From Dysgonamonadaceae bacterium (GTDB lineage: Bacteria; Bacteroidota; Bacteroidia; Bacteroidales; Dysgonomonadaceae): a DNA stretch of 64,000 nucleotides. The position numbers and the translations under genes were made by a program. The notes beneath the pieces are model-generated. The model saw nothing but the letters and a program-made list of their open reading frames with translations, made no database searches and was not told the DNA's origin. Shown here piece by piece: positions 1-64,000 of this stretch. Location of the stretch: contig JAIRUA010000013.1 of the NCBI GenBank assembly GCA_031254645.1, positions 1-64,000 of the forward strand. Direction: 5' to 3'. Position 1 is the first letter of the stretch. Every line of letters begins with the position of its first letter.

Positions 1-26
1 TTAGTGTGCGGTGTGTAGCAGAATAA
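1..26 (+). CDS. 3' tip of DGR variable target gene (partial)
   Basis: Only the last codons are in the window: they read SVRCVAE and then a TAA stop. The same codons end the core of each of the three template-like repeats at 1293-2041, and there as here the match stops at the final GAA codon. In diversity-generating retroelements this is where a variable repeat ends in the target gene. The SVRCVAE ending is typical of FISUMP-type C-type-lectin-like variable domains of Bacteroidota. The rest of the protein lies left of the window, so its size, export signal and role cannot be seen. The assignment as DGR target is an inference from the shared sequence and from the Avd and reverse transcriptase genes downstream. 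Confidence 0.8.
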
Positions 27-38
27 ATTCGATTTATT
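22..38 (+). repeat. Stem-loop directly behind the variable repeat
   Basis: A perfect 7-bp stem (AATAAAT / ATTTATT) with a 3-nt loop overlaps the stop codon of the variable gene. DGR targets such as the Bordetella phage mtd gene carry a hairpin or cruciform just behind the variable repeat that helps retrohoming. The position fits that role. The stem here is A/T-rich rather than G/C-rich, so a function is only inferred. Confidence 0.5.
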
Positions 39-55
39 TAATTATTTGACTATTT

Positions 56-80
56 ACCGCGGAGCGGTCGAAATTTTTTT
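56..80 (+). terminator. Rho-independent terminator of the variable gene
   Basis: ACCGC/GCGGT stem with GGA loop, followed after five bases by a run of seven T. It lies 30 bp behind the stop of the variable gene and would end its transcript. Confidence 0.6.
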
Positions 81-90
81 GAAAAGCCCG

Positions 91-122
91 GGGTGATGAT
101 TTTAAGAGAAAAATCATCACCC
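91..122 (+). repeat. 12-bp perfect stem-loop
   Basis: Perfect 12-bp arms (91-102 and 111-122) with an 8-nt loop. Translation could formally open at 93 inside this hairpin, which is one reason to place the start of the next gene at 210 instead. Confidence 0.55.
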
Positions 123-141
123 GCAAGGCGAAAAACAACTC

Positions 142-173
142 TGCTGTCTTTTGGTGGGCGGCAGGGTACAAAA
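142..173. repeat. Short palindromic repeat, copy 1
   Basis: About 32 bp with a self-complementary core around a TTTGGTGG centre, followed by GGGTACAAAA. A close relative occurs at 3608-3640. The two copies bracket the DGR, but their role is unknown. Confidence 0.45.
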
Positions 174-209
174 GCCACACGGCAGCAAAATAGAAAATCG
201 TATAAAAAA

Positions 210-674
210 ATGACTATTAAAGAAAAAATATATCATACGGATGCTTTTGCAGTTAACTTGTACAAAGAAGGCGTTTTTTGGACGGCTTATGAGCAAAGTG
301 CTTATGCCGTATGCCAAATAAAGCCGTATACTGCTCGCAAAAAATATGTAAAAGCGGTATCAGCCGAGGTAGTGAGCGTGGGATTTCCTGATAGTGTATT
401 GGAAAGTATTTTGTCGGCATTTGAAGTGTTGGAAAAAAGCGAACTGCAGGTGAATTTGAAAACACGCGAGCCGATAGATTTGAAAGTATTTGAAACATGG
501 AAATTGTCATTGCCTATTCAAGTAAGTGTGGATAAAATGGAAAAAGCCAAAGCGGGAATGCTTGAAAGCGAGTTGATAAACAAGCTTCGTTCTTTTGACC
601 TCTCAAACGCTACTCCAATGCAATGTATGATTTTTTTATCTTCGATAAAAAAAGAATTGAAAATTGAGAATTGA
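210..674 (+). CDS. DGR-linked protein of unknown function
   Basis: A 154-residue protein that I do not recognise. The start at MTIKEKIYHTDAF is chosen because the in-frame extension back to 93 runs through two hairpins and has low-complexity composition. It has no signal peptide or membrane segment. The first ~70 residues are rich in Tyr and Phe, and the rest looks helical. The last residues (KELKIEN) are encoded by the left arm of the inverted repeat at 655-731, so the natural C-terminus may have been altered by that repeat. It sits between the variable gene and the Avd gene on the same strand, so it is probably part of the DGR cassette, perhaps as an accessory factor. No function is claimed. 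Confidence 0.6.
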   Translation: MTIKEKIYHTDAFAVNLYKEGVFWTAYEQSAYAVCQIKPYTARKKYVKAVSAEVVSVGFPDSVLESILSAFEVLEKSELQVNLKTREPIDLKVFETWKLSLPIQVSVDKMEKAKAGMLESELINKLRSFDLSNATPMQCMIFLSSIKKELKIEN

Positions 675-731
675 AAATTAACAAAACGGAGAAGAATTGA
701 AAACATAATTTTCAATTCTCCATTTTCCATT
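655..731. repeat. Imperfect 26-bp inverted repeat over a stop codon
   Basis: Arms 655-680 and 706-731 match with about three mismatches. They are built from GAATTGAAAA-like words. The left arm contains the stop of the upstream gene, and the right arm ends 11 bp before the Avd start. Confidence 0.65.
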
Positions 732-741
732 AAACAAAATT

Positions 742-1146
742 ATGGCTACTTATGATCAACTGCCTGTATACAAGGTTACATATGATTTATTGCTTCTTAT
801 CTTTCAAACGTGTCAAAATATGGAACGTGATTACAAATTTACCATTGGCGAAAATTTGAAAAAGGAAGTGATTGAGTTGATAGTAAACGTGTATCGTGCC
901 AATTGCCGCGAAGATAAACGCGACTTGATTGGTACGGCACGAGAAAATGCTGAAGTAACACGTTTGCTTTTGCGTCTTTTGCAAGATTTGAAACAAATCA
1001 AGTTAGAAAAATTTGTGGATATGAACGAAAAGTTGGAAAGCATCAGCAAGCAGTTGGCTGCGTGGTATAAAAAATCAAAAACATTTGAAGGTGAGAGTCG
1101 TAAGGGAGATTTTGAAAGAAATCTGTTTAGCGAGAGTGCCGATTAA
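742..1146 (+). CDS. avd: DGR accessory protein Avd (four-helix bundle)
   Basis: A 134-residue, Lys/Arg-rich, all-helical protein, close to the usual length of Avd-type four-helix-bundle (23S rRNA intervening-sequence family) proteins. Family features include the N-terminal YDQLPVYKVTYDLLL segment, a central GENLKKEVIELIVNVYRA helix and a LLRLLQDL helix followed by a lysine-rich loop. In studied DGRs Avd forms a pentamer that binds the reverse transcriptase and the template RNA and is needed for mutagenic cDNA synthesis. It lies directly before the template repeats and the reverse transcriptase on the same strand, the usual DGR order. The identification rests on sequence pattern and context. 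A stand-alone 23S-IVS protein is the alternative, but the context argues against it. Confidence 0.85.
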   Translation: MATYDQLPVYKVTYDLLLLIFQTCQNMERDYKFTIGENLKKEVIELIVNVYRANCREDKRDLIGTARENAEVTRLLLRLLQDLKQIKLEKFVDMNEKLESISKQLAAWYKKSKTFEGESRKGDFERNLFSESAD

Positions 1147-1159
1147 ATTCAGTAAGCCA

Positions 1160-1188
1160 CCTTTAATCAATGCATAGTTGATTAAGGG
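1160..1188 (+). terminator. Stem-loop behind avd
   Basis: An 11-bp stem (1160-1170 / 1178-1188) with a 7-nt loop, 14 bp behind the avd stop. There is no clean T-run, so it may be a weak terminator or an RNA processing structure between avd and the template repeats. Confidence 0.4.
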
Positions 1189-1292
1189 TAAAGTAGATCA
1201 GTGCTTACTTCTTACATTTTTAGTTGTTTTTTTGAAATTCGAGTAGTTTTCATCGGGTCAAATATTTCAAACAATGAAACATTGAATCCCTT

Positions 1293-1543
1293 TGAAACTA
1301 AAAAAAACTCTTTTTGCCCGCCGCCGGGTGGCGCAACAATACCAATGGTGCGCTCAACAATGCCGGCACGAACGGCAACTACTGGAGTAGTACCCCAAGT
1401 GGTACGACGAATGCGATGAACTTGAACTTCAATAGCGGCAACACGAACGTGAACAACAACAATCGCGCCAACGGCTTTAGTGTGCGGTGTGTAGCAGAAC
1501 TTAATGCAAATGTTTTACGAGTAAACGAATGGACAAGTAATTG
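1293..1543 (+). repeat. DGR template repeat, unit 1 (adenine-rich)
   Basis: First of three tandem ~250-bp units. The core (1326-1499) would read as a C-type-lectin-like end in which most variable positions are AAC or AAT codons, including four in a row near 1452-1463 just before a CGC codon. AAY codons at variable sites are the hallmark of a DGR template, because adenine-directed errors convert them to many residues. The shared lead-in has seven A where units 2 and 3 need five or six, so the reading frame from the lead-in is broken here, as expected for a non-coding template. At a few sites (1350 and near 1436) this unit has G where both other units have A, so it may not be fully pristine. 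Confidence 0.75.
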
Positions 1544-1790
1544 TGAAACTAAAAAAGCTCTTTTTGCCCGCCGCCGGGGTTCGCAATACCAGTGGTACGC
1601 TCAGCAATGCCGGCACGGTCGGCTACTACTGGAGTAGTACCCCGGATGGTACGACGTTTGCGTGGAGCTTGTACTTCGATAGCAGCATCACGAGCGTGGT
1701 CAGCACCGGTCGCGCTGTTGGACTTAGTGTGCGGTGTGTAGCAGAACTTAATGCAAATGTTTTATGAGTAAACAAGTGAATAGGTAATTG
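1544..1790 (+). repeat. Template-like repeat, unit 2 (adenine-depleted)
   Basis: Same flanks as unit 1 (TGAAACTAAAAAA lead-in and CTTAATGCAAATGTTTTA tail) but a diversified core (1576-1746). By hand alignment about two thirds of the differences from unit 1 fall on unit-1 adenines, for example AAC to GTC, TAC and AGC. One codon is missing early in the core, and a few non-adenine changes occur near the end. From a GTG at 1543 the frame is open and reads KLKKLFLPAAG through SVRCVAELNANVL, about 74 residues. It looks like a variable-repeat sequence sitting in a template-type flank. Whether it is transcribed as template, translated or inert is unknown. Confidence 0.7.
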
Positions 1791-2041
1791 TGAAACTAAA
1801 AAAACTCTTTTTGCCCGCCGCCGGGGGCCGCGCCGCTTCCAATGGTACGCTCAGCAATGCTGGTACGTTCGGCATCTACTTCAGTAGTACCCCGTTTGGT
1901 ACGGCGAATGCGATGATCTTGCACTTCAGTAGCAGCGCCACGCTCGTGCTCGACAGCGGCTTTCGCGCCAACGGCTTTAGTGTGCGGTGTGTAGCAGAAC
2001 TTAATGCAAATGTTTTACGAGTAAACGAGTGGACAAGTAAT
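1791..2041 (+). repeat. Template-like repeat, unit 3 (adenine-depleted)
   Basis: Third tandem unit, nearest the reverse transcriptase; core 1823-1999. It carries a different set of changes from unit 2. By hand count about 23 of 32 substitutions relative to unit 1 are at unit-1 adenines, with one extra codon before the shared CGCGCC. The frame from a GTG at 1790 is open through the core. The tail matches unit 1 closely (TTTTACGAGTAAACGA). A unit this close to the reverse transcriptase would normally be the template, yet it lacks most AAY codons. Confidence 0.7.
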
Positions 2042-2064
2042 TGGGTAACTTCTTGTAACTCATA

Positions 2065-2104
2065 ACTTGTTTACTTGTCTACTTGTCTACTTGTCTACTT
2101 GTCT
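2065..2104 (+). repeat. 8-bp tandem repeat in front of the RT gene
   Basis: Five consecutive copies of ACTTGTCT (the first reads ACTTGTTT) end 16 bp before the reverse transcriptase ATG. Tracts of this kind change copy number by slipped pairing, which would alter the spacing between the template array and the RT start. Confidence 0.8.
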
Positions 2105-2120
2105 ACTTAATACTAAATTT

Positions 2121-3329
2121 ATGTTTGAACAACAATTGAAATACGATTTATTTCAAGCTTATTACGATGCACGACGCAATAAACGTAATACTTGGAATCA
2201 GCTTCGTTTCGAAATTAACTACGAAAGCGAATTGTTTTTGCTTGCGGAGGAAATCTCGGAGCGGCGATATGATCTTCGTCCAAGTATCGCTTTCGTTATC
2301 AACGAACCGGTGAAACGAGAGATTCTTGCCGCCGATTTTCGCGACCGTGTTGTTCATCATCTTATTTTCAATTATACCAATCCGGAGCTTGATGCACAGT
2401 TTATTACCGACAGTTATAGTTGTCGGGTAGGTAAAGGTACGCATTATGGAATTGAGCGAGCAGCAGGATTTGTTCGTCAGTGCAGCGAAAATTATACCAA
2501 AGATTGTTATGTGCTGAAACTCGATATCAGGGGTTATTTTATGAGTATGAACAAGCATTTGCTTTGGCAAAAACTACAATCAATGCGCTCGTATTCGCTA
2601 AACGAAGAGATCAATGAGCAAAGCCGAACTACCGAAGCGTACACACAAGGCAAGGAAGAAACGATTTGGTATCTGTTGGACAAAGTGATTTGGAACGACC
2701 CGCGCAAGAATTGTATTGTCAAAGGGAAATTGTCTGATTGGGACGATTTACCACCGTCAAAAAGTTTATTTCATTCGGCAGCAGATTGCGGTTTACCGAT
2801 TGGTAATCTTACTTCGCAGTTATTTAGCAATGTGTATTTGCACGATTTTGATTGTTTTGTAAAAAATGATTTGGGCGTGGAATATTATGGCAGATATGTA
2901 GACGATTTTGTGTTGATACATCGTGATAAGGCATTTTTGCTCGATGCGCTCAATAAGATAAAACAACATTTGGCAGAGCATTCGGGTTTAATATTACACC
3001 CAAACAAAATTTATTTGCAGCATTACAGTAAAGGCTTTGCGTTTTTAGGTGCATATATTAAACCCCGCCGTTGCTACATCGGAAATCGTACGAAAAAGAA
3101 ATTTCGACAAGCCGTAGCCGAATCAAACCGCATACTTACTGCAAATAAACCGCATCGCGAAGATTTGGAAAAAGTACGCGCTACATTAAATTCTTATTTG
3201 GGCATTATGCAACATTTCAAAACGTATAACATTCGCCGAAAGACGCTGTTAGACAAGTCGCACGAGTTTTTTAAGTATGGGTATTTGGAGAAGGGATTAA
3301 CGAAGTATAAGTTGAAAGTTGAAAGTTGA
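2121..3329 (+). CDS. DGR reverse transcriptase
   Basis: A 402-residue reverse transcriptase of the usual DGR length. The start at MFEQQLKY is preferred over upstream TTG codons, which lie in the 8-bp repeat tract. Visible RT motifs are LDIRGYF (133-139, catalytic Asp135), LPIGNLTSQ (225-233) and the YVDD active site (259-262). The SQ motif is typical of DGR RTs. There is no maturase or endonuclease domain, which argues against a group II intron. It would copy the template RNA together with Avd, misinserting opposite adenine, and deliver the cDNA to the variable repeat that ends at position 26. The C-terminal residues (KLKVES) come from low-complexity GTTGAAA repeats, which suggests a recently altered end. 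Confidence 0.93.
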   Translation: MFEQQLKYDLFQAYYDARRNKRNTWNQLRFEINYESELFLLAEEISERRYDLRPSIAFVINEPVKREILAADFRDRVVHHLIFNYTNPELDAQFITDSYSCRVGKGTHYGIERAAGFVRQCSENYTKDCYVLKLDIRGYFMSMNKHLLWQKLQSMRSYSLNEEINEQSRTTEAYTQGKEETIWYLLDKVIWNDPRKNCIVKGKLSDWDDLPPSKSLFHSAADCGLPIGNLTSQLFSNVYLHDFDCFVKNDLGVEYYGRYVDDFVLIHRDKAFLLDALNKIKQHLAEHSGLILHPNKIYLQHYSKGFAFLGAYIKPRRCYIGNRTKKKFRQAVAESNRILTANKPHREDLEKVRATLNSYLGIMQHFKTYNIRRKTLLDKSHEFFKYGYLEKGLTKYKLKVES

Positions 3330-3418
3330 ATTGAAAATCGGCGTTAGCCAAAATGGCAGGCTTTCAGCTAATGAACAGTGCTTCTGCGCTTTCAATTTTC
3401 CATTTTCAATTAAAAAGT

Positions 3419-3537
3419 ACACACTCAATGTTTTGTTTGTATTTTTCTCTTTCTTGTACTACCAAGTACAAGAGTAGCAACACTAAAGTACAAACATATT
3501 GGTCATCCGGAATTCGTGAGAATACCGGATGTTTTTT
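3419..3537 (+). ncRNA. Duplicated element ending in GNRA hairpin terminator, copy A
   Basis: Begins ACACACTCAAT, contains CTCTTTCTT and CAAACATATT, and ends in a hairpin CATCCGGAATTC-GTGA-GAATACCGGATG with a run of six T. The GTGA loop is a GNRA tetraloop. Copy B at 4655-4752 keeps the same landmarks and changes stem bases while keeping pairing (G-T and T-G pairs instead of G-C and one mismatch). This looks like a transcribed, structured RNA or a conserved terminator module. No promoter is recognised, so the ncRNA call is tentative. The terminator part (3504-3537) is firm. Confidence 0.5.
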
Positions 3538-3607
3538 GATTCACTGTCCTCCGCTACCGCGCGATTATATCGCGTGGCTTACAAAGGGGATAAGATAACA
3601 ACAATCC

Positions 3608-3640
3608 TTGCCGTCCTTTGGTGGACGGTGGGGTACAAAA
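3608..3640. repeat. Short palindromic repeat, copy 2
   Basis: CCGTCC/GGACGG stem around TTTGGT, then GGGGTACAAAA. Clearly related to 142-173. Confidence 0.45.
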
Positions 3641-3765
3641 AGAAAGTTCTTTGACATATTGAGTTTTACCGAATTATAGTTTTATAGTTCGATAGTTGGT
3701 AGTTTTATAGCAAGTAGGCTTTAACTATTAACTATAAAGCTATCAAACTAAACGAAATTAATTTG

Positions 3766-3773
3766 TATCTTTG
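3766..3773 (+). promoter_or_regulatory. -7 promoter element of the antitoxin-toxin operon
   Basis: TATCTTTG fits the Bacteroidota -7 consensus TAnnTTTG and lies 26 bp before the antitoxin ATG. The -33 element is less clear. Confidence 0.6.
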
Positions 3774-3798
3774 CAAACATAAAATTCTAGAAAGAATT

Positions 3799-4008
3799 AT
3801 GGGAGCAATAATATTAAATACAAACAAAGCACTGGACTTAAGAGTGATTGCCGCTCTTGCTCGTGAGTTGAATATTGATATGTTCACTATCAGTAAAGAG
3901 GAGCAAGAAAAAATTGAAGATCTGCGACTACTTAGCTTTATGCAAAATGCACGAAAAGAAGGTCTTGCAGATACAGAGGAAACACTTTCAAAACTTGGAA
4001 TAGTGTGA
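3799..4008 (+). CDS. Antitoxin of a ParE/RelE-type pair
   Basis: A 69-residue protein. The ATG at 3799 (MGAIILNTNKALDLRV) is preferred over an upstream TTG because it follows the -7 element at a normal distance. Small, acidic towards the C-terminus (EEQEKIEDLR, DTEETLSK), with an N-terminal part that could form a DNA-binding dimer. It overlaps the toxin gene by one base (TGATG), the tight coupling usual for antitoxin-first pairs. It should neutralise the toxin by binding and repress its own promoter. The antitoxin family could not be named from sequence alone. Confidence 0.75.
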   Translation: MGAIILNTNKALDLRVIAALARELNIDMFTISKEEQEKIEDLRLLSFMQNARKEGLADTEETLSKLGIV

Positions 4009-4274
4009 TGGAGGTTGCATTTACTAAAACATTTTCTAAACAAATAGACAACATTCGCGATAACTTGCTGAAATCAAAATTGGCACAAGTTGTTCGTGAT
4101 GTAATGAAAGCAAAAGCATTACAAGATATCGCAAATTTGAAGAAATTGAAAGGGCACTTAACTGCGTATAGAATAAGAATTGGCGATTATCGGGTGGGCT
4201 TGTTTATAGAAGAAGGGGTGGTTACTTTTGCTTACCTAGCTCATCGAAAGGATATCTATAGTCGATTTCCTTGA
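4008..4274 (+). CDS. ParE/RelE-superfamily toxin
   Basis: An 88-residue basic protein with the typical RelE/ParE C-terminal pattern: YRIRIGDYRVGL, then VTFAYLAHRKDIYSRFP. These toxins either cleave mRNA at the ribosome (RelE) or poison gyrase (ParE), and sequence inspection alone does not decide between them. The HRKDIY ending is common to both. Translationally coupled to the antitoxin. The pair is bracketed by two direct copies of a hairpin element (3419-3537 and 4655-4752), which suggests that the module arrived or was duplicated as a unit. Confidence 0.85.
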   Translation: MEVAFTKTFSKQIDNIRDNLLKSKLAQVVRDVMKAKALQDIANLKKLKGHLTAYRIRIGDYRVGLFIEEGVVTFAYLAHRKDIYSRFP

Positions 4275-4789
4275 CGCTCGAAAACAAATGTCTCACTTTT
4301 GCGATGCGGTTATAATGTGCGCCGTGCCAATTATAAAAAAATGGCAATCATTTAATAGTATAACAGACTTTACAGTTTGTGTATATCGAGTAGTAGCTGC
4401 AAAGTATGATTATGGATAATTAGTTTTTTAGAAAAACAATCACTATCTATACAAAAAATCGGTAAAATTCAATATGAGTTTTACCGATTTGTTTTATTCC
4501 CTTGTTGGCGCAGTTTTGTGGTTGCTGAGCGTAGTCGAGGTACAAATTGTGCCCTAAACAAAAAAGACACAGATTATAAATCTGCGTTGGTGAGCGGAAA
4601 AAGCATTGAAACAATAGCTCTGCCGTCCGGCAAAGGACGACAGAGCACATAGACACACACTCAATTATAGTTGTACTCTTCTCTTTCTTAACAACAAGGA
4701 AAGTGCAAACATATTTATCATCCGGTATTCGTGAGAATGTCGGATGTTTTTTGATTTCCGGAAGTCCACCTAAACTAAAAAAAATGAAA
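4275..4789. other. Intergenic region with hairpins, no gene seen
   Basis: Contains a 12-bp stem (4456-4467 / 4479-4490, AAATCGGTAAAA and its complement) that may end the toxin-antitoxin transcript, a CTGAGCGTAGTCGAGGTACAA motif near 4525 also present in variant form at 54594, a 12-bp stem at 4617-4646 (GCTCTGCCGTCC type) and hairpin element copy B at 4655-4752. Confidence 0.6.
4655..4752 (+). ncRNA. Duplicated element ending in GNRA hairpin terminator, copy B
   Basis: Same order of landmarks as copy A (ACACACTCAAT, CTCTTTCTT, GCAAACATATT) and the same hairpin with a GTGA loop and six T (4719-4752). The stem bases differ but still pair. It points towards the 3' end of the minus-strand GH43 gene. 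Confidence 0.5.
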
Positions 4790-5773
4790 CTATCTCGTCT
4801 GTATCACCATTTGAATGGTTCCGTCTTCGTTGAAAAACAATTTATCGACACAAATGGAGCGAAGATTTGTAATACCGCCCGAAAGATCGGCTGTATGATA
4901 GAAAACATACCATTGTCCTTTGTATTCTACTACCGAACCGTGGCTTGTATCACTGCTTTGTACATCTAAGAACACTCCTTTGGATTCAAATGGTCCTAAT
5001 GGATTATCGCTGATGGCATATTGCATACGGTTGCGATTTCCTACGCCTTCAACTCTATGGTTATCGGCATACGTCATATAATAAATGCCGTTTCTTTTGA
5101 ACATCCAAGCACCTTCGTGGAAATCATAGAGACCTTCAATCATTCGCAATGGCTCTGCCATTTCAATCATATTGTCAGCCAATCTTCCGCCGGCAAGCCT
5201 GTCGCCACCACCGTAAAAGAAATAGATGGTACCATCGCAATCTTTGAAAAGATGCGGATCAATCATAGCGTATGCTTCTTCACCTTCAAATAGTCCTTCC
5301 AACCAATGGTCGAGTACCACAAAATCTCTATCGGGATAATTGCTCACAGCAATTCCAACTTTCCAGTTGCTATTCCAAGGATTATCACTTGGGTGTGGAA
5401 AATAAAAGTAATATTTCCCATCTTTGTACATACAATCGGGTGCCCACATAAAGGTTGCACCATTTGCCAACGGTTTACCCCAAGGTACATCGGCAGCTTC
5501 TACAATTTGTCCGTGGTCAATCCAATTGACCATATCGTCGGTTGAAAACACGTGGTATTTATCCATCAAATCACACCCACGGGGCGGCGCAATGTCTTGT
5601 GATGGATATACATATAAGCGTCCGTCTTTCCACACACGTGCCGAAGGATCAGCAGTGAACATATGGGTTATAAACGGATTGGGACCTAAAACAACCTCTT
5701 CTGTTGTATTTTTTTTAGTTTGGCAGCTCACTATTGTTGCTATTACAAATGCTGCGAGTAAAAATTTTCTCAT
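4790..5773 (-). CDS. GH43-family glycosidase lipoprotein
   Basis: A 327-residue five-bladed beta-propeller glycosidase of family GH43 (beta-xylosidase/alpha-arabinofuranosidase type). Signal peptide with lipobox ending at Cys17. The three expected acidic residues are visible: Asp42 in TADPSARVWKDG (base), Asp172 in IDPHLF (pKa modulator) and Glu220 in FHEGAWMFKRNG (acid). It probably trims arabinose, xylose or related side chains from the glycan taken up by this locus. Last gene of the minus-strand operon that starts at 16201, 26 bp behind the GH71/99-like gene. The exact sugar cannot be read from the sequence. Confidence 0.9.
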   Translation of the reverse strand: MRKFLLAAFVIATIVSCQTKKNTTEEVVLGPNPFITHMFTADPSARVWKDGRLYVYPSQDIAPPRGCDLMDKYHVFSTDDMVNWIDHGQIVEAADVPWGKPLANGATFMWAPDCMYKDGKYYFYFPHPSDNPWNSNWKVGIAVSNYPDRDFVVLDHWLEGLFEGEEAYAMIDPHLFKDCDGTIYFFYGGGDRLAGGRLADNMIEMAEPLRMIEGLYDFHEGAWMFKRNGIYYMTYADNHRVEGVGNRNRMQYAISDNPLGPFESKGVFLDVQSSDTSHGSVVEYKGQWYVFYHTADLSGGITNLRSICVDKLFFNEDGTIQMVIQTR

Positions 5774-5798
5774 TGTCTATTTTAAATCTTTAAACTTA

Positions 5799-7403
5799 CT
5801 AACGTACCGGTAGTGTTCGATTCAATGGTATTTCGCCTCTCAACATCAAACGCGCCTGCCCTGAAAGCCACAAATAATGGTCGGTTGGCAAATGGTTTTC
5901 GATACCGTGAAAATCACCGAATCTATTATACAAATCCATTGCACTGATACTCCAATCGCCGTTGATAACTGTATTGGCGGGCCAAGGAAAAGCAGGTGCA
6001 GGATTGGGCAAGTTGGTTACTTGATTCCGCCCAATAGAATAACTGCCTCCTCTGCGTGTTACGAAATAGTCTTGCGTTGGTCTGTTGCTCGGCACTTCAT
6101 TCTGTCTCAACATTTTGAAAAGGGCAGTACCTTCATCAATTTCATCAAACATTGCCAAATAAATCATTTTGGCACCGGATTCAATATGATGAAATACCTG
6201 ATTCCACAAAAATTGTCCTCCATGTCGCTCGTTTCTATGATTGTGATGCGGATACATTCCCAAATCCGAAGATCCGGCGAATGCCAATGGCGCATATTCA
6301 ACACCATTTGTATTACACCAAGCAAGGTCATCGATCACTAACTGATGGAAATTATTAAAATTACTCATACCATATCTACCTACAAACCAAGGCAGAATAA
6401 CATCTGATTTTCTAATAATATCGTGAAAACGAGGATCCGAAACGGCATCACGGTCTAATGTGCGCCAATGTGTGGGCACGCCTAACATAATGCTAAAACC
6501 CAAATCTTTTAATCCACTGATGAGGAAATCCAAATCATCAAGCGAGTAAGGACGATTGTCGTTAAACCCTACTCCCCACACAGCGATAAGGGGTTTACCA
6601 CGCTCATACAGATAAAATCTTTGATGATTACGATCCAACAAACGGTATTGTTCCATAATCCATTTTGCATCGTCTAATGTTCTCTGAAAGTATGTCATTA
6701 CCGGAGTACTGCGATCCATACTACTCAAGTCATACATCACACAAATAGCACGCTGATGCTGGTTTGATGCTGCCATCGCATGACCCAGCACTGTGTTGAA
6801 ATGGTCTTCTCCCATTCGATTATTGATCACCTCGCCGATGAAACGTTGCATAAACGCACCATCGATGCCATATTCTTGCATCCACTTGAAATGGAGCATT
6901 ACCGTAGAACGGTCGTAGCTGCTAAAAACGGTAGCATGTTCGCCATTCGGCAATACAAACGGTACAAACTCCCGATTGCCGCTTGTTATATTTGTCAATT
7001 GTTCGCCCGGAATGTATCTCACGGCGTATTCACGCATATCGGGCCACATATCTATTGAGTTTCTTCTCACACCGGGTGCAAACTGTTCATGCTCACGATA
7101 GTGATACCACTTCACATTTTCGGCAGTGCTATGTAGGCAAGTACCGGGTGCTGCAGTACTTGTTGGGCAAACGGCACCCGGAGGACAGCAAAACCAACCT
7201 TGGTAGCCGGTCATTACCAAACCGCGATAAGTATTGAATGGTTCACCGGGTTTGTGCGGCTCGAAGCCCAAATCATTGTACGGTGGACCCGGAGGTTCCG
7301 GTCTTGGTGGCGCCGGCGGTATAATATCTTCTTTCTCGCCGCAAGCTGTTGCAAACAGCAGCACCGCGAATATAACTAAACTGTAAATTATTTTGAACTT
7401 CAT
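5799..7403 (-). CDS. GH71/99-like glycoside hydrolase lipoprotein
   Basis: A 534-residue secreted lipoprotein (lipobox Cys21) with a Pro-rich linker (29-43) and a TIM-barrel catalytic part that starts at GLVMTGYQGWF (61-71). FDEIDEGTA (419-427) matches the paired-glutamate signature of GH99 and GH71/99-like enzymes, with Glu421 and Glu424 as likely catalytic residues. Family GH99 members are endo-alpha-mannosidases or mannanases. Many Bacteroidota GH71/99-like proteins are only predicted. The cluster also encodes a GH92 alpha-mannosidase, which supports but does not prove a mannose-containing substrate. Followed by the GH43 gene and preceded by a 236-bp gap with a palindrome. Confidence 0.8.
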   Translation of the reverse strand: MKFKIIYSLVIFAVLLFATACGEKEDIIPPAPPRPEPPGPPYNDLGFEPHKPGEPFNTYRGLVMTGYQGWFCCPPGAVCPTSTAAPGTCLHSTAENVKWYHYREHEQFAPGVRRNSIDMWPDMREYAVRYIPGEQLTNITSGNREFVPFVLPNGEHATVFSSYDRSTVMLHFKWMQEYGIDGAFMQRFIGEVINNRMGEDHFNTVLGHAMAASNQHQRAICVMYDLSSMDRSTPVMTYFQRTLDDAKWIMEQYRLLDRNHQRFYLYERGKPLIAVWGVGFNDNRPYSLDDLDFLISGLKDLGFSIMLGVPTHWRTLDRDAVSDPRFHDIIRKSDVILPWFVGRYGMSNFNNFHQLVIDDLAWCNTNGVEYAPLAFAGSSDLGMYPHHNHRNERHGGQFLWNQVFHHIESGAKMIYLAMFDEIDEGTALFKMLRQNEVPSNRPTQDYFVTRRGGSYSIGRNQVTNLPNPAPAFPWPANTVINGDWSISAMDLYNRFGDFHGIENHLPTDHYLWLSGQARLMLRGEIPLNRTLPVR

Positions 7404-7554
7404 CTGTTTAAAAATTTGGATAAAAGACTGACAAAAGACTTTTAATTATCGCTTTATGCGTCTAAAAATCTTTATTCTAATAGTCTTTATTCTTTTTAGA
7501 AAAAGCAGAAGAAGATAACTCTTTACCCTCTCCTGCCCAAAGTGTAAAAAATGA

Positions 7555-7613
7555 ACTATTTGCTATCCTCTACCCTTTCGTTTCCAAAAACAAGAAACGA
7601 AGGGTAGCGAATA
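7555..7613. repeat. Intergenic palindrome
   Basis: CTACCCTTTCGTTTC (7570-7584) pairs with 7594-7607 around a short A-rich loop, with further pairing outside (CTATT.GCTA / TAGCGAATAG). Lies between the DUF3823-type and GH71/99-like genes and could shape their relative expression. The rest of the gap 7404-7554 shows only A/T-rich AAGACT words. Confidence 0.6.
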
Positions 7614-7639
7614 GACTATCTAAACACATCATCAAATTA

Positions 7640-8533
7640 CTATCTGGGAACAAAAATTCTTATTCCTTCTGCAATATTGTATCTTTGACCATCATTGATC
7701 GAAGCTGTAGCAGACCCTGTCGGACCACCAAATGCTCGAGCACCCATTGTTACATAGAAGGTTTGTCCTCTTTGGCGCTCGGGGATATCAAGTTTAATAG
7801 TAAACCAACCATTTTCAACAGAGACATTTGGACGTGCTGCTGCTGCTACCTGGTGTGTGGTGTTACTTGTTCGTCCGTCGGTTGCGATGCTCCACCAATC
7901 CGTTCCGCCGGGAAAGTTAGCCCAATAACGAGCGTTATCATACTCTCCGATATCCATTGGAGAACCCGAACCGTAAAACACATTATGCAAAGATACAAAT
8001 GCTCTTACGCGTTGCAGTGGCGGAATAGAAGCAATTACTCTTTCGCCATTAAACCTTATTTCGCGTTCTGTTGCCGGAGCATGCAGGCGGGCTCTCAAAA
8101 TAATTGAGTCAGCCATAGAACTCAACTCAGCAGTGAAATCTACAACGTGTAATAAGGAATGTACTTCGAAATTTTGCGTTACCGTGTTTCTGCCGATTGG
8201 CACACGAAAAACGGTATCGGGTGTCCAAATGGGCAAGTTTATCGGGAGCATATCATACGTTCCGGCAAAGAGTCTTTCATTATTATACGTTCCTCCCTGT
8301 CTGATTCGAATGCCTTGCGGTACAACATCGGGACGTCCGGTAAAACTTCTTTCCCATATACGGATATCTCCATCGTTTCCGATAATTATATTTCTCGCAG
8401 GCGTGTGGGAAATATCGATGATATTACCTGTTACGTGCGCATCGGGTGCATCAAAGTTGTCGATTCCCATACAGGAAACCATAGAAAAGACAAAAGCACC
8501 TGTCAGTAAAGTATATATTATTTTTTTTATCAT
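7640..8533 (-). CDS. DUF3823-type surface lipoprotein
   Basis: A 297-residue lipoprotein (Cys21 after FSMVS). The order of a short N-terminal VTGNIID module followed by two beta-rich segments matches DUF3823 proteins, which in Bacteroidota are encoded directly behind susD. They are thought to help the SusC/SusD pair at the cell surface as extra glycan-binding proteins. It follows susD by 33 bp. No catalytic motif is visible. The family assignment is from context and general pattern. Confidence 0.75.
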   Translation of the reverse strand: MIKKIIYTLLTGAFVFSMVSCMGIDNFDAPDAHVTGNIIDISHTPARNIIIGNDGDIRIWERSFTGRPDVVPQGIRIRQGGTYNNERLFAGTYDMLPINLPIWTPDTVFRVPIGRNTVTQNFEVHSLLHVVDFTAELSSMADSIILRARLHAPATEREIRFNGERVIASIPPLQRVRAFVSLHNVFYGSGSPMDIGEYDNARYWANFPGGTDWWSIATDGRTSNTTHQVAAAARPNVSVENGWFTIKLDIPERQRGQTFYVTMGARAFGGPTGSATASINDGQRYNIAEGIRIFVPR

Positions 8534-8566
8534 ATTGGTCTATTTTTTTGTGTTTGATTTACACTA

Positions 8567-10600
8567 CTAATCATCATTTCGTTCGATATTCGGATTTCTG
8601 GCAATTGCACCGCCCGGAATCTGACGATAATAAACCCTCGTTCCCCAACTAATGCTTCTATTCTGCGTATCCCTGTGGTTCAAGAACACCCACTGATTTT
8701 CGGAAAGAACGCGCAATGCCATCAAACCACGTCTGTGGTTAGCAGGCATACCCGATTGGAACTTGGTGTGTCCTACACGCCAACGTGTATAGTCGAACCA
8801 CGCATGGTTTTCGAACGCCAACTCGCGAGCACGTTCGTCGCGGATGTTTTGGCGGTTTTCATCTATCGGATAAAGGGAGCCCACATCTCTATTAGGAAGT
8901 GTGCTAATATCCATGGGAATAGCGATAAATGGCATTGGACTTGCACCTGCACGACTGCGAATATCTGCGAGGTCAGTTTCAAAAGGCTGACGTTGCATTG
9001 CAGTGTTGCCTGTAATGAGTCCTAATTCGTACATCGCTTCTGCACGATTCAACTTGATTTCAGCATAACGGAACACTTTCCAGCTCTGCCACCCACCGTA
9101 TAGACGACGATCTTCTACCGCTGCATTGTAGTTCACATACTTGCGAATACCAACACCGGTGATTGAATAACCTTCGTCTCCACCGATTTGCAAACCATGC
9201 GCGCCATTCACCTGCTGTCTTCCGAAACCAGGAATATCCATAAAGAATGGGAATTGACCCGTGTTGCGGCTTCTGAAGCGAATTCCTTCCAAGAAAGAGT
9301 CGTCATTATCGTTCGGAGCGGTTAATTCAGCTACTGTACGATTACCAATGTCTGTTAAAACACCTGCTTGGTAATCGAAAGCGATACCGGTAACCGGATC
9401 TGTCATTCCTGAAAAGAAGTATGTGCCACGCGCGCGCGCCTCCATTTCCGGGCTATTCCAAAGGTCTTCTTTGTTGGCGAAGCGACGCGGTATTTCTTCG
9501 CCGGCTGCATTCAATTCTGTAAGTGCCGGCATATCAAACAATCTGATTAAATCCCAGGTAGCATGTACACCCTTACCTTCGTTTTGTGCCAAACCGGATC
9601 CGCGGGGCAATATGATTGTATCCCAACAGTTCGTCAGTTTTGAATGCCATGGTGTTGTAGCGTCTCTACCGAAAGGCTTCACAAAGATATCTTCTCCGGT
9701 ACTTTCAATGAAAATTTGCGTGAAAGCCAACTCAGCATTAGCACCGGTATGTAAAACATAATTTCCGTTGGTAGTGATAAAGTTTGCCGCATCAATAACA
9801 CGTTGGTAAAATGCTGCCGCATCTGCTTGTTGCATACCCTGTAACCCATTTCTATGTGCCGGACCTTGCCACGCGACATAAGGGTGGAAATTAGCTACCG
9901 AAGCAGCATATAACATTGCACGCGACATTAACGCAGCCGCCACAAAACGGTTTGCTCTTCCCAATTCGCTCGTTGCAGGCAAATTTTCCATTGCAAACTT
10001 CAAATCTTCGTAGATAAAGTCCCACGTTGCTTTTTCAGTAGCACGTTTCGGCAATGAAGCATCGTCCCAGTGAGTTGCCGGGTCTAATACAGTATCCACA
10101 AGAGGCACACCACCATACATTCTCACAAACGGAAGATAATACCATGCGCGAAGAAGGCGGGCTTCGGCTTGAATTTGTGTAATGTACTCCGGTGTGTGGA
10201 ATTGGCTATAATCGGGTATCGCATGATACAAATTGTTAATGCGACGAATCATTTCCCAAGGACGCGTACGGTTTTCATTGTCTCGCCAATATTCGAATCC
10301 ACCAAAATCCCCTTGACGGGTAGAGCCTTCGCCGCCGGCGCCAATTGGTCCTCGTTTAAACCATTGATCCCAGTTTTGTCCATCACGACGAAGGTAGCCG
10401 TCTTGTACCGAAAAGTTGAAATCCTCAATCGGAAGTTCATTATAAATAATGGCAAGGTATGTACGGATACCGTAGTCGGAATTGAACAATACAGGTTCAC
10501 CAAGCACTCCTTTTGGATCCAAATCCAAATCTACACAAGCAGAAAAAGACACACAGAGACCCAAAATGGCTGTAATGAATAAATATTTTATTTTTTTCAT
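8567..10600 (-). CDS. SusD-like glycan-binding lipoprotein (locus 1)
   Basis: A 677-residue RagB/SusD protein with lipobox at Cys22 followed by acidic Asp-Leu-Asp residues, a surface-export type signal. The N-terminal TPR-like part (around ARLLRAWYYLPFVRMYGGVPLVD) and the C-terminal RRRELAFE-like segment (NIRDERARELAFENHAWFDYTRW) are classic. It forms the lid of the SusC transporter and binds the glycan at the cell surface. It is larger than the usual 500-600 residues, so it has extended loops. 73 bp behind susC in the same operon. Confidence 0.95.
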   Translation of the reverse strand: MKKIKYLFITAILGLCVSFSACVDLDLDPKGVLGEPVLFNSDYGIRTYLAIIYNELPIEDFNFSVQDGYLRRDGQNWDQWFKRGPIGAGGEGSTRQGDFGGFEYWRDNENRTRPWEMIRRINNLYHAIPDYSQFHTPEYITQIQAEARLLRAWYYLPFVRMYGGVPLVDTVLDPATHWDDASLPKRATEKATWDFIYEDLKFAMENLPATSELGRANRFVAAALMSRAMLYAASVANFHPYVAWQGPAHRNGLQGMQQADAAAFYQRVIDAANFITTNGNYVLHTGANAELAFTQIFIESTGEDIFVKPFGRDATTPWHSKLTNCWDTIILPRGSGLAQNEGKGVHATWDLIRLFDMPALTELNAAGEEIPRRFANKEDLWNSPEMEARARGTYFFSGMTDPVTGIAFDYQAGVLTDIGNRTVAELTAPNDNDDSFLEGIRFRSRNTGQFPFFMDIPGFGRQQVNGAHGLQIGGDEGYSITGVGIRKYVNYNAAVEDRRLYGGWQSWKVFRYAEIKLNRAEAMYELGLITGNTAMQRQPFETDLADIRSRAGASPMPFIAIPMDISTLPNRDVGSLYPIDENRQNIRDERARELAFENHAWFDYTRWRVGHTKFQSGMPANHRRGLMALRVLSENQWVFLNHRDTQNRSISWGTRVYYRQIPGGAIARNPNIERNDD

Positions 10601-10673
10601 ATTCTTTTTGTTGTTTATTTGCTTATTTGTTTATCTGTTGATTGCTTAGGCGATAACCAAATCAACAATACAT

Positions 10674-13600
10674 TTAAAAGCTAATAGTTGCCCCTACGTT
10701 AAGCACTCTGTTTACAGGGTGTCTAAACTGATCGTTTACGCTGGCGTCATTATCGCTATTTCTACCAACACGCTCCGGGTCAAAATTCTGCACTTTAGTA
10801 AACGTAAGCAAGTTGTATCCACTCACGTGTACACGTAAACTTTGCACACCCAATGGTTGTAACCAAGGTCTTGGCAACTGATAACCAATTTCAAGCGATT
10901 TTAGACGGAGATACGACATATCTCTAATACGGGTGCCGTTAGAATTGAAAGGTCGTCCGGTAGCCGGATAATAACCCGGAATCCACTGTGTATTGGGGTG
11001 CCAAGGATTATCGCCGATATTAGCCGTGTGCCAACGATCTGTGTACCAATCCAAGACAGATTGCCCGCCATAAGGAGCTACTTCGGTAAATACCGCATCT
11101 TCGAAGTCCGTATAAACACCCTGCGCACCTTGCCAAAGCATCGCGAAATCAATCCCTTTCCAAGAAGCTCCACCGGTAATACCATAATTGAACACCGGCA
11201 GACCAAACGTTGCCATCGGATGTCTGTCGTTTTCGGTTATAAATCCATCACCGTCCCAATCCACATACCAATAGTCGCCCGGAAGAGAACCTGTACTTAA
11301 GCCTGCTCCTTGTTGAACACCCGGGGTCATATGGTTACGAATGTCATCGATGCTATTCCAGCGCCCTCCCTCTGCAATGTTCCACCAAATATCACGATTA
11401 CGACCTGATACATCTTGACGGCGCCAGTTTTCCATCGAGTTGCCGGCAGGGCTATCTAAACGTCTCACCCATCTGTTTTTGGTTGCCGATAATTGTGCGT
11501 TTGCCCAATATTCGATACCATTCCAACGATTTCTATGTCCAAAACTGATTTCCCAACCAAATGTACGATCGCTGTCCAAGTTTTGCTGCGGCATAGATGC
11601 TCCAACTTCCATTGGCAAAACCACATCGGGTGTGCGTAGCAAGCCATCGCGCGTACGTCTAAACGCATCGGCAGTGAATGTCAATTTGTGGTTCCAAAAG
11701 TTGAGGTCGATACCAATATTTTGCGTTTCGGAAGTATACCACGTTAATAGCGGATTTGGAATAGCCAATGGGTTTACACCACCCATATACGTACCGCCAA
11801 ACATCCAACCTCTATTTCCGGCATTGCCATCGGTAAGCGAATAACCTACCAATGTTGCGGGGTAGTTACCGGCTCCGCCGTCATCGCCCAACCATCCGAT
11901 AGATGCACGAAGCATACCGTTTGACAAGAAAGGAACCAAATCTTGGATAAAGTGTTCTTCGCTAAATCTCCAACCAGCTGAAAACGACTGAAAAAATCCC
12001 CAACGAGAAGCCGCCGGAAAGCGAGAAGAGCCGTCATAACGGAAAGAATAATCCAAAATGTAACGACCAAGGTACTGATAACCTCCTCTACCGATGAGTG
12101 CCCGACGTGCATTATCACCAACACCACCGCCACCACCAAGCTGATTTTCATCGGCTCCGGCAAAAAGATAGTCCGCATCAAAGAACATCTGACGCTGTGC
12201 GTAGATGCCATCCCAATAATTATATTGCTCTTCAAGCGCCATCATACCGCTCACCGAATGCTCGCCGAATACTCTGTCATAAGAGAGCTGAAGCTGCATA
12301 TTGGTGTTGTATGAATAACCCATTTCGCGTCTCAAAGAGCCGGGCGTGTTACGCATAAACTGATTCAGTTCGCCGTCCGGTCTGCGCTCAAATAAGTTAT
12401 AGGTGCGTTGTCTGTTGGTGGTGTTACTATTGGTGCGTGTATAGTTGTACATAGCGCGCGCCACAAGACCTTCTACGCCCGGAATATTGTATCTCAGCGC
12501 AACTCTGCCGCTGAAGTGTGTGTTGTTCCACAAGCGGTATCCGCTAATTCTGTGGTCTGTGTCGGCAACCGGGTTGTTGTCGCTATCAGACTCAGCGCCC
12601 CAATAAGGCAATCCGGAATTACGATTGCCGTCCACCCAAGCGGGGATTTGCGGACGGAATGTCCACGCATCTTTATAAACCGACCAAATGGTGGCATGCG
12701 GCTCGTGGCGGTTGTCCATGTATCCGCTGATATCGACAGAAGCCGTGAGACGATCGGTAATGCGCGCATCCACGTTACTGCGGAAGTTGTAGCGGTCGTA
12801 CCACATAGAGCCGCTTCGGTATGCACCCACTTGCTCCATATAACCCAAGTTGAAGAAATAGTCGATACGGTTTGAACTACCATTTACCGTCAGGTTGTGC
12901 TGCGATTGTGGAGACACTTTGCTAAACATCTCGTCTGTCCAGTTGGTAGATTGTCTTCTGCCCGAGCTGTATTGGAAAATTTCATCCCAAGAATATCTCG
13001 GACCGGCAACACCAAACCAGTTGGCGCCAAAATTCGTGTTTAAGTTTTTCTCGTTCACTATCAACATGTGCGTTACCGCGTCCACTGTGTTGGGTGTATA
13101 CAAAAACGATTGAAAACCGAAATTGGTAGAGAATTGAATATCAAATTTTCCGTCGGCGTTACCTGTACCGCGTCGAGTAGTAACGAGTAGTACACCATTT
13201 GCCGCTTGCACACCGTAGATAGCTGCAGAAGCATCTTTTAGTACCGACATACTTTCGATTTCGGAAGCATCCATACGTGCCAAATAACCTTGATCGCGTG
13301 GAATACCGTCCACCACAATCAGCGGTGTACCCATACCGCGAATATCAATATTGGTGTCAAACGCTCCGGGTTGCGCACTCGTTTGCTGAACACGTACACC
13401 GGGCATACGACCGGCAATCATATTGACCACGTTTTCGTTTCTAGTAGTTCTGATTTCATCACCTGTAGCTACTGCCACGGCGGCTGTGAGCGTATTTCTG
13501 TCACGCATTGTGTTGAAGCCCATCACAACTAATTCTTGCAGTTGCGTTGCATCTTCTCGTAGTACAATCATAAGAGTGGCTTGCGAAGCTGACATCAATA

Positions 13601-13862
13601 CATCGTCGAAACCGATGTATGATATCCTGAGCGTTTCGTTGGCAGCAGCTTCGATAGAGAAATTACCATCGAAATCCGTAGCCGTACCACGTGTGGCGCC
13701 TTCAACTCGCACTGTTGCGCCAATAACGGGATCACCGATATCGTCCACCACCGTACCGCGTACGGTTCGGTTTTGGGCAAGCATCGGAAGTGCCATCATT
13801 AGGCAAAAAAGTGTGATGAACACCTGCTTCAAAGAAGCGGATATATATCTTTTTTTTGTCAT
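10674..13862 (-). CDS. SusC-like TonB-dependent transporter (locus 1)
   Basis: A 1062-residue outer-membrane transporter. Order: signal peptide (to about residue 29), carboxypeptidase-regulatory-like domain (RTVRGTVVDDIGDPVIGATV), TonB box region (QELVVMGF), plug with the SusC signature (DIRGMGTPLIVVDGIPRD, LKDASAAIYGVQAANGVLLV) and a beta-barrel ending in the aromatic NVGATISF. It imports oligosaccharides held by SusD using TonB energy. The operon continues into susD. A stem-loop at 13893-13917 precedes it, behind the small lipoprotein gene. Confidence 0.96.
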   Translation of the reverse strand: MTKKRYISASLKQVFITLFCLMMALPMLAQNRTVRGTVVDDIGDPVIGATVRVEGATRGTATDFDGNFSIEAAANETLRISYIGFDDVLMSASQATLMIVLREDATQLQELVVMGFNTMRDRNTLTAAVAVATGDEIRTTRNENVVNMIAGRMPGVRVQQTSAQPGAFDTNIDIRGMGTPLIVVDGIPRDQGYLARMDASEIESMSVLKDASAAIYGVQAANGVLLVTTRRGTGNADGKFDIQFSTNFGFQSFLYTPNTVDAVTHMLIVNEKNLNTNFGANWFGVAGPRYSWDEIFQYSSGRRQSTNWTDEMFSKVSPQSQHNLTVNGSSNRIDYFFNLGYMEQVGAYRSGSMWYDRYNFRSNVDARITDRLTASVDISGYMDNRHEPHATIWSVYKDAWTFRPQIPAWVDGNRNSGLPYWGAESDSDNNPVADTDHRISGYRLWNNTHFSGRVALRYNIPGVEGLVARAMYNYTRTNSNTTNRQRTYNLFERRPDGELNQFMRNTPGSLRREMGYSYNTNMQLQLSYDRVFGEHSVSGMMALEEQYNYWDGIYAQRQMFFDADYLFAGADENQLGGGGGVGDNARRALIGRGGYQYLGRYILDYSFRYDGSSRFPAASRWGFFQSFSAGWRFSEEHFIQDLVPFLSNGMLRASIGWLGDDGGAGNYPATLVGYSLTDGNAGNRGWMFGGTYMGGVNPLAIPNPLLTWYTSETQNIGIDLNFWNHKLTFTADAFRRTRDGLLRTPDVVLPMEVGASMPQQNLDSDRTFGWEISFGHRNRWNGIEYWANAQLSATKNRWVRRLDSPAGNSMENWRRQDVSGRNRDIWWNIAEGGRWNSIDDIRNHMTPGVQQGAGLSTGSLPGDYWYVDWDGDGFITENDRHPMATFGLPVFNYGITGGASWKGIDFAMLWQGAQGVYTDFEDAVFTEVAPYGGQSVLDWYTDRWHTANIGDNPWHPNTQWIPGYYPATGRPFNSNGTRIRDMSYLRLKSLEIGYQLPRPWLQPLGVQSLRVHVSGYNLLTFTKVQNFDPERVGRNSDNDASVNDQFRHPVNRVLNVGATISF

Positions 13863-13892
13863 GTTGTTTATATTAATGTTGTTGTTTTAGAC

Positions 13893-13917
13893 CTTCCAAG
13901 TTTTGAAAACTTGGAAG
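13893..13917 (-). repeat. Stem-loop ahead of susC
   Basis: Perfect 12-bp stem with a one-base centre (CTTCCAAGTTTT and its complement) in the 72-bp gap between the small lipoprotein gene and susC. No T-run follows on the minus strand, so it is more likely an RNA-stability or processing element than a terminator. On the plus strand it is followed by CTTTT. Confidence 0.55.
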
Positions 13918-13934
13918 ATCTTTTAATAACGTGG

Positions 13935-14444
13935 TTAATTAAGCGAGCCAACTACGATAATATTTTGTCGCATTGATTGAATATTCGACATACCATTAAC
14001 GTGTATATACACATACGGTAGCGGATTAACCCCCGGCGACAATCCCGGTAAAACATTTCGAAACGTCATTTTCGTTTCTTTATGAGTTTCACCCGCACTA
14101 AGAAGAGTGATTGATGTCTCAAATTCGCCCGGTCTCAATGATATACCTCCATGTCCTTCGGGAGTAGTTCCATATCTGAAATAGATACTTGCTGTAACCG
14201 AAAATGGATCTATCGGCTCATCAAGCCTCGAAGTGAGGGTAAGTTCAAGATTTCCCTGTCCATCTACGAACGCTAACGCATTAATAGATCCGGGACGATA
14301 CCAACTACTTCGTAATTCAGCTTCATTTGTTTCAGCAGTCAATTCGTCTACCACAATTATATCATCACTATTGCAAGAAGTCAAACTACCTGATGAGAAC
14401 ATCAATCCTAAAAATAGGAATATAGAAAATATTTTTGTTTTCAT
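13935..14444 (-). CDS. Small surface lipoprotein of unknown function
   Basis: 169 residues with lipobox at Cys24 followed by Asn-Ser-Asp-Asp. The mature part is short and beta-rich (ALAFVDGQGNLELTLTSRLDEPIDPFSV, then ETSITLLSAGETHKET), like an Ig-like fold. I do not recognise the family. Encoded between a larger lipoprotein and susC on the same strand, so it probably belongs to the locus-1 surface complex, perhaps as a glycan-binding or scaffold protein. Confidence 0.7.
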   Translation of the reverse strand: MKTKIFSIFLFLGLMFSSGSLTSCNSDDIIVVDELTAETNEAELRSSWYRPGSINALAFVDGQGNLELTLTSRLDEPIDPFSVTASIYFRYGTTPEGHGGISLRPGEFETSITLLSAGETHKETKMTFRNVLPGLSPGVNPLPYVYIHVNGMSNIQSMRQNIIVVGSLN

Positions 14445-14464
14445 AAAACTTCATATTAAATTAT

Positions 14465-16201
14465 TTACGTTGGATTAGCTACCCCAACGTTCTTGACTCT
14501 ACGGTTGAAGAAAATAAATCCAACCCAACCCTCGCGAGATACAAGATTTTTAGAACCAAACATATATTCGTATTGAATACGTGGTCTTGCACGGAAGCCC
14601 CATCCTAAGTAAGCATCTGTAAACACCATTACACCATCAGGACGCATACTCATACCTAAGTCAGCAGCTTTTTGCTGTGTGATACCATCCCAAGAGCCTG
14701 ATGTGCCGCCTGCAGAATCCGGTGTGGGTGTACCCGGTAAGGTTTCAGTGCCCTCTTGTGCTATAATAACCCAATTACCTATAGACCAATGAATGCCTCT
14801 TGAATGTGTTGCTAACAATTCGCCAAGATTACCCATTACTAAACGCTCGCCATCATTTGCTACCAATGTCTGACCATCGTCTGTATTAACAGCATAGCTT
14901 TCGAAATCTGTTAAAAAAGTTGTCAAACCATCGCCATGACGAAGACCGAAGATTCCTTCAGGATTGTTCAATGCGTGGTTCCAGTCAAATGTTCCGGCAC
15001 CAGCTGCCCATAATAGTGGACCACCACCTAAATCTCTATCATCATATTCAGCCTCGCCGCCAGCTCCAGTATTTCTACCAAAATCTAAGTCAGCAATTGG
15101 ATCAATGAAATCAATAAAGAATGAGTTTACAATCGTTCCTGCTACAATCACGTTTACTTTGAAACCGCTTGATTTTCCTTCATTTCCCGGCTCAGCAATT
15201 TGATCTGCGGTCAAGTTAAGTGTATGTCCGATACGTCCTGCAAATTCGAATTGACCACTTTGTGCAAGTGAGCTACGCAATACATTGTAACGAGCAGTAT
15301 TTACGTGAGAGTTTTGTTGTCCGTAAGGAGCCATTACAAATCTCACATCACCTGTTGCTCTCGGTGCCGGAGGTGTAACAAGTTCGTTGAAATTAATTCC
15401 AGAAATTAGGTCTACTGCATTCGGAAGTGTAGCTGCCCAAACACCATTTCCTAAATCTCTAACATTTGTTACTTTGTCGGTAAATACCGGAGCTACTAAG
15501 TCTTCGGGCATACCGGGTGTTGTGTTCAACACTACGTTGAAGAAGTTAGATACATACGTAGCACCGTTCAAAGTCATCGATATAGCAATGGCATAGGTTG
15601 AGCCTATCGTACCATCAACGGCAAGAAGGGGCACGTGTACAAAATCACCATCAAGCGTAGGATCGCCGTCCACAGTAAAATTGCCGGTAGCACCACCTAA
15701 AGCACGTAGTTCGGTTGCAGTGGCGATATCCCACGTACCGGCTGCAAGGGCATCTTGTGTAAGACCTTTTGCTAAGAAGCTTGCCTTGAAAAACGGTGTA
15801 TCTTCAATGTTAATTGTCGGGTCGATAGATTCCGAAGCAAATACCAATTGCAATGCACCTTCGGCTTTCATAAGGATGTAGCCTACGCCATTAATAGTGA
15901 TTTGATAAGCGTTTGTTAGGTCAGCAACTGTAATGTCAGCACCGCCACCACCACCGCTTCCCACACCGGTATTAATGATTTGTCCACCGGTTAGGGTAAG
16001 TGTCCAGCTGCCATCGGCATTTTGAGTAGCGTTTGTAACCATCATACCCGCACTTTGGGCGGCTTTGATTTCATCAATCAGTCCTTCGAGTACCGTGATT
16101 CGGTTTTTCAAATCGTCGGTATCGTCTTTACAAGAAACGAAAGTTCCCGCTGAGAGAACCATTACCCCACATAGGAGCATACAGAAAAATTGTTTGTTCA
16201 T
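14465..16201 (-). CDS. Coiled-coil-anchored surface lipoprotein
   Basis: 578 residues with lipobox at Cys24, a short coiled coil (about 28-50, DLKNRITVLEGLIDEIKAAQ), then SWTLTLTGGQIINTG repeats, a Gly-rich linker and several Ig-like segments. The Lys-Asp-rich start plus coiled coil plus TLTGG module resembles DUF4988-type N-termini found on Bacteroidota surface lipoproteins in glycan loci. The mature protein probably stands off the outer membrane and binds the substrate. First gene of the minus-strand operon; the long upstream region (16202-16831) should carry its promoter. No enzymatic motif was seen. Confidence 0.7.
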   Translation of the reverse strand: MNKQFFCMLLCGVMVLSAGTFVSCKDDTDDLKNRITVLEGLIDEIKAAQSAGMMVTNATQNADGSWTLTLTGGQIINTGVGSGGGGGADITVADLTNAYQITINGVGYILMKAEGALQLVFASESIDPTINIEDTPFFKASFLAKGLTQDALAAGTWDIATATELRALGGATGNFTVDGDPTLDGDFVHVPLLAVDGTIGSTYAIAISMTLNGATYVSNFFNVVLNTTPGMPEDLVAPVFTDKVTNVRDLGNGVWAATLPNAVDLISGINFNELVTPPAPRATGDVRFVMAPYGQQNSHVNTARYNVLRSSLAQSGQFEFAGRIGHTLNLTADQIAEPGNEGKSSGFKVNVIVAGTIVNSFFIDFIDPIADLDFGRNTGAGGEAEYDDRDLGGGPLLWAAGAGTFDWNHALNNPEGIFGLRHGDGLTTFLTDFESYAVNTDDGQTLVANDGERLVMGNLGELLATHSRGIHWSIGNWVIIAQEGTETLPGTPTPDSAGGTSGSWDGITQQKAADLGMSMRPDGVMVFTDAYLGWGFRARPRIQYEYMFGSKNLVSREGWVGFIFFNRRVKNVGVANPT

Positions 16202-16831
16202 AACGTTTAATTAATTAGTAAAATGTAATTAAGAAATAAGTACCGCCGATAAGACAATCTATCATCGCTATGAAATTAAATTTTCATATCGGCATGAATT
16301 AAAAAATTTATTTTGTTTGTTTTTATAAATTCATTTAACTTTACAATGCTTTTTTCGACAAATTTACTCACTCGAATCCACTCTTGGATTTTCGATTTTT
16401 GTGAGGATAATCGAAAAAAAGTTTCACAAAGATGATGTATCGACATTAAAATCCACATTAATTTTACATTAATTGGCGCAAAAAAAGTCGACAAATCTAT
16501 TTTTTAACATTATTGCAGCGCAAAAAAGCAAAAAAAATGGGTATGTGAACGAAAATATTTTTAAGTGAGGATTAGTTTTTTGTATCAGTGAGGATTGTTT
16601 TCAATCTTATTTTAGCCCCGCTGATTTCGTCATTCACATTAGTTAGGTTGGCTTACTCTATGAACAGAAAACAAGATGTGCCATTCTGTTCTCACACGAA
16701 GTTTGATAAAAGCTATAAAAGTTTCATTTCAAATAAAATTGACCGAAAAACTTGACAATAAGAAAAATTCTTCTTAAATTTGGACTCTAAATCGGGTTTG
16801 TTCTTATTTGATTGACAAAACTATCCTGTTT
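16202..16831. promoter_or_regulatory. Divergent regulatory region of locus 1
   Basis: 630 bp of A/T-rich sequence between the divergently transcribed locus-1 operon and its likely regulator. It contains three direct copies of GTGAGGAT: at 16401-16408, 16565-16572 and 16588-16595. The last two are spaced 23 bp apart and share AGTGAGGATT. A minus-strand -7-like TAAATTTG (complement of 16359-16366) lies about 158 bp before the operon start and has no good -33 element, as expected for an activator-dependent promoter. The single copy at 16401 sits just upstream of where -33 would be. Confidence 0.5.
16752..16782 (+). promoter_or_regulatory. Promoter of the kelch/SARP-like regulator
   Basis: TTG at 16752-16754, 20 bp spacing, then TAAATTTG at 16775-16782, which fits the Bacteroidota -33/-7 pattern. 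The start codon follows 50 bp later. Confidence 0.6.
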
Positions 16832-19390
16832 ATGAGAAAATTATTGTGTACCATTATTGCTGCTTTTGGCTCTCTTTGCATAAATGCCGATACGCTCGAA
16901 TATGGGCTTCATATCCGGTCATTCCCTTTACACTCCTCTGAATTTACAAGTATAGTTTTGGATAATGGTCTTCCTATTCAGATGCAGGGCGAATCACTGG
17001 AACTGAATTTCGATATGTGGGCAAGAAGAGATAATGTGTTTGGAACAGTATTTCGTGTCATTACAAACAACAACGATAATATCGACCTGATGTATCGCGT
17101 GAGCGAAGACAACGTCCGTTTACCCTTTCTACTGATAGGCGAAGAGATTTACCTTTTCGAAAAACCAACGAGAATAGAAGCGTGGCTGAACGTGGAGCTA
17201 ACCTTACATCCAAGAACAGGACAGCTTGTGCTGCGATATGACAAAGAACAAATCAGCATCGAACACCCTAAGCTAAAAAGTGTAAGAAGCGTGCGCATCG
17301 CTTTCGGAGATTGTCCGTTTGACGGATTCGGTATCAATGATATCGCCTCGGTCAATATAAAAGATGTTCGCTTGAAAAGAGGCAACCAAGAAATTCGCCA
17401 TTGGAGAATGGCGCAGCACATCGGCGATATTTGTTATGACGAAATAGCAAATGTACCCGCCGCCGGAAGAAATATCCAATGGATCGTGAATGAGCGCATA
17501 GCTTGGGAAAAAGTGTACGAACAATCTTTCGATGCTACACCCGCCATAGCTTTCGATGAGGAAAATAATCGTTTTTTTGTAATTACCGACTCGAAAATTC
17601 ACGTATTTTCACCCCCCCCAATTCACAAAAACACTGAAATACAAATCAATAGCCCATCTTCGGGGAAATGGGAGTTTTTGACACATTTTTCCAATCAAGT
17701 GCTTTATGTGCCTTCGCAACAACAATTAATATTTTATAACTTAACGGAAGACAATTATTCTATTTTCTGTCTTACACAAAATAGATGGGAAGTAGTAAAA
17801 ATCCCCACAAGAGAACACTGCTATTGGAATAATGCGGTTGTTTATAATCCCACAGATTCTACATTAATCAGCTTTGGTGGATACGGACATTATTTGTACA
17901 ATAACAATTTACTCATCGGGTATCCTTTTCACGCAGATAGACCGAAACAACACACAAGCCTCCCGATAATAGAGCCACGCTACTCGCCGGCTTCGGTTTT
18001 GGTGGGCGAAACACTGTATATTTTTGGTGGGCGCGGCTCTCCCACAGGGCGACAAGAGCTATCGCCGCGCAACTACTACGATTTGTATTCCGTAGATCTG
18101 ATAAGCAAAGAAGTTACACCGTTGTGGTCGATGCAAGGAAACCCAAGCGGCGGCAATTTTGTACCGAGTGAAAATATGATTTACGACAGCGAAAATCAAT
18201 CTTTTTACGTTTTCACCACACAATCCGGCGGTGTTTTGATGAGAATGAATACGGAGGAAGCTGCATTCGAACGAATGTCTTTGCCCATCGGCATCGATTT
18301 TTCGGCGCAATATATGCATACAAACTTGTTTTTGGCGCCCGAACAAAAAAAAATATACGCCTCGGTCATTCTTTCGCAAGTAAACGGAGAATCGATTTTG
18401 ACAATATACGAGATGGATTATCCGCCCATTTCTGTCCGTTCCGTACAACAAACACATCCTCCGGAAGCACAAAAAAGTGAGTTTTGGGAACTGTTTTGGT
18501 TTCTACTTGGATCTGTTTTGCTCATCATTTTTGTAATCATTGTCTGGGTTCGTTTTCGAAAGGAAAGAACAACTTCGATTGATTCAAATGAAAACACTGC
18601 CACACAAAAACCGCTAATCGTTTCTCCTTCGGTTTTCGAAGGAGAAGGAGCCGAAAAGTTTTACAACCCGTTTAAGAAATCTATCTCTTTTCTCGGTAGA
18701 TTTAGGGTATTCGACAAGGAAGGGAGCGATATCACAACCTTATTTACACCAACGGTTAAAAATTTGCTGATTGTACTTATCTGCTACTCCGCCAAGGACT
18801 CGAGAGGAATTTTCGTTACCAAACTGATTCAGTTGCTATGGAACCATCAATCGGAAGAAACTGCCAAAAACAGCCGGAATGTTTATCTCAGTAAGCTGCG
18901 CGAATTGCTCAAAAAGGTTGGAAATGTAACAGTTGTAACCCAACACGGTTTTTCGAAAATCCAAATGGAAGACGATACCGTGTGCGACTACTTGGAAATG
19001 ATGAAGTTTTTTGAAGAAAAAGACAATCGCAACCTCGAAAAAATGTTGGAGTTACTTACAAAAGGAGCAATGCTCCCCAATGTAGAAGTTGATTGGCTTG
19101 ACACTTTTAAGAACGATTTTGCCAATGCGGCTATCAACTTTTTATGCAGGATTTTAAAAGAAAACAATCTGCCGGATTCTTTGAAATTGAGAATTGCCGA
19201 CGCACTGGCTCAATACGATTTTCTTAGCGAAGAAGCCTTACAGGCAAAATGCTCCGTTCTTTCCAAACAGGGCAAAATAGGACTTGCAAAAAATGTGTAT
19301 GATGCTTTTTGCGGCGTGTATATGTCTTCGTTGGGACAAGAATATCCGTATTCATTTATGCAGGTTGTGGAGGAAAAGGTGGAGGTTTGA
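16832..19390 (+). CDS. Transmembrane regulator: kelch sensor with SARP-like DNA-binding end
   Basis: 852 residues from the ATG at 16832 (an upstream TTG is possible). Order: signal peptide; a jelly-roll-like domain (about 30-210, LamG-type); kelch/propeller repeats (about 235-530, with FGGYGHYLYN and LYIFGGRGSP); one membrane helix (about 550-575); an OmpR/SARP-type winged helix (about 617-714, with ITTLFTPTVKNLLIVLICY and NSRNVYLSKLRELL); and a helical BTAD-like end (720-852). The layout predicts periplasmic sensing and cytoplasmic DNA binding in one protein, without kinase or phosphorelay parts. It is divergent from polysaccharide locus 1, which it probably activates. The domain names are my reading of the sequence pattern. 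A hybrid two-component protein is excluded because no kinase is present. Confidence 0.75.
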   Translation: MRKLLCTIIAAFGSLCINADTLEYGLHIRSFPLHSSEFTSIVLDNGLPIQMQGESLELNFDMWARRDNVFGTVFRVITNNNDNIDLMYRVSEDNVRLPFLLIGEEIYLFEKPTRIEAWLNVELTLHPRTGQLVLRYDKEQISIEHPKLKSVRSVRIAFGDCPFDGFGINDIASVNIKDVRLKRGNQEIRHWRMAQHIGDICYDEIANVPAAGRNIQWIVNERIAWEKVYEQSFDATPAIAFDEENNRFFVITDSKIHVFSPPPIHKNTEIQINSPSSGKWEFLTHFSNQVLYVPSQQQLIFYNLTEDNYSIFCLTQNRWEVVKIPTREHCYWNNAVVYNPTDSTLISFGGYGHYLYNNNLLIGYPFHADRPKQHTSLPIIEPRYSPASVLVGETLYIFGGRGSPTGRQELSPRNYYDLYSVDLISKEVTPLWSMQGNPSGGNFVPSENMIYDSENQSFYVFTTQSGGVLMRMNTEEAAFERMSLPIGIDFSAQYMHTNLFLAPEQKKIYASVILSQVNGESILTIYEMDYPPISVRSVQQTHPPEAQKSEFWELFWFLLGSVLLIIFVIIVWVRFRKERTTSIDSNENTATQKPLIVSPSVFEGEGAEKFYNPFKKSISFLGRFRVFDKEGSDITTLFTPTVKNLLIVLICYSAKDSRGIFVTKLIQLLWNHQSEETAKNSRNVYLSKLRELLKKVGNVTVVTQHGFSKIQMEDDTVCDYLEMMKFFEEKDNRNLEKMLELLTKGAMLPNVEVDWLDTFKNDFANAAINFLCRILKENNLPDSLKLRIADALAQYDFLSEEALQAKCSVLSKQGKIGLAKNVYDAFCGVYMSSLGQEYPYSFMQVVEEKVEV

Positions 19391-19446
19391 TTTTAGATTT
19401 TTAGCACGCAGATTTTTTTATTTGATAATTTAACAATGTCGATTTT

Positions 19447-20556
19447 TTATCTACCAATCCATTTCAAACAAACCGGTTGGCTCAATTGAATTTCTTTTCC
19501 TGTATTGCACAATAAACCTGTTCGTTGATTTATTTCAAAAATTTGTATATTGTTACTGTTGCGGTTGGCGCACAAAAGGAATTTTCCGTTGGGGGAAATG
19601 ATAAAATTTCGCGGATGAATTCCGGTTTTTTGATATCCTTCTTTTGTTAGTGTTCCCCTTTCCGGACAAACGGAAAAGATGGCAATTCCATCATCTTGCA
19701 AGCGATTGGAAGCATACAGAAATCTACCGTCCGGCGTTAAATGAATATCGGCGCTTCCTTTTCGTCTCACATCTGGATTTATATATGTATCAATGGTTTG
19801 TACGAGTGTTAAAACTCCGTTTCGATAACTGAAAACAGCCACCGCTCCGGCGTGTTCATTGATACAATAAAGAAAATTTCCATTGGGGTGAAACGCCAAA
19901 TGACGTGGTCCGGAGCCCGGCGGCAAATTTTTGACATTTTCCTCATCAAATGTCAAAGAATTATCCGTTTCAACATTGAAACGATAGATTTTATTTAGCC
20001 CTAAATCAGTTACGAAAAGATATTTCCCGCAAGGCGAAAAAACGGTTGTATGTATGTGAGATACAGCTTCATTATTATTGCCACGCATCAATTCGTTCAT
20101 ATCCCAAAGTTGTTGCAAAGGTCTAATATGTCCTTCGGCATTGAGAGGAAAATAGGAAACGCTTCCACCTGTGTAATTGGCTGTTACGATGAAGTTTCGT
20201 CCTTTATCTACTGCAATATAGCACGGATGTGCGCCTTTTGTGAGTTGCGAATTAATAAAATGCAATGCGCCGCTTCCTTTTTCAAAGCTGAACACCGAAA
20301 CGGCTCCCTCATCGTTTTCATTGACGGAATAAATCAATTTTTCATCGGATGAAATCGCCAAATAGGAAGGATTCTGCACGTTTTTTATATCGTTGACGAA
20401 ACTAAATTCGCCACGATCCATATCAAAATCATACACCGAAATACCGGGTGTGCTCCCATCGGAATAAGAGCCGATGATGAGATACATTTTGTTTGAACTA
20501 TACGCGGATATCATATATAAACAAATCAATAACGCAAGTAAAATTAGCTTTCTCAT
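19447..20556 (-). CDS. Secreted lactonase-type seven-bladed propeller
   Basis: 369 residues from MRKLILLALLICLYM. The ATG overlaps the stop of the upstream gene by four bases, which decides the start. The protein is of the lactonase/YbhE family: MYLIIGSYSDGSTPGISVYDFD, then HPCYIAVDKGRNFIVTANYTGGSV, GSGPRHLAFHPNGNFLYCINE and HPRNFIISPNGKFLLCANR. Cytosolic members hydrolyse 6-phosphogluconolactone, but this one has a signal peptide, so a periplasmic role on another sugar lactone is more likely. Co-transcribed with the Tat-exported protein. Confidence 0.85.
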   Translation of the reverse strand: MRKLILLALLICLYMISAYSSNKMYLIIGSYSDGSTPGISVYDFDMDRGEFSFVNDIKNVQNPSYLAISSDEKLIYSVNENDEGAVSVFSFEKGSGALHFINSQLTKGAHPCYIAVDKGRNFIVTANYTGGSVSYFPLNAEGHIRPLQQLWDMNELMRGNNNEAVSHIHTTVFSPCGKYLFVTDLGLNKIYRFNVETDNSLTFDEENVKNLPPGSGPRHLAFHPNGNFLYCINEHAGAVAVFSYRNGVLTLVQTIDTYINPDVRRKGSADIHLTPDGRFLYASNRLQDDGIAIFSVCPERGTLTKEGYQKTGIHPRNFIISPNGKFLLCANRNSNNIQIFEINQRTGLLCNTGKEIQLSQPVCLKWIGR

Positions 20557-21869
20557 CTTTTCAATCTTGTATTCCAAATTTCTTTGATTATTCCCTCTTG
20601 CGAATAACCCACCGGACAAGCCACGCTGCGCATATTCGCAAAATAAGAACGGAAAGATACTTCTGCTTGTTCTCCGTAAATCATTCTGATTAAAGGCATT
20701 TGTAAATGACCGTTGGGGTCGGTTTCTTTAATCCAATCGAAAGTGTACCACAACCACTTGTTGCGATCTTCTTCGTTTTTCATCGCAAACCAAGTGATAT
20801 CGTCGTATCCCCAAGTAAAATGATCGTCCCAGTTGGCTATGCCCGGATTTGTTCCAAGTCCGAAATTATCAAACTCCACCAAATAAGGCATTCCGTTTTC
20901 GGCTTTCCAACCGCTTGGCGAAATTGCCGGTAAACTGCGTTGATAAATGGCATCGCTGTAGCCGACTTCCAAAACTCCCTCCATCGGTTTGTCGAGAACT
21001 TCTTTAATTCTTAATGGAAATGAATTGAAATCCAATAAACTCACACCATCTTTCACCATTCCGCCCGTTGGCGTGTGCGCGTCCATAATAATGTAGTTGC
21101 GGCGTGCATTTGCTTGTGCATAATGACGAGTTTTTTGCAAGAAATCGGCAAAATATTCCAAACCGGGGTCATCTGCTCCAATCAAACCGACTTGCCCCAA
21201 GTGAAACGCTTCGATACCGATATCGATGTAGGATTTAGCCAAAAACCAATACCACAGTCTTGTTTCCAAATTATTAATCATCGGCACACCGCCGCCTCTT
21301 TCGCCCCAACGAATGGTTGCATTGGGGTCTAAACGCCTGACCATATCGGCACTTTTAAAGTTTCGATTTTCAACGGGAAGGTCGAAATCCCGAAAAACCC
21401 AAGCCGGAATTGCCAAATTGTTTACATCGGCGCTTACGTGTTCAAATATACAGGCTTGAAAAATAATTTCCGGGTCAAACTCGTGCATATAATCCATCAA
21501 TCGCTTGGCTGATGCGAGAAATTCGGGGTCGCCTAAAAAACTTTCTTCACTCCATCGGTAAAGCGCACGACCTATAAATTTCGTGCCAATATTTTTCACC
21601 ATTCTAATATCATCTATTCTGAATGGAAAAAGATACCGCTCCGGCATTCCCGGCGTCAGAAAATAACCGGCTGTAACTGAGCGATTCAGATAGTTTTCCA
21701 ACACTTCTCTTGATATGGAGCCGTTGAAATAATAGGGCGAATTTTCCGAAAATCTCGGCGATTGGTTTCGTTCTGCCGGTAAAATTGCTGCCTTTGCCGA
21801 AACACCGCTAAAAGCCAACCCTGCTGAAACTAAGGCGGTATTTCTTAAAAATTCTCTTCTTGTTGTCAT
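20553..21869 (-). CDS. Tat-exported protein of a glycan locus, function unknown
   Basis: 438 residues from MTTRREFLRNTALVSAG, a textbook twin-arginine signal; an in-frame extension to 21917 is rejected because the Tat motif should be near the start. The mature part reads like a TIM-barrel carbohydrate-active protein (YFLTPGMPERYLFPFRIDD, FQACIFEHVSADVNN, IGIEAFHLGQVGLIG, YIIMDAHTPTGGMV), but I cannot place it in a named family. It may be an unclassified glycoside hydrolase. It is translationally coupled to the lactonase gene and divergent from the GH92 gene, so the three probably act on the same sugar. Confidence 0.65.
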   Translation of the reverse strand: MTTRREFLRNTALVSAGLAFSGVSAKAAILPAERNQSPRFSENSPYYFNGSISREVLENYLNRSVTAGYFLTPGMPERYLFPFRIDDIRMVKNIGTKFIGRALYRWSEESFLGDPEFLASAKRLMDYMHEFDPEIIFQACIFEHVSADVNNLAIPAWVFRDFDLPVENRNFKSADMVRRLDPNATIRWGERGGGVPMINNLETRLWYWFLAKSYIDIGIEAFHLGQVGLIGADDPGLEYFADFLQKTRHYAQANARRNYIIMDAHTPTGGMVKDGVSLLDFNSFPLRIKEVLDKPMEGVLEVGYSDAIYQRSLPAISPSGWKAENGMPYLVEFDNFGLGTNPGIANWDDHFTWGYDDITWFAMKNEEDRNKWLWYTFDWIKETDPNGHLQMPLIRMIYGEQAEVSFRSYFANMRSVACPVGYSQEGIIKEIWNTRLKR

Positions 21870-22001
21870 TCGATATGCTTTATAATTTGATTGAACGCAA
21901 AAATAGGCGTCATACATTAATTTTTACATTAAAATGCGATTAATTTTGCACTTAATCTCGATATTAATGAAATATTAATCTGTTTTTTAACGTCCGGGTA
22001 T

Positions 22002-22009
22002 TATCTTTG
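22002..22009 (+). promoter_or_regulatory. -7 promoter element of the GH92 gene
   Basis: TATCTTTG fits TAnnTTTG, 60 bp before the GH92 ATG. A T-rich stretch at 21982-21988 may serve as the -33 region. Confidence 0.55.
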
Positions 22010-22068
22010 TAGAAAATTTCGCTCAATTACTCAGAAAAAATAATCAATAAAAAATAGAGAACTTAAAA

Positions 22069-24339
22069 ATGAGAAAACAAAACATTTTCGCCATTCTATC
22101 CTTAGCGCTGCTATTGGCAGCTTGCACCGAAAAAGGACAAGGAGAGGATTTTACAAAGTATGTAAATGTATTTATCGGCACCGGCGGACACGGACACACG
22201 TATCCCGGCGTTGTCGTTCCGCACGGAATGGTGCAACTAAGTCCCGGCACACGCACAAGCGGTTGGGACGCTTGCTCCGGTTATCACGACAATGATATTG
22301 CCATTATCGGCTTCGCGCACACGCATTTAAGCGGAACAGGTATCGGCGATTTGGGCGATTTCCTGTTTCTTCCTTACACAAACGAGCTTAAAATGGTAAT
22401 CCAGTTTATGCACGATGACGAAAGACCTGTTCGCGAAGACAAATCCCGCTTCGGCTCTTACTTCAATAAGGAAGACCAAGTTGCCTATCCCGGCTATTAC
22501 AGTGTATATTTGAAAGATTACGGCATCAAAGCCGAACTAACTGCCTCTACCCGTGTAGGTTTTCACAGATATACTTTTCCGGAGGCTGAGCACGCAGGAT
22601 TGTTTATCGACTTGGAAAGAACGATTCAAAACAGACGCGTTGTCAATTCGGAATTTAGGGTTATCAGCGATACCGAAATTCAAGGGATGAAGCAAGTACG
22701 CGGTTGGGCACCAAACCGTTTTGTGTATTTCCACGCAGAGTTTTCGGAGCCATTTGAAGTAGAACAAATTGATAATTTATTTGCCTATCTCAAATTCAAT
22801 TCAAAGAAAGCGGGCGACCAAGTGAAAATTAAAACAGGAATTTCGTTTGTTGATTTCGACGGAGCAAGAAACAATTTGCACGCCGAAGTTCCACATTGGG
22901 ATTTCGACAGAGTGAGCCGCGAAGCAAACAAAAAATGGAACGAAGAACTGTCGAAAATCCGCATCACAACTGACGATGAAGAGGCTCGTACCATTTTCTA
23001 TACTGCACTTTATCGCACTGCTATTTCTCCGGCTGTCGCTTCCGATGTTGACGGACGTTTCCGCACAATGGAGCAAAAAATCGAAAAAGACATCAACTAC
23101 AGAAATTTCTACGTATTCTCTATGTGGGATACTTTCCGTACATTGCACCCATTATTTACCATCATCAAGTCTGAGAAAAACCAAGAATTGATTCGCTCGC
23201 TATTGCGCAAATCAGACGAAGGCGGTTTGTTGCCGATGTGGGAGCTGCACTCAAATTATACCGGTTGTATGATTGGTTATCACGCAGTTTCCGTCATCGT
23301 AGATTCGTATATGAAAGGACAGCGCGATTTTGATATCGACAAGGCTTGGAACGCCGTAGTGAAGGCTTCTTCACACGATACCATCAATGTATCGCCAACT
23401 ATCAACAGACACGTTCTTCACGACCTGCTGATGCCAATGAGCAAGTATTGGAAAAACACAAAAGGCTGGATTCCTGCCGATTGGGAAATACTATCCGTAG
23501 CCAAAGGATTAGAATATGCTTACAACGATTGGGCGATAGCGCAAATGGCAAAAGATTTGGGTTATGAGGAATATTATCAACGTTTTACGGCATTGGGTCA
23601 GCTTTACAGAGAATATTTCGACCCTTCGGTTGGATTTATGCGCGGAAGAATGTCGGACGGCACTTGGAGAACGCCATTCAACCCCATTTATTCCGACCAT
23701 TTTGCCGATGATTACTGTGAAGGCACTGCGTGGCAATGGTCATTCTTTGTGCCGCACGATATACCCGGACTGGCTGAACTTCACGGCGGTCGCGAACAAC
23801 TGATTGAAAAACTTGACACATTATTCTCAATGAGTTCCGAATTGGCAGGTGAACGCGTTTCGTCGGACATCACCGGTATGATTGGTCAATATGCACACGG
23901 AAACGAGCCAAGTCATCATGTCATTTATATGTACAATCAGTTGGGGCAGCCGCACAAAGCGCAAGCCCTTGTAGATTCCGTACTGGTTTCTTTGTATTTC
24001 AACGAACCAAACGGATTGTCGGGTAACGAAGATGCCGGGCAGATATCGGCTTGGTATGTGATGAGCGCCATCGGATTTTATCCCTACAATCCGGGAGAGC
24101 CATATTACGCCATTGGTCGCCCGATATTTGATGAGACGGTTATTCAATTAGAAGACGGAAATACATTTACTGTGATTGCCAATAATCAAAGCAGACAAAA
24201 CAAATTCGTTAAATCTGTTCGCTTAAATGGTGTAGAATTGGATAAAAATCATTACTTCATTTCTCACGCAGATATTATGGCGGGGGGTGTGCTGGAGTTT
24301 GATATGACGGATGTAAGTCCGGAGCCATTGCCGTTTTGA
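22069..24339 (+). CDS. GH92 exo-alpha-mannosidase lipoprotein
   Basis: 756 residues, lipobox at Cys19. The GH92 hallmarks are clear: FIGTGGHGHTYPGVVVPHGM near the start, GFAHTHLSGTG, the AHGNEPSHHV motif and NGLSGNEDAGQISAWYVMSA with the calcium-binding and catalytic region, then GFYPYNPGEPYYAIGRP. GH92 enzymes remove terminal alpha-mannose from N-glycans or yeast mannan in a Ca-dependent, inverting reaction. The linkage cannot be told from sequence. It is a monocistronic plus-strand gene ending at a strong terminator and divergent from the Tat-protein/lactonase pair. With the GH71/99-like gene it points to a mannose-containing substrate. Confidence 0.94.
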   Translation: MRKQNIFAILSLALLLAACTEKGQGEDFTKYVNVFIGTGGHGHTYPGVVVPHGMVQLSPGTRTSGWDACSGYHDNDIAIIGFAHTHLSGTGIGDLGDFLFLPYTNELKMVIQFMHDDERPVREDKSRFGSYFNKEDQVAYPGYYSVYLKDYGIKAELTASTRVGFHRYTFPEAEHAGLFIDLERTIQNRRVVNSEFRVISDTEIQGMKQVRGWAPNRFVYFHAEFSEPFEVEQIDNLFAYLKFNSKKAGDQVKIKTGISFVDFDGARNNLHAEVPHWDFDRVSREANKKWNEELSKIRITTDDEEARTIFYTALYRTAISPAVASDVDGRFRTMEQKIEKDINYRNFYVFSMWDTFRTLHPLFTIIKSEKNQELIRSLLRKSDEGGLLPMWELHSNYTGCMIGYHAVSVIVDSYMKGQRDFDIDKAWNAVVKASSHDTINVSPTINRHVLHDLLMPMSKYWKNTKGWIPADWEILSVAKGLEYAYNDWAIAQMAKDLGYEEYYQRFTALGQLYREYFDPSVGFMRGRMSDGTWRTPFNPIYSDHFADDYCEGTAWQWSFFVPHDIPGLAELHGGREQLIEKLDTLFSMSSELAGERVSSDITGMIGQYAHGNEPSHHVIYMYNQLGQPHKAQALVDSVLVSLYFNEPNGLSGNEDAGQISAWYVMSAIGFYPYNPGEPYYAIGRPIFDETVIQLEDGNTFTVIANNQSRQNKFVKSVRLNGVELDKNHYFISHADIMAGGVLEFDMTDVSPEPLPF

Positions 24340-24423
24340 TAAAGACCTGATTTTTGGATAAGGAGTTTATAAATATACTTCTGCTTGTCCAAAACTCAGG
24401 TTAATGGATAGGAGAAAAGAGAA

Positions 24424-24459
24424 AGAGCAAAGTTGCATGGTGCGACTTTGCTCTTTTTG
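24424..24459. terminator. Strong terminator behind the GH92 gene
   Basis: GAGCAAAGT.GCA pairs with TGC.ACTTTGCTC around TGG, followed by five T. On the other strand the preceding A-rich stretch also gives a T-run, so it can serve both converging genes. Confidence 0.85.
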
Positions 24460-24466
24460 TTTGAAA

Positions 24467-25957
24467 TCAAAAAAACACCTGTTCTCCATTTTCATACATA
24501 AACGGTCTTTCCAAACGTCTTTCTCGCTCAATATCCCATAACCAATACAAGGTGTTCGAGGGAACTCCGTCGAAAACAATCAAAGAATCTTTTCCGCTCT
24601 GTTGCGTTTGAAATAAAGTCCAATCGTTATTCTCATCATAATAATACAAGTTGTAGCTCTTTCCGGTTTCTACCCACGAGAGTGCACCTGTATTCAATTT
24701 TGATAATTGCAGATTTATTTTTTTATTCAAATCAGGTTTGAAAAATGTTTTGTTACCTGTTTCATTAAGATGAAAAATGGGACTTACCAATTCGTAAGAA
24801 AGCCTCACCGGCTTGGCAATCCGGTAAAACATATCGGTTCCCATATTCTCAAAACGAACTTTTCCGTTTTCTATTTTACCCCAATAAACAGGATCCCATT
24901 GACCATAATTGAGCACGCAGATATAAGCGAAATCAGTCGGAAAATCCCAATCATATTCTATCGTTGCCGTTGTGGTATGTTCGTGCGTAACATCTAACCA
25001 GTGGTTATGTTTCAAAAAGTCCAACACAAAGGGTTGTTGTTTTATCACCAGTCGAATAGAATCTGTCCACGTGCCCTGTCTTTCAAATGTATATCTCAAC
25101 ACTTTTGCCGGAAATCTAAATTCTCTTGCGCTGGCCGTTCTAAATCTCCCTTGTTTGTTATCCCAAAACACTTCGGATTGATGTGTGCCGTTTCCGCGTC
25201 CCCAAAGCGGTACATAATCAATTGTTGAAGGGATCCCCAGTGAACGTAAAATCATCACATTCAGATACGACCAACCGTAACAATCGCCTGACTTCAATGC
25301 CATCAGTTCATTAAAACACGAATGTCGGGTTAATTGAACCGGATTGGCTTCATATACAAACCAGTTATCTAAATCGTTTTCTAAAAACCAGTAATAGACT
25401 TCGTTCGAACAAGTGGTTATAGTGTCTGTTCCCGAACTATTCAAGAGACCGCCAATAGCGTCTTGATATCTTTGCACAAAAAACGAACGCCAATCTGCAG
25501 GCTCTTCGCCATAAATCTTATAAGGCAATAGATAGTTTAGAAAAATATTAAACGACACTTCGTTTGCCCAAGGGTATTTATTCCAAAGGCTGAAAGCAAG
25601 TTCGATGTCTCTTATCAAAAAATCATTATTGATAAGAGAAGTGTCCGAAGTCATTTTAAATGAGGGTCTAAGATTGAGCTCTTCGAGTGTTTGCATTAAA
25701 ACGATATCGTTTTCTATTGAAGCCAAGTCGAATGGCGTTTCTTTTTCCGTAAGTCGATTGATAAATATTGGGATATCGGAATGATGACTGTCTATATTGC
25801 TTAAAATAAACCGGATAGCTTTTTGTTTAAGCGAGTCCTGGGGGGTATAATGATTGAACAGCGATTCTTTGTTTAATACAGATGTTGTTTTCCCTTGTTT
25901 GCAAGAGAAAAGTAAACAAATACTGATTACGATAATTATATGACTGTAAATTTTCAT
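24467..25957 (-). CDS. Transglutaminase-like lipoprotein
   Basis: 496 residues, lipobox at Cys19. The central part has a transglutaminase-like (papain-fold) core: the Cys motif MALKSGDCYGWSYLNVMILRS and the downstream His in GNGTHQSEVFWD. The C-terminal third is beta-rich (fibronectin-like: YDWDFPTDFAYICVLNYGQ). Such periplasmic or surface proteins may act as peptidases or amidases, and similar genes occur near glycan loci. Convergent with GH92 and preceded by a broken small lipoprotein gene. The substrate is unknown. Confidence 0.8.
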   Translation of the reverse strand: MKIYSHIIIVISICLLFSCKQGKTTSVLNKESLFNHYTPQDSLKQKAIRFILSNIDSHHSDIPIFINRLTEKETPFDLASIENDIVLMQTLEELNLRPSFKMTSDTSLINNDFLIRDIELAFSLWNKYPWANEVSFNIFLNYLLPYKIYGEEPADWRSFFVQRYQDAIGGLLNSSGTDTITTCSNEVYYWFLENDLDNWFVYEANPVQLTRHSCFNELMALKSGDCYGWSYLNVMILRSLGIPSTIDYVPLWGRGNGTHQSEVFWDNKQGRFRTASAREFRFPAKVLRYTFERQGTWTDSIRLVIKQQPFVLDFLKHNHWLDVTHEHTTTATIEYDWDFPTDFAYICVLNYGQWDPVYWGKIENGKVRFENMGTDMFYRIAKPVRLSYELVSPIFHLNETGNKTFFKPDLNKKINLQLSKLNTGALSWVETGKSYNLYYYDENNDWTLFQTQQSGKDSLIVFDGVPSNTLYWLWDIERERRLERPFMYENGEQVFF

Positions 25958-26100
25958 TTTATTTATACGATTATTTTATGGTTGTGAGAGACGAGCAGAA
26001 AATCGATGTTACAATGAATGATAGAAGGAATACCCCCGTGAAATTCTGTTGACAATAACTCCTTGATGATTAAAAACAAACAGAACAATATATTTTACTT

Positions 26101-26288
26101 TTACAGGCACACCTTCGTGAGCGAAATGAGTATCCCTTCGTCATTGCAAAATTTTTCATACTCAATCCTGCTCAATTTAGCGCTTTCCAATTCCACTCTT
26201 TCCGCTTGTTTCGCTTTTCGGACATTTATTCGACTGCTGCTACAAACGAGTAGAAGTGGGATGAAAACGATTGCTAAATTTTTCTCAT
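26101..26288 (-). pseudogene. Small lipoprotein gene with a frameshift near the start
   Basis: From the ATG at 26288 the frame stops after MRKI. If the run of five A behind the second codon were six, it would read MRKNLAIVFIPLLLVCSSS followed by about 44 more residues to a TAA at 26101: a normal lipoprotein signal with Cys16 and a charged, helical mature part (RKAKQAERVELESAKLSRI). The homopolymer points to a slipped base, either a real phase-off mutation or a sequencing error. A second open frame continues further down (VKVKYIVLFVFNHQGVIVN), so the gene may be damaged twice. Same strand as the transglutaminase-like gene. Confidence 0.6.
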
Positions 26289-26459
26289 AATTATTTTTTT
26301 CTTTGTATCCGGCAGGATAACAAAACCCTGCCGAATGATAAAAGACTTATCCCGCCATCTGTAATCTAATATAGAGTCCAAAAACTTTATATAAATAAAA
26401 GAACGCATCAGGATAAAACATCTCTATTTTTTCTATGTAAGCTGCAGTCTCTATTGCTT

Positions 26460-27986
26460 TTACATACAAAGATGTACAAACATTGGATGGAATCCGGACG
26501 TCTCATCCATTGCAGCTATCGTACGAAAATCTCCATTACCCACTTTTCTTGTCAACGTAATGCCCATGTTAAACTTGTTCATCACATAAGAGAGTGCTAC
26601 TGCATTTTGCCGAAATGGATAAAGCTCAATGGAAAGAGCCTCATTATACATATTTTTTGCGTAATTAAAAGCAACACCTATCTCTCCAATAAACTCCGTA
26701 CCGGAGCTATTAAGATTGTGACCTTTTAGATATTGGTTCAAAAAATTACTCGCAGCTTCTCTATTATGCACATTGATAGCATACACTTCTATTTCGCCAT
26801 CAAATCCCCAACCATAGGTATACATCACTTCCATTGTGCGAGGTGATCCTGACACTTGTTCAAGAAAAGTATATACATCGCCGGCGGAAGGTACTGCTAT
26901 TCCATTAGCGTGGCTTTTCGCAGTGGCTACCAGATTACCGCCCGGATTGGACGGGATGGAAACACTTGTCGAATTGCCCTCGCGTGCATCAGATACATGA
27001 TAGGTACTACCATTACGTCCAATACTGACTGCCCACCTGTTATGATGACTGACCTTTGGTCTTAAAACATTATCCATTCGACTTTTAACAATTGAGTTGC
27101 TGAGCATTGTTTGGTTTAAATTCCTACCAACCGCCCCTTGTCCACATGCCGGCACAGAAGAATCAGCAGGTGGTGTAATTGTCGGAGGTGGTGGTGTCGG
27201 AGGTTGGGGATAATAAATTTCAGGTGGCAGAGTCGGATCACGCGGTGGCTCATCACACGATAGAGGGAAACAGCCCCCGGCATAGGGATCACCAAAAGTA
27301 GTTTTATACTCTGTATGCCAACCTGTACCATTAATCCATACTTCGCATGCGACATAACATCTAGTGCCAGTGCTTCTCAGTTGCGGTTGCTCGGTAAGGA
27401 TTTTTTCCGAGAGAAGCGGATAAACTCCCTCAATGGTATACCGCCAACCAACCATGAGCTCACCTGTTAAATCGTAGAAATAAACAAACCCGGTAAAACC
27501 TTTAGGCTGTTTCAGATAGGAGAAACTTCTCAATGGATTGTCCAAGTTTTTCTCTAAATACGCCAAATCAGGGTAAGCCACCATCACAAAGCCAATTTTT
27601 TCACCCGTCTCTCTATCGGTGCGAAGCACTAATCGCATATCCGATGCCAAATAACGCGCGTCCCCAGTTTCTCGAAATCTCTCGGAATTTTCGTAAGCAG
27701 TTTGAAGAAAATCTTTTTCCCCTTCCAAACGGATTTCTGTCACCTCATAGTTCAAATCAGAGTTTGAAATAGTTTTCTTCCAGTTAGGCTGCAAGAAATT
27801 GTTGTCTCCTGCAGCTTGCCAAGGAACATATCCTTCTGCTATGTTGATTTCAAACCACGCTATTGCCGCTTCTACTTCAGGCGACAATTGCTTCGTTCGT
27901 AACGAACTAATCTCGTCTAGACAGGCATACAATATACCCATCGACAAAAATAGCAAAAATAAATGCTTTAAATACTTTTTACGCAT
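26460..27986 (-). CDS. Large lipoprotein with Pro linker and JAB-like C-terminal domain
   Basis: 508 residues, lipobox Cys22. The N-terminal half (residues 30-210) carries long charged stretches and FVYFYDLTGELMVGWRY. A Cys-containing segment (210-244) and a Pro-rich linker (247-273) follow. The C-terminal part (about 280-508) has SHANGIAVPSAGDVYTFLEQ (358 on), which resembles the H-x-H-P...S..D motif of JAB/MPN metallopeptidase-like domains found at the ends of Bacteroidota lipoproteins. One of the two histidines is replaced by Asn, so activity is doubtful. The function may be a surface peptidase or effector-like protein. The JAB call is tentative. Confidence 0.6.
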   Translation of the reverse strand: MRKKYLKHLFLLFLSMGILYACLDEISSLRTKQLSPEVEAAIAWFEINIAEGYVPWQAAGDNNFLQPNWKKTISNSDLNYEVTEIRLEGEKDFLQTAYENSERFRETGDARYLASDMRLVLRTDRETGEKIGFVMVAYPDLAYLEKNLDNPLRSFSYLKQPKGFTGFVYFYDLTGELMVGWRYTIEGVYPLLSEKILTEQPQLRSTGTRCYVACEVWINGTGWHTEYKTTFGDPYAGGCFPLSCDEPPRDPTLPPEIYYPQPPTPPPPTITPPADSSVPACGQGAVGRNLNQTMLSNSIVKSRMDNVLRPKVSHHNRWAVSIGRNGSTYHVSDAREGNSTSVSIPSNPGGNLVATAKSHANGIAVPSAGDVYTFLEQVSGSPRTMEVMYTYGWGFDGEIEVYAINVHNREAASNFLNQYLKGHNLNSSGTEFIGEIGVAFNYAKNMYNEALSIELYPFRQNAVALSYVMNKFNMGITLTRKVGNGDFRTIAAMDETSGFHPMFVHLCM

Positions 27987-28298
27987 AAATCTTTCTTTTT
28001 TTAATTAATAATTCAACTATTTATCTCAATAAAGAGCACTCTTCTACATCTAAAACGCTGTGTTATGTGCTGCCAATATGTTGTGGCAGGTACCCGAAAA
28101 GTCGGGTGGCTTTGGTTTCAGAACTTTCAAAATTGCTCTTATATAAGATTTTCTTTTTTTATATATTGCCCCTACAGGGCGCAAATCAATTACCATCCTA
28201 TTACCCAACGCGATGTATCGGGTGGGGTAATATAAGGCTTGTAGCCTTTTTTATTCCGTGATTCGTATTATTAATTGGCTACCGCCGAACAATGTTTG
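27987..28298. repeat. Intergenic block of REP-like palindromes
   Basis: No gene. Contains ACCCGA/TCGGGT (28092-28107), a GCCCCTACAGGGC palindrome near 28168, ATTACCC..GGGGTAAT arms around 28200-28236, and AGGCTTGTAGCCTTTTTT near 28235-28252, which is a terminator on the plus strand. These words resemble dispersed intergenic repeats common in Bacteroidota genomes. Confidence 0.65.
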
Positions 28299-30146
28299 TC
28301 AATTATTCATTAACACCTCCATTTCTCTTTTCATTCGCACAATTCTGGGTGAATTGATTTTTATCCTTTTGTTTAATATCAGTTCTGCTTTTTGTTTTGC
28401 ACGTTCGTTATCGTCTAATTTTTGGTATAGTTTTGCCATATTGTAATGTGGCGTAAATAGTACAGGCATAATGTATGAAGCTGTCTGCCATACATCCAAT
28501 GCTTCGGAATAAGCGCCGGTTTTTTCGTATGCATCGCCCAATAGAATAAAGGTTTGAGTAGCGGGAAATAATTTTTTCGCTTTTTCCAATATGGGAATAG
28601 CTTCGGAATATCGTTCGTTATCGTACAATGCTTTACCATAAACGGAAACAAACATAGCATTGCGCTTCAAATCGGGATAGAGTGCTTGTAATTTGTCTGT
28701 TTTTTCTTCTGAAGAATAAGCATAATATGCACGATTCCATTCTTTTATGCCAGAGAAATAGTTATGTGAAAAATAGATGGTAAATCCGCAGGCGGATATG
28801 ATTAGGGGAACACAAATTACACGAAACAACGTTCGCCGTAAGGCAATTACACAAATTGACACAATTGAAAATCGACACAAGCCAAGTTTGTGCAAACGTA
28901 GATTTACTTTTGCTAAAAAATATTTTGTGTCAATTTGTGTAATTTGTGTTCCAAAAAGCACAGGTGACTGAATATCCGCCAAACAAAAAACAGCCAATAT
29001 CTTAAAAGCCATAAATTCAAAAGGATAAGAAAAACACGAAAAAACAAATAACGCCGCCATTATCGCCCACAAAGACGGCGAATGTGCCGAATAACGAAAT
29101 GCCATAAAAAGAATACCAATCACAAAAAGCAATCCGATAATACCTTGCTCTACACCTATTTTTAACCATTCGTTGAATGTTGAATGAGAGTTGTCGGCTA
29201 AATCTGCAAAAGTGGAATCGGGGTTATTTTTGAAATATTCCCCTTGACGAAGCAAATAGTTTTTCTGAAATCCATCGACACCAAATCCCGTTATCGGTTT
29301 TTCTGTGAGCATTTTAGCGGAAACTGTCCAAATCAACACACGCCCATCTGCCGAATCTTTTTTGAAATAATAGAGACTTATCAATAATAGCAAAGCGCAG
29401 ATAATCAGTCCGAAAACAATGGCAATTGTCACTTTGGGCTTTTTCAATTTACGGAAAACGGGAAACAACAGCAAAACAGCAGTGCCGATTATCGCTGCCA
29501 GCCAAGCGGCACGAGATTGAGTGTAAAACAGTTGTATGGAAATGGGTATCAGTAAAACGCACAGGAAAATCCGAATGGCAAACTGTTTGCTTGACAACAA
29601 CAACCCCAAAGCAGCTACAAAACCCATTGCCACAAATCCGCCGAAAATACCGGTATTGCCGAATCCGCCGGTAATATCGGAAAATCCCTGCCAAGGTTCA
29701 GTCAAACGACTGTGTGTATAGATAATCTGAAACACAGCCATTATCGGTAATAGATACAAGAAAATATTCGTTGATTGGGGCGGCAGCTGTCGAAAAAGAA
29801 AATAGACCGAAGCAAGACAGATAAGTTGAAGAATATATTCTTTGTTGATGGGGTAAAATAGCATTTGTACCAACAAATAAGTAAGAAAAACGAATAAAAG
29901 TAAATCGAGTTGAGTAAACGTTTTCGGATGATTCGATGTAAAAATGCGCTTGATTAAAATAATGGTGCATCCTATTGCGGATAATGCTGTGATGCCAACG
30001 AGCAATCCCGCTTGGTTTTGAAAAGCGAAGCGATTGCCGAGCCAAAATAGAGAAAAGGCGTAGAGTAGAATTAGAAAGGATAGTCCGAAACTCAATAGAG
30101 ACTCGAGAGATAGGTTCTTATTATATGGAAAGGTGAAGAAACTCAT
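28299..30146 (-). CDS. O-antigen-ligase-family membrane protein with TPR tail
   Basis: 615 residues. Around 10-12 membrane helices fill the first ~400 residues, with the Wzy_C/ligase-type periplasmic loop containing GRVLIWTVSAKMLTEKPITGFGVDGF and the downstream HSTFNEWLKIGVEQGIIG, typical of O-antigen ligases and O-oligosaccharyltransferases. A last membrane segment is followed by TPR-like helices (about 500-600: YSEAIPILEKAKKLFP, YSEALDVWQTASYIMP). It transfers an undecaprenyl-linked glycan to lipid A or protein, and the TPR part suggests a protein acceptor. A palindromic element at 28807-28952 encodes residues ~399-446 without breaking the frame. Confidence 0.85.
   Translation of the reverse strand: MSFFTFPYNKNLSLESLLSFGLSFLILLYAFSLFWLGNRFAFQNQAGLLVGITALSAIGCTIILIKRIFTSNHPKTFTQLDLLLFVFLTYLLVQMLFYPINKEYILQLICLASVYFLFRQLPPQSTNIFLYLLPIMAVFQIIYTHSRLTEPWQGFSDITGGFGNTGIFGGFVAMGFVAALGLLLSSKQFAIRIFLCVLLIPISIQLFYTQSRAAWLAAIIGTAVLLLFPVFRKLKKPKVTIAIVFGLIICALLLLISLYYFKKDSADGRVLIWTVSAKMLTEKPITGFGVDGFQKNYLLRQGEYFKNNPDSTFADLADNSHSTFNEWLKIGVEQGIIGLLFVIGILFMAFRYSAHSPSLWAIMAALFVFSCFSYPFEFMAFKILAVFCLADIQSPVLFGTQITQIDTKYFLAKVNLRLHKLGLCRFSIVSICVIALRRTLFRVICVPLIISACGFTIYFSHNYFSGIKEWNRAYYAYSSEEKTDKLQALYPDLKRNAMFVSVYGKALYDNERYSEAIPILEKAKKLFPATQTFILLGDAYEKTGAYSEALDVWQTASYIMPVLFTPHYNMAKLYQKLDDNERAKQKAELILNKRIKINSPRIVRMKREMEVLMNN
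28807..28952. repeat. 146-bp palindromic element inside a coding sequence
   Basis: The right arm (28925-28952) is the reverse complement of GGAACACAAATTACAC (28807-28822) plus AAATTGACACAA (28852-28863). The left arm is interrupted by 30 bp ending in a second copy of AATTACAC. The centre has more partial pairing (AAATCGAC / GTAGATTT). It resembles miniature palindromic elements that insert into genes in frame. Confidence 0.75.
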
Positions 30147-30297
30147 TACTTAAATAACGTATTTGACATGTTTTTTGTTCAAATTTGGATAAAAAATATT
30201 TGAAACAACCTTCTTATGTATGTATGAAAACGAGAACAAGTATTTTGTGATTTTGTCCTATAATTCATAAAACATAAGATTTTCCTTTTTTTATCCC

Positions 30298-30305
30298 TAT
30301 ATTTG
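30298..30305 (+). promoter_or_regulatory. -7 promoter element of the copper ATPase operon
   Basis: TATATTTG fits TAnnTTTG, 54 bp before the ATPase ATG. A TTTTCC stretch about 17-20 bp upstream could be the -33 region. Confidence 0.6.
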
Positions 30306-30358
30306 CACCTCGAACTTTTCGCTTTTTCAATTGTTTTATATGAATAAAAATCGATTTT

Positions 30359-32617
30359 ATGACATACAAATTATCCATACAAGAAAATAAATCAAGCGAA
30401 AAAACTCACTCCAAAAAAAGTGTTTTTCCGATACTCAACCTTAGTTGTACGGCGTGTGCGATGAGTGCACAAAACGTACTACATTCGCTGCCGGGCGTAT
30501 TGTCGGCATCAGTCAATTTTGCCAATAGTCAAGGAAATATCGAATACATTCCCGAGATTATTTCGCCCAAAGAAATGAAATTTGCGCTGCAAAAAATGGG
30601 TTACGATATGTTGCTCGAAGAAAAAGGCGAAGTATTTCAAAACCTCGAAGAAATCCGGAAAAAAGAATATGAAACACTTCAAAGGCAGACGATTTGGGCG
30701 GTCTCATTGGCACTTCCTTTGTTCATTATTTGTACGTTTTTTCATCAGCATTGGACAAATATTGTCGCGTGGATATTGTCCACACCGATTTTATTTCTCT
30801 TCGGACAACGATTTTTTGTAAGTGCGTGGAAACAAGCTAAAAATCGTTCGGCAAATATGGATACGCTCGTGGCACTCAGTACCGGAATTGCTTATGTATT
30901 CAGCATTTTCAATATGCTGTATCCGAAATTTTGGGAAAGTCGCGGATTGGAAGCATATGTTTATTTCGAAGCGGCAGGCGTGATAATTGCTTTTATTTTA
31001 CTCGGTAAATTGCTCGAATCGAGAGCAAAAGGGAGCACTTCAAAAGCGATAAAAAAACTGATGGGATTGCAATCTTCGTCCGTTGTTGTTTTTCGAAACG
31101 ATAAGCCGACACAAATACCAATTTCCGAAGTAATTATTGACGATGAAGTATTGGTAAAACCCGGCGAACGCATCGCAGTGGACGGCGAGGTAACCGAAGG
31201 CGCATCATTCGTAGATGAAAGTATGATTAGCGGCGAGCCGATTCACGTAGAAAAAACTGCGGGCGAAAAAGTATTTGCCGGAACAATCAACCAAAAAGGC
31301 AGTTTCCAGTTTCGCGCCACAAAAGTGGGAAAAGATACACTGTTGGCGCACATTATCAAAACGGTGGAAGATGCACAAGCAAGTCGCGCTCCCGTACAAC
31401 AATCCGTAGATAAAATTGCGTCGATTTTTGTACCGATTGTTATCGGAGTTGCTATTTTAACATTCGTTGTTTGGTTAATTTTCGGCGGCGAAAACGGATT
31501 TGTATACGGTTTACTCACAATGATTACCGTGCTGGTTATTGCTTGCCCGTGTGCACTCGGATTAGCCACGCCAACTGCCATAATGGTCGGCATTGGCAAA
31601 GGTGCCGAAGAAGGAATTTTGATTAAAGATGCCGAAGGTTTGGAACTGGCAAAAGATATTGACACGATAGTGCTCGACAAAACCGGTACCATTACCGAAG
31701 GTAAACCTCAAGTAGCCCAACTTTATTGGATTTCAGATACTTCTCCGTTGCATCACGATGTCCTTTACAGTATGGAATATCGTTCCGAACATCCTTTGGC
31801 AGAAGCAATAACATCAAAGCTCCATTCATCAGCAAAACTTCTCGACAAAGTTACAATCGAACAAGTAAGCGGACAAGGCATTGAAGGCATTTACAACGGA
31901 AATCGCTATTTTGTCGGAAATGAGTCATTTATTTTTTCCAAAAATATCGACATTCCACTCGATATTCAAGACGAAATTGCCGACCAACTTGATAAAGCAC
32001 ACACGGTTGCTATTTTTGCCGACGAAAATCGCGCCTACGCACTCATTGGCATTACCGATAAAATGAAACCAACATCGAAAGAAGCCATTTCGAAACTGCA
32101 AAAAATGGGCATTGATGTAGCCATCTATACCGGCGATAACGAAAAAGTGGCAGCAGCAATAGCGAGAGAATTGCACGTTAGCGAAGTGAAAGGCAACATA
32201 TTGCCCGAAGGAAAAGCCGCACTCGTGAAAGCGCTGCAAGAACAAGGCAGAAAGGTGGCAATGGCAGGCGACGGCATCAACGATAGCGCCGCGTTGGCGC
32301 AAGCTGATGTGAGTATCGCGATGGGAAAAGGAAGTGATATTGCGATGGATGTGGCAAAAATGACCATTATTTCGTCTGACCTCAACAAAATTCCGCAAGC
32401 GATTCGATTATCGAGAGAAACAGTAAAAACCATTCGTCAAAATCTGTTTTGGGCGTTTATTTACAACGTTATCGGCATTCCTATTGCGGCAGGACTATTG
32501 TATCCGTTTACAGGATTTTTACTCAATCCGATGATTGCAGGCGCGGCAATGGCACTTAGTTCTGTAAGCGTAGTAGCAAATAGTTTACGATTGAAACAGA
32601 AAAAAATAACAAAATGA
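30359..32617 (+). CDS. copA: Cu+-exporting P1B-type ATPase
   Basis: 752 residues. One N-terminal heavy-metal-associated domain with Cys30-Thr-Ala-Cys33. Eight membrane helices are expected. The CPC metal site (IACPCALG, near 397), the phosphorylation motif DKTGTITEGKP (near 440), the HP signature (YRSEHPLAEA) and the hinge GDGINDSAALAQAD (near 637) are all present. CPC with this layout is typical of CopA-type Cu(I) or Ag(I) export. The stop overlaps the start of the YafY-type regulator by four bases. A role in copper efflux from the cytoplasm is well supported; metal specificity is inferred. Confidence 0.93.
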   Translation: MTYKLSIQENKSSEKTHSKKSVFPILNLSCTACAMSAQNVLHSLPGVLSASVNFANSQGNIEYIPEIISPKEMKFALQKMGYDMLLEEKGEVFQNLEEIRKKEYETLQRQTIWAVSLALPLFIICTFFHQHWTNIVAWILSTPILFLFGQRFFVSAWKQAKNRSANMDTLVALSTGIAYVFSIFNMLYPKFWESRGLEAYVYFEAAGVIIAFILLGKLLESRAKGSTSKAIKKLMGLQSSSVVVFRNDKPTQIPISEVIIDDEVLVKPGERIAVDGEVTEGASFVDESMISGEPIHVEKTAGEKVFAGTINQKGSFQFRATKVGKDTLLAHIIKTVEDAQASRAPVQQSVDKIASIFVPIVIGVAILTFVVWLIFGGENGFVYGLLTMITVLVIACPCALGLATPTAIMVGIGKGAEEGILIKDAEGLELAKDIDTIVLDKTGTITEGKPQVAQLYWISDTSPLHHDVLYSMEYRSEHPLAEAITSKLHSSAKLLDKVTIEQVSGQGIEGIYNGNRYFVGNESFIFSKNIDIPLDIQDEIADQLDKAHTVAIFADENRAYALIGITDKMKPTSKEAISKLQKMGIDVAIYTGDNEKVAAAIARELHVSEVKGNILPEGKAALVKALQEQGRKVAMAGDGINDSAALAQADVSIAMGKGSDIAMDVAKMTIISSDLNKIPQAIRLSRETVKTIRQNLFWAFIYNVIGIPIAAGLLYPFTGFLLNPMIAGAAMALSSVSVVANSLRLKQKKITK

Positions 32618-33297
32618 ATCGATTAACCCGTCTCACAAATATTCTACTTCACTTACAATCAAAGCGAATAGCAACCGCGCAAGAACTTGCCGATAAGTTT
32701 GACATTACGCAACGAACGGTTTATCGCGATATTCGAGTACTCGAAGAAGCTGGTGTGCCCATCATCGGCACTGCAGGCAAAGGCTATTCGCTAATTGACG
32801 GTTATCGAATACCGCCCGTGATGTTTACCCAACAAGAAATAAATGCCTTGCTCACGGCGCAACAATATTTTCAAAACAAAGCCGACAAATCTACTTACCA
32901 CGAACTCACAAACGCCATTACCAAAATAAAGGCAATTATTCGTTATTCGGAAAAAGAAAAAGCCGAAAAGTTGGAAAATCGACTCTACGTTTTTTCAAAC
33001 CACGAAACGAATGAAACAAATCATCTTTCCACTATTCAGTTGGCGATTACAAATTGTCAAGTGTTGAAAATAAAGTATTACGCGCATTATTCCGAAACGG
33101 TTGCCGAGAGATGCGTTGAGCCGTTGGGGATTTATTCTACCAGCGGAAATTGGATAGTGGTTGCTTTTTGTCGGTTGAGAAATGAGATGAGGTCGTTTCG
33201 TATTGATAGAATGTTGGACTTGATTGTTACGGCAGATACGTTTCCTGAACACGATTTTACGCTTGAAAAATACTTTAATTCTTTTCGTGAAGAATAA
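32614..33297 (+). CDS. YafY-type HTH/WYL regulator
   Basis: 227 residues. N-terminal DeoR/HTH_11-like winged helix (RLTRLTNILLHLQSKRIATA, then ITQRTVYRDIRVLEEAG) and a C-terminal WYL domain (KIKYYAHYSETVAERCVEPLGIYSTSGNWIVVAFCRLR, then SFRIDRMLDL). Such regulators bind small ligands or nucleic acid through WYL and control stress or DNA-damage genes. Translationally coupled to copA but directly before a long same-strand gene set that starts with a promoter carrying a TGACA-N6-TGTCA inverted repeat. That set is its likelier target. Confidence 0.88.
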   Translation: MNRLTRLTNILLHLQSKRIATAQELADKFDITQRTVYRDIRVLEEAGVPIIGTAGKGYSLIDGYRIPPVMFTQQEINALLTAQQYFQNKADKSTYHELTNAITKIKAIIRYSEKEKAEKLENRLYVFSNHETNETNHLSTIQLAITNCQVLKIKYYAHYSETVAERCVEPLGIYSTSGNWIVVAFCRLRNEMRSFRIDRMLDLIVTADTFPEHDFTLEKYFNSFREE

Positions 33298-33306
33298 TTT
33301 TCCTAC

Positions 33307-33341
33307 TGACATACTGCTGTCATAATATGATTATATCTTTG
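33307..33341 (+). promoter_or_regulatory. Promoter with inverted-repeat operator
   Basis: TGACA (33307-33311) and TGTCA (33318-33322) form a 5-bp inverted repeat with a 6-bp centre. TATCTTTG at 33334-33341 fits the -7 element. The operator covers the -33 region, so binding would block transcription. The adjacent YafY-type regulator is the obvious candidate protein, but this is inferred. Confidence 0.55.
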
Positions 33342-33372
33342 CAACATAATTAATCAATCAAAAATTAAAAAT

Positions 33373-33684
33373 ATGAGTGCAAATACAGAAAACTTGTTGT
33401 ATGTGTGCGTGTTAGAAAAAACAAAATTACACAACAAAACCACCAAAGCATTGGCTACAAAGCATGTTGAGTTTCTCAGAGATTTAGATGATAACGGAAA
33501 ACTGGCACTTTGCGGAATATCCAAAGGTTATCCCGGTGTTGCCGGAATGATTATTCTAAAAGCCGAAAATCTTGAAGAAGCAAAAGAGATTTGCAAGGTT
33601 GAGCCGCTTACCGAAGCAGGGCATACAATAGTAAAAGTCAGCGCTTTACAAGTTGCAGACAGAGAAAATAATTATTTGCTATAG
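33373..33684 (+). CDS. YciI-like small protein
   Basis: 103 residues with the dimeric alpha/beta-barrel pattern of YciI proteins: ENLLYVCVLEKTKLHN, HVEFLRDLDDNGKLALCGISKGYPGVAGMIILKAENLEEAKEICKVEPLTEAG. The conserved His and the D-P-like segment ahead of the last strand fit. A molecular function is not established for most members. First gene behind the operator-promoter at 33307-33341. Confidence 0.75.
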   Translation: MSANTENLLYVCVLEKTKLHNKTTKALATKHVEFLRDLDDNGKLALCGISKGYPGVAGMIILKAENLEEAKEICKVEPLTEAGHTIVKVSALQVADRENNYLL

Positions 33685-33705
33685 AATTAGAAGTTAGGAA
33701 TTAAT

Positions 33706-33748
33706 AGCCTGAAAGGCTTAATTTTCATAACCGTAGGCGAGCGAACGG
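33706..33748. repeat. REP-like element, copy 1
   Basis: AGCCTGAAAGGCTTAAT, then TTCATAACCG.AGGCGAGCG. The first half is a hairpin (AGCC/GGCT). A second copy lies at 37230-37284 in the same gene cluster. Confidence 0.7.
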
Positions 33749-33763
33749 ATAAAAAACAAAAAT

Positions 33764-34192
33764 ATGACAAACGGATTCAAAATAATCGGAATATCCATTC
33801 GAACAACAAACGCAAACAATCAATCCGGACAGGATTTGGGAAAACTTTGGGGACAATTTTTCGCAGAAAATATTATTGAGAAGATTCCGAATAAAAATTC
33901 AAGCAACATTCTTGCTATTTACACAGATTACGAAAGCGACTATACGGGCGAATACACAACAATAATCGGCGTTCCTGTTTCCACACTCGATGAAATTCCG
34001 GACGGACTTATCGGGCGCGAGTTCGAAGCTGATAATTTTCAAAAATTTGTAGCAAAAGACGGCGAGTGGACTTCTGTTGCAAATGTCTGGATTGATATTT
34101 GGCAACAAGACAAGGAGTTGAACAGAAAATACAGTTATGATTTTGAAGTTCACAATGGAAGTTCCGAAGTGGATATTTTTATTGCAGTGTAG
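33764..34192 (+). CDS. GyrI-like effector-binding-domain protein
   Basis: 142 residues. Stand-alone GyrI-like (AraC-type effector-binding) domain: FKIIGISIRTTNANN, GQDLGKLWGQFF, ILAIYTDYESDYTGEYTTIIGVPV, and the C-terminal VHNGSSEVDIFIAV strand. These proteins bind small hydrophobic or cationic compounds, and some are reported to detoxify them. Second gene of the YafY-linked set. Confidence 0.8.
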   Translation: MTNGFKIIGISIRTTNANNQSGQDLGKLWGQFFAENIIEKIPNKNSSNILAIYTDYESDYTGEYTTIIGVPVSTLDEIPDGLIGREFEADNFQKFVAKDGEWTSVANVWIDIWQQDKELNRKYSYDFEVHNGSSEVDIFIAV

Positions 34193-34193
34193 G

Positions 34194-34212
34194 GGGCGTA
34201 TTGCATACGCCC
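34194..34212. repeat. Short hairpin between GyrI-like and isochorismatase genes
   Basis: GGGCGTA / TACGCCC with a TTGCA loop, overlapping the end of the GyrI-like gene region. REP-like. No T-run, so read-through is expected. Confidence 0.6.
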
Positions 34213-34317
34213 AAATTACGAATTAAAAATTAGGAATTGATACTTTAATAATCGCATACAAACGAAGTGTTGTTTGCAGAACATAAAACCGCTCGAAAGG
34301 GCAAAAAAGTGAGAAAA

Positions 34318-34812
34318 ATGAAAAAAGCATTAGTAGTAATTGATATTCAAAATGATATAACAAAAAATTACAAGGAAATAATTGGCAATATAAATAAAGC
34401 CATAGATTGGGCTGTTAATAATGATATTCAGGCTGTTTATATAAGACACGAAAATTTATCAGACGGCACAAGGACTTTTAAACCCAATACACGAGGGTCT
34501 GAATTAGCTTCAGATTTGAAAATAGTATCAAAAAATATTTTCACAAAATATAAAACAAACGCATTAAGTAGTGAAGAGTTCGCCGATTTTATCAATAAAA
34601 ACGAAATATCTGAATTCTACATAACAGGTGCAGATGCAGTTGCCTGCGTTAAATCAACCTGTTTTAACTTGACTAAGGCAAACTATAAAGTTAATGTTTT
34701 ATCAGACTGCATTACGAGTTATGACAAAAGGAAAATTGACGAAATGCTTCATTACTATGAAAGTAAAGGCTGTGAACTAATCAGTTTGAATGACCTGTTA
34801 GAGAGAAAATGA
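34318..34812 (+). CDS. Isochorismatase-family cysteine hydrolase
   Basis: 164 residues from MKKALVVIDIQND (an in-frame extension to 34267 lacks support). The catalytic triad of the family is visible: Asp9 in VVIDIQND, a Lys after strand three and Cys in the DAVACVKSTCF motif behind TGAD. Members hydrolyse amides or vinyl ethers such as nicotinamide or isochorismate; the substrate is unknown. The cis-peptide segment before the Cys differs from nicotinamidases. Third gene of the YafY-linked set. Confidence 0.8.
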   Translation: MKKALVVIDIQNDITKNYKEIIGNINKAIDWAVNNDIQAVYIRHENLSDGTRTFKPNTRGSELASDLKIVSKNIFTKYKTNALSSEEFADFINKNEISEFYITGADAVACVKSTCFNLTKANYKVNVLSDCITSYDKRKIDEMLHYYESKGCELISLNDLLERK

Positions 34813-34831
34813 AGACAATAAAAACAAAAGT

Positions 34832-35458
34832 ATGAACAAAGCAAAATTTATCGAAATCACTCTTTTTAAAACAAAAGAGGGTGTAAACCAGGCAGATTTT
34901 CAAGCCGAAATGAAGCAATGGAATACATATCTTGCAAATCACAACGGATTTATCTCTCGAAAAATCGCTGTTTCCGCAGACGGACAATATGCCGATATTA
35001 ATTATTGGACAGATTTGGAAGTGTCCAAAACGTGGTTTGACAACGAAAATCCCGAAATGGTAAAACTTTTCGACAGCAATATGGCAAAAATCGACGAAGA
35101 AACATTGTCGGACACGTTTTTTGAAATAAACAATGAGGCATTTGCAGGAACAGACAAAGCAACCGTTGTCGATATTTTTCTGTTCAAACCAAAGGCAGGC
35201 GTAAACCTCGAAGCGTTTGAAAAAGAAATGATTAAATTCAACAACACGCTTGCCGATTACAAAGGACTTGTTTCGCGAACAAACGGCGTATCGGCAAACG
35301 GCAACTATTTAGAACTTGTGTATTGGACAGATTTTGAGGCAATCAAATCGGCAGAAGAAAAAGGTGCGCAAGATACCGAAATAGAAGATTTTTTCACGCA
35401 AATGACCGACGAAGAAAGTGTTTTTTCTAATCGTTTTGAGATATTTAGCGATATATAA
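34832..35458 (+). CDS. Tandem ABM-like domain protein
   Basis: 208 residues made of two similar ~100-residue halves: FIEITLFKTKEGVNQADFQAEMKQW and VVDIFLFKPKAGVNLEAFEKEMIKF, each followed by GF/GL-S-R and a YWTD strand. This is the dimeric alpha/beta-barrel fold of ABM-like proteins, here as an internal duplication that would fold as a monomer. No catalytic residue is obvious. 19 bp behind the isochorismatase gene and 3 bp before the DUF3788 gene. Confidence 0.75.
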   Translation: MNKAKFIEITLFKTKEGVNQADFQAEMKQWNTYLANHNGFISRKIAVSADGQYADINYWTDLEVSKTWFDNENPEMVKLFDSNMAKIDEETLSDTFFEINNEAFAGTDKATVVDIFLFKPKAGVNLEAFEKEMIKFNNTLADYKGLVSRTNGVSANGNYLELVYWTDFEAIKSAEEKGAQDTEIEDFFTQMTDEESVFSNRFEIFSDI

Positions 35459-35461
35459 ATT

Positions 35462-35959
35462 ATGAACAGAGCAACCAAACCCTACGAGCAAGTTCGCGCA
35501 ATGCTCGGAAACGCAAGTCCGGCGTGGGAAAAGTTAATCGGGCATATCCGTTTCCATTACGAAATGGACGAGCAATGGGCAGAAGGCAAACCAACTCATA
35601 AGAATCGCAACAACCTGTATATTAGGCGCGGCGGCAAATCGTTTGTCATACTTGCCATTCGCGAGGGATATTTTATGGTGTGCGTTGTGCTTGGCAAAGA
35701 GGAGCGAGAACGATTTGACGCACAGCGAGAAACTTTCGGCGAAGCAATCTGCAAAGAATACGACAAAGCGGAAACGCTCCACGACGGAAAATGGTTAGGA
35801 TTTGACATTTACGACGAATCGTTGATTGACGATATTATCCGCCTGCTCGCTATCAAACGCAAACCTAATCGCAAGGTTTTGCCCGAAAGTGCAGAAAAAT
35901 GCGGTTGCCTTGATTTGGGGTTGTCGCACGAGGAAATTACAGATTTAATTAATCCCTAA
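35462..35959 (+). CDS. DUF3788 protein, copy 1
   Basis: 165 residues, soluble, with W-x-K-L, FHYEMDEQW, NLYIRRGGKSFVILAIREGYFMVCVVLGK and HDGKWLGFDIYD segments that match DUF3788. The function is unknown. A diverged paralog is encoded at 40004-40426. The C-terminus carries a CGCLDLGLSHEE extension. It ends at a C-rich inverted repeat. Confidence 0.75.
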   Translation: MNRATKPYEQVRAMLGNASPAWEKLIGHIRFHYEMDEQWAEGKPTHKNRNNLYIRRGGKSFVILAIREGYFMVCVVLGKEERERFDAQRETFGEAICKEYDKAETLHDGKWLGFDIYDESLIDDIIRLLAIKRKPNRKVLPESAEKCGCLDLGLSHEEITDLINP

Positions 35960-36052
35960 ATCCCCTAAAGGGGACTTTGCGGAAGTGGACTAATTAAAAA
36001 ACTGCAGTAAAATGCCCCAACAACTGCAAAAGCCCCCTTTAGAGGGTTGGGG
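35951..36052. repeat. C-rich/G-rich inverted repeat
   Basis: The left arm, AATCCCTAAATCCCCTAAAG type (35951-35980), pairs imperfectly with 36025-36052 (AGCCCCCTTTAGAGGGTTGG type). Such words are widespread between genes of Bacteroidota. The left arm begins inside the DUF3788 stop region. Confidence 0.7.
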
Positions 36053-36066
36053 GTAAAAAACAAAAA

Positions 36067-37191
36067 ATGAACAAAACATTCAACCACCAAACAGGAAACC
36101 ACCTCGAAATCGACGGTGCAAAAATTTATTACGAAGAAATCCCCAACGCCGGCAAACCGGTTTTGATTTTTCTACACGGCGGAATGGGAGATATAGAAGA
36201 TTTCAACCTCATTGTGCCGTTATTTGCACCCGATTTTCACATTGTGGGAATCGACAGTCGCGGACACGGAAAATCGACTTTGGGTGCGGAAAAATTGACA
36301 TACAGGCGTTTACAACTCGACGCCGAAGCCGTTATCAATCATTTACAACTGAAAAACGTGAACATTATCGGTTATAGCGACGGCGGAATTGTGGCGTATC
36401 GACTCGCCTTGTCAAACGATATTTCGATAGAAAAACTTGTAACAATCGGTGCTATGTGCAATGGTTCTGCTGTAGAATCAAACATTGCGTTTATTGCCGA
36501 CGTTCCGCACGAAACATTCACGGAAAGCATTCATTTTAAGCGCAATTTTGAGTTTTACGAACAATATAATCCGCAACCCGACACCACAAAATTCATAGAC
36601 CTGTCCTTGCAAATGTGGTGCGACAAATCCGAAAACGGCTATCCGTCAAACATTAAAAACATTAACGTTCCCACGCTCGTTATCAGTGGAAATGACGAAC
36701 TCGACCCACTCGAAACTTTCGTGGAAACAGTGGCAAAAATACCCAACGCTATCCTTTTCAACATTCCGTTTGAAGGTCATTTGGCGTGGGAAAAATATCC
36801 GCAGTTTTTGGTGCAAGTAACCAACGATTTTTTGAGAAAACAAGAGCCTGTAACTTACATTGTAACTGAAAATTACGTCTCTGAATTTCCCAACCCCATT
36901 TCCCTTACCGCAGGCGAAAAAGCAACAATCGGCGAAGAGTCTTCTGAACAATGGCTCCATTGGGTTTATTGCACAAAAAACGACAATTCAAATGCCGGTT
37001 GGGTTCCAAAGCAAATTATAAATTACGCTGACGAAACGATTATCGAAGATTATTCCGCTAACGAAATGACTGTAAAAAAAGGCGAAGTGGTGGTAGGATT
37101 GCAAGAACTCAACGGCTGGTTGTGGGCAAGAAACGCTATTACGGGCGAAATGGGGTGGATTCCGTTGGAAAATTTGGCAATGAAATCTTGA
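36067..37191 (+). CDS. Alpha/beta hydrolase fused to an SH3-like domain
   Basis: 374 residues. Residues 1-260 are an alpha/beta hydrolase: oxyanion-hole FLHGGMGD, GIDSRGHGKS, nucleophile elbow GYSDGG, Asp in ISGNDELDP and His in PFEGHLAWE. Residues ~265-374 form a separate beta-rich unit with WLHWVYCTKNDNSNAGWVP, then DYSANEMTVKKGEVVVGLQE and WLWARNAITGEMGWIPLEN, the pattern of bacterial SH3-like domains. No signal peptide, so both act in the cytoplasm. The fusion is uncommon; the SH3 part may bind a protein partner. Confidence 0.82.
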   Translation: MNKTFNHQTGNHLEIDGAKIYYEEIPNAGKPVLIFLHGGMGDIEDFNLIVPLFAPDFHIVGIDSRGHGKSTLGAEKLTYRRLQLDAEAVINHLQLKNVNIIGYSDGGIVAYRLALSNDISIEKLVTIGAMCNGSAVESNIAFIADVPHETFTESIHFKRNFEFYEQYNPQPDTTKFIDLSLQMWCDKSENGYPSNIKNINVPTLVISGNDELDPLETFVETVAKIPNAILFNIPFEGHLAWEKYPQFLVQVTNDFLRKQEPVTYIVTENYVSEFPNPISLTAGEKATIGEESSEQWLHWVYCTKNDNSNAGWVPKQIINYADETIIEDYSANEMTVKKGEVVVGLQELNGWLWARNAITGEMGWIPLENLAMKS

Positions 37192-37229
37192 AAATAGTTC
37201 GTTTGCGAATAAAATAAAAATCGACCAAA

Positions 37230-37284
37230 AGCCTGAAAGGCTTAATCTTCATAACCGCCGGCGAGCGTAGCGTTGCCTGCGGTT
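37230..37284. repeat. REP-like element, copy 2
   Basis: AGCCTGAAAGGCTTAAT.TTCATAACCG followed by a second hairpin (ACCGCCGGC / GCCTGCGGT) around GAGCGTAGCG. Same family as 33706-33748. Confidence 0.75.
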
Positions 37285-37298
37285 AAAACAAAAAAACT

Positions 37299-38468
37299 AT
37301 GACAGAATCAACCCCCAACGCCTACAAAATAACACCCGGCGAACCGGTTAAAAATATGTACAATCAGTCATTTTTCGACAATTTCACGAAAGACCTGCAA
37401 CTCGTCATTCACAACCTCGACCCACGCGAATTTGTAGCGCAGGTAATGGACAGCGAATGGGAAAATCGCGAATTTAAACAGCGTAGCCGACACATTACCA
37501 CCGTTTTGCGGAAATTTCTCCCGGCGGATTACAAGCAGGCAATCGCCGCAATTCTCGAACTGCTGGAGCGAGTGAAAGACACTTATCCCGATTTTTCTGA
37601 AATAAACGACAACAGTTTCGGCTTGGGATTGGAGTACGGTTGGATTTTGGATAACTTCGTGGAACAGTACGGATTATCCGATTACGAAACGTCGATTCGC
37701 GCCATTGAAAAAATCACGCAGTTTACAAGTTGCGAATTTTCGATTCGTCCGTTTATCATTCAGTACCCTGCCCAAACTATGGCGCAAATGCTCGTCTGGT
37801 CGCAACACGCGCATTGGGGCGTTCGCCGGTTAGCGTCTGAAGGTTGTCGTCCGCGCCTGCCGTGGGCAATGGCATTGCCGAATTTGAAGCAAGACCCTGC
37901 GCCGATTTTGCCGATTTTGGAAACGCTGAAAAACGACGTTTCGCGGTTTGTGCGCCTGAGCGTTGCCAACAACCTGAACGACATTGCGAAAGACAATCCG
38001 CAACAGGTCATTGAGTTGGCAAAAAAATGGCACGGCGCGTCCAAAGAAATCAATTGGATTCTCAAACACGGCAGTCGCACGCTATTGAAACAGGGGCAGC
38101 CCGAAATAATGGCGCTGTTTGGCTTTGGCGATACCCGGCATATCAGCGTAGAAAATTTCAGCCTTGCAACGTCCGAAGTGAAAATTGGCGATTCGCTCGA
38201 ATTTTCGTTCAACCTACTGAACAACAGCGACAAAAAAGCCAACATTCGCCTCGAATACGCACTTTACTACCAAAAAGCAAACGGCACGCTTGCCAAAAAA
38301 GTGTGTAAAATCAGCGAAAAGGAGTATCCGGCGCATTCCGGCACGCAAATCACGCGCAAACATTCGTTTCGGGTGGTAACTACTCGCAAACTACATCTCG
38401 GATTGCACCAAGTAGCTGTTATTGTTAATGGTAACGAGTTTGAAAAGTGGGATTTTGAGTTAATTTAA
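37299..38468 (+). CDS. AlkD-like DNA alkylation repair protein
   Basis: 389 residues. HEAT-like helical repeats typical of AlkC/AlkD DNA glycosylases: SRHITTVLRKFLPADYKQAI, QYPAQTMAQMLVWSQHAHWGVRRLASEGCRPRLPWA, RFVRLSVANNLNDIAKDNPQ, EINWILKHGSRTLLKQGQPE. The C-terminal ~110 residues are an added beta-rich domain (SVENFSLATSEVKIGDSLEF). It should remove N3- and N7-alkylated bases. Its presence supports a genotoxic-stress theme for this gene set. Confidence 0.85.
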   Translation: MTESTPNAYKITPGEPVKNMYNQSFFDNFTKDLQLVIHNLDPREFVAQVMDSEWENREFKQRSRHITTVLRKFLPADYKQAIAAILELLERVKDTYPDFSEINDNSFGLGLEYGWILDNFVEQYGLSDYETSIRAIEKITQFTSCEFSIRPFIIQYPAQTMAQMLVWSQHAHWGVRRLASEGCRPRLPWAMALPNLKQDPAPILPILETLKNDVSRFVRLSVANNLNDIAKDNPQQVIELAKKWHGASKEINWILKHGSRTLLKQGQPEIMALFGFGDTRHISVENFSLATSEVKIGDSLEFSFNLLNNSDKKANIRLEYALYYQKANGTLAKKVCKISEKEYPAHSGTQITRKHSFRVVTTRKLHLGLHQVAVIVNGNEFEKWDFELI

Positions 38469-38479
38469 AAAATAAAAAT

Positions 38480-38893
38480 ATGGAAACAGAACAAGTAAAA
38501 AAGGACGAAAATTTAATCGGCTACTGCGGAATTTACTGCGGCGCTTGCCCTTCTTTTACGTCGGGCGAGTGTGAGAGTTGCAGAGCGAAATCGGAAAAAT
38601 CCGCCGTTCGATACAAAGCGTGCAAGGTAAAGCCGTGCTGTATTGAAAATGGTTTTTTTACCTGTGCTGATTGCACAATATACGCTTCCACAAAGGAGTG
38701 TAAAAAGTATAATCCATTGTTACTCAAAATCGCTTCGTGGGTCGAAAGTACTAACCGAAGCAAGGCAATTGAAATGATTAAAATCAAAGGGTTAGCCGAA
38801 ACCATTGCGTTTATGGACGAAAAACAATGGGCATGTTTCAAGGTTAAAGATTCGTTTTTGAATAAACGGTATGGGAAAAGAATGAACGAGTAA
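38480..38893 (+). CDS. DUF3795 cysteine-rich protein, copy 1
   Basis: 137 residues with the DUF3795 pattern: YCGIYCGACPSFTSGECESC, KACKVKPCCIENGFFTCADC, ECKKYNP. About a dozen Cys in CxxC-like spacing suggest Zn or Fe-S binding. The function is unknown. A close paralog lies at 39589-40002, with a ferredoxin-like protein between them. Confidence 0.8.
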   Translation: METEQVKKDENLIGYCGIYCGACPSFTSGECESCRAKSEKSAVRYKACKVKPCCIENGFFTCADCTIYASTKECKKYNPLLLKIASWVESTNRSKAIEMIKIKGLAETIAFMDEKQWACFKVKDSFLNKRYGKRMNE

Positions 38894-38903
38894 TTTGCAA
38901 AAA

Positions 38904-39560
38904 ATGACCAACGAAACAGTAAAACAATACGGCTTAAACGCCGGTGCAATCATTGTCGGCATTGCTTCTGCCGACGATTTCGGACTTGCACCCGAAGGCT
39001 TTAAACCTGCTGATAATCTAGCCGGTTGTCTTTCCGTGATTGTTTTAGGCATTCACTCACCACCCGAAACCTTGCTTAAAAACTCGGTGGAATACACCGA
39101 AATTCGCAATGAAATGGTCAAAAAAACGAAAAGCATTGCCGAAAAAGTAGCAAAACAAATCAAAGGTAACGGATTCAAAACGAAAGTAATAGGCGGTTTT
39201 AGTGCCAAAGGCAAAAACGGCAGGTATTACGGACAAATTTCGCTGAAACACGCCGCCGAATTAGCTGGTTTGGGCGTTATGACCCGAAATTTTCTGCTCA
39301 CAAACCGCGAACACGGTAATCTACTCTGGCTCAGCGCAGTGCTTACCGATGCAAACCTCGTTCCCGACAAAAAAGTGGAATATTCGTTTTGCCATAATTG
39401 CAACAAATGTGTTGAGGTTTGCCCTACAAAAGCGTTGGATAATCCTGCTTTATTCAGTCAAAAAAAATGTTATGAAATAGTTCTCAAACAATTGAACGGC
39501 AAATGGATATATGACTGTTTTTTGTGTCGAAAAGTGTGTCCATATCGTTTTGGGGAATAG
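38904..39560 (+). CDS. 4Fe-4S double-cluster protein (QueG-like end)
   Basis: 218 residues from the ATG at 38904. The N-terminal part (NAGAIIVGIASADDFGLAPEG) resembles the start of epoxyqueuosine reductase-like proteins. The C-terminal ferredoxin region has FCHNCNKCVEVCPTKALDNP and YDCFLCRKVCPYRF for two 4Fe-4S clusters. It is shorter than QueG (about 310-380 residues) and lacks the HEAT tail, so it is a relative with an unknown substrate. It lies between two DUF3795 genes, which makes an electron-transfer link plausible. Confidence 0.78.
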   Translation: MTNETVKQYGLNAGAIIVGIASADDFGLAPEGFKPADNLAGCLSVIVLGIHSPPETLLKNSVEYTEIRNEMVKKTKSIAEKVAKQIKGNGFKTKVIGGFSAKGKNGRYYGQISLKHAAELAGLGVMTRNFLLTNREHGNLLWLSAVLTDANLVPDKKVEYSFCHNCNKCVEVCPTKALDNPALFSQKKCYEIVLKQLNGKWIYDCFLCRKVCPYRFGE

Positions 39561-39588
39561 AAATTAGACAACATATAAGAAATTGAAT

Positions 39589-40002
39589 ATGACCGAAAAA
39601 CAAATTAACAAAAACGAAAACCTGATTTCGTTTTGCGGACTTTTTTGTGGTGCTTGCCCTTCATACACATCAGGCAAATGTGAAGGCTGTAAAGGCGATT
39701 CACCGAAATGCGCCATTGGATATAAAAATTGTCCGGTAAAGCAATGTTGTGTCAAAAATGGATTTTTTACCTGTGCTGATTGTACAAAATATGTATCCAC
39801 GAAAGAATGTAAAAAGTTTAATCCCATACACGTCAGATTTGGCGAATGGATTTCTGGAACTTGTCGAGGAAAAGGAATTAAAATGATTAAAGAAAAAGGA
39901 CAAGCAGAGTTTTTGGCGTTTATGGAAGACAAAAATTGGCTAACTATCAAAACTAAAGACACTTTTCTCAATAAAAAACTCGGCAAGAAAATGAACGAAT
40001 AA
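39589..40002 (+). CDS. DUF3795 cysteine-rich protein, copy 2
   Basis: 137 residues from the ATG at 39589. Same Cys layout as copy 1: FCGLFCGACPSYTSGKCEGC, NCPVKQCCVKNGFFTCADC, ECKKFNP, and the same K(K)MNE end. Probably a tandem duplication around the Fe-S gene. Confidence 0.8.
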   Translation: MTEKQINKNENLISFCGLFCGACPSYTSGKCEGCKGDSPKCAIGYKNCPVKQCCVKNGFFTCADCTKYVSTKECKKFNPIHVRFGEWISGTCRGKGIKMIKEKGQAEFLAFMEDKNWLTIKTKDTFLNKKLGKKMNE

Positions 40003-40003
40003 T

Positions 40004-40426
40004 ATGGAAGTACAATTATTAAGAGAACAGAACATTTTTCCGTCAGAAGAAGTTTTAAAAAACGTTCTTGGACAAGTTTATGCCCTATGGGCAGAATTTG
40101 AGACACAAATAATACAAGGTGAATTTGCCTTAACGCCCGAATGGAATTATTACAACGACGGCAAATCGTGGTTGTGTAAGGTTTGCCATAAGAAAAAAAC
40201 TGTTTTTTGGCTTTCGGTGTGGGAAGGACATTTCAGAATAACTTTTTTCTTTACCGAAAAGCACCTTGAAGGCATTTCCGAGCTGAATATTTCGGAACAA
40301 ATCAAAGAAGATTTTTGTCGTATGAAACCTATCGGGAAATTGCTCCCGATGATGATTAATATTGACAAACAGAGTCAATTAGCAGATGTACTGAAAATAG
40401 TGAAGTTTAAAAAAGAATGGAAATAA
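40004..40426 (+). CDS. DUF3788 protein, copy 2
   Basis: 140 residues, diverged from copy 1 at 35462-35959 but with the same WNYYNDGKSWLCKVCHKKKTVFWLSVWEGHFRITFFFTEK type centre, where copy 1 has NLYIRRGGKSFVILAIREGYF. Unlike copy 1 it has two Cys in a CKVC pair. One base separates it from the DUF3795 gene. Confidence 0.72.
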   Translation: MEVQLLREQNIFPSEEVLKNVLGQVYALWAEFETQIIQGEFALTPEWNYYNDGKSWLCKVCHKKKTVFWLSVWEGHFRITFFFTEKHLEGISELNISEQIKEDFCRMKPIGKLLPMMINIDKQSQLADVLKIVKFKKEWK

Positions 40427-40430
40427 TCAA

Positions 40431-40916
40431 ATGGAAAAACCATTAGTTGACAAAACCTATCTGCTCCAAAGTTTTGCCGAAAATGGCGGTTGGACTTACA
40501 CGATTATCCCCGAAATTGCGCCTGACAAAAACGCCCGATTCGGCTGGGTAAAAGTACGGGGCAGTATTGACGGTTACGAAATCAAAAAATATCATTTAAT
40601 GCCATCGGGAGAAGGAACATTAATGCTGTTTGTGAAAGCCGAAATTCGAAAGAAAATTAAAAAACAAGCGGGCGACACCGTTCATATTATTTTATATTCC
40701 GATAATGAACCGCTGAAAATTCCTGAAGAATTGTTATTCTGTTTGCAAGATGAACCAAAAGCATTGACATTTTTCAATTCGCTGAACGAGAGAGAACAAC
40801 ATCAATATATAAAATGGATATATTCTGCCAAAACAGATGAAACGAAAGTGGATAGAATAGCAAAAGCGATTGAAAGACTTTTGAAAGGACAGAAATTCGG
40901 TGATCCGAAAAGTTAA
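40431..40916 (+). CDS. DUF1905/YdeI-like protein
   Basis: 161 residues: DUF1905 core (GWTYTIIPEIA, GWVKVRGSIDGYEIKKYHLMPSGEGTLMLFVKAEIRKKI, GDTVHIILYSD) followed by a YdeI/OmpD-associated tail (FNSLNEREQHQYIKWIYSAKTDETKVDRIAKAIERLLKGQK). Soluble, function unknown. Last gene of the YafY-linked set. Confidence 0.78.
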   Translation: MEKPLVDKTYLLQSFAENGGWTYTIIPEIAPDKNARFGWVKVRGSIDGYEIKKYHLMPSGEGTLMLFVKAEIRKKIKKQAGDTVHIILYSDNEPLKIPEELLFCLQDEPKALTFFNSLNEREQHQYIKWIYSAKTDETKVDRIAKAIERLLKGQKFGDPKS

Positions 40917-40930
40917 AATCACATCAAAAC

Positions 40931-40961
40931 TTGCATATTAATTTCAAATGTATTTCCTTTG
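40931..40961 (+). promoter_or_regulatory. Promoter of the trp leader
   Basis: TTG at 40931-40933, 20 bp spacing, then TTCCTTTG (40954-40961), close to TAnnTTTG. The leader ATG follows 18 bp later. Confidence 0.55.
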
Positions 40962-40979
40962 TCGAATAATTCAGAAAAA

Positions 40980-41042
40980 ATGAGCAATTCACTACTTAAT
41001 AACAGATATTGGTGGCGCAACTTACAACTCAAAAAGTCGTAG
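40980..41042 (+). CDS. trpL: Trp leader peptide (attenuation)
   Basis: A 20-codon open frame with ATG and TAG that contains two adjacent Trp codons (41010-41015) in RYWWRNLQL. It lies behind a promoter and 46 bp before an intrinsic terminator upstream of trpB. Tandem Trp codons in a tiny leader ORF are the classic sensor of charged tRNA-Trp: stalling there should favour an antiterminator. No perfect antiterminator could be drawn by eye. Confidence 0.8.
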   Translation: MSNSLLNNRYWWRNLQLKKS

Positions 41043-41088
41043 GGAAAGCAGTCGTATCTTAAAACGTAGAGGAATAAAAGATAAATAG

Positions 41089-41118
41089 AAGCCTGTCGCA
41101 CCTGCGATAGGCTTTTTT
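41089..41118 (+). terminator. Attenuator terminator before trpB
   Basis: AAGCCTGTCGC / GCGATAGGCTT stem with ACCT loop and a run of six T. It sits between the Trp leader peptide and trpB. Confidence 0.85.
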
Positions 41119-41144
41119 ACTATCAGTTCTCGAATGGTACACCG

Positions 41145-41170
41145 TAGAGACGAGGCGCACCTCGTCTCTA
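41145..41170. repeat. REP-like hairpin
   Basis: TAGAGACGAG / CTCGTCTCTA, perfect 10-bp stem with a six-base loop, between the attenuator and trpB. A dispersed-repeat type hairpin. Confidence 0.65.
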
Positions 41171-41218
41171 TAACAACCCAATAACAAATAAACAAATCAT
41201 CAAATAAACAACAAAATT

Positions 41219-42397
41219 ATGCAATCATTTTCAATTGACAACAACGGTTATTACGGCGAATTCGGCGGCGCGTATATCCCCGAAATTTTGCAAAAAGGTA
41301 TCACAGATTTAGAAAAAGCGTATCTTCGCATTATCGAAAGCGAAAGTTTTAAACAACAATTCGATAGCTTGTTGCGCGATTACGTCGGGCGCCCCTCCCC
41401 ACTCTATCATTCGGAACAACTTTCCAAACGATTTGGCGGAAAGATCTACCTCAAACGAGAAGATTTGAATCACACAGGCGCGCACAAAATCAACAACGTT
41501 ATCGGACAAATTCTCATCGCTCGCGAAATGGGCAAAACGCGTATTATTGCCGAAACAGGCGCGGGACAACACGGCGTGGCAACTGCCACCGTTTGTGCAC
41601 TGATGCAAATGCCGTGCACAATTTATATGGGCAAAACCGATGTAGAGCGCCAAATGCCAAATGTGAAGAAAATGGAGATGCTTGGTGCAAAAATCGTAGC
41701 TGTTACATCAGGCAGTATGACGTTGAAAGATGCTGTAAATGAGGCAATCGACGACTGGTGTGCAAATCCCGACGATGCGCATTATCTCATCGGATCTGCC
41801 ATTGGTCCACATCCTTTTCCCGATATGGTTGCTCGATTACAATCGGTTATCAGCAAGGAAATTAAAGCACAGTTACTCGAAAAAGAAGGACGCAATTATC
41901 CCGATTATCTGATCGCTTGTACAGGCGGCGGAAGCAATGCGGCAGGAACAATTTTTGAGTTTCTTAATGATGAGCGTGTTAAATTTGTTTTCGCCGAAGC
42001 CGGCGGAAAAGGTATTGGTACCGACAAAACAGCTGCCACAATGAACTTGGGAAGCGTTGGCGTGTTACACGGCTGTAAAATGCTGCTACTGCAAACCGAA
42101 GACGGTCAAGTGATTGACACATATTCCATTTCCGCCGGATTAGATTACCCCGGTATCGGACCGCTTTTTGCTCATTTGGCAACCGAAAAACGCGCCAAAG
42201 TGTTTGCCATAAACGACGACGAAGCCCTGAAAGCTGCTTTCGATCTCACAAGAAATGAAGGAATTATTCCCGCTTTAGAATCATCGCACGCATTGGCTGT
42301 GTTGGAAAAAATGCAATTTTCACCTGATGATGTTGTGGTGCTAACACTTTCGGGAAGAGGCGATAAGGATATGGAAACGTATCTTAAATATATTTGA
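41219..42397 (+). CDS. trpB: Tryptophan synthase beta chain
   Basis: 392 residues, normal TrpB1 length. Starts GYYGEFGGAYIPEIL. PLP lysine at Lys90 in HTGAHKINN, Glu in AETGAGQHGVATAT, and the phosphate-binding CTGGGSNAAG. Joins indole and serine to tryptophan with TrpA. Only trpG follows; trpE, D, C, F and A are not in the window, so the trp genes are split in this genome. Controlled by the Trp leader and attenuator upstream. Confidence 0.96.
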   Translation: MQSFSIDNNGYYGEFGGAYIPEILQKGITDLEKAYLRIIESESFKQQFDSLLRDYVGRPSPLYHSEQLSKRFGGKIYLKREDLNHTGAHKINNVIGQILIAREMGKTRIIAETGAGQHGVATATVCALMQMPCTIYMGKTDVERQMPNVKKMEMLGAKIVAVTSGSMTLKDAVNEAIDDWCANPDDAHYLIGSAIGPHPFPDMVARLQSVISKEIKAQLLEKEGRNYPDYLIACTGGGSNAAGTIFEFLNDERVKFVFAEAGGKGIGTDKTAATMNLGSVGVLHGCKMLLLQTEDGQVIDTYSISAGLDYPGIGPLFAHLATEKRAKVFAINDDEALKAAFDLTRNEGIIPALESSHALAVLEKMQFSPDDVVVLTLSGRGDKDMETYLKYI

Positions 42398-42519
42398 AAG
42401 GGTGAAAGGCAAAGGGCGAAAGGCGAAAGGTACAGGTTCGCTGATGCTTTGTTTATTTTTACTTTTCCGCGAAGATGCCCTTCGCCCTTTACCTTTTGCC
42501 CTTTGCCTTTCACCCTTTC
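42396..42519. repeat. Long palindrome of GAAAGG words behind trpB
   Basis: Arm 42396-42430 starts on the trpB stop codon and pairs almost perfectly (about 34 bp) with 42486-42519 across a ~55-bp loop. Built from GAAAGGC/GCCTTTC words. Confidence 0.85.
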
Positions 42520-42546
42520 GTGCTTTCGCGTAAAAAACAATATAAA

Positions 42547-43122
42547 ATGAAAATTCTGATTTTAGACAATTACGATTCATTTACGTATAATTTAGTTCAC
42601 ACTGTCAAATCGCTCGGATATATGGATATAGATGTTATTCAAAACGATAAAATCGACTTGAATGATGTGGCAAAATACGACAAAATAATTCTATCGCCCG
42701 GTCCTAGTATTCCCGAAGAAGCAGGATTTCTGTTGCCGCTTATCAGCTGCTATGCCACGAGCAAAAGTATTCTCGGCGTTTGTTTGGGACATCAAGCTAT
42801 CGGTGTAGCATTTGGTGCGAAATTAGAAAACATTCCGCACGTTTTTCACGGTGTGCAAACACCGGTAAAAATTATCGGCTCCGATGTGCTTTTCAACGAA
42901 TTACCCAAAGAAATCGAAGTAGGACGTTATCATTCGTGGGTGGTATCGAATGAAGATTTTCCCGATAATCAACTTGAAATCACGGCGGTAGATAACGAAA
43001 ACAATATTATGGCAATGAAACACAAGTCGTTGGATATTCACAGCGTACAATTTCATCCCGAATCCATTCTCACGCCGCAAGGCACAACGATTGTAAATAA
43101 TTTTTTAATGATTAGTGTTTAA
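42547..43122 (+). CDS. trpG: Anthranilate synthase glutamine amidotransferase subunit
   Basis: 191 residues from MKILILDNYDSFTYN; upstream in-frame codons lie in the palindrome and are rejected. Class I glutamine amidotransferase: nucleophile Cys79 in LGVCLGHQAIG, oxyanion SPGPSIPEEAG, and the His-Glu pair in HSVQFHPES. Gives ammonia to TrpE or PabB; the context next to trpB favours TrpG. The last residues (FLMISV) are encoded by the arm of a 23-bp perfect inverted repeat. Confidence 0.92.
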   Translation: MKILILDNYDSFTYNLVHTVKSLGYMDIDVIQNDKIDLNDVAKYDKIILSPGPSIPEEAGFLLPLISCYATSKSILGVCLGHQAIGVAFGAKLENIPHVFHGVQTPVKIIGSDVLFNELPKEIEVGRYHSWVVSNEDFPDNQLEITAVDNENNIMAMKHKSLDIHSVQFHPESILTPQGTTIVNNFLMISV

Positions 43123-43170
43123 TGATTAATTGAATTCTGACCTCGCAAATCATTAAACACTAATCATTAA
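43105..43170. repeat. 23-bp perfect inverted repeat over the trpG stop
   Basis: Arms 43105-43127 and 43148-43170, made of TTAATGATTAGTG words, with more ATTAATCATTAA repeats to 43192. The left arm contains the trpG stop codon. Confidence 0.85.
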
Positions 43171-43194
43171 TCACTAAACATTAATCATTAAAAT

Positions 43195-44070
43195 ATGACT
43201 CATATTGGCGAAATTGCCGCCCTATTCACCGCATTTTCTTGGACAATTTGCGCACTTTTTTTCGAAAAAGCCGGACGACGAGTAGGCTCATTGTCGGTAA
43301 ACATTATCCGTATTTTTCTCGGTGTAATCTTCTTAGGAATAACCACTCTCATTACGCGCGGAATGTTTTTCCCGATGGATGCCACAGCACACAATTGGCT
43401 TTGGTTGGGTATTTCAGGTATTATCGGATTTTTCATCGGCGATTTGTTTCTGTTCAAATCCTATACGATGATTGGCTCACGCACATCGCAACTCGTGATG
43501 AGTCTTGCGCCGATGTTTACCGCCATTATCGGCTGGTTATTTTTGACAGAATTGCTTTCTTGGAAAAGTATTTTAGGAATTGTTGTTAGTATTACGGGCA
43601 TTATGATTGCCATTGCAGGCAAACAACTGAAATTGAATATTTCGCCCAAAGGATTTTTGTTTGCCTTGGGGGGTGCCATCGGACAAGCCGTTGGTTTGGT
43701 GCTGAGTAAAAAGGGAATGGACGGTTACGATGCAGTGGCATCTACGCAAATTCGTGCTATTTTCGGTTTCGTTTGTTTCGTGTTGTTAGTAACATTTTTG
43801 AAGCGTTGGGGACAAATTTTTCGCAGCACAAAAGATTTACAAAGTGTAAAAATGATTTCCATCGGTTCTATTTTTGGTCCATTTATCGGCGTGTCGCTTT
43901 CGCTTTATGCCGTACAACACACCAACACAGGTATCGCCGCCACGCTGATGGCGCTTGTGCCGATTATAATTATTGTGCCATCTGCGATAATGTTTAAGGA
44001 AAAAATTACGGCGCAACAGGTTATCGGTGCATTAATTAGCATTGTGGGGGCAAGTATTTTCTTCTTGTAA
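43195..44070 (+). CDS. EamA/DMT-family transporter
   Basis: 291 residues, ten membrane helices in two EamA repeats (GEIAALFTAFSWTICALFFEK and GFLFALGGAIGQAVGLVLSKK). The start codon is at the edge of the inverted repeat. DMT transporters export amino acids or metabolites; placement behind trpG suggests an aromatic compound, but that is inferred. Confidence 0.88.
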   Translation: MTHIGEIAALFTAFSWTICALFFEKAGRRVGSLSVNIIRIFLGVIFLGITTLITRGMFFPMDATAHNWLWLGISGIIGFFIGDLFLFKSYTMIGSRTSQLVMSLAPMFTAIIGWLFLTELLSWKSILGIVVSITGIMIAIAGKQLKLNISPKGFLFALGGAIGQAVGLVLSKKGMDGYDAVASTQIRAIFGFVCFVLLVTFLKRWGQIFRSTKDLQSVKMISIGSIFGPFIGVSLSLYAVQHTNTGIAATLMALVPIIIIVPSAIMFKEKITAQQVIGALISIVGASIFFL

Positions 44071-44080
44071 GAAAAAGTAT

Positions 44081-44088
44081 TATCTTTG
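44081..44088 (+). promoter_or_regulatory. -7 promoter element of the TIM-barrel gene
   Basis: TATCTTTG fits the -7 consensus, 36 bp before the next ATG. A -33 element is not clear. Confidence 0.5.
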
Positions 44089-44123
44089 CCAACGAAAATA
44101 AATAATTTACACATCAAATTCTT

Positions 44124-45008
44124 ATGAATAGAAAAGATTTTTTAAAGAGCTTAGGATTTTTGGCAGCCGGAGCAACAATTGGTTACAGCTGTAAAGGTAG
44201 AAATTTACTACAGGCAGAACCTAAAAAAGTAATCGGCGTTCAGCTTTGGTCGGTACGCAGTTTGATGAATCAAGATGTGCCCGCAACATTGAAAGGTTTA
44301 GCAGATTGTGGCTACCTTGCCATTGAATGTTTCGGTTACAACGATGCCAAGTATTTCAATATTGACATCAACGACTTCAATAAAATGGTCAATGATTTCG
44401 GTATGAAAATTACAAGCTCGCACCTTCCGGCGCGTTATACTCCCGAAACAAGGCAACAAGGGCTTGACTGGTGGAAAGATGCCGCCGACAAACACAAAGC
44501 AATAGGTTGCGACACAATGGTTGTTCCCGCATTGCCTACATTACACGGTGTTCCTCGCGAAGTGGAATGGTTGGAACCTGTTTGTGAATACCTCAACGAA
44601 GTAAACGATATTGCTAGAGCGCGCGGAATGAGAGCGGGTTTCCACAACCATAACAATGACGAAACCAGAATGCAAAACGGAGAAGTAATTCTTGATTATC
44701 TCATTGCAAATACCGACCCATCGTTTTTTATTCAGTTAGACAACCACAATATGGTGGACGGTGGTCGCGACCCGATTGCATTTCTTCATCAGTACAAGTC
44801 ACGTACTCAACAACTTCACGTAAAAGACGATGATATTATCGGCGCATCGGGTAAAATTGATTTCAAGGAATTGTTCACAGTAGCCGCTCAATATGGTATT
44901 TATGAGCCAATTGTTGAGGTAGAAAATTATCCGATAGAGGTGATGGAATGTATGTGCCAAAGTGCCGACTATTTACTTAATGCGCCTTATGTGCAATATT
45001 TTGGATAA
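44124..45008 (+). CDS. Exported sugar phosphate isomerase/epimerase-like protein
   Basis: 294 residues of the xylose-isomerase-like TIM-barrel family: IGVQLWSVRSLMN, LADCGYLAIECFG, FHNHNNDE, FFIQLDNHNMVDGG, QLHVKDDDIIG and PIVEVENYP hold the usual metal ligands. The N-terminus (MNRKDFLKSLGFLAAGATIGYSC) is a lipoprotein- or Tat-like signal without a full RR pair. Probably acts on a sugar or inositol derivative in the periplasm. Ends at a good terminator. Confidence 0.85.
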   Translation: MNRKDFLKSLGFLAAGATIGYSCKGRNLLQAEPKKVIGVQLWSVRSLMNQDVPATLKGLADCGYLAIECFGYNDAKYFNIDINDFNKMVNDFGMKITSSHLPARYTPETRQQGLDWWKDAADKHKAIGCDTMVVPALPTLHGVPREVEWLEPVCEYLNEVNDIARARGMRAGFHNHNNDETRMQNGEVILDYLIANTDPSFFIQLDNHNMVDGGRDPIAFLHQYKSRTQQLHVKDDDIIGASGKIDFKELFTVAAQYGIYEPIVEVENYPIEVMECMCQSADYLLNAPYVQYFG

Positions 45009-45056
45009 GAGCGCTTTTGAATGCTGATAACGCGCTTTTAGAAGTTTCACTTTTAG

Positions 45057-45111
45057 TGCGAATGACGGTTGAAAAGATTGAAAAACATACACACCATCAT
45101 TCGCATTTTTT
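45057..45111 (+). terminator. Terminator behind the TIM-barrel gene
   Basis: GCGAATGA (45059-45066) pairs with TCATTCGC (45097-45104) over a 30-nt loop, followed by six T. The following gene starts only 22 bp later. Confidence 0.65.
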
Positions 45112-45132
45112 AGAAATATAAAATATAATCGT

Positions 45133-45906
45133 ATGAAACGCATAAATTTTTTTATTTTTCTTTTTGCCCTTACGTTCAGTTTCTTGAATGCTACAAACGG
45201 TAGTATTGACAACACGGAGGCCGCAACTAAACAAATTTACGAGTGGCGCATTTATACACTCACCGGAAATAATACAAAAGCACTTGATAATTTTTTCGAG
45301 AAATCGTTGATTCCTGCGTATAACCGATACAACATTCCTGTTGGTGCATTTTCCAACTTCAAACCGGAAGATGGCGAACAGCGGTATTTATTGTTCGTTT
45401 ATCCCGATTTAGAAACGTATAATCGAGTCCGGCAGGCAGTTTGGAATGATGAGGAATTTCTGAAAACCGCTATGCCATTTTTCGAAACAAGCGCACCTAA
45501 TCCGGCTTACTTGCCTTACGAAACTTATTTGACAGAAGCGTTTGATAAAATTCCCAAAATACGAGTACCGGATAAAAGCCGCACATTGTTTGAATACCGA
45601 AACTACTGGAGTCCAAACGAAGAGGCTAACCAACGTAAAGTCGATATGTTCAACATAGAAGAAATTGATTTATTCGATAAATTGGGGATAAACTCTGTTT
45701 TTTATGGCGAAGTATTGTCGGGAACACGTATGCCTGCATTGATTTATTTGGCTTGGTTTGAAGATGAGGATACGCGTAATACTGCTTGGAGCACTTTCAG
45801 GGTACACCCTGAATGGATAGAAATGAGGGACAGACCTCAATATAAAAATACGGCTACGAATAATACTTCAAAATTATTGTCGCCAATGAATTATTCGCAG
45901 TTTTAG
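45133..45906 (+). CDS. NIPSNAP-family secreted protein
   Basis: 257 residues with an N-terminal signal peptide (to about residue 20). Two dimeric alpha/beta-barrel NIPSNAP units: YEWRIYTLTGNNTKALDNFFE and LFEYRNYWSPNEEANQRKVDMF, the second with FYGEVLSGTRMPALIYLAWFEDEDTRNTAWSTF and a C-terminal HPEW. The function is unknown in bacteria. Between the TIM-barrel gene and the pheA leader. Confidence 0.85.
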   Translation: MKRINFFIFLFALTFSFLNATNGSIDNTEAATKQIYEWRIYTLTGNNTKALDNFFEKSLIPAYNRYNIPVGAFSNFKPEDGEQRYLLFVYPDLETYNRVRQAVWNDEEFLKTAMPFFETSAPNPAYLPYETYLTEAFDKIPKIRVPDKSRTLFEYRNYWSPNEEANQRKVDMFNIEEIDLFDKLGINSVFYGEVLSGTRMPALIYLAWFEDEDTRNTAWSTFRVHPEWIEMRDRPQYKNTATNNTSKLLSPMNYSQF

Positions 45907-45990
45907 AAGGTATAGAAGTAGAGGAAATTGGCATTATTTCAGTGTTTGGAAGGAATAATTTTCATTTTCTACAAAAAATCTCTCTATTTG

Positions 45991-46021
45991 TTTGTTCGTT
46001 CAAAAAAAAGCAGTACATTTG
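45991..46021 (+). promoter_or_regulatory. Promoter of the aromatic operon
   Basis: TTTG at 45991-45994, 19 bp spacing, TACATTTG at 46014-46021: both Bacteroidota elements match. The leader ATG follows 28 bp later. Confidence 0.75.
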
Positions 46022-46049
46022 CACCCATAATTCAGCAAAATTAATCAAA

Positions 46050-46106
46050 ATGAACTGTCAAGGTTTTGCATATTCTTTCTGTTTTTACTTTTACTTTAAT
46101 AGGTAG
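46050..46106 (+). CDS. pheL: Phe/Tyr-rich leader peptide (attenuation)
   Basis: An 18-codon frame with ATG and TAG containing five Phe and three Tyr, six of them consecutive or nearly so at its end (FCFYFYF). It lies between a clear promoter and a terminator before the prephenate dehydratase gene. A ribosome stalled here for lack of Phe- or Tyr-tRNA would leave the antiterminator arm at 46108 free to pair. Classic pheL-type attenuation, here for both end products of the operon. Confidence 0.85.
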   Translation: MNCQGFAYSFCFYFYFNR

Positions 46107-46107
46107 A

Positions 46108-46199
46108 GGCAGGATTTTATGTGCAAAATTGAGAGAACAGAATAACAATCATATCACTATAAAATAAAATCCTGCCGATTAAAACGGTGGGATTTTTTT
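46108..46199 (+). promoter_or_regulatory. Attenuator: antiterminator and terminator
   Basis: GGCAGGATTTTAT (46108-46120) is the perfect complement of ATAAAATCCTGCC (46164-46176). The latter overlaps the left arm of a terminator (46167-46177 with 46185-46195, G-T pairs allowed, then T-run to 46199). The two structures exclude each other. The first arm begins two bases behind the leader stop codon, so ribosome position decides which forms. Confidence 0.88.
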
Positions 46200-46220
46200 A
46201 TTTGAATAAACGAATAAAAA

Positions 46221-47057
46221 ATGAAACGAGTAGCTATTCAAGGAGGATTGGGCGCAAATCACGAAATTGCAGCGCGAAAATATTTCAAGGACGAAGAATT
46301 GGAAATTGTTCCTTGTGTTACGTTTCGGGATATTTTTGTCGAAGCGAAGAAAGATACTTTGCTTATCGGGATTATGGCAATTGAGAACACAATCGCCGGA
46401 AGCCTTTTGCAAAACCACAATCTTTTGACAATTAATAATTTGCAAATTGCAGGCGAACACAAAATGTTGATATCGCATTCATTGGCAGTACTTCCGGGAC
46501 AAACTTTTTCCGATATTAAAGAAGTAATGTCGCACCCAATGGCATTAATGCAATGTCAAGATTTTTTGGATACGCTTCCCAATGCGAGAAATGTGGAACA
46601 CGACGATACCGCATTGGCAGCAAAGGAAATACGTGATAAAAATCTTATCGGTACAGCCGCTATTTGCAGTACACTTGCCGCTGAAATGTACGGTTTGGAA
46701 ATTCTCGCCACAGGAATCGAAACGAATAAGCGGAATTTTACACGCTTTCTGGTTTTGGCGCAAGGCGATATGTTGCAAGAAGTACAAAAAAACAACGGAA
46801 TCAATAAATCTTCGCTCGTTTTCGTGCTTCCGCACAACGAAGGAAGTTTGTCGCAAGTACTATCCGTTTTGTCGTTTTATAATGTCAATCTCACTCGTAT
46901 TCAGAGCCTTCCCATTATCGGACGAGAGTGGGAATATCAATTTTATATCGACCTCACATTTGCCGATTACAACCGTTATCGACAAGCAGTTGGTGCAATT
47001 TTGCCGCTTGTGAGTGATCTAAAAGTATTAGGCGAATATATGGAGTTTCCGGTTTAA
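46221..47057 (+). CDS. pheA: Prephenate dehydratase with ACT domain
   Basis: 278 residues. Catalytic part starts KRVAIQGGLGANHEIAARKYF and includes the conserved NFTRFLVL (Thr-Arg-Phe) motif. A C-terminal ACT domain (SSLVFVLPHNEGSLSQVLSVLSFYNVNLTRIQSLP) would bind phenylalanine for feedback control. Converts prephenate to phenylpyruvate. First structural gene behind the Phe/Tyr attenuator; 32 bp before the aminotransferase gene. Confidence 0.94.
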   Translation: MKRVAIQGGLGANHEIAARKYFKDEELEIVPCVTFRDIFVEAKKDTLLIGIMAIENTIAGSLLQNHNLLTINNLQIAGEHKMLISHSLAVLPGQTFSDIKEVMSHPMALMQCQDFLDTLPNARNVEHDDTALAAKEIRDKNLIGTAAICSTLAAEMYGLEILATGIETNKRNFTRFLVLAQGDMLQEVQKNNGINKSSLVFVLPHNEGSLSQVLSVLSFYNVNLTRIQSLPIIGREWEYQFYIDLTFADYNRYRQAVGAILPLVSDLKVLGEYMEFPV

Positions 47058-47089
47058 CAGTTTAACAATTCAATGATTCAACAACAAAA

Positions 47090-48259
47090 ATGATACAACC
47101 CGCCGAACATATTAAAGCCGTTTCGGAATACTACTTTTCCATCAAATTAGCGGAAGTAGCGAAGCTAAACGCCGAAGGGAAAAACGTAATCAATCTCGGT
47201 ATTGGCAGCCCCGACCAACCACCGTCAAGAGAAACGATTGATGTACTGTGCGAAAACGCACACCGCGCCGATGCGCACGGTTATCAACCCTACACGGGCG
47301 TTCCCGAATTGCGTCGAGCGTTTGTCAATTGGTACAAACGAATTTATAATGTGGAGCTTACTACAGACGAATTCCTTCCGCTCATCGGCTCGAAAGAGGG
47401 GATTTTGCATATTTCGATGGCGTTTCTCAACGTGGGTGATGGTGTACTTGTACCCAATCCGGGCTATCCAACCTACACATCGGTGTCAAATTTGCTTTGT
47501 GCGAACGTGATTCCTTACGATTTACTCGAAAACAACAATTGGCAGCCCAATTTCGATGCATTGGAACGAATGGATTTGTCGAACGTGAAACTGATGTGGG
47601 TCAATTATCCGAATATGCCGACAGGAGCGAATGCTTCGCAAGAATTGTTCGAAAAATTAGTTGCTTTCGGAAAAAAACACCAAATCGTCATTTGCCACGA
47701 CAATCCCTACAGTTTCATTCTCAATGATAACCCGATAAGTATCTTGTCAGTGGACGGCGCAAAGGATATTTGTATCGAACTCAATTCGTTTAGTAAATCG
47801 CACAATATGCCGGGTTGGCGAATGGGACTCCTTGCCTCCAACGCCGAATTTGTGAAATGGGTGTTGCGGGCGAAAAGCAATATCGACAGCGGACAATTCA
47901 AACCGATGCAATTGGCTGCCATTGCAGCACTTAACAATGCACCCGAATGGCACGCCGAAATGAACAAACTGTATACCGAAAGGCGCAAATGGGCAGAAAA
48001 AATAATGGATTTACTCGGTTGCGAATACGATAAAAAACAAGTGGGAATGTTTGTTTGGGCGAAATTGCCTGACGATGCACCCGATAGCAAAACGTTTATC
48101 GATAATATTTTATACAACGCATACGTGTTTATTACGCCCGGCGCAATTTTCGGTAGCAATGGCAACCGATATATTCGGATTTCGTTGTGTGCTTCGGTTG
48201 AAAAATTGGAGGAGGCGTACAATCGTTGTACAAGGTTGAAAAATAATAAATTAGAATGA
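47090..48259 (+). CDS. Class I/II aminotransferase (aromatic, likely)
   Basis: 389 residues of PLP fold type I. PLP lysine near residue 235 in NSFSKSHNMPGWRMG; substrate and cofactor sites NYPNMPTGANAS, CHDNPYSFI and the C-terminal arginine in NRYIRISLC. Similar to LL-DAP or aspartate/aromatic aminotransferases. Between pheA and the DAHP synthase gene it most likely makes Phe and Tyr from their keto acids. Overlaps the next gene by four bases. Confidence 0.9.
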   Translation: MIQPAEHIKAVSEYYFSIKLAEVAKLNAEGKNVINLGIGSPDQPPSRETIDVLCENAHRADAHGYQPYTGVPELRRAFVNWYKRIYNVELTTDEFLPLIGSKEGILHISMAFLNVGDGVLVPNPGYPTYTSVSNLLCANVIPYDLLENNNWQPNFDALERMDLSNVKLMWVNYPNMPTGANASQELFEKLVAFGKKHQIVICHDNPYSFILNDNPISILSVDGAKDICIELNSFSKSHNMPGWRMGLLASNAEFVKWVLRAKSNIDSGQFKPMQLAAIAALNNAPEWHAEMNKLYTERRKWAEKIMDLLGCEYDKKQVGMFVWAKLPDDAPDSKTFIDNILYNAYVFITPGAIFGSNGNRYIRISLCASVEKLEEAYNRCTRLKNNKLE

Positions 48260-48885
48260 AAAGAATCGACATAAATAATTGGGAGAGAAAAGAATATTTT
48301 GATTTTTTCTCAAAAATGGCAAGCCCATATTTCGGCATTACAACAGAAGTGGATTGCACCAAAGCCTACAATATAGCTAAAGAAAAGGGATACTCTTTTT
48401 TTGCGTATTATTTATATAAATCTTTGGTTGCAGCCAACTTTATTGAAGAATTACGACTAAGAATCATTGATAATGAAGTCATTTTATTAGAAAAAATGAG
48501 TATCGGAACAACAGTTGGACGAAAAAATGGAACGTATGGTTTAGCTTTTGTCGAGTATTCCGATAGTTTTGAAGATTTCAATGCAGCATTACAAAAAGAA
48601 ATTGAAGCCGTACACCATTCTGTTGGATTACGACTAAATGACGACGCTAAAAGAACGGACTTAATCCATTATTCGACAATTCCTTGGACTTCGTTTTCTG
48701 CGATATTGCACCCACGAAGCTTGGACAAAATAGAATCCATTCCAAAAATTGTTTTTGGAAAATATAGCGAGCGTGAGGGTCATAAATTTCTACCCATTTC
48801 CATTGAAGCAAATCACGCATTAGCCGATGGTTTTCATTTGGCAAAATTTCTCAACAAATTTCAACAAGAACTTGATAATGAATAA
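48256..48885 (+). CDS. Chloramphenicol-acetyltransferase-like protein
   Basis: 209 residues of the CAT/CoA-dependent acyltransferase fold: WERKEYFDFFSKMASPYFGITTEVDC, KGYSFFAYYLYKSLVAANFIEELRLRI, and the active-site segment ANHALADGFHLAKF. True CAT has HHxxxDG; the first His is replaced by Asn, but the catalytic second His and DG are present. It starts inside the aminotransferase gene stop (ATGA overlap), so it is a built-in operon member. Acetylation of an aromatic intermediate is possible; antibiotic resistance is not supported by context. Confidence 0.85.
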   Translation: MKRIDINNWERKEYFDFFSKMASPYFGITTEVDCTKAYNIAKEKGYSFFAYYLYKSLVAANFIEELRLRIIDNEVILLEKMSIGTTVGRKNGTYGLAFVEYSDSFEDFNAALQKEIEAVHHSVGLRLNDDAKRTDLIHYSTIPWTSFSAILHPRSLDKIESIPKIVFGKYSEREGHKFLPISIEANHALADGFHLAKFLNKFQQELDNE

Positions 48886-48922
48886 GAATCAGGACTAAAA
48901 AAATAAGCAAATCAACGACAAT

Positions 48923-49993
48923 ATGAATTTCGAATCAATCTTATTTCCCGAAATAGACGACAAACGTCCACTTGTCATTTCCGGTCCGTGCAGTGCCGAA
49001 ACCGAAGAGCAAGTGATGACTACGGCAAAAGAATTATCTGCCGCAGGCGTAAAAATATTCAGAGCCGGCGTATGGAAGCCTCGCACGAAACCCGGTGGAT
49101 TCGAGGGCGTTGGCATTCCCGCGCTCAAATGGCTGCAACAAGTAAAAAAAGAAACCGGAATGTACACCGCAACCGAAGTAGCAACCGAAAAGCACGTGTA
49201 CGAAGCGTTGAAACACGGCGTGGATATACTGTGGATTGGTGCACGTACAACCGCAAATCCGTTTGCGGTGCAAGAAATTGCCAATGCGCTGCAAGGTATT
49301 GATATTCCGGTATTAATCAAAAATCCGGTCAATCCCGATTTGGAATTGTGGATTGGCGCGATTGAGCGGATTTATAACGCAGGACTTCGCAAACTAGGCG
49401 TGATTCATCGCGGTTTCAGTTCGTCCGACAAAACTATTTATCGCAATATGCCGCAATGGCACATCCCGATTGAACTGAAACGCCGATTCCCAACACTTCC
49501 CATTATTTGCGACCCAAGTCATATCAGCGGGAGATGCGACTTGCTGTTAAAAATCAGTCAGCAAGCAATGGATTTGAATTATTATGGTTTAATTATCGAA
49601 TCGCACCATTCGCCCGATGACGCTTGGAGTGATAAAAATCAGCAAATTACACCTTCAATATTGGAAGAATTGCTCAACACGCTTATCATTCGCAATACTG
49701 TTCAAACTACGGAAAATTTATCGGAATTACGCTCACAAATTGATGAATTGGACAACGAGTTATTACAGCTACTTTCCAAGCGTATGCGCGTGTCGCGCGA
49801 AATTGGGCAATACAAAATTGAACACAATATGCCGATTCTGCAAACAATTCGTTACGACCATATTCTTAACGACCGGGTGAAGCAAGCGAAAAGTATGGAT
49901 ATGTCCGGCGAATTTATTAAACAGGTGTTGGAGTCAATTCATTCTGAATCTGTTCGCCAACAAATGGTGGTGATGGAGAAGAATAAAAAATGA
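48923..49993 (+). CDS. Bifunctional DAHP synthase / chorismate mutase
   Basis: 356 residues. Residues 1-255 form a type I-beta DAHP synthase (VISGPCSAETEEQVM, RAGVWKPRTKPGGFEG, TATEVATEKHVYEALKHGVD, NPVNPDLELW, CDPSHISGRCD). Residues ~265-350 are an AroQ-type chorismate mutase (LRSQIDELDNELLQLLSKRMRVSREIGQYK). Makes the first shikimate-pathway compound and then prephenate. The fused mutase may also act as allosteric sensor. Overlaps the prephenate dehydrogenase gene by four bases. Confidence 0.95.
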   Translation: MNFESILFPEIDDKRPLVISGPCSAETEEQVMTTAKELSAAGVKIFRAGVWKPRTKPGGFEGVGIPALKWLQQVKKETGMYTATEVATEKHVYEALKHGVDILWIGARTTANPFAVQEIANALQGIDIPVLIKNPVNPDLELWIGAIERIYNAGLRKLGVIHRGFSSSDKTIYRNMPQWHIPIELKRRFPTLPIICDPSHISGRCDLLLKISQQAMDLNYYGLIIESHHSPDDAWSDKNQQITPSILEELLNTLIIRNTVQTTENLSELRSQIDELDNELLQLLSKRMRVSREIGQYKIEHNMPILQTIRYDHILNDRVKQAKSMDMSGEFIKQVLESIHSESVRQQMVVMEKNKK

Positions 49994-50763
49994 AAATACT
50001 TATTCTCGGCGCAGGAAAAATGGGCTCGTTTTTCGCCGATGTATTGAGTTTCGACCACGAAGTGGCAATTCTCGACACCGACCCAAAAAGATTACGTTTT
50101 ACGTACAACACGCAACGAATGACTTCGCCTGACGAAGCACAAGCCTTTGCGCCCGAACTCGTTATCAACGCCGTAACGCTGAGATATACTGTTGAAGCGT
50201 TTAACAGCGTGCTATCCTATTTGCCCGAAACGTGCATCTTGAGCGATATTGCTTCGGTAAAAAACGGTTTGGAAGATTTTTATCGCACAAGTATGCACCC
50301 CTATGTTTCCACGCATCCGATGTTTGGTCCTACATTTGCGAGTCTTAATGATTTAAGTCCGCAAAATGCCATTATTATTTCAGAATCATCGCATTTGGGC
50401 AAAGTATTTTTTCGTGATTTGTACCAACAGCTGAAACTTAATGTTTTTGAATATACGTTTCGTGAGCACGATGAAACCATTGCCTATTCGCTTTCCATTC
50501 CGTTTGCATCTACACTCGTTTTCGCTTCGGTAATGAAGCATCAAGACGCACCCGGAACGACGTTTAAAAAACATATGAATATTGCGAAAGGGCTACTTTC
50601 AGAAGACGATTTTTTGCTGACTGAGATTCTTTTTAATCGGTTTACTTTGGAACAATTGACAAGTATTCGACTAAAATTGAGAGAACTGATTGAAATTATT
50701 GATGAAAAGGATATGGATAAAATGAAGATGTTTTTGGGGGAAGTGAGAAAGAATATTGAGTAA
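49990..50763 (+). CDS. tyrA: Prephenate dehydrogenase
   Basis: 257 residues. N-terminal Rossmann motif ILILGAGKMGSFFADVLSFDHEVAILD, then SDIASVKNGLEDFY and STHPMFGPTFA with the conserved His-Pro-Met-Phe-Gly-Pro, and a helical C-terminal domain. Converts prephenate to 4-hydroxyphenylpyruvate. No ACT domain; feedback would be left to the attenuator and to pheA. End of the aromatic operon, convergent with the beta-lactamase gene. Confidence 0.93.
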   Translation: MKILILGAGKMGSFFADVLSFDHEVAILDTDPKRLRFTYNTQRMTSPDEAQAFAPELVINAVTLRYTVEAFNSVLSYLPETCILSDIASVKNGLEDFYRTSMHPYVSTHPMFGPTFASLNDLSPQNAIIISESSHLGKVFFRDLYQQLKLNVFEYTFREHDETIAYSLSIPFASTLVFASVMKHQDAPGTTFKKHMNIAKGLLSEDDFLLTEILFNRFTLEQLTSIRLKLRELIEIIDEKDMDKMKMFLGEVRKNIE

Positions 50764-50777
50764 ATGTCTCTTTATTC

Positions 50778-51521
50778 TCAGTCGAACAAATTAATCGTGT
50801 AATCTAACAGTTCAATTCCTCCCAATTCTCCGTGTCCCGGGATAACTTTTTTGACGTTTGGAAATGCTACCTTTACTCGTCTTACGGTTTCTGCCCATTC
50901 TTCAACATTCGCTTCCGCCAAATTGCCTTGTCCGTCGCCCATCGCTTTTATCAAGCATCCACCAAACATAATATTTTCCAACGGAAAATAGCCAATTATA
51001 TTATCACATGTATGTCCTTCACCAAAAAAACCGAGTATCACTTTTTCATTACCGGCATTCAATTCCAAATATTTATCAAAACCGTTTTGTGGCAAAGGAA
51101 GGGCATTTTCTTCCGCAATTTGTATTGTTCTGTTGTGGGCATAAGAGGCAATGCCTTGTCTGTGAAACTCGTTCAAGCCACCCAAATTGTCAATGTGAGA
51201 ATGTGTTGAGATGACAGCTATAATTTTGCTATTCAACGAATTTACTATCCATTCAATCAATTCGCGAGAAGTTTCGTCATCAGGTGGTGTATCAAAAACA
51301 ATGGCTTCGTTTTGATAAATAACAATCATTCCATTGCACGCGACTTTTCCCCACTCTCTTGCGTCAAAAAATGAAATATGTTGATACACATATCTTGAAA
51401 GCTGATTGATTATCAACGTATCGGACTGATAAACTATCTTCTCTTTTTTACAGCCTATTAGGGTAGTACTCAAAACCAAAGTAAGAATGCTTAATGTGAT
51501 TATTATTTTTTTGTTCATCAT
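50778..51521 (-). CDS. Subclass B1 metallo-beta-lactamase (lipoprotein)
   Basis: 247 residues, lipobox LIGC at Cys24. All six B1 zinc ligands are in place: His107, His109 and Asp111 in THSHIDNLGG, His170 in GEGHTCDN, Cys189 in FGGCLIKAM and His230 in VIPGHGELGG, and the region between resembles CcrA/CfiA and related chromosomal B1 enzymes (SYAHNRTIQIAEENALPLP). It would hydrolyse beta-lactams including carbapenems, tethered to the periplasmic side of a membrane. It follows the permease gene without a gap and converges with the prephenate dehydrogenase gene. Activity is inferred from the ligands. Confidence 0.93.
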   Translation of the reverse strand: MMNKKIIITLSILTLVLSTTLIGCKKEKIVYQSDTLIINQLSRYVYQHISFFDAREWGKVACNGMIVIYQNEAIVFDTPPDDETSRELIEWIVNSLNSKIIAVISTHSHIDNLGGLNEFHRQGIASYAHNRTIQIAEENALPLPQNGFDKYLELNAGNEKVILGFFGEGHTCDNIIGYFPLENIMFGGCLIKAMGDGQGNLAEANVEEWAETVRRVKVAFPNVKKVIPGHGELGGIELLDYTINLFD

Positions 51522-52961
51522 TTATTTTTCTAATTGTTTATATAGTTCAATTTTTCCACTCACTATCAATACCAAAATAACCAATGCCACACATATCAAC
51601 ACGCCCATTACAACCCATTCCCATCGTTTCGGCTGCTCATTTTTCTCTCTTTTCGCTTTCAAAAACAGTAATGAGCCAATTCCGTAAAAAACTATCGAGA
51701 AAAACAGATATTTCAACCCAACGGCATAAATCACATAAGTAGCGTAAATGCTCCCCAACAAAGCAATTGTCAAATGTACCGGACTTTCTATTTTTCGGTT
51801 GATAATCGATATTTTTACAGCATAAAGCGACGAAAGCAAATAAGGAATCAACACAAGCGTAGTCGCAATAGTGATAGCAGCAAGATAAGTATTATTCATC
51901 TTTGGCGACAAAATAGCGAGTAAGAATAGCTGTGTGAAGCCTTGTGTGAGTAATAGCGCATTTGTGGGTGTTCCTTTCGCATTCACTTTTGCCAAAAAGC
52001 GAGGCATAACACCGTCTTTCGCTGCAGCATACATCGTTTCTACCGACAACAAAATCCACGACAAACTGGCACCCAATACCGAAACCATAATACCAATTTT
52101 GATAATCGCAGCACCCGATGTGCCAATAATTGTTTTTCCGAGAACAAGCGCCAATGGTGTTTCGGAAGCCGCCAGTTCTATTGCCGGAACAGAAGACATT
52201 GTAATGAATGTGAGCAACATATAGATACCCAACACAATCAAAACAGAAATAATAGTCGCTACGCGAACCGTTTTTTGATTTCTCGACCTGCCGGACAGTA
52301 CCGAAGCCGCTTCAATCCCCACAAAACACCAAAGTACAATCGCCATTGCGTGTCTTACTTGCAAAAAAGGCGTTGTGCTTTCGCTTGTGGCGGCAAGTTC
52401 AAATTGCCAATTTTCGACACGAAAAATATCGATATTTATCAGCGACAAACCCAGCACAATGATTAAAACAATCGGCAAAAGCTTCGCAATGGTAACCACA
52501 AAATTCAAAATCGCACCTTCTTTTACACCAACCAACAAAATGGCATAGAAAAACCACAAAACACCTGACCCAATCAGGAAACAAGTGAGCGGCGACAGTG
52601 CATTTACGCCCAATAAATCGTTCAACGTTTTGAAAAAGAATATCAAATAACTGGCTGTTCCCAGCCAACCCATCGACCAATATCCCCACGCAGAGTTGAA
52701 GCCCATATAGTCACCAAAGCCGTCGTGTGCATAAGCATAAATGCCACTTTTCAATTCCGGTTTTCGTGAAGCCAGATAAGTAAAAACCAAAGCCAACATC
52801 AGTGCACCAAAACCACCAACAAGCCACGTGAGCATCACGCCTTGCGGATTGGCAACGCTGATAAGGTCTTTGGGTGAATTAAAAATTCCCGAGCCAATCA
52901 TTGAGCCAACGGCTACCGAAACCAAAAGCCATAGACCTAATTTTTTGTCTGTTTTTTTCAT
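51522..52961 (-). CDS. APC-family amino acid/polyamine antiporter
   Basis: 479 residues from MKKTDKKLGLWLLV; upstream in-frame residues are dropped. Twelve membrane helices with the APC signature GSMIGSGIFNSPKDL and the ArcD/YjeM-like GWLGTASYLIFFFKTLND. Related to arginine/ornithine and glutamate/GABA-type antiporters; the substrate is not readable. Directly upstream of the beta-lactamase gene with zero spacing, so probably co-transcribed. Confidence 0.88.
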   Translation of the reverse strand: MKKTDKKLGLWLLVSVAVGSMIGSGIFNSPKDLISVANPQGVMLTWLVGGFGALMLALVFTYLASRKPELKSGIYAYAHDGFGDYMGFNSAWGYWSMGWLGTASYLIFFFKTLNDLLGVNALSPLTCFLIGSGVLWFFYAILLVGVKEGAILNFVVTIAKLLPIVLIIVLGLSLINIDIFRVENWQFELAATSESTTPFLQVRHAMAIVLWCFVGIEAASVLSGRSRNQKTVRVATIISVLIVLGIYMLLTFITMSSVPAIELAASETPLALVLGKTIIGTSGAAIIKIGIMVSVLGASLSWILLSVETMYAAAKDGVMPRFLAKVNAKGTPTNALLLTQGFTQLFLLAILSPKMNNTYLAAITIATTLVLIPYLLSSLYAVKISIINRKIESPVHLTIALLGSIYATYVIYAVGLKYLFFSIVFYGIGSLLFLKAKREKNEQPKRWEWVVMGVLICVALVILVLIVSGKIELYKQLEK

Positions 52962-53132
52962 ACGGTTACATTTTATTTTTTCATTATGGTCGTATGGAAC
53001 TCGCAATAACCATTTATTTTGGCGTGAAGTATTCACGTGCTCGTTTCATCTGCTTTCAAATAATCTGCAAAAGTAGGGAAAAAGAAAAGTTTACCGAAAC
53101 GAATTTCAGTAAACTTTTCTATAAACATTGAG

Positions 53133-53153
53133 ATTGCGGGTCAAACCCGCAAT
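53133..53153. repeat. Short perfect hairpin
   Basis: ATTGCGGGT / ACCCGCAAT with CAA loop, between the permease promoter region and the end of the GH144-like gene. REP-like. Confidence 0.6.
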
Positions 53154-53182
53154 GACAAGTAATCGCAAATCTAAAATCGATA

Positions 53183-54526
53183 TTAATTCTTTATTCGATA
53201 TTCAAAATCAAGAATTTCCAATCCTTTCTGTACATCCGGATGGCTCATAAATAAATTCCACAACAAACCGGTGCGGTGATTTTCAATCATCACGGTGATT
53301 GGTCCTTGGTCAATTGCCAAATAACGTTGCGGAAACCAGTCTTCGGTAACGCTGAATGCATCATAAAAACCGAATTTTCCCCAAAGTCTATCGCCTAAAT
53401 CTTCATAAAAATGGCGCATTACCTGCATCGAATATTCGGGCGTGTAAACGATAGAAGAAAGAGCAGCTGTGGGTGCTATCACACCTAAATCACGACTTTG
53501 GTATGGCTCGTGTGCAAAATATCCTCTCACAGAATAACTTGCCGTAAGCCCCCAGCTGTACTCGCTAAAACCTTCCCATCCGTTTGGATTGCGAATACAA
53601 TAAGCACGATTTGCCAAAGTATAGTTGCGCATTTCTTTGAAATAATCAGCATATCGGTCTATCAATCCATTGGGATTCAAACCTAAAAATGAATAGTGCG
53701 CCCAAAACATTGGTCCTATATTTGCAGTACTATTATATCGCAAATGCAACGGAATGCCCTCTACTTCAACTGAGGTTACGATATCGCCATTTCGCGCCCA
53801 ACCTTCGTGATATACATAAGCCGGAATACCGTGCGTGGGCGAACAGGCGGCTAATATATAGGTAATCAAACATTCATCGAATCCTTTAATCGGGTGATTC
53901 ATTCCCCAATCGTGCTCGGGACTCCAATGCCAAAAAAGCACGTTTTGATTGTTGCGATACCAATTCCAATTCACATTTCGCCAAAGTGTATCGATGCGAG
54001 CGGCAAGCGCTTTTTCGGATTCCGAGCCATTGACATAATATTGATGAAGTGTTAATAACCCTTGTATAAGAAACGAGGTTTCTACCAAATCGCCGCCATT
54101 GTCTTTATCGCTAAAACCGACGGTTTCGCCCGTTTCGCCATTCCACCAATGCGGAAATACGCCGTGAAACGAGTCGGCATTTTCCAAGAAAATCATAATG
54201 CGCTCAAAACGCTCCAACGCTTGCGCGCGCGTAATCCAGCCACGTTCAGTAGCGGCAATAATTGCCATAATACCGAAGCCGCTTCCGCCTGATGTTACGG
54301 TGCTTTTGCTGTACTGACCATAATCACCGTCAACATGATAACGTTCACGTGCCATTCCGCTAACGGGCTCTGCGCCGTCCCAAAAATAGAGGAATGTGCG
54401 GCGTTGTACACTATCCATTAGCGCTTCGTCGGATATTTTGAGTACGGTTTGGTTGCGCTCTTTGGGGTTGTTACACGCTGTGATAAGAAAAAGCGTGATA
54501 AGAAAAAGTAATAATTTTGTTTTCAT
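53183..54526 (-). CDS. GH144-like (glycoamylase-domain) lipoprotein, copy 1
   Basis: 447 residues, lipobox Cys18. (alpha/alpha)6-barrel glycoamylase-type domain (PF10091) with LMDSVQRRTFLYFWDGAEPVSGMARER, GGSGFGIMAIIAATERGWI, HWWNGETGE, FWHWSPEHDWGMNHPIKGFDE, ITYILAACSPTHG and RAYCIRNPNGWEGFSEYSWGLTAS. Characterised GH144 members are endo-beta-1,2-glucanases. The very similar second copy at 56973-58625 and the GH3 gene between them strengthen that reading. Confidence 0.85.
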   Translation of the reverse strand: MKTKLLLFLITLFLITACNNPKERNQTVLKISDEALMDSVQRRTFLYFWDGAEPVSGMARERYHVDGDYGQYSKSTVTSGGSGFGIMAIIAATERGWITRAQALERFERIMIFLENADSFHGVFPHWWNGETGETVGFSDKDNGGDLVETSFLIQGLLTLHQYYVNGSESEKALAARIDTLWRNVNWNWYRNNQNVLFWHWSPEHDWGMNHPIKGFDECLITYILAACSPTHGIPAYVYHEGWARNGDIVTSVEVEGIPLHLRYNSTANIGPMFWAHYSFLGLNPNGLIDRYADYFKEMRNYTLANRAYCIRNPNGWEGFSEYSWGLTASYSVRGYFAHEPYQSRDLGVIAPTAALSSIVYTPEYSMQVMRHFYEDLGDRLWGKFGFYDAFSVTEDWFPQRYLAIDQGPITVMIENHRTGLLWNLFMSHPDVQKGLEILDFEYRIKN

Positions 54527-54544
54527 ATTTTTTTGTTTTTTATT

Positions 54545-54658
54545 GTCTGAACTATGATTTTAGTATGATTTGTTTGATTGCTACGATTTTGATCCCTGAG
54601 CGAAGTCAAGGTACAATCACATTAATCAAACAAATCATACTAAAATCATAGTTCAGAC
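54545..54658. repeat. 35-bp perfect inverted repeat between GH144 and GH3 genes
   Basis: Arms 54545-54579 and 54624-54658 match perfectly, separated by 44 bp that include CTGAGCGAAGTCAAGGTACAA, a variant of the motif near 4525. Ends four bases before the GH3 stop codon. Confidence 0.9.
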
Positions 54659-54661
54659 TTT

Positions 54662-56953
54662 TTATTTCAATGTAAATCTCGCTCTTTTTACCTCTTGACT
54701 ATTGCCGCCAACCATTACATCAAAATCGCCCGGCTCTACTACAAATTCCAAATCGTAATTGTAGAATTTCAGTAGTTCGGGGGTAATTTTGAAGTCGATT
54801 GTTCTTGATTCGCCCGCTTTCAAAAAGACCTTTTCGAAACCTTTCAGTTCGCTTACGGGGCGTGTTACGCTGGCTACTCTATCGCGAATGTAAAGTTGCA
54901 CGACCTCCGCACCGTCTCTTTTCCCCGAATTGGTTACGGTAACGCTCGCGGTTACATATTCGTTCATATCGATTTCGGTTGCGCTAAGTCGCACATCGCT
55001 GTAATCAAATGTGGTATAGCTCAATCCGTAGCCGAAAGGATATAATGGGTCGTTGGTTACATCTAAATAATTGCTGCGAAATTTCTCAAACCAAGCGCCT
55101 TCGGCTAACGGACGACCGGTATTTTTATGGTTGTAAAACAATGGAATTTGTCCAACGTTTTGCGGGAATGTTGCCGGCATTTTTCCGCTCGGATTCACAT
55201 CGCCAAACAAAACATCGCCGATAGCATAAGCCGCTTCCGTGCCGCCAAACCAAACGTTGAGAATCGACGGAACGTTTTGGTGTTCCCAAACCAATGTTTT
55301 CGGACGACCTGTGAAAAGTACCAACACAACGGGTTTTCCTGTTTTCACTAGCTCTTTCAAAAGCGTTTTTTGCACATCAGGGATATCCAAATCAGTACGA
55401 CTACTCGATTCGCCGCTCATTTCCGACGATTCACCCAAAGCGGCAACAATCACATCGGATTTTTTGGCGATTTCTAACGCTTCGCGAAGCATTTCTTCGT
55501 CAGTGCGTGTTTCTTGGTCACGATGCAAAGTGCGTCCGAACATTGTAGCTCGTTCTTCGTAAGCCGCATCGCTCACCAAATGACTGCCTTTGGCGTAAAG
55601 CACATTTACGTTATCGCCGCCAACACGCTGTATTCCTTCGATTAACGTAGCCGGAACATCAAGATTTACCGCCACACTCCACGTGCCGGGCATATTGGAA
55701 CGGGTGTTTGCTAAGGGACCGATTACGGCAATCGTTCCTTGTTTTTTCAATGGCAACGTTTCATTTTCATTTTTCAACAACACAAAACTTTCCGTAGCGA
55801 TTTGTCGTGCAATGGCACGATGTTCGGGTGTGTAAATTTCGTTTTTCGCTCTTTCGGGATTGATGAATTTGTAGGGGTCATCGAACAGACCTAAAATATA
55901 TTTCGCTTCCAAAATACGACGACAAGCTGTGTCGATTTCTTCCTGTGTAACTTTTCCTTCCGCTAACGATTGTTTCAGCGTTTTGAAACCTTCACTGACC
56001 ATATCCATGTCAATTCCAGCTTTCAATGCTCGTGCCGAAACAGTTTGCAGGTCGCCAATTCCGTGATCAATCATTTCGGTAATACCTGTGTAATCGGTAA
56101 CAACGAATCCGTTGAATCCCCACTGTGTGCGTAATACATCAGTCATCAGCCATTTGTTGGCAGTGGCAGGAATACCATCCACTTCATTGAATGATGCCAT
56201 TACACTTCCTACGCCTGCATCAATGGCGGCTTGGTAGGGGTACATATATTCATTAAACATACGAATACGGCTCATATCCACCGTGTTGTAATCGCGTCCG
56301 CCCTCGCCTGCGCCATACAGCGCGTAATGTTTCACGCAAGCCATAATGTGCGAATTGGTACTGTATAAATCGATTCCCGGTCTGCCTTGATAGCCGTAAA
56401 CCATCGCTTTAGCGATTTTTCCACCCAAAAAGGGGTCTTCGCCGCTGCCTTCCGAAAAACGCCCCCAACGCGGGTCGCGTGAAATATCCACCATCGGGCT
56501 GAATGTCCAAGCGATACCGTCGGCGCTTGCTTCGATAGCGGCAATGCGCGCCGATTTTTCAATGGCTTCCATATTCCACGTAGCCGCCATTCCCAATGGA
56601 ATTGGGAAGGCGGTTTCGTACCCGTGAATCACGTCCATTGCGAATAGCAAAGGAATTCCTAATCGACTTTCTTCAACGGCAACACGCTGAATTTCTTTGA
56701 TTTTTTCGACGCCTTTTACGTTGAACAATCCGCCTACTTCGCCGTTTTTAATCCTTTCGGCGATATTGCTGCTTTGTGCTTGTCCGGTAACGATATCGCC
56801 GGCAACGGGTAAATTGAGTTGTCCGAGCTTTTCATCTATCGTCATTTTGTTCATCAAATCAGTGATAAAGCTATCCATTTCCGGATTTGATGATTGGGCG
56901 TGAATAGTGACAAAAGCAACTATTACGAAAAAGAGTATCAGTAATTTTTTCAT
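54662..56953 (-). CDS. bglX: GH3 beta-glucosidase (BglX-like)
   Basis: 763 residues with a signal peptide (to about residue 19). GH3 N-terminal barrel with RGDPRWGR-type SRDPRWGRFSEGSGEDP (158-174) and nucleophile Asp287 in FVVTDYTG, a GH3_C domain and an Ig/FnIII-like end (SYTTFDYSDVRLS, ELKGFEKVFLKAGES). Releases glucose from beta-glucan oligosaccharides; in known beta-1,2-glucan loci a GH3 enzyme pairs with GH144. 20 bp behind the second GH144-like gene. Confidence 0.93.
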   Translation of the reverse strand: MKKLLILFFVIVAFVTIHAQSSNPEMDSFITDLMNKMTIDEKLGQLNLPVAGDIVTGQAQSSNIAERIKNGEVGGLFNVKGVEKIKEIQRVAVEESRLGIPLLFAMDVIHGYETAFPIPLGMAATWNMEAIEKSARIAAIEASADGIAWTFSPMVDISRDPRWGRFSEGSGEDPFLGGKIAKAMVYGYQGRPGIDLYSTNSHIMACVKHYALYGAGEGGRDYNTVDMSRIRMFNEYMYPYQAAIDAGVGSVMASFNEVDGIPATANKWLMTDVLRTQWGFNGFVVTDYTGITEMIDHGIGDLQTVSARALKAGIDMDMVSEGFKTLKQSLAEGKVTQEEIDTACRRILEAKYILGLFDDPYKFINPERAKNEIYTPEHRAIARQIATESFVLLKNENETLPLKKQGTIAVIGPLANTRSNMPGTWSVAVNLDVPATLIEGIQRVGGDNVNVLYAKGSHLVSDAAYEERATMFGRTLHRDQETRTDEEMLREALEIAKKSDVIVAALGESSEMSGESSSRTDLDIPDVQKTLLKELVKTGKPVVLVLFTGRPKTLVWEHQNVPSILNVWFGGTEAAYAIGDVLFGDVNPSGKMPATFPQNVGQIPLFYNHKNTGRPLAEGAWFEKFRSNYLDVTNDPLYPFGYGLSYTTFDYSDVRLSATEIDMNEYVTASVTVTNSGKRDGAEVVQLYIRDRVASVTRPVSELKGFEKVFLKAGESRTIDFKITPELLKFYNYDLEFVVEPGDFDVMVGGNSQEVKRARFTLK

Positions 56954-56972
56954 TTCTATCTTTTATTTAATT

Positions 56973-58625
56973 CTATAAGTTAGGGCTTGTAAATCCCAAT
57001 TTTTTTAATCCGTTTTTAATTTCTTCATCTTGCATTAATAAAGACCACAGCAAACCTGTTCTGTAATTCTCTATCATAATAATAATCGGTCCTTGGTCGA
57101 TAGCAATATGTTCAGCGGCAAACCATTGCGCCGTCAAGTTGAACGCGTCATAAAATCCGTATTCCGACCACAATTTATCGCCCAATTTGTAATAGAAGAA
57201 ATGCAACGCTTTCATTGATTCTTCAGGTGTAAAAGGCATTGACGATAGAGCGGCTGTGGGCGCAATAACGCCTCTGTCGTTTGTTGGCGAATGGGCGCTA
57301 TATCCCTGATTTCCATCGCTTGCTGTCAAACCCCAACAATTTTCGCCGTACCCGACAAATCCTTTTGGATTATCTATCGCATAGCGATAATGGATAAGGG
57401 CGTGATTTCGGTTTTGTGTCCAATAATCGGGATATTGATCTGTCAGCCCTTTCGGATTGATTCCCAAAAACGTGTATTGACTGAAAAATAATGGACCTCC
57501 ATAATCTTCTCCCAACGGCAATTGAATGCCGTAGTACGACCTGCCATTTCTCATATTTCCGTTCCGCGCCCAACCTTGTGTGTATACCTCTTTCGATATG
57601 GGAAAAGTGGGTGAAGCGGCTGCCAGAATGTAGGTAATGAGCGATTCGTTCCATCCTTCGATTTTCAAATTCATTTGCCAATCGAATTGCGGACTCCAAT
57701 GCCAATAAAGCACATTTTCGCCGTCTTTTCGAAACCACGTCCAATCAATGGCTTCCCACATTCGAGTAATATCATCTCTCAATTTTGTTTCTTCGGGTGT
57801 ATTGGCAGAAAAATATTGTCGAGCTGTCAATAATCCTTGGAAAAGAAGCGATGTTTCTACCAAATCCGCAGCATTGTCGTATTGACTGAAAGCAATGGTT
57901 GCTCCTGTTTCTCCGTGCAACCAATGTGCGAAAGCACCGTGATAGGTGGTACATTTGGTGTCGAGAAACGTTACAATTCTTTGCACACGCTCCAATGCTT
58001 CGGTGCGGGTAATGAAACTTCGTTCTGCGGCAACAATCATCGCCATTACGCCAAAACCTGTTCCGCCGGTTGTAACGATATTGCCGGAAGTAGTGCGCTC
58101 TCTCGCCATTCCTGAAACAGGATGTCCGAAATCCCAAAAATACCTGAATGTTTGTCTCTGTACGAGGTCTAACAATTCTTCATCGGGAATGCGGGGAAAT
58201 TTATCCGATAAGTCCATTCCGGTGGATAGCGAAAAGGTTCTTCCTGTGAATATATTCGTTCCCAATTGCGATTTCAGATTGGGGAAAATAATCAATTGAT
58301 AACTGCTGAAAGGGATAAGATTTACATCGGATTTGACGATAATTGATTGAGCATCGGGATATTCGAATATCAATGCCACATCTCTGTTTGTACGATCTCT
58401 TAATCTAATATTCGTTTCAACGGTGTTTTTATCAATCGGGGCGGAGAATTTCAATTCAATTGATAATGCCAAAGGATCGATATCTTCAAAATTATTTTGA
58501 TTCGATTTTCCGTCGATGATTATTTCGTTTAATCTGAAATCCTCGAGGGGCACGGGCTGTTCTTTTCCACCGCAAGCGAGGGAAAATAGAGCTATGATGA
58601 TTGAGATGAATATATATTTCTTCAT
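56973..58625 (-). CDS. GH144-like lipoprotein with N-terminal Ig-like domain, copy 2
   Basis: 550 residues, lipobox Cys18. Residues ~30-140 form a Big_5-type domain (ALSIELKFSAPIDKNTVETN, NLIPFSSYQLIIFP). The rest is the glycoamylase-type domain with LLDLVQRQTFRYFWDFGHPVSGMARER, GGTGFGVMAMIVAAERSFI, YWHWSPQFDWQMNLKIEGWNE and AIDNPKGFVGYGENCWGLTAS, paralogous to copy 1. The extra domain suggests this is the surface enzyme that makes the first cuts. Confidence 0.86.
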   Translation of the reverse strand: MKKYIFISIIIALFSLACGGKEQPVPLEDFRLNEIIIDGKSNQNNFEDIDPLALSIELKFSAPIDKNTVETNIRLRDRTNRDVALIFEYPDAQSIIVKSDVNLIPFSSYQLIIFPNLKSQLGTNIFTGRTFSLSTGMDLSDKFPRIPDEELLDLVQRQTFRYFWDFGHPVSGMARERTTSGNIVTTGGTGFGVMAMIVAAERSFITRTEALERVQRIVTFLDTKCTTYHGAFAHWLHGETGATIAFSQYDNAADLVETSLLFQGLLTARQYFSANTPEETKLRDDITRMWEAIDWTWFRKDGENVLYWHWSPQFDWQMNLKIEGWNESLITYILAAASPTFPISKEVYTQGWARNGNMRNGRSYYGIQLPLGEDYGGPLFFSQYTFLGINPKGLTDQYPDYWTQNRNHALIHYRYAIDNPKGFVGYGENCWGLTASDGNQGYSAHSPTNDRGVIAPTAALSSMPFTPEESMKALHFFYYKLGDKLWSEYGFYDAFNLTAQWFAAEHIAIDQGPIIIMIENYRTGLLWSLLMQDEEIKNGLKKLGFTSPNL

Positions 58626-58717
58626 AATGTGCTAATAAATAATGTGCTAATGTGCTAATGAAAACCGCGAGTATTAAAGTATCATACCTACATTAGCACA
58701 TTATTTATTAGCACATT
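58626..58717. repeat. 27-bp perfect inverted repeat behind the LamG gene
   Basis: Arms 58626-58652 and 58691-58717, made of AATGTGCTAATAAAT words. The left arm begins at the start-codon edge of the downstream GH144-like gene; the right arm ends 14 bp before the LamG-gene stop. Confidence 0.9.
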
Positions 58718-58730
58718 AGCAAAAATTAAA

Positions 58731-60188
58731 TTAATTATCGTATGCAATAATTTCCTCGATTTCCGCTGCCGACAATGCTCTGTTAAACATTCTCAACTCG
58801 TCAATCAAACTCAAATCGGATCGGTCAAAATCCCACTCTATAAAAGTTGGAACGCCGGAGCCTACCGAAAACGCTTCGCAGTCAGTCCAATCAATCGGCG
58901 CCGACATAGCGGACTCTCTTACCACCTCGCCATTAATATATAAAGTGGTACTTTCGGCATCAAGTACGAGTGCAATATGTAACCATTCGGGCGTTTCGGC
59001 ATTGATGTGCGCCGCCGGACCGCCATCAACCCACACTTCGCCGCCACCGATGCCAACGTTGGCTTTGATGATTTGATTTGCACCGGTTGCTTCGCGGAAA
59101 ATTCGGAAACCGCTACTCCTATCTTCGAATACATTGTTACCGATAGTAATAATTCCGGCACGGTTGGGGTCGGCATTCACTTTGTACCAAAACGATACGG
59201 TCAGTTCTTCACCCAACGTTTCCGATAAATCCGACACTGCGTAAGAAAGATAGCTGTCTGTTGCGCCGGCATAGGCTCTTCCCGATATTCCTGCTGCAAA
59301 CGAAGGAGTACCCACAACTGTCGGGTTGACGCCGCTTGATATATCCCGGAAACTATTGTTGAAAGGAGCATAGAATATTTCGCCGCTTATGCCCAGTGGC
59401 GGTTTTATGTTCATCAACTTTTTGATATCGTCGGGCGACAATGTTTTGTTGTAAAGACGCAATTCATCAATCAAACTTTGGTCTGATAAATGTCCCCATT
59501 CGGTAAATCCGGGCGCGCCCGATCCGATGGAAATAACATTACATTCGTCCCAACTGATACCCGCAAAACTACTATTGGTGCTTACAGGTTCGCCATCGAA
59601 ATAGAAAATCGCTGTTCCATTCGTCATCGTTACAGCAACGTGTACCCAATCGGTAAGTTCGGGGTCAATCGTGGAAGCTGCACCGCCATCAAGCCAAGCA
59701 TCGCCTGTGCCTGTTCCCAAAGCCGCTTTAAGAATTTGTCCGGCAGATGTAGTTTCGCGGAAAATGCGTAAACCCTTCGAGCGTGTTTCGGGCACACCCG
59801 GTGTGATGGTGAAAATTCCGGCACGGTCGGGGTTTGCGTTCACTTTGTACCAAAATGCCACACTAAAATCGCTTTCCGGCTCTTGCACCAAATCATCTAC
59901 CTTGAATGTCAGATAACTATCCGCCGCTCCGGCGTAAGCTTGTCCTTCTTTTCCTTCGGCGAATGTAGGTGTACCGACAACGGTTGCTGCAATTTCACTT
60001 TTTTCATCTATGAAATTGCCATCGAATGACATATAGAAAATGAGTCCCGTCGGATCTACCGGAGGCTCCGGCTTTTCAGGCTCTTGTGGAAAATTGAACG
60101 GTGGGTCATTATCCAAGTCCTGAAAACACGATTGCGTAGCAAATAATAGTATTGCAATCGTAAGTATTTGATATAGATATTTTTTCAT
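58731..60188 (-). CDS. Lipoprotein with two LamG-like domains
   Basis: 485 residues, lipobox Cys21, Pro-Glu-rich linker (30-46), then two concanavalin/LamG-type jelly rolls of about 210 residues that repeat each other: YMSFDGNFIDEKSEIAATVV / YAPFNNSFRDISSGVNPTVV and FSVAFWYKVNANPDRAGIFT / LTVSFWYKVNADPNRAGIIT. Probably a surface glycan-binding protein of locus 2, third gene after SusC and SusD. Confidence 0.88.
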   Translation of the reverse strand: MKKYLYQILTIAILLFATQSCFQDLDNDPPFNFPQEPEKPEPPVDPTGLIFYMSFDGNFIDEKSEIAATVVGTPTFAEGKEGQAYAGAADSYLTFKVDDLVQEPESDFSVAFWYKVNANPDRAGIFTITPGVPETRSKGLRIFRETTSAGQILKAALGTGTGDAWLDGGAASTIDPELTDWVHVAVTMTNGTAIFYFDGEPVSTNSSFAGISWDECNVISIGSGAPGFTEWGHLSDQSLIDELRLYNKTLSPDDIKKLMNIKPPLGISGEIFYAPFNNSFRDISSGVNPTVVGTPSFAAGISGRAYAGATDSYLSYAVSDLSETLGEELTVSFWYKVNADPNRAGIITIGNNVFEDRSSGFRIFREATGANQIIKANVGIGGGEVWVDGGPAAHINAETPEWLHIALVLDAESTTLYINGEVVRESAMSAPIDWTDCEAFSVGSGVPTFIEWDFDRSDLSLIDELRMFNRALSAAEIEEIIAYDN

Positions 60189-60210
60189 TGTTGTTTATTT
60201 GTTTATTTGG

Positions 60211-60280
60211 TGATTCGTTGATTTGTTGTTGGTCTCTGTTTAAACAAATAAGCAGAAAAACAAATCAACGAATCAACAAC
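60211..60280. repeat. Inverted repeat between susD and LamG genes
   Basis: TGATTCGTTGATTTG (60211-60225) pairs perfectly with 60261-60275 and the flanks extend it (TGTTTA/TAAACA). Same style of low-word-complexity palindrome as elsewhere in the window. Confidence 0.75.
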
Positions 60281-60284
60281 AAGA

Positions 60285-61811
60285 TTAATAATTCGGATTC
60301 TGCACTAAAACACCATTGGATTTATCAATTTCCGCTTGTGGCAACGGTAATAACGCGTGACGGTCTTGAAAACCGGTTTTGCCCACAGCGTGTAATACTT
60401 GTCGAGCAGTTCCCCAACGCACTAAATCGTAAAAACGATCCCATTCCATTGCCAATTCAATACGACGTTCGTGGCGAATAAAGTCGCGCAATGCGGCTTG
60501 GTCGGTGGTGTCTCTGAACGGAAGAACGGCAGTATTTGTTCCTCTTGCTCGCGCTCTTACCTGTTCGAGTAAATCTCTTGCTACCGTCGTATTTCCTAAT
60601 TCATTTGCCGATTCGGCAGCCATTAAAACTACATCGGAAAAACGAATCATACGGATATTCATCCAAAAGCCTTCTCTATTGAACTGTGCTCTCAGTGCCG
60701 GATTGGTATAGGCTTTTTTGTTGTAATATGCATTGGTAACCTCAGCCATTGCAATCGGTCTTTCATTCCACGGTCTGTTTGCCGGAATAGACATTGGGTC
60801 TTGCCCTGTGCGAACAAAATATAGCAATGTTTCGTCTTTACGAGGGTCACCCGCTTCAAAGGCGTTTGCCAAAATGGTTGTGGGTGTGTGAAAACCCCAA
60901 CCAAGATTCCACTCACCGGAACCACGCACACCCTGCGTTCGTGCAAATGGGCTGCCAATATCATCTGAGGCGGGTAGTGATGCGGTAGCAGTAGCTTGTA
61001 TTTCAAATACCGATTCGCTCGAATTTTCACCCGTTTCTCTGAATATCCGGTCAAACGGTGTATTCAAGTTATACAATCCGGAAGTAACCACTTCATTTGC
61101 TGCCGCGTACATATTCGCCCAATCGTTTCGCATCATATAGGTGCGTGCGTGAAGTGAACGAGCTGCTCCCCAAGTGAGACGACCCACGAAACGGCTTTCC
61201 CACGTTTGCGGTAGCAGTTTTGTAGCTTCGATAAGGTCGGCATCAATGAGTTGGTAGATTTGCGCAGCGGTAGATTTCGGTATATTTGCCTCCGCAGCAT
61301 CTTCTACTTTGAAATCGATAAGCGGTACCTCTCCAAAAGCCCTCACAAGGTTGAAATAGGCAAACGCTCTGAAGAAATGCGCCTCACCTTTGTTGATTAA
61401 AACGCCTTCGGCTGGGTTTGTTACATCGCTAATATCGCTCAATACGCGATTGGTTGAGTGAATTATTTCATAGTTGCTTGTCCAATAACCCTGTATTTCG
61501 CTGTTTGATGCAATATACTCAAAGTTCTCGAACATCGTAGTAAGATGTGCGGCATCTCCACTCAGACTTCCTTTTTCCACATCTTCACTTCTGAAATTGT
61601 GAATCGCTAACGCAGGCAGTCCCGCAGTAACGTTATACCCCCTGAGTCTGGCATACAGAGAGAAAACTTCAGTTTGGAAAGAACCACCCGGGCTGTCGTC
61701 TATTGTCCATTCCCCTTGCGGCTCCTGGTCTAAAAGAGAACAGCCTGTATATAAGCCGATAAACAAAATGGCTGTACATACGATTATTATTTTTGATATA
61801 AACTTCTTCAT
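60285..61811 (-). CDS. SusD-like glycan-binding lipoprotein (locus 2)
   Basis: 508 residues, lipobox Cys24 followed by SLLDQEPQGEW. RagB/SusD pattern: GEAHFFRAFAYFNLVRAFGEVPLID, RLTWGAARSLHARTYMMRNDW and the C-terminal FIRHERRIELAMEWDRFYDLVRWG. Surface partner of the SusC protein, 13 bp behind it. Confidence 0.95.
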   Translation of the reverse strand: MKKFISKIIIVCTAILFIGLYTGCSLLDQEPQGEWTIDDSPGGSFQTEVFSLYARLRGYNVTAGLPALAIHNFRSEDVEKGSLSGDAAHLTTMFENFEYIASNSEIQGYWTSNYEIIHSTNRVLSDISDVTNPAEGVLINKGEAHFFRAFAYFNLVRAFGEVPLIDFKVEDAAEANIPKSTAAQIYQLIDADLIEATKLLPQTWESRFVGRLTWGAARSLHARTYMMRNDWANMYAAANEVVTSGLYNLNTPFDRIFRETGENSSESVFEIQATATASLPASDDIGSPFARTQGVRGSGEWNLGWGFHTPTTILANAFEAGDPRKDETLLYFVRTGQDPMSIPANRPWNERPIAMAEVTNAYYNKKAYTNPALRAQFNREGFWMNIRMIRFSDVVLMAAESANELGNTTVARDLLEQVRARARGTNTAVLPFRDTTDQAALRDFIRHERRIELAMEWDRFYDLVRWGTARQVLHAVGKTGFQDRHALLPLPQAEIDKSNGVLVQNPNY

Positions 61812-61824
61812 ATTCGTTGTTGTT

Positions 61825-64000
61825 TTAGAAAGTGAGATTTAAGCCGAATGTAGTTACGATTGGCATCGGATACGAACCGTTGTCGATTCCCGACTCAAGA
61901 GCCGGATTACGATCTGCTCCGCCGATTTCGGGTGTGTAACCGGAATTTCTACTCCAAGTTTTCAAATTTTGCACATTGGCAAACAGACGTAGTTGGCTAA
62001 GATGCAATCTATTCAAGATGGATTGATTGAATGTGTAACCCAACTGTATGTTTCTGATTCTGAAAAAGCTACCGTCTTCAATAAAATAAGTGGAAGGAAG
62101 TAGATTTACCGAGCGAGACGGGTCAAGAATAGGTTCCCAATTGGACGTTCCTTCGCCATTCCAACGTTTCATTCTGTTTTCCAAATAGTTGAATTGTGCA
62201 AAGGCAGAAGAATCCCAATTTCGGTATATTTCATTTCCATATACGCCCATCATATCTACCGAAAAGTCGATACCTTTCCATCCCAATCCGATATTGAAAC
62301 CGTAAGTAGCATCGGGTGTTGGACTACCAATCATTGTTCTGGATTTGTCCGTAATTTCGCCGTCGCCGTGAATATCCTTAAATTTGAGGTCGCCCGGTCT
62401 TACGGTTGCTAATCTGTTGGGTGGTGATTGTCTGATGTCTTCCCAATTTTGATAAACACCTTCTACCACATAGCCGTAGAAATGCGCAATCGGATAACCG
62501 GACAATGTTCGCGCTACGTTTCCGGCTTGAAAAATAGCATCGGCAGCATCTCTACCCAACGAAAGTACTTTGTTGTCTATCGTTGTGAGGTTGAAACCGA
62601 GAGAGTACCTGAAGTCGGATTGTCCGATATTATCATGCCAAGAAATCGCTAATTCGAGTCCCCGGTTGCGAATTTCGCCGATGTTTTCCAACGAGTTTTG
62701 TGCGCCTGTACGAGATGCTAACAGTACGATAATGTCTTTCGTAAGTTTGTTATAATACGTTGGCTCGATTCTTAATCGTTGGTTCAACAGATTCATTTCG
62801 AAACCGGCTTCCCAAGCGTGTGTTTTTTCCCAACCAAGGTTTTGTACCAAAAACTGATAGGTATATCCCGGGATAATGTTATCGCCGAATACAGCATTTC
62901 CACTTGAGTCCAAACCGGGGAAAGCGGGATAATTTCTGCCCCCCGTATTTTCGCTACCCAATACGCCCCAAGAGCCTTTCAGTTTAAGATAATCGATAAT
63001 ATCTTGGTTTTGCATAAAGTCTTCTTCCGATATCACCCAACCGGCGCCAACCGAATAAAAGTTATCCCACGTATTGCCAACCGGTCTGAAAACCGATGAG
63101 CCATCGCGACGATAAGAAGCATTGAACAAATAACGGTTGTTGTAATTATACAATGCACGCATCAAATACGACATTGTGAAACGTCTCCATTGTTCACCTT
63201 CATTTGTCATTGATCTGTTTCCGATGGAAGAAATCCACCACTTATCAGGGTTATTGCTCGGTATGGAAAAATCAAATTCACCAAGTCTTTGTGTGCGTGC
63301 TCCCCTAAACAAGGAAAACTCCCTATAGTTGGTGGTAATACCGGCAGTTGCTGTGATACCGTGTCTGCCGAATCGATTATCATACGTTAAAATATAATCC
63401 TGCTGAGCCATTAAACGGTTTTCTTTGAATTGGGTTACAACTTCTGTTTCTCTGATGTTTTCTCTACCCCCCCCATTTTGATAATCGGGATTATATACAT
63501 TTATCATCGGTTGGAATTGTCTTGAATCGTTAGTTTGGTAATCCAAAGAGAAAGTAGTGCGGAGTCGTAAGTTTTTCAATATATCCACTTCACCAAAAAT
63601 ATTACCTGTACCGCGATAATTGGTGGCAATGTTGTGTGCTCCTTCGAGTTCAACGGCAATCATCGGATTCCATACTTGCGCTCGTTGGAAATCGGGCAAT
63701 GTGTGTAATAATCTTTCTGTTCTTCCCGTAGCCGGATCAGTGAAATCTTTATATACCGGCGCGATTGGGGCTGCTCGCAGCGCTCCGGAAACTTGTTTTG
63801 CATCGGGCGGCAAAGTACGTGCACCATTCACTTGGAAACCAAAACGCAAACGATTGTTCATACTATACTCGCTACTGAGGTTGAGTGTTAATTGTGAGAA
63901 TTTTTCTGATTTGATTGTTCCTTCTTCCGTCATATAACCGATACCCATATAAAAACGATTTCTGTCACTTGCGCCGGTGATACTCACGTTGTTGTTGGTA
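61825..64000 (-). CDS. SusC-like TonB-dependent transporter (locus 2), C-terminal part
   Basis: The window holds about 725 residues of the beta-barrel part; the gene runs past the right edge. The frame is open to 64000 and reads TNNNVSITGASDRNRFYMGIGY there. Typical SusC features: SYRRDGSSVFRPVGNTWDNFYSVGAGWVI, LKLKGSWGVLGSENTGGRNYPAF, PGDLKFKDIHGDGEITDKSRTMIG and a final TTFGLNLTF. First gene seen of locus 2, whose SusD, LamG lipoprotein and GH144/GH3 enzymes follow. Confidence 0.96.
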   Translation of the reverse strand, partial: TNNNVSITGASDRNRFYMGIGYMTEEGTIKSEKFSQLTLNLSSEYSMNNRLRFGFQVNGARTLPPDAKQVSGALRAAPIAPVYKDFTDPATGRTERLLHTLPDFQRAQVWNPMIAVELEGAHNIATNYRGTGNIFGEVDILKNLRLRTTFSLDYQTNDSRQFQPMINVYNPDYQNGGGRENIRETEVVTQFKENRLMAQQDYILTYDNRFGRHGITATAGITTNYREFSLFRGARTQRLGEFDFSIPSNNPDKWWISSIGNRSMTNEGEQWRRFTMSYLMRALYNYNNRYLFNASYRRDGSSVFRPVGNTWDNFYSVGAGWVISEEDFMQNQDIIDYLKLKGSWGVLGSENTGGRNYPAFPGLDSSGNAVFGDNIIPGYTYQFLVQNLGWEKTHAWEAGFEMNLLNQRLRIEPTYYNKLTKDIIVLLASRTGAQNSLENIGEIRNRGLELAISWHDNIGQSDFRYSLGFNLTTIDNKVLSLGRDAADAIFQAGNVARTLSGYPIAHFYGYVVEGVYQNWEDIRQSPPNRLATVRPGDLKFKDIHGDGEITDKSRTMIGSPTPDATYGFNIGLGWKGIDFSVDMMGVYGNEIYRNWDSSAFAQFNYLENRMKRWNGEGTSNWEPILDPSRSVNLLPSTYFIEDGSFFRIRNIQLGYTFNQSILNRLHLSQLRLFANVQNLKTWSRNSGYTPEIGGADRNPALESGIDNGSYPMPIVTTFGLNLTF

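What the first reader, a model, noticed from the sequence alone, without database searches (positions are those of the whole stretch)
1293..2041. Three tandem DGR template-like repeats between avd and the reverse transcriptase
A DGR normally has one template repeat here. This locus has three ~250-bp tandem units with shared flanks. Several templates could feed different variable genes, or the array could be a store of past variants.
Basis: partly seen in the sequence, partly recalled or inferred. Interest (0 to 1): 0.8.

Follow-up and report, generated by a model that had tools for sequence, protein, structure and literature searches.

The report
Mutated template copies in a retroelement
A bacterial mutation-making retroelement carries three tandem copies of its template; the first still looks like a working template, and the other two bear the element's own fingerprint (changes at adenines), so the supposedly protected template has somehow acquired mutated copies of itself.

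Summary
The array is real: three tandem units (1293-1543, 1544-1790, 1791-2043) lie between avd and a DGR reverse transcriptase. They are not three equivalent templates. Unit 1 is adenine-rich (18 Asn AAY codons); units 2 and 3 keep 2 and 4. About half of unit 1's core adenines are changed in each (23/52 and 25/54, against 11/137 and 10/138 other bases; P=6e-8 and 3e-9), in one direction only. Units 2 and 3 are thus variable-repeat-like sequence held in template-type flanks. No variable repeat in this MAG derives from them. One RNA leader (Rfam RT-7, sub-threshold) precedes unit 1; one strong hairpin follows unit 3. Tandem template arrays recur in relatives (7 of 96 avd-RT loci, 2-11 units). 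In one relative, two tandem templates demonstrably feed different variable genes; in three two-unit arrays the adjacent variable repeat was copied from the avd-proximal unit, as predicted for unit 1 here. Best reading: local triplication, unit 1 working, units 2-3 overwritten by adenine-mutated sequence (self-homing or copy-back from the variable gene). Archive and multi-template functions are not shown here; the variable gene is cut off by the contig end and no second strain was available.

The parts
1..26 (+). 3' end of the variable repeat and stop codon of an upstream variable gene, cut off by the contig start
   Evidence: Positions 1-23 are identical to the end of all three units; the window is G000:C17:1-64000; followed by taaattcg, not cttaatgc
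91..122 (+). Perfect 13-bp inverted repeat (6-nt loop) downstream of the variable repeat, like the target-side stem-loop of DGRs
   Evidence: same element after the second variable gene on contig C3; none of this kind next to units 1 and 2
210..674 (+). ORF1, 154 aa, conserved upstream of avd in related DGRs, no Pfam/NCBIfam/PHROG match
742..1146 (+). avd accessory gene
   Evidence: bAvd PF22296 E=6e-13; PHROG 3206 Avd E=8e-22
1091..1215 (+). RT-7-like RNA leader (sub-threshold), once only, upstream of unit 1
   Evidence: cmscan RF03028 E=4e-6, 35.6 bits against gathering 116.8; E=9.6e-5 in the whole window
1293..1543 (+). Unit 1: adenine-rich template repeat (core 1308-1499)
1544..1790 (+). 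Unit 2: adenine-mutated copy (core 1558-1746)
   Evidence: 23/52 As and 11/137 other bases differ from unit 1, P=6e-8
1791..2043 (+). Unit 3: adenine-mutated copy (core 1805-1999)
   Evidence: 25/54 As and 10/138 other bases differ from unit 1, P=3e-9
2017..2094 (+). Strong hairpin joining the 3' flank of unit 3 to the pre-RT spacer (ACTTGTCT repeats); not available to units 1 or 2
   Evidence: fold -33.5 kcal/mol, z=-5.3, against z=-0.45 and 0.13 for unit 1 and 2 flanks; inverted repeat
2121..3329 (+). DGR reverse transcriptase (402 aa)
   Evidence: RVT_1 E=4e-15; IGNLTSQ and YVDD shared with DGR relatives

Best explanation
This is a chromosomal diversity-generating retroelement (order: variable gene, ORF1, avd, template, RT) whose template region was locally triplicated, apparently at a TTG microhomology. 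The duplicated block is only the template plus 15 bp on the left and about 44 bp on the right. Unit 1, next to avd and its RNA leader, is most likely the working template. The cores of units 2 and 3, but not their flanks, have been overwritten by adenine-mutated sequence. Either mutated cDNA homed into the duplicate templates, or a mutated variable repeat was copied back into them by recombination; I slightly favour the second. They are most likely by-products with little or no template role today. Shown: the array, the adenine-specific one-way differences confined to the core, the template-type flanks, and the lack of variable repeats derived from units 2/3 in this assembly. Inferred: which unit is copied into cDNA, the overwriting route, and the absence of function.
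For: Adenine-specific, directional change from unit 1 to units 2/3. AAY-codon As changed 41/70 and other As 7/36, like the 103 VR-TR pairs of related loci (0.52 and 0.16). The 68-nt 3' flanks of units 1 and 3 differ by one base. All units carry the TR-type flank gcagaacttaatgc, while the gene side reads gcagaataaattcg. No variable repeat fits units 2/3: the two best candidates, on C3 and C1, have 32-45 non-A mismatches to units 2/3 against 16 and 20 to unit 1. In L136, L147 and L159 the adjacent variable repeat fits the avd-proximal unit (13 A/1 other, 14/0, 17/0) and not unit 2. The RT-7 leader is present once only, before unit 1. For the copy-back route: unit 3's core has more non-A differences than its flanks (10/138 and 1/98, P=0.03), its indels are whole codons, and the 5'-flank A-run is almost unmutated.
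Against: The variable gene next door is missing from the assembly, so unit 1's role is by analogy. The strong 3' hairpin, which may correspond to the spacer where bRT-Avd binds and cDNA starts in BPP-1 (PMC12875486), is attached to unit 3, not unit 1. Unit 1 is itself not pristine (codons GCG, GGC and AGT where units 2/3 suggest ancestral A). In L152 an A-rich unit lacks its own RT-7 leader, so lack of a leader does not prove a dead unit. Non-A differences (about 7.6%) are ten times those of the VR-TR pairs (0.8%), so units 2/3 are old or came from another template version.
Confidence: 0.55

Rival explanations
1. Mutagenic self-homing: cDNA from unit 1 lands directly in tandem template copies because they share full homology, so duplicated templates mutate each other. 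(A sub-route of the best explanation, without the variable gene as intermediate.)
For: Adenine signature. In L081 two 96%-identical units each carry A-type changes absent from the other.
Against: Units have no gene-type (IMH-side) flank or adjacent target stem-loop; the A-run in the 5' flank is almost untouched; core non-A excess in unit 3.
Confidence: 0.3
2. Multi-template array: all three units are transcribed and serve different variable genes.
For: Shown in relative L147: 8 dispersed variable repeats fit unit 2 better (e.g. 15 A/0 other against 16/10) and 11 fit unit 1. Arrays with a leader for several units exist in L146, L152, L159 and L081, and L148 has seven units.
Against: In the window genome no variable repeat fits units 2/3; units 2/3 have 2 and 4 AAY codons against 18; only one leader is present.
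Confidence: 0.13
3. Silent archive: units 2/3 are stored past variants that can be recombined back into the expressed gene, in the manner of pilS or vls cassettes.
For: Units 2/3 are variable-repeat-like, in frame and without stops, with intact homology at both ends.
Against: No read-out seen; template design alone (AAY codons cannot mutate to stops at their adenines) explains the open frame; the expressed variable repeat is missing.
Confidence: 0.12
4. Assembly artefact: strain variants or graph loops stacked in tandem.
For: Fragmented assembly; the contig breaks inside the variable repeat.
Against: Array-specific unit-unit junction and private flank mutations in unit 2; independent arrays in other genomes.
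Confidence: 0.06

Closest known systems
[quoted passage not shown]
   Same: Avd, DGR-type RT, A-rich template between them, adenine-specific changes, stem-loop after the variable gene
   Different: Three tandem template-region copies, two of them already adenine-mutated; BPP-1 has one
Multi-TR DGRs (e.g. Stenotrophomonas SKA14 with two TRs, PMC6642488; multiple TRs in T. denticola metagenomes, PMC4891356)
   Same: More than one template-like repeat in one DGR system
   Different: Those papers count TRs as templates; the passages read do not describe tandem template copies carrying adenine-type mutations
Tandem template arrays found here (L136, L147, L148, L159, L081, L152, L146)
   Same: Two or more units upstream of the RT in the same RT clade
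   Different: There the unit usually includes more flanking RNA, often the leader; here only the template core plus about 60 bp was multiplied
Silent cassette systems (pilE/pilS, vlsE) (recalled knowledge)
   Same: Non-expressed variants beside an expressed homologous site
   Different: No evidence of transfer here; variation is made by a mutagenic RT

Membership tests
Diversity-generating retroelement (DGR) | Reverse transcriptase of DGR type (xGxxxSQ, YxDD) | tested here: met
   IGNLTSQ and YVDD in the alignment of 11 relatives; RVT_1
Diversity-generating retroelement (DGR) | Accessory protein Avd next to the template | tested here: met
Diversity-generating retroelement (DGR) | Variable repeat in a gene differing from the template mainly at template adenines | tested here: inconclusive
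   The adjacent variable gene is cut off at window position 1 (23 bp identical); best whole variable repeat (C3) shows 20 A and 16 other differences, an aged pair
Diversity-generating retroelement (DGR) | Inverted repeat downstream of the target repeat | tested here: met
   91-122, and the same at C3
Multi-template DGR array | Two or more adenine-rich template units | tested here: not met
   18, 2 and 4 AAY codons in units 1-3
Multi-template DGR array | Variable repeats in the genome assignable to different units | tested here: not met
   None fits unit 2 or 3; genome 92% complete, so not final
Silent variant archive | Non-expressed units that are variants of the expressed repeat | tested here: inconclusive
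   Variable-repeat-like, but the expressed repeat is missing
Silent variant archive | Transfer of tracts from array to expressed gene | not testable with these tools
   Needs population sequencing
Rfam RT-7 RNA | Score at or above the gathering threshold | tested here: not met
   35.6 bits against 116.8; placement matches the (also sub-threshold) RT-7 hits of related DGRs

The most novel reading that the evidence does not exclude
DGR templates are not immune to their own mutagenesis. Template regions multiply into arrays whose members take up adenine-mutated sequence (by self-homing or copy-back from the variable gene), so the element evolves or archives its templates; in Alistipes this has grown into 11 units plus dozens of dispersed leader-plus-template cassettes.
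Probability: 0.25. Interest if true: 0.75.

Novelty: new variant of a known kind. Interest (0 to 1): 0.5.

Why it matters
DGRs are described as one-way: a fixed template mutates a gene. Template-side copies that carry the adenine fingerprint show that mutated sequence can reach the template side, which bears on how templates evolve and how the system avoids erasing itself. The comparison also shows tandem template arrays as a recurrent DGR layout and gives a direct case (L147) of two tandem templates dividing up a family of variable genes.

Tried and rejected
Ordinary drift as the cause of unit differences: rejected, adenine-specific and one-way. Remnants of variable genes: rejected, flanks are template-type. 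Assigning any of about 27 FISUMP-like repeats in the genome to units 2 or 3: none fits. Same-species or same-genus strain for comparison: none among 101 family genomes. Viral copies of the unit end: none. Missing half of the variable gene at another contig end: not found. Per-unit leader or per-unit promoter and terminator in the window: not found. Assigning variable repeats to the seven units of L148: not clean because units differ in length. The source paper for RT-7 was not held.

Full report
Observation. The window is the first 64 kb of contig C17 of a 31-contig, 92%-complete genome. The contig starts inside the 3' end of a variable repeat: positions 1-23 equal the end of all three units. 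Next come ORF1 (210-674), avd (742-1146), the array, and a DGR-type reverse transcriptase (2121-3329). Tandem Repeats Finder and self-comparison both give three units of 247-253 bp over 1293-2050.

Units are not equivalent. Aligned codon by codon, unit 1 reads ...WRNNTNGALNNAGTNGNYWSSTPSGTTNAMNLNFNSGNTNVNNNNRANGFSVRCVAE, with 18 Asn AAY codons. Units 2 and 3 keep 2 and 4. Unit 1 to unit 2: 23 of 52 adenines and 11 of 137 other bases differ (P=6e-8). Unit 1 to unit 3: 25 of 54 and 10 of 138 (P=3e-9). In the reverse direction there is no adenine excess. The adenine excess lies in the template core: the 68-nt 3' flank has 1 (unit 3) or 6 (unit 2) substitutions, and the 5' flank 0 or 1. That is the mark of DGR mutagenesis, not of drift, and it sits in template-type flanks: all units continue gcagaacttaatgc, while the gene side continues gcagaataaattcg.

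Calibration. In 103 VR-TR pairs from related loci (chosen for at least 85% of differences at template adenines), 52% of AAY adenines, 16% of other adenines and 0.8% of other bases differ. Units 2/3 show 59%, 19% and 7.6%. The adenine pattern matches real variable repeats, while the non-adenine level is ten times higher. So units 2/3 are old, or descend from a somewhat different template version. At several codons unit 1 itself seems to have lost ancestral adenines (for example GCG against ACG in units 2 and 3 and the C3 variable repeat).

Targets. None of about 27 FISUMP-like repeats in the genome fits unit 2 or 3; the closest two (C3, C1) fit unit 1 with 20 A/16 other and 30 A/20 other differences. 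C3 carries a decayed sister DGR: a 1342-aa variable gene with the same downstream inverted repeat, and an ORF1 fragment fused to the last 100 residues of the RT, with avd, template and most of the RT gone.

Anatomy. One RT-7-like RNA leader (Rfam RF03028, below the curated threshold) precedes unit 1. One very stable hairpin (z=-5.3) joins the end of unit 3 to the pre-RT spacer; units 1 and 2 lack it. The triplicated block is thus the template without its leader or full spacer. In BPP-1, the spacer between TR and brt recruits bRT-Avd and primes cDNA (PMC12875486), which would point to unit 3. The three comparable arrays point instead to the avd-proximal unit. This conflict is unresolved and is the main weakness.

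Related arrays. Among 96 related loci with avd upstream of the RT, seven show repeats confined to the avd-RT interval (L142 is a weak case). Two more arrays lie on contigs where no avd was found upstream (L152, L153). In L136, L147 and L159 the variable repeat next door differs from the avd-proximal unit almost only at adenines (13 A/1 other, 14/0, 17/0) and fits unit 2 poorly. In L147 about 20 further variable repeats are spread over the genome; 8 fit unit 2 better (down to 15 A/0 other), 11 (counting the one next door) fit unit 1, and 2 are undecided. Seven of eight checked end open frames of 268-482 residues, most beginning with a signal-peptide-like stretch. In L081 two 96%-identical units each carry adenine-type changes relative to the other. 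L152 holds three variable-repeat-like units and one A-rich unit; L148 holds seven units. L146 (Alistipes) holds 11, most with an RT-7 leader.

Mechanism. Local tandem triplication (TTG microhomology at the breakpoints) made extra template copies. Adenine-mutated sequence then replaced the cores of units 2 and 3. Two routes fit: cDNA homing into the duplicates, or recombination copying a mutated variable repeat back. Codon-sized indels, a variable-repeat-like adenine pattern, an almost untouched A-run just outside the variable-repeat homology, and excess non-adenine divergence in unit 3's core relative to its flanks (P=0.03) lean toward copy-back, weakly. Unit 1 most likely still serves as template (inferred).

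Known work. DGRs with more than one TR have been counted: in PMC6642488, 216 of 271 multi-VR DGRs have a single TR, leaving 55 with more; PMC4891356 reports multiple TRs in T. denticola metagenomes. The passages read in these and in PMC8144416, PMC3521204 and PMC10907252 describe no tandem template array with adenine-mutated members. Most subscription papers were not searchable, so novelty is provisional.

Limits. One fragmented genome, no reads, no second strain, variable gene truncated, RNA elements predicted only.

Noticed in passing
L146 (Alistipes senegalensis MAG, JAMPGH010000001.1) 930-5920 and genome handle G150: 11 noncoding template-like units between avd and the RT, plus 36 more copies dispersed through the 2-Mb genome (47 matches in all), mostly between genes, with sharp common ends; 13 of 16 sampled dispersed loci have an RT-7 RNA match, mostly directly upstream of the cassette. 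They look like a scattered set of leader-plus-template cassettes and deserve their own study.
   Followed up: partly
L147 5362-5891 and genome G152 (Alphaproteobacteria MAG): Two tandem templates and about 20 dispersed variable repeats in predicted secreted proteins, most repeats assignable to one or the other unit.
   Followed up: partly
L148 860-2646 (Pseudomonadota MAG): Seven tandem, mostly A-rich template units of different length between avd and the RT.
   Followed up: partly
L070 2592-10118 (G000 contig C3:48591-56117): Decayed sister DGR: large variable gene kept, avd, template and most of the RT lost by a deletion that fuses ORF1 to the RT tail.
   Followed up: partly
window 91-122 and L070 6688-6719: The inverted repeats after the two variable genes share the stem but have the loop in opposite orientation.
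   Followed up: no
window 210-674: ORF1, conserved before avd in relatives (38-41% identity in the closest), matches no family in Pfam, NCBIfam or PHROGs.
   Followed up: no
window 3799-4274: Likely ParE-type toxin (PF05016) with a small upstream partner directly after the DGR.
   Followed up: no
G000:C3:23488-23686: A more distant FISUMP gene whose last 26 bp match the template end almost exactly although the rest does not.
   Followed up: no
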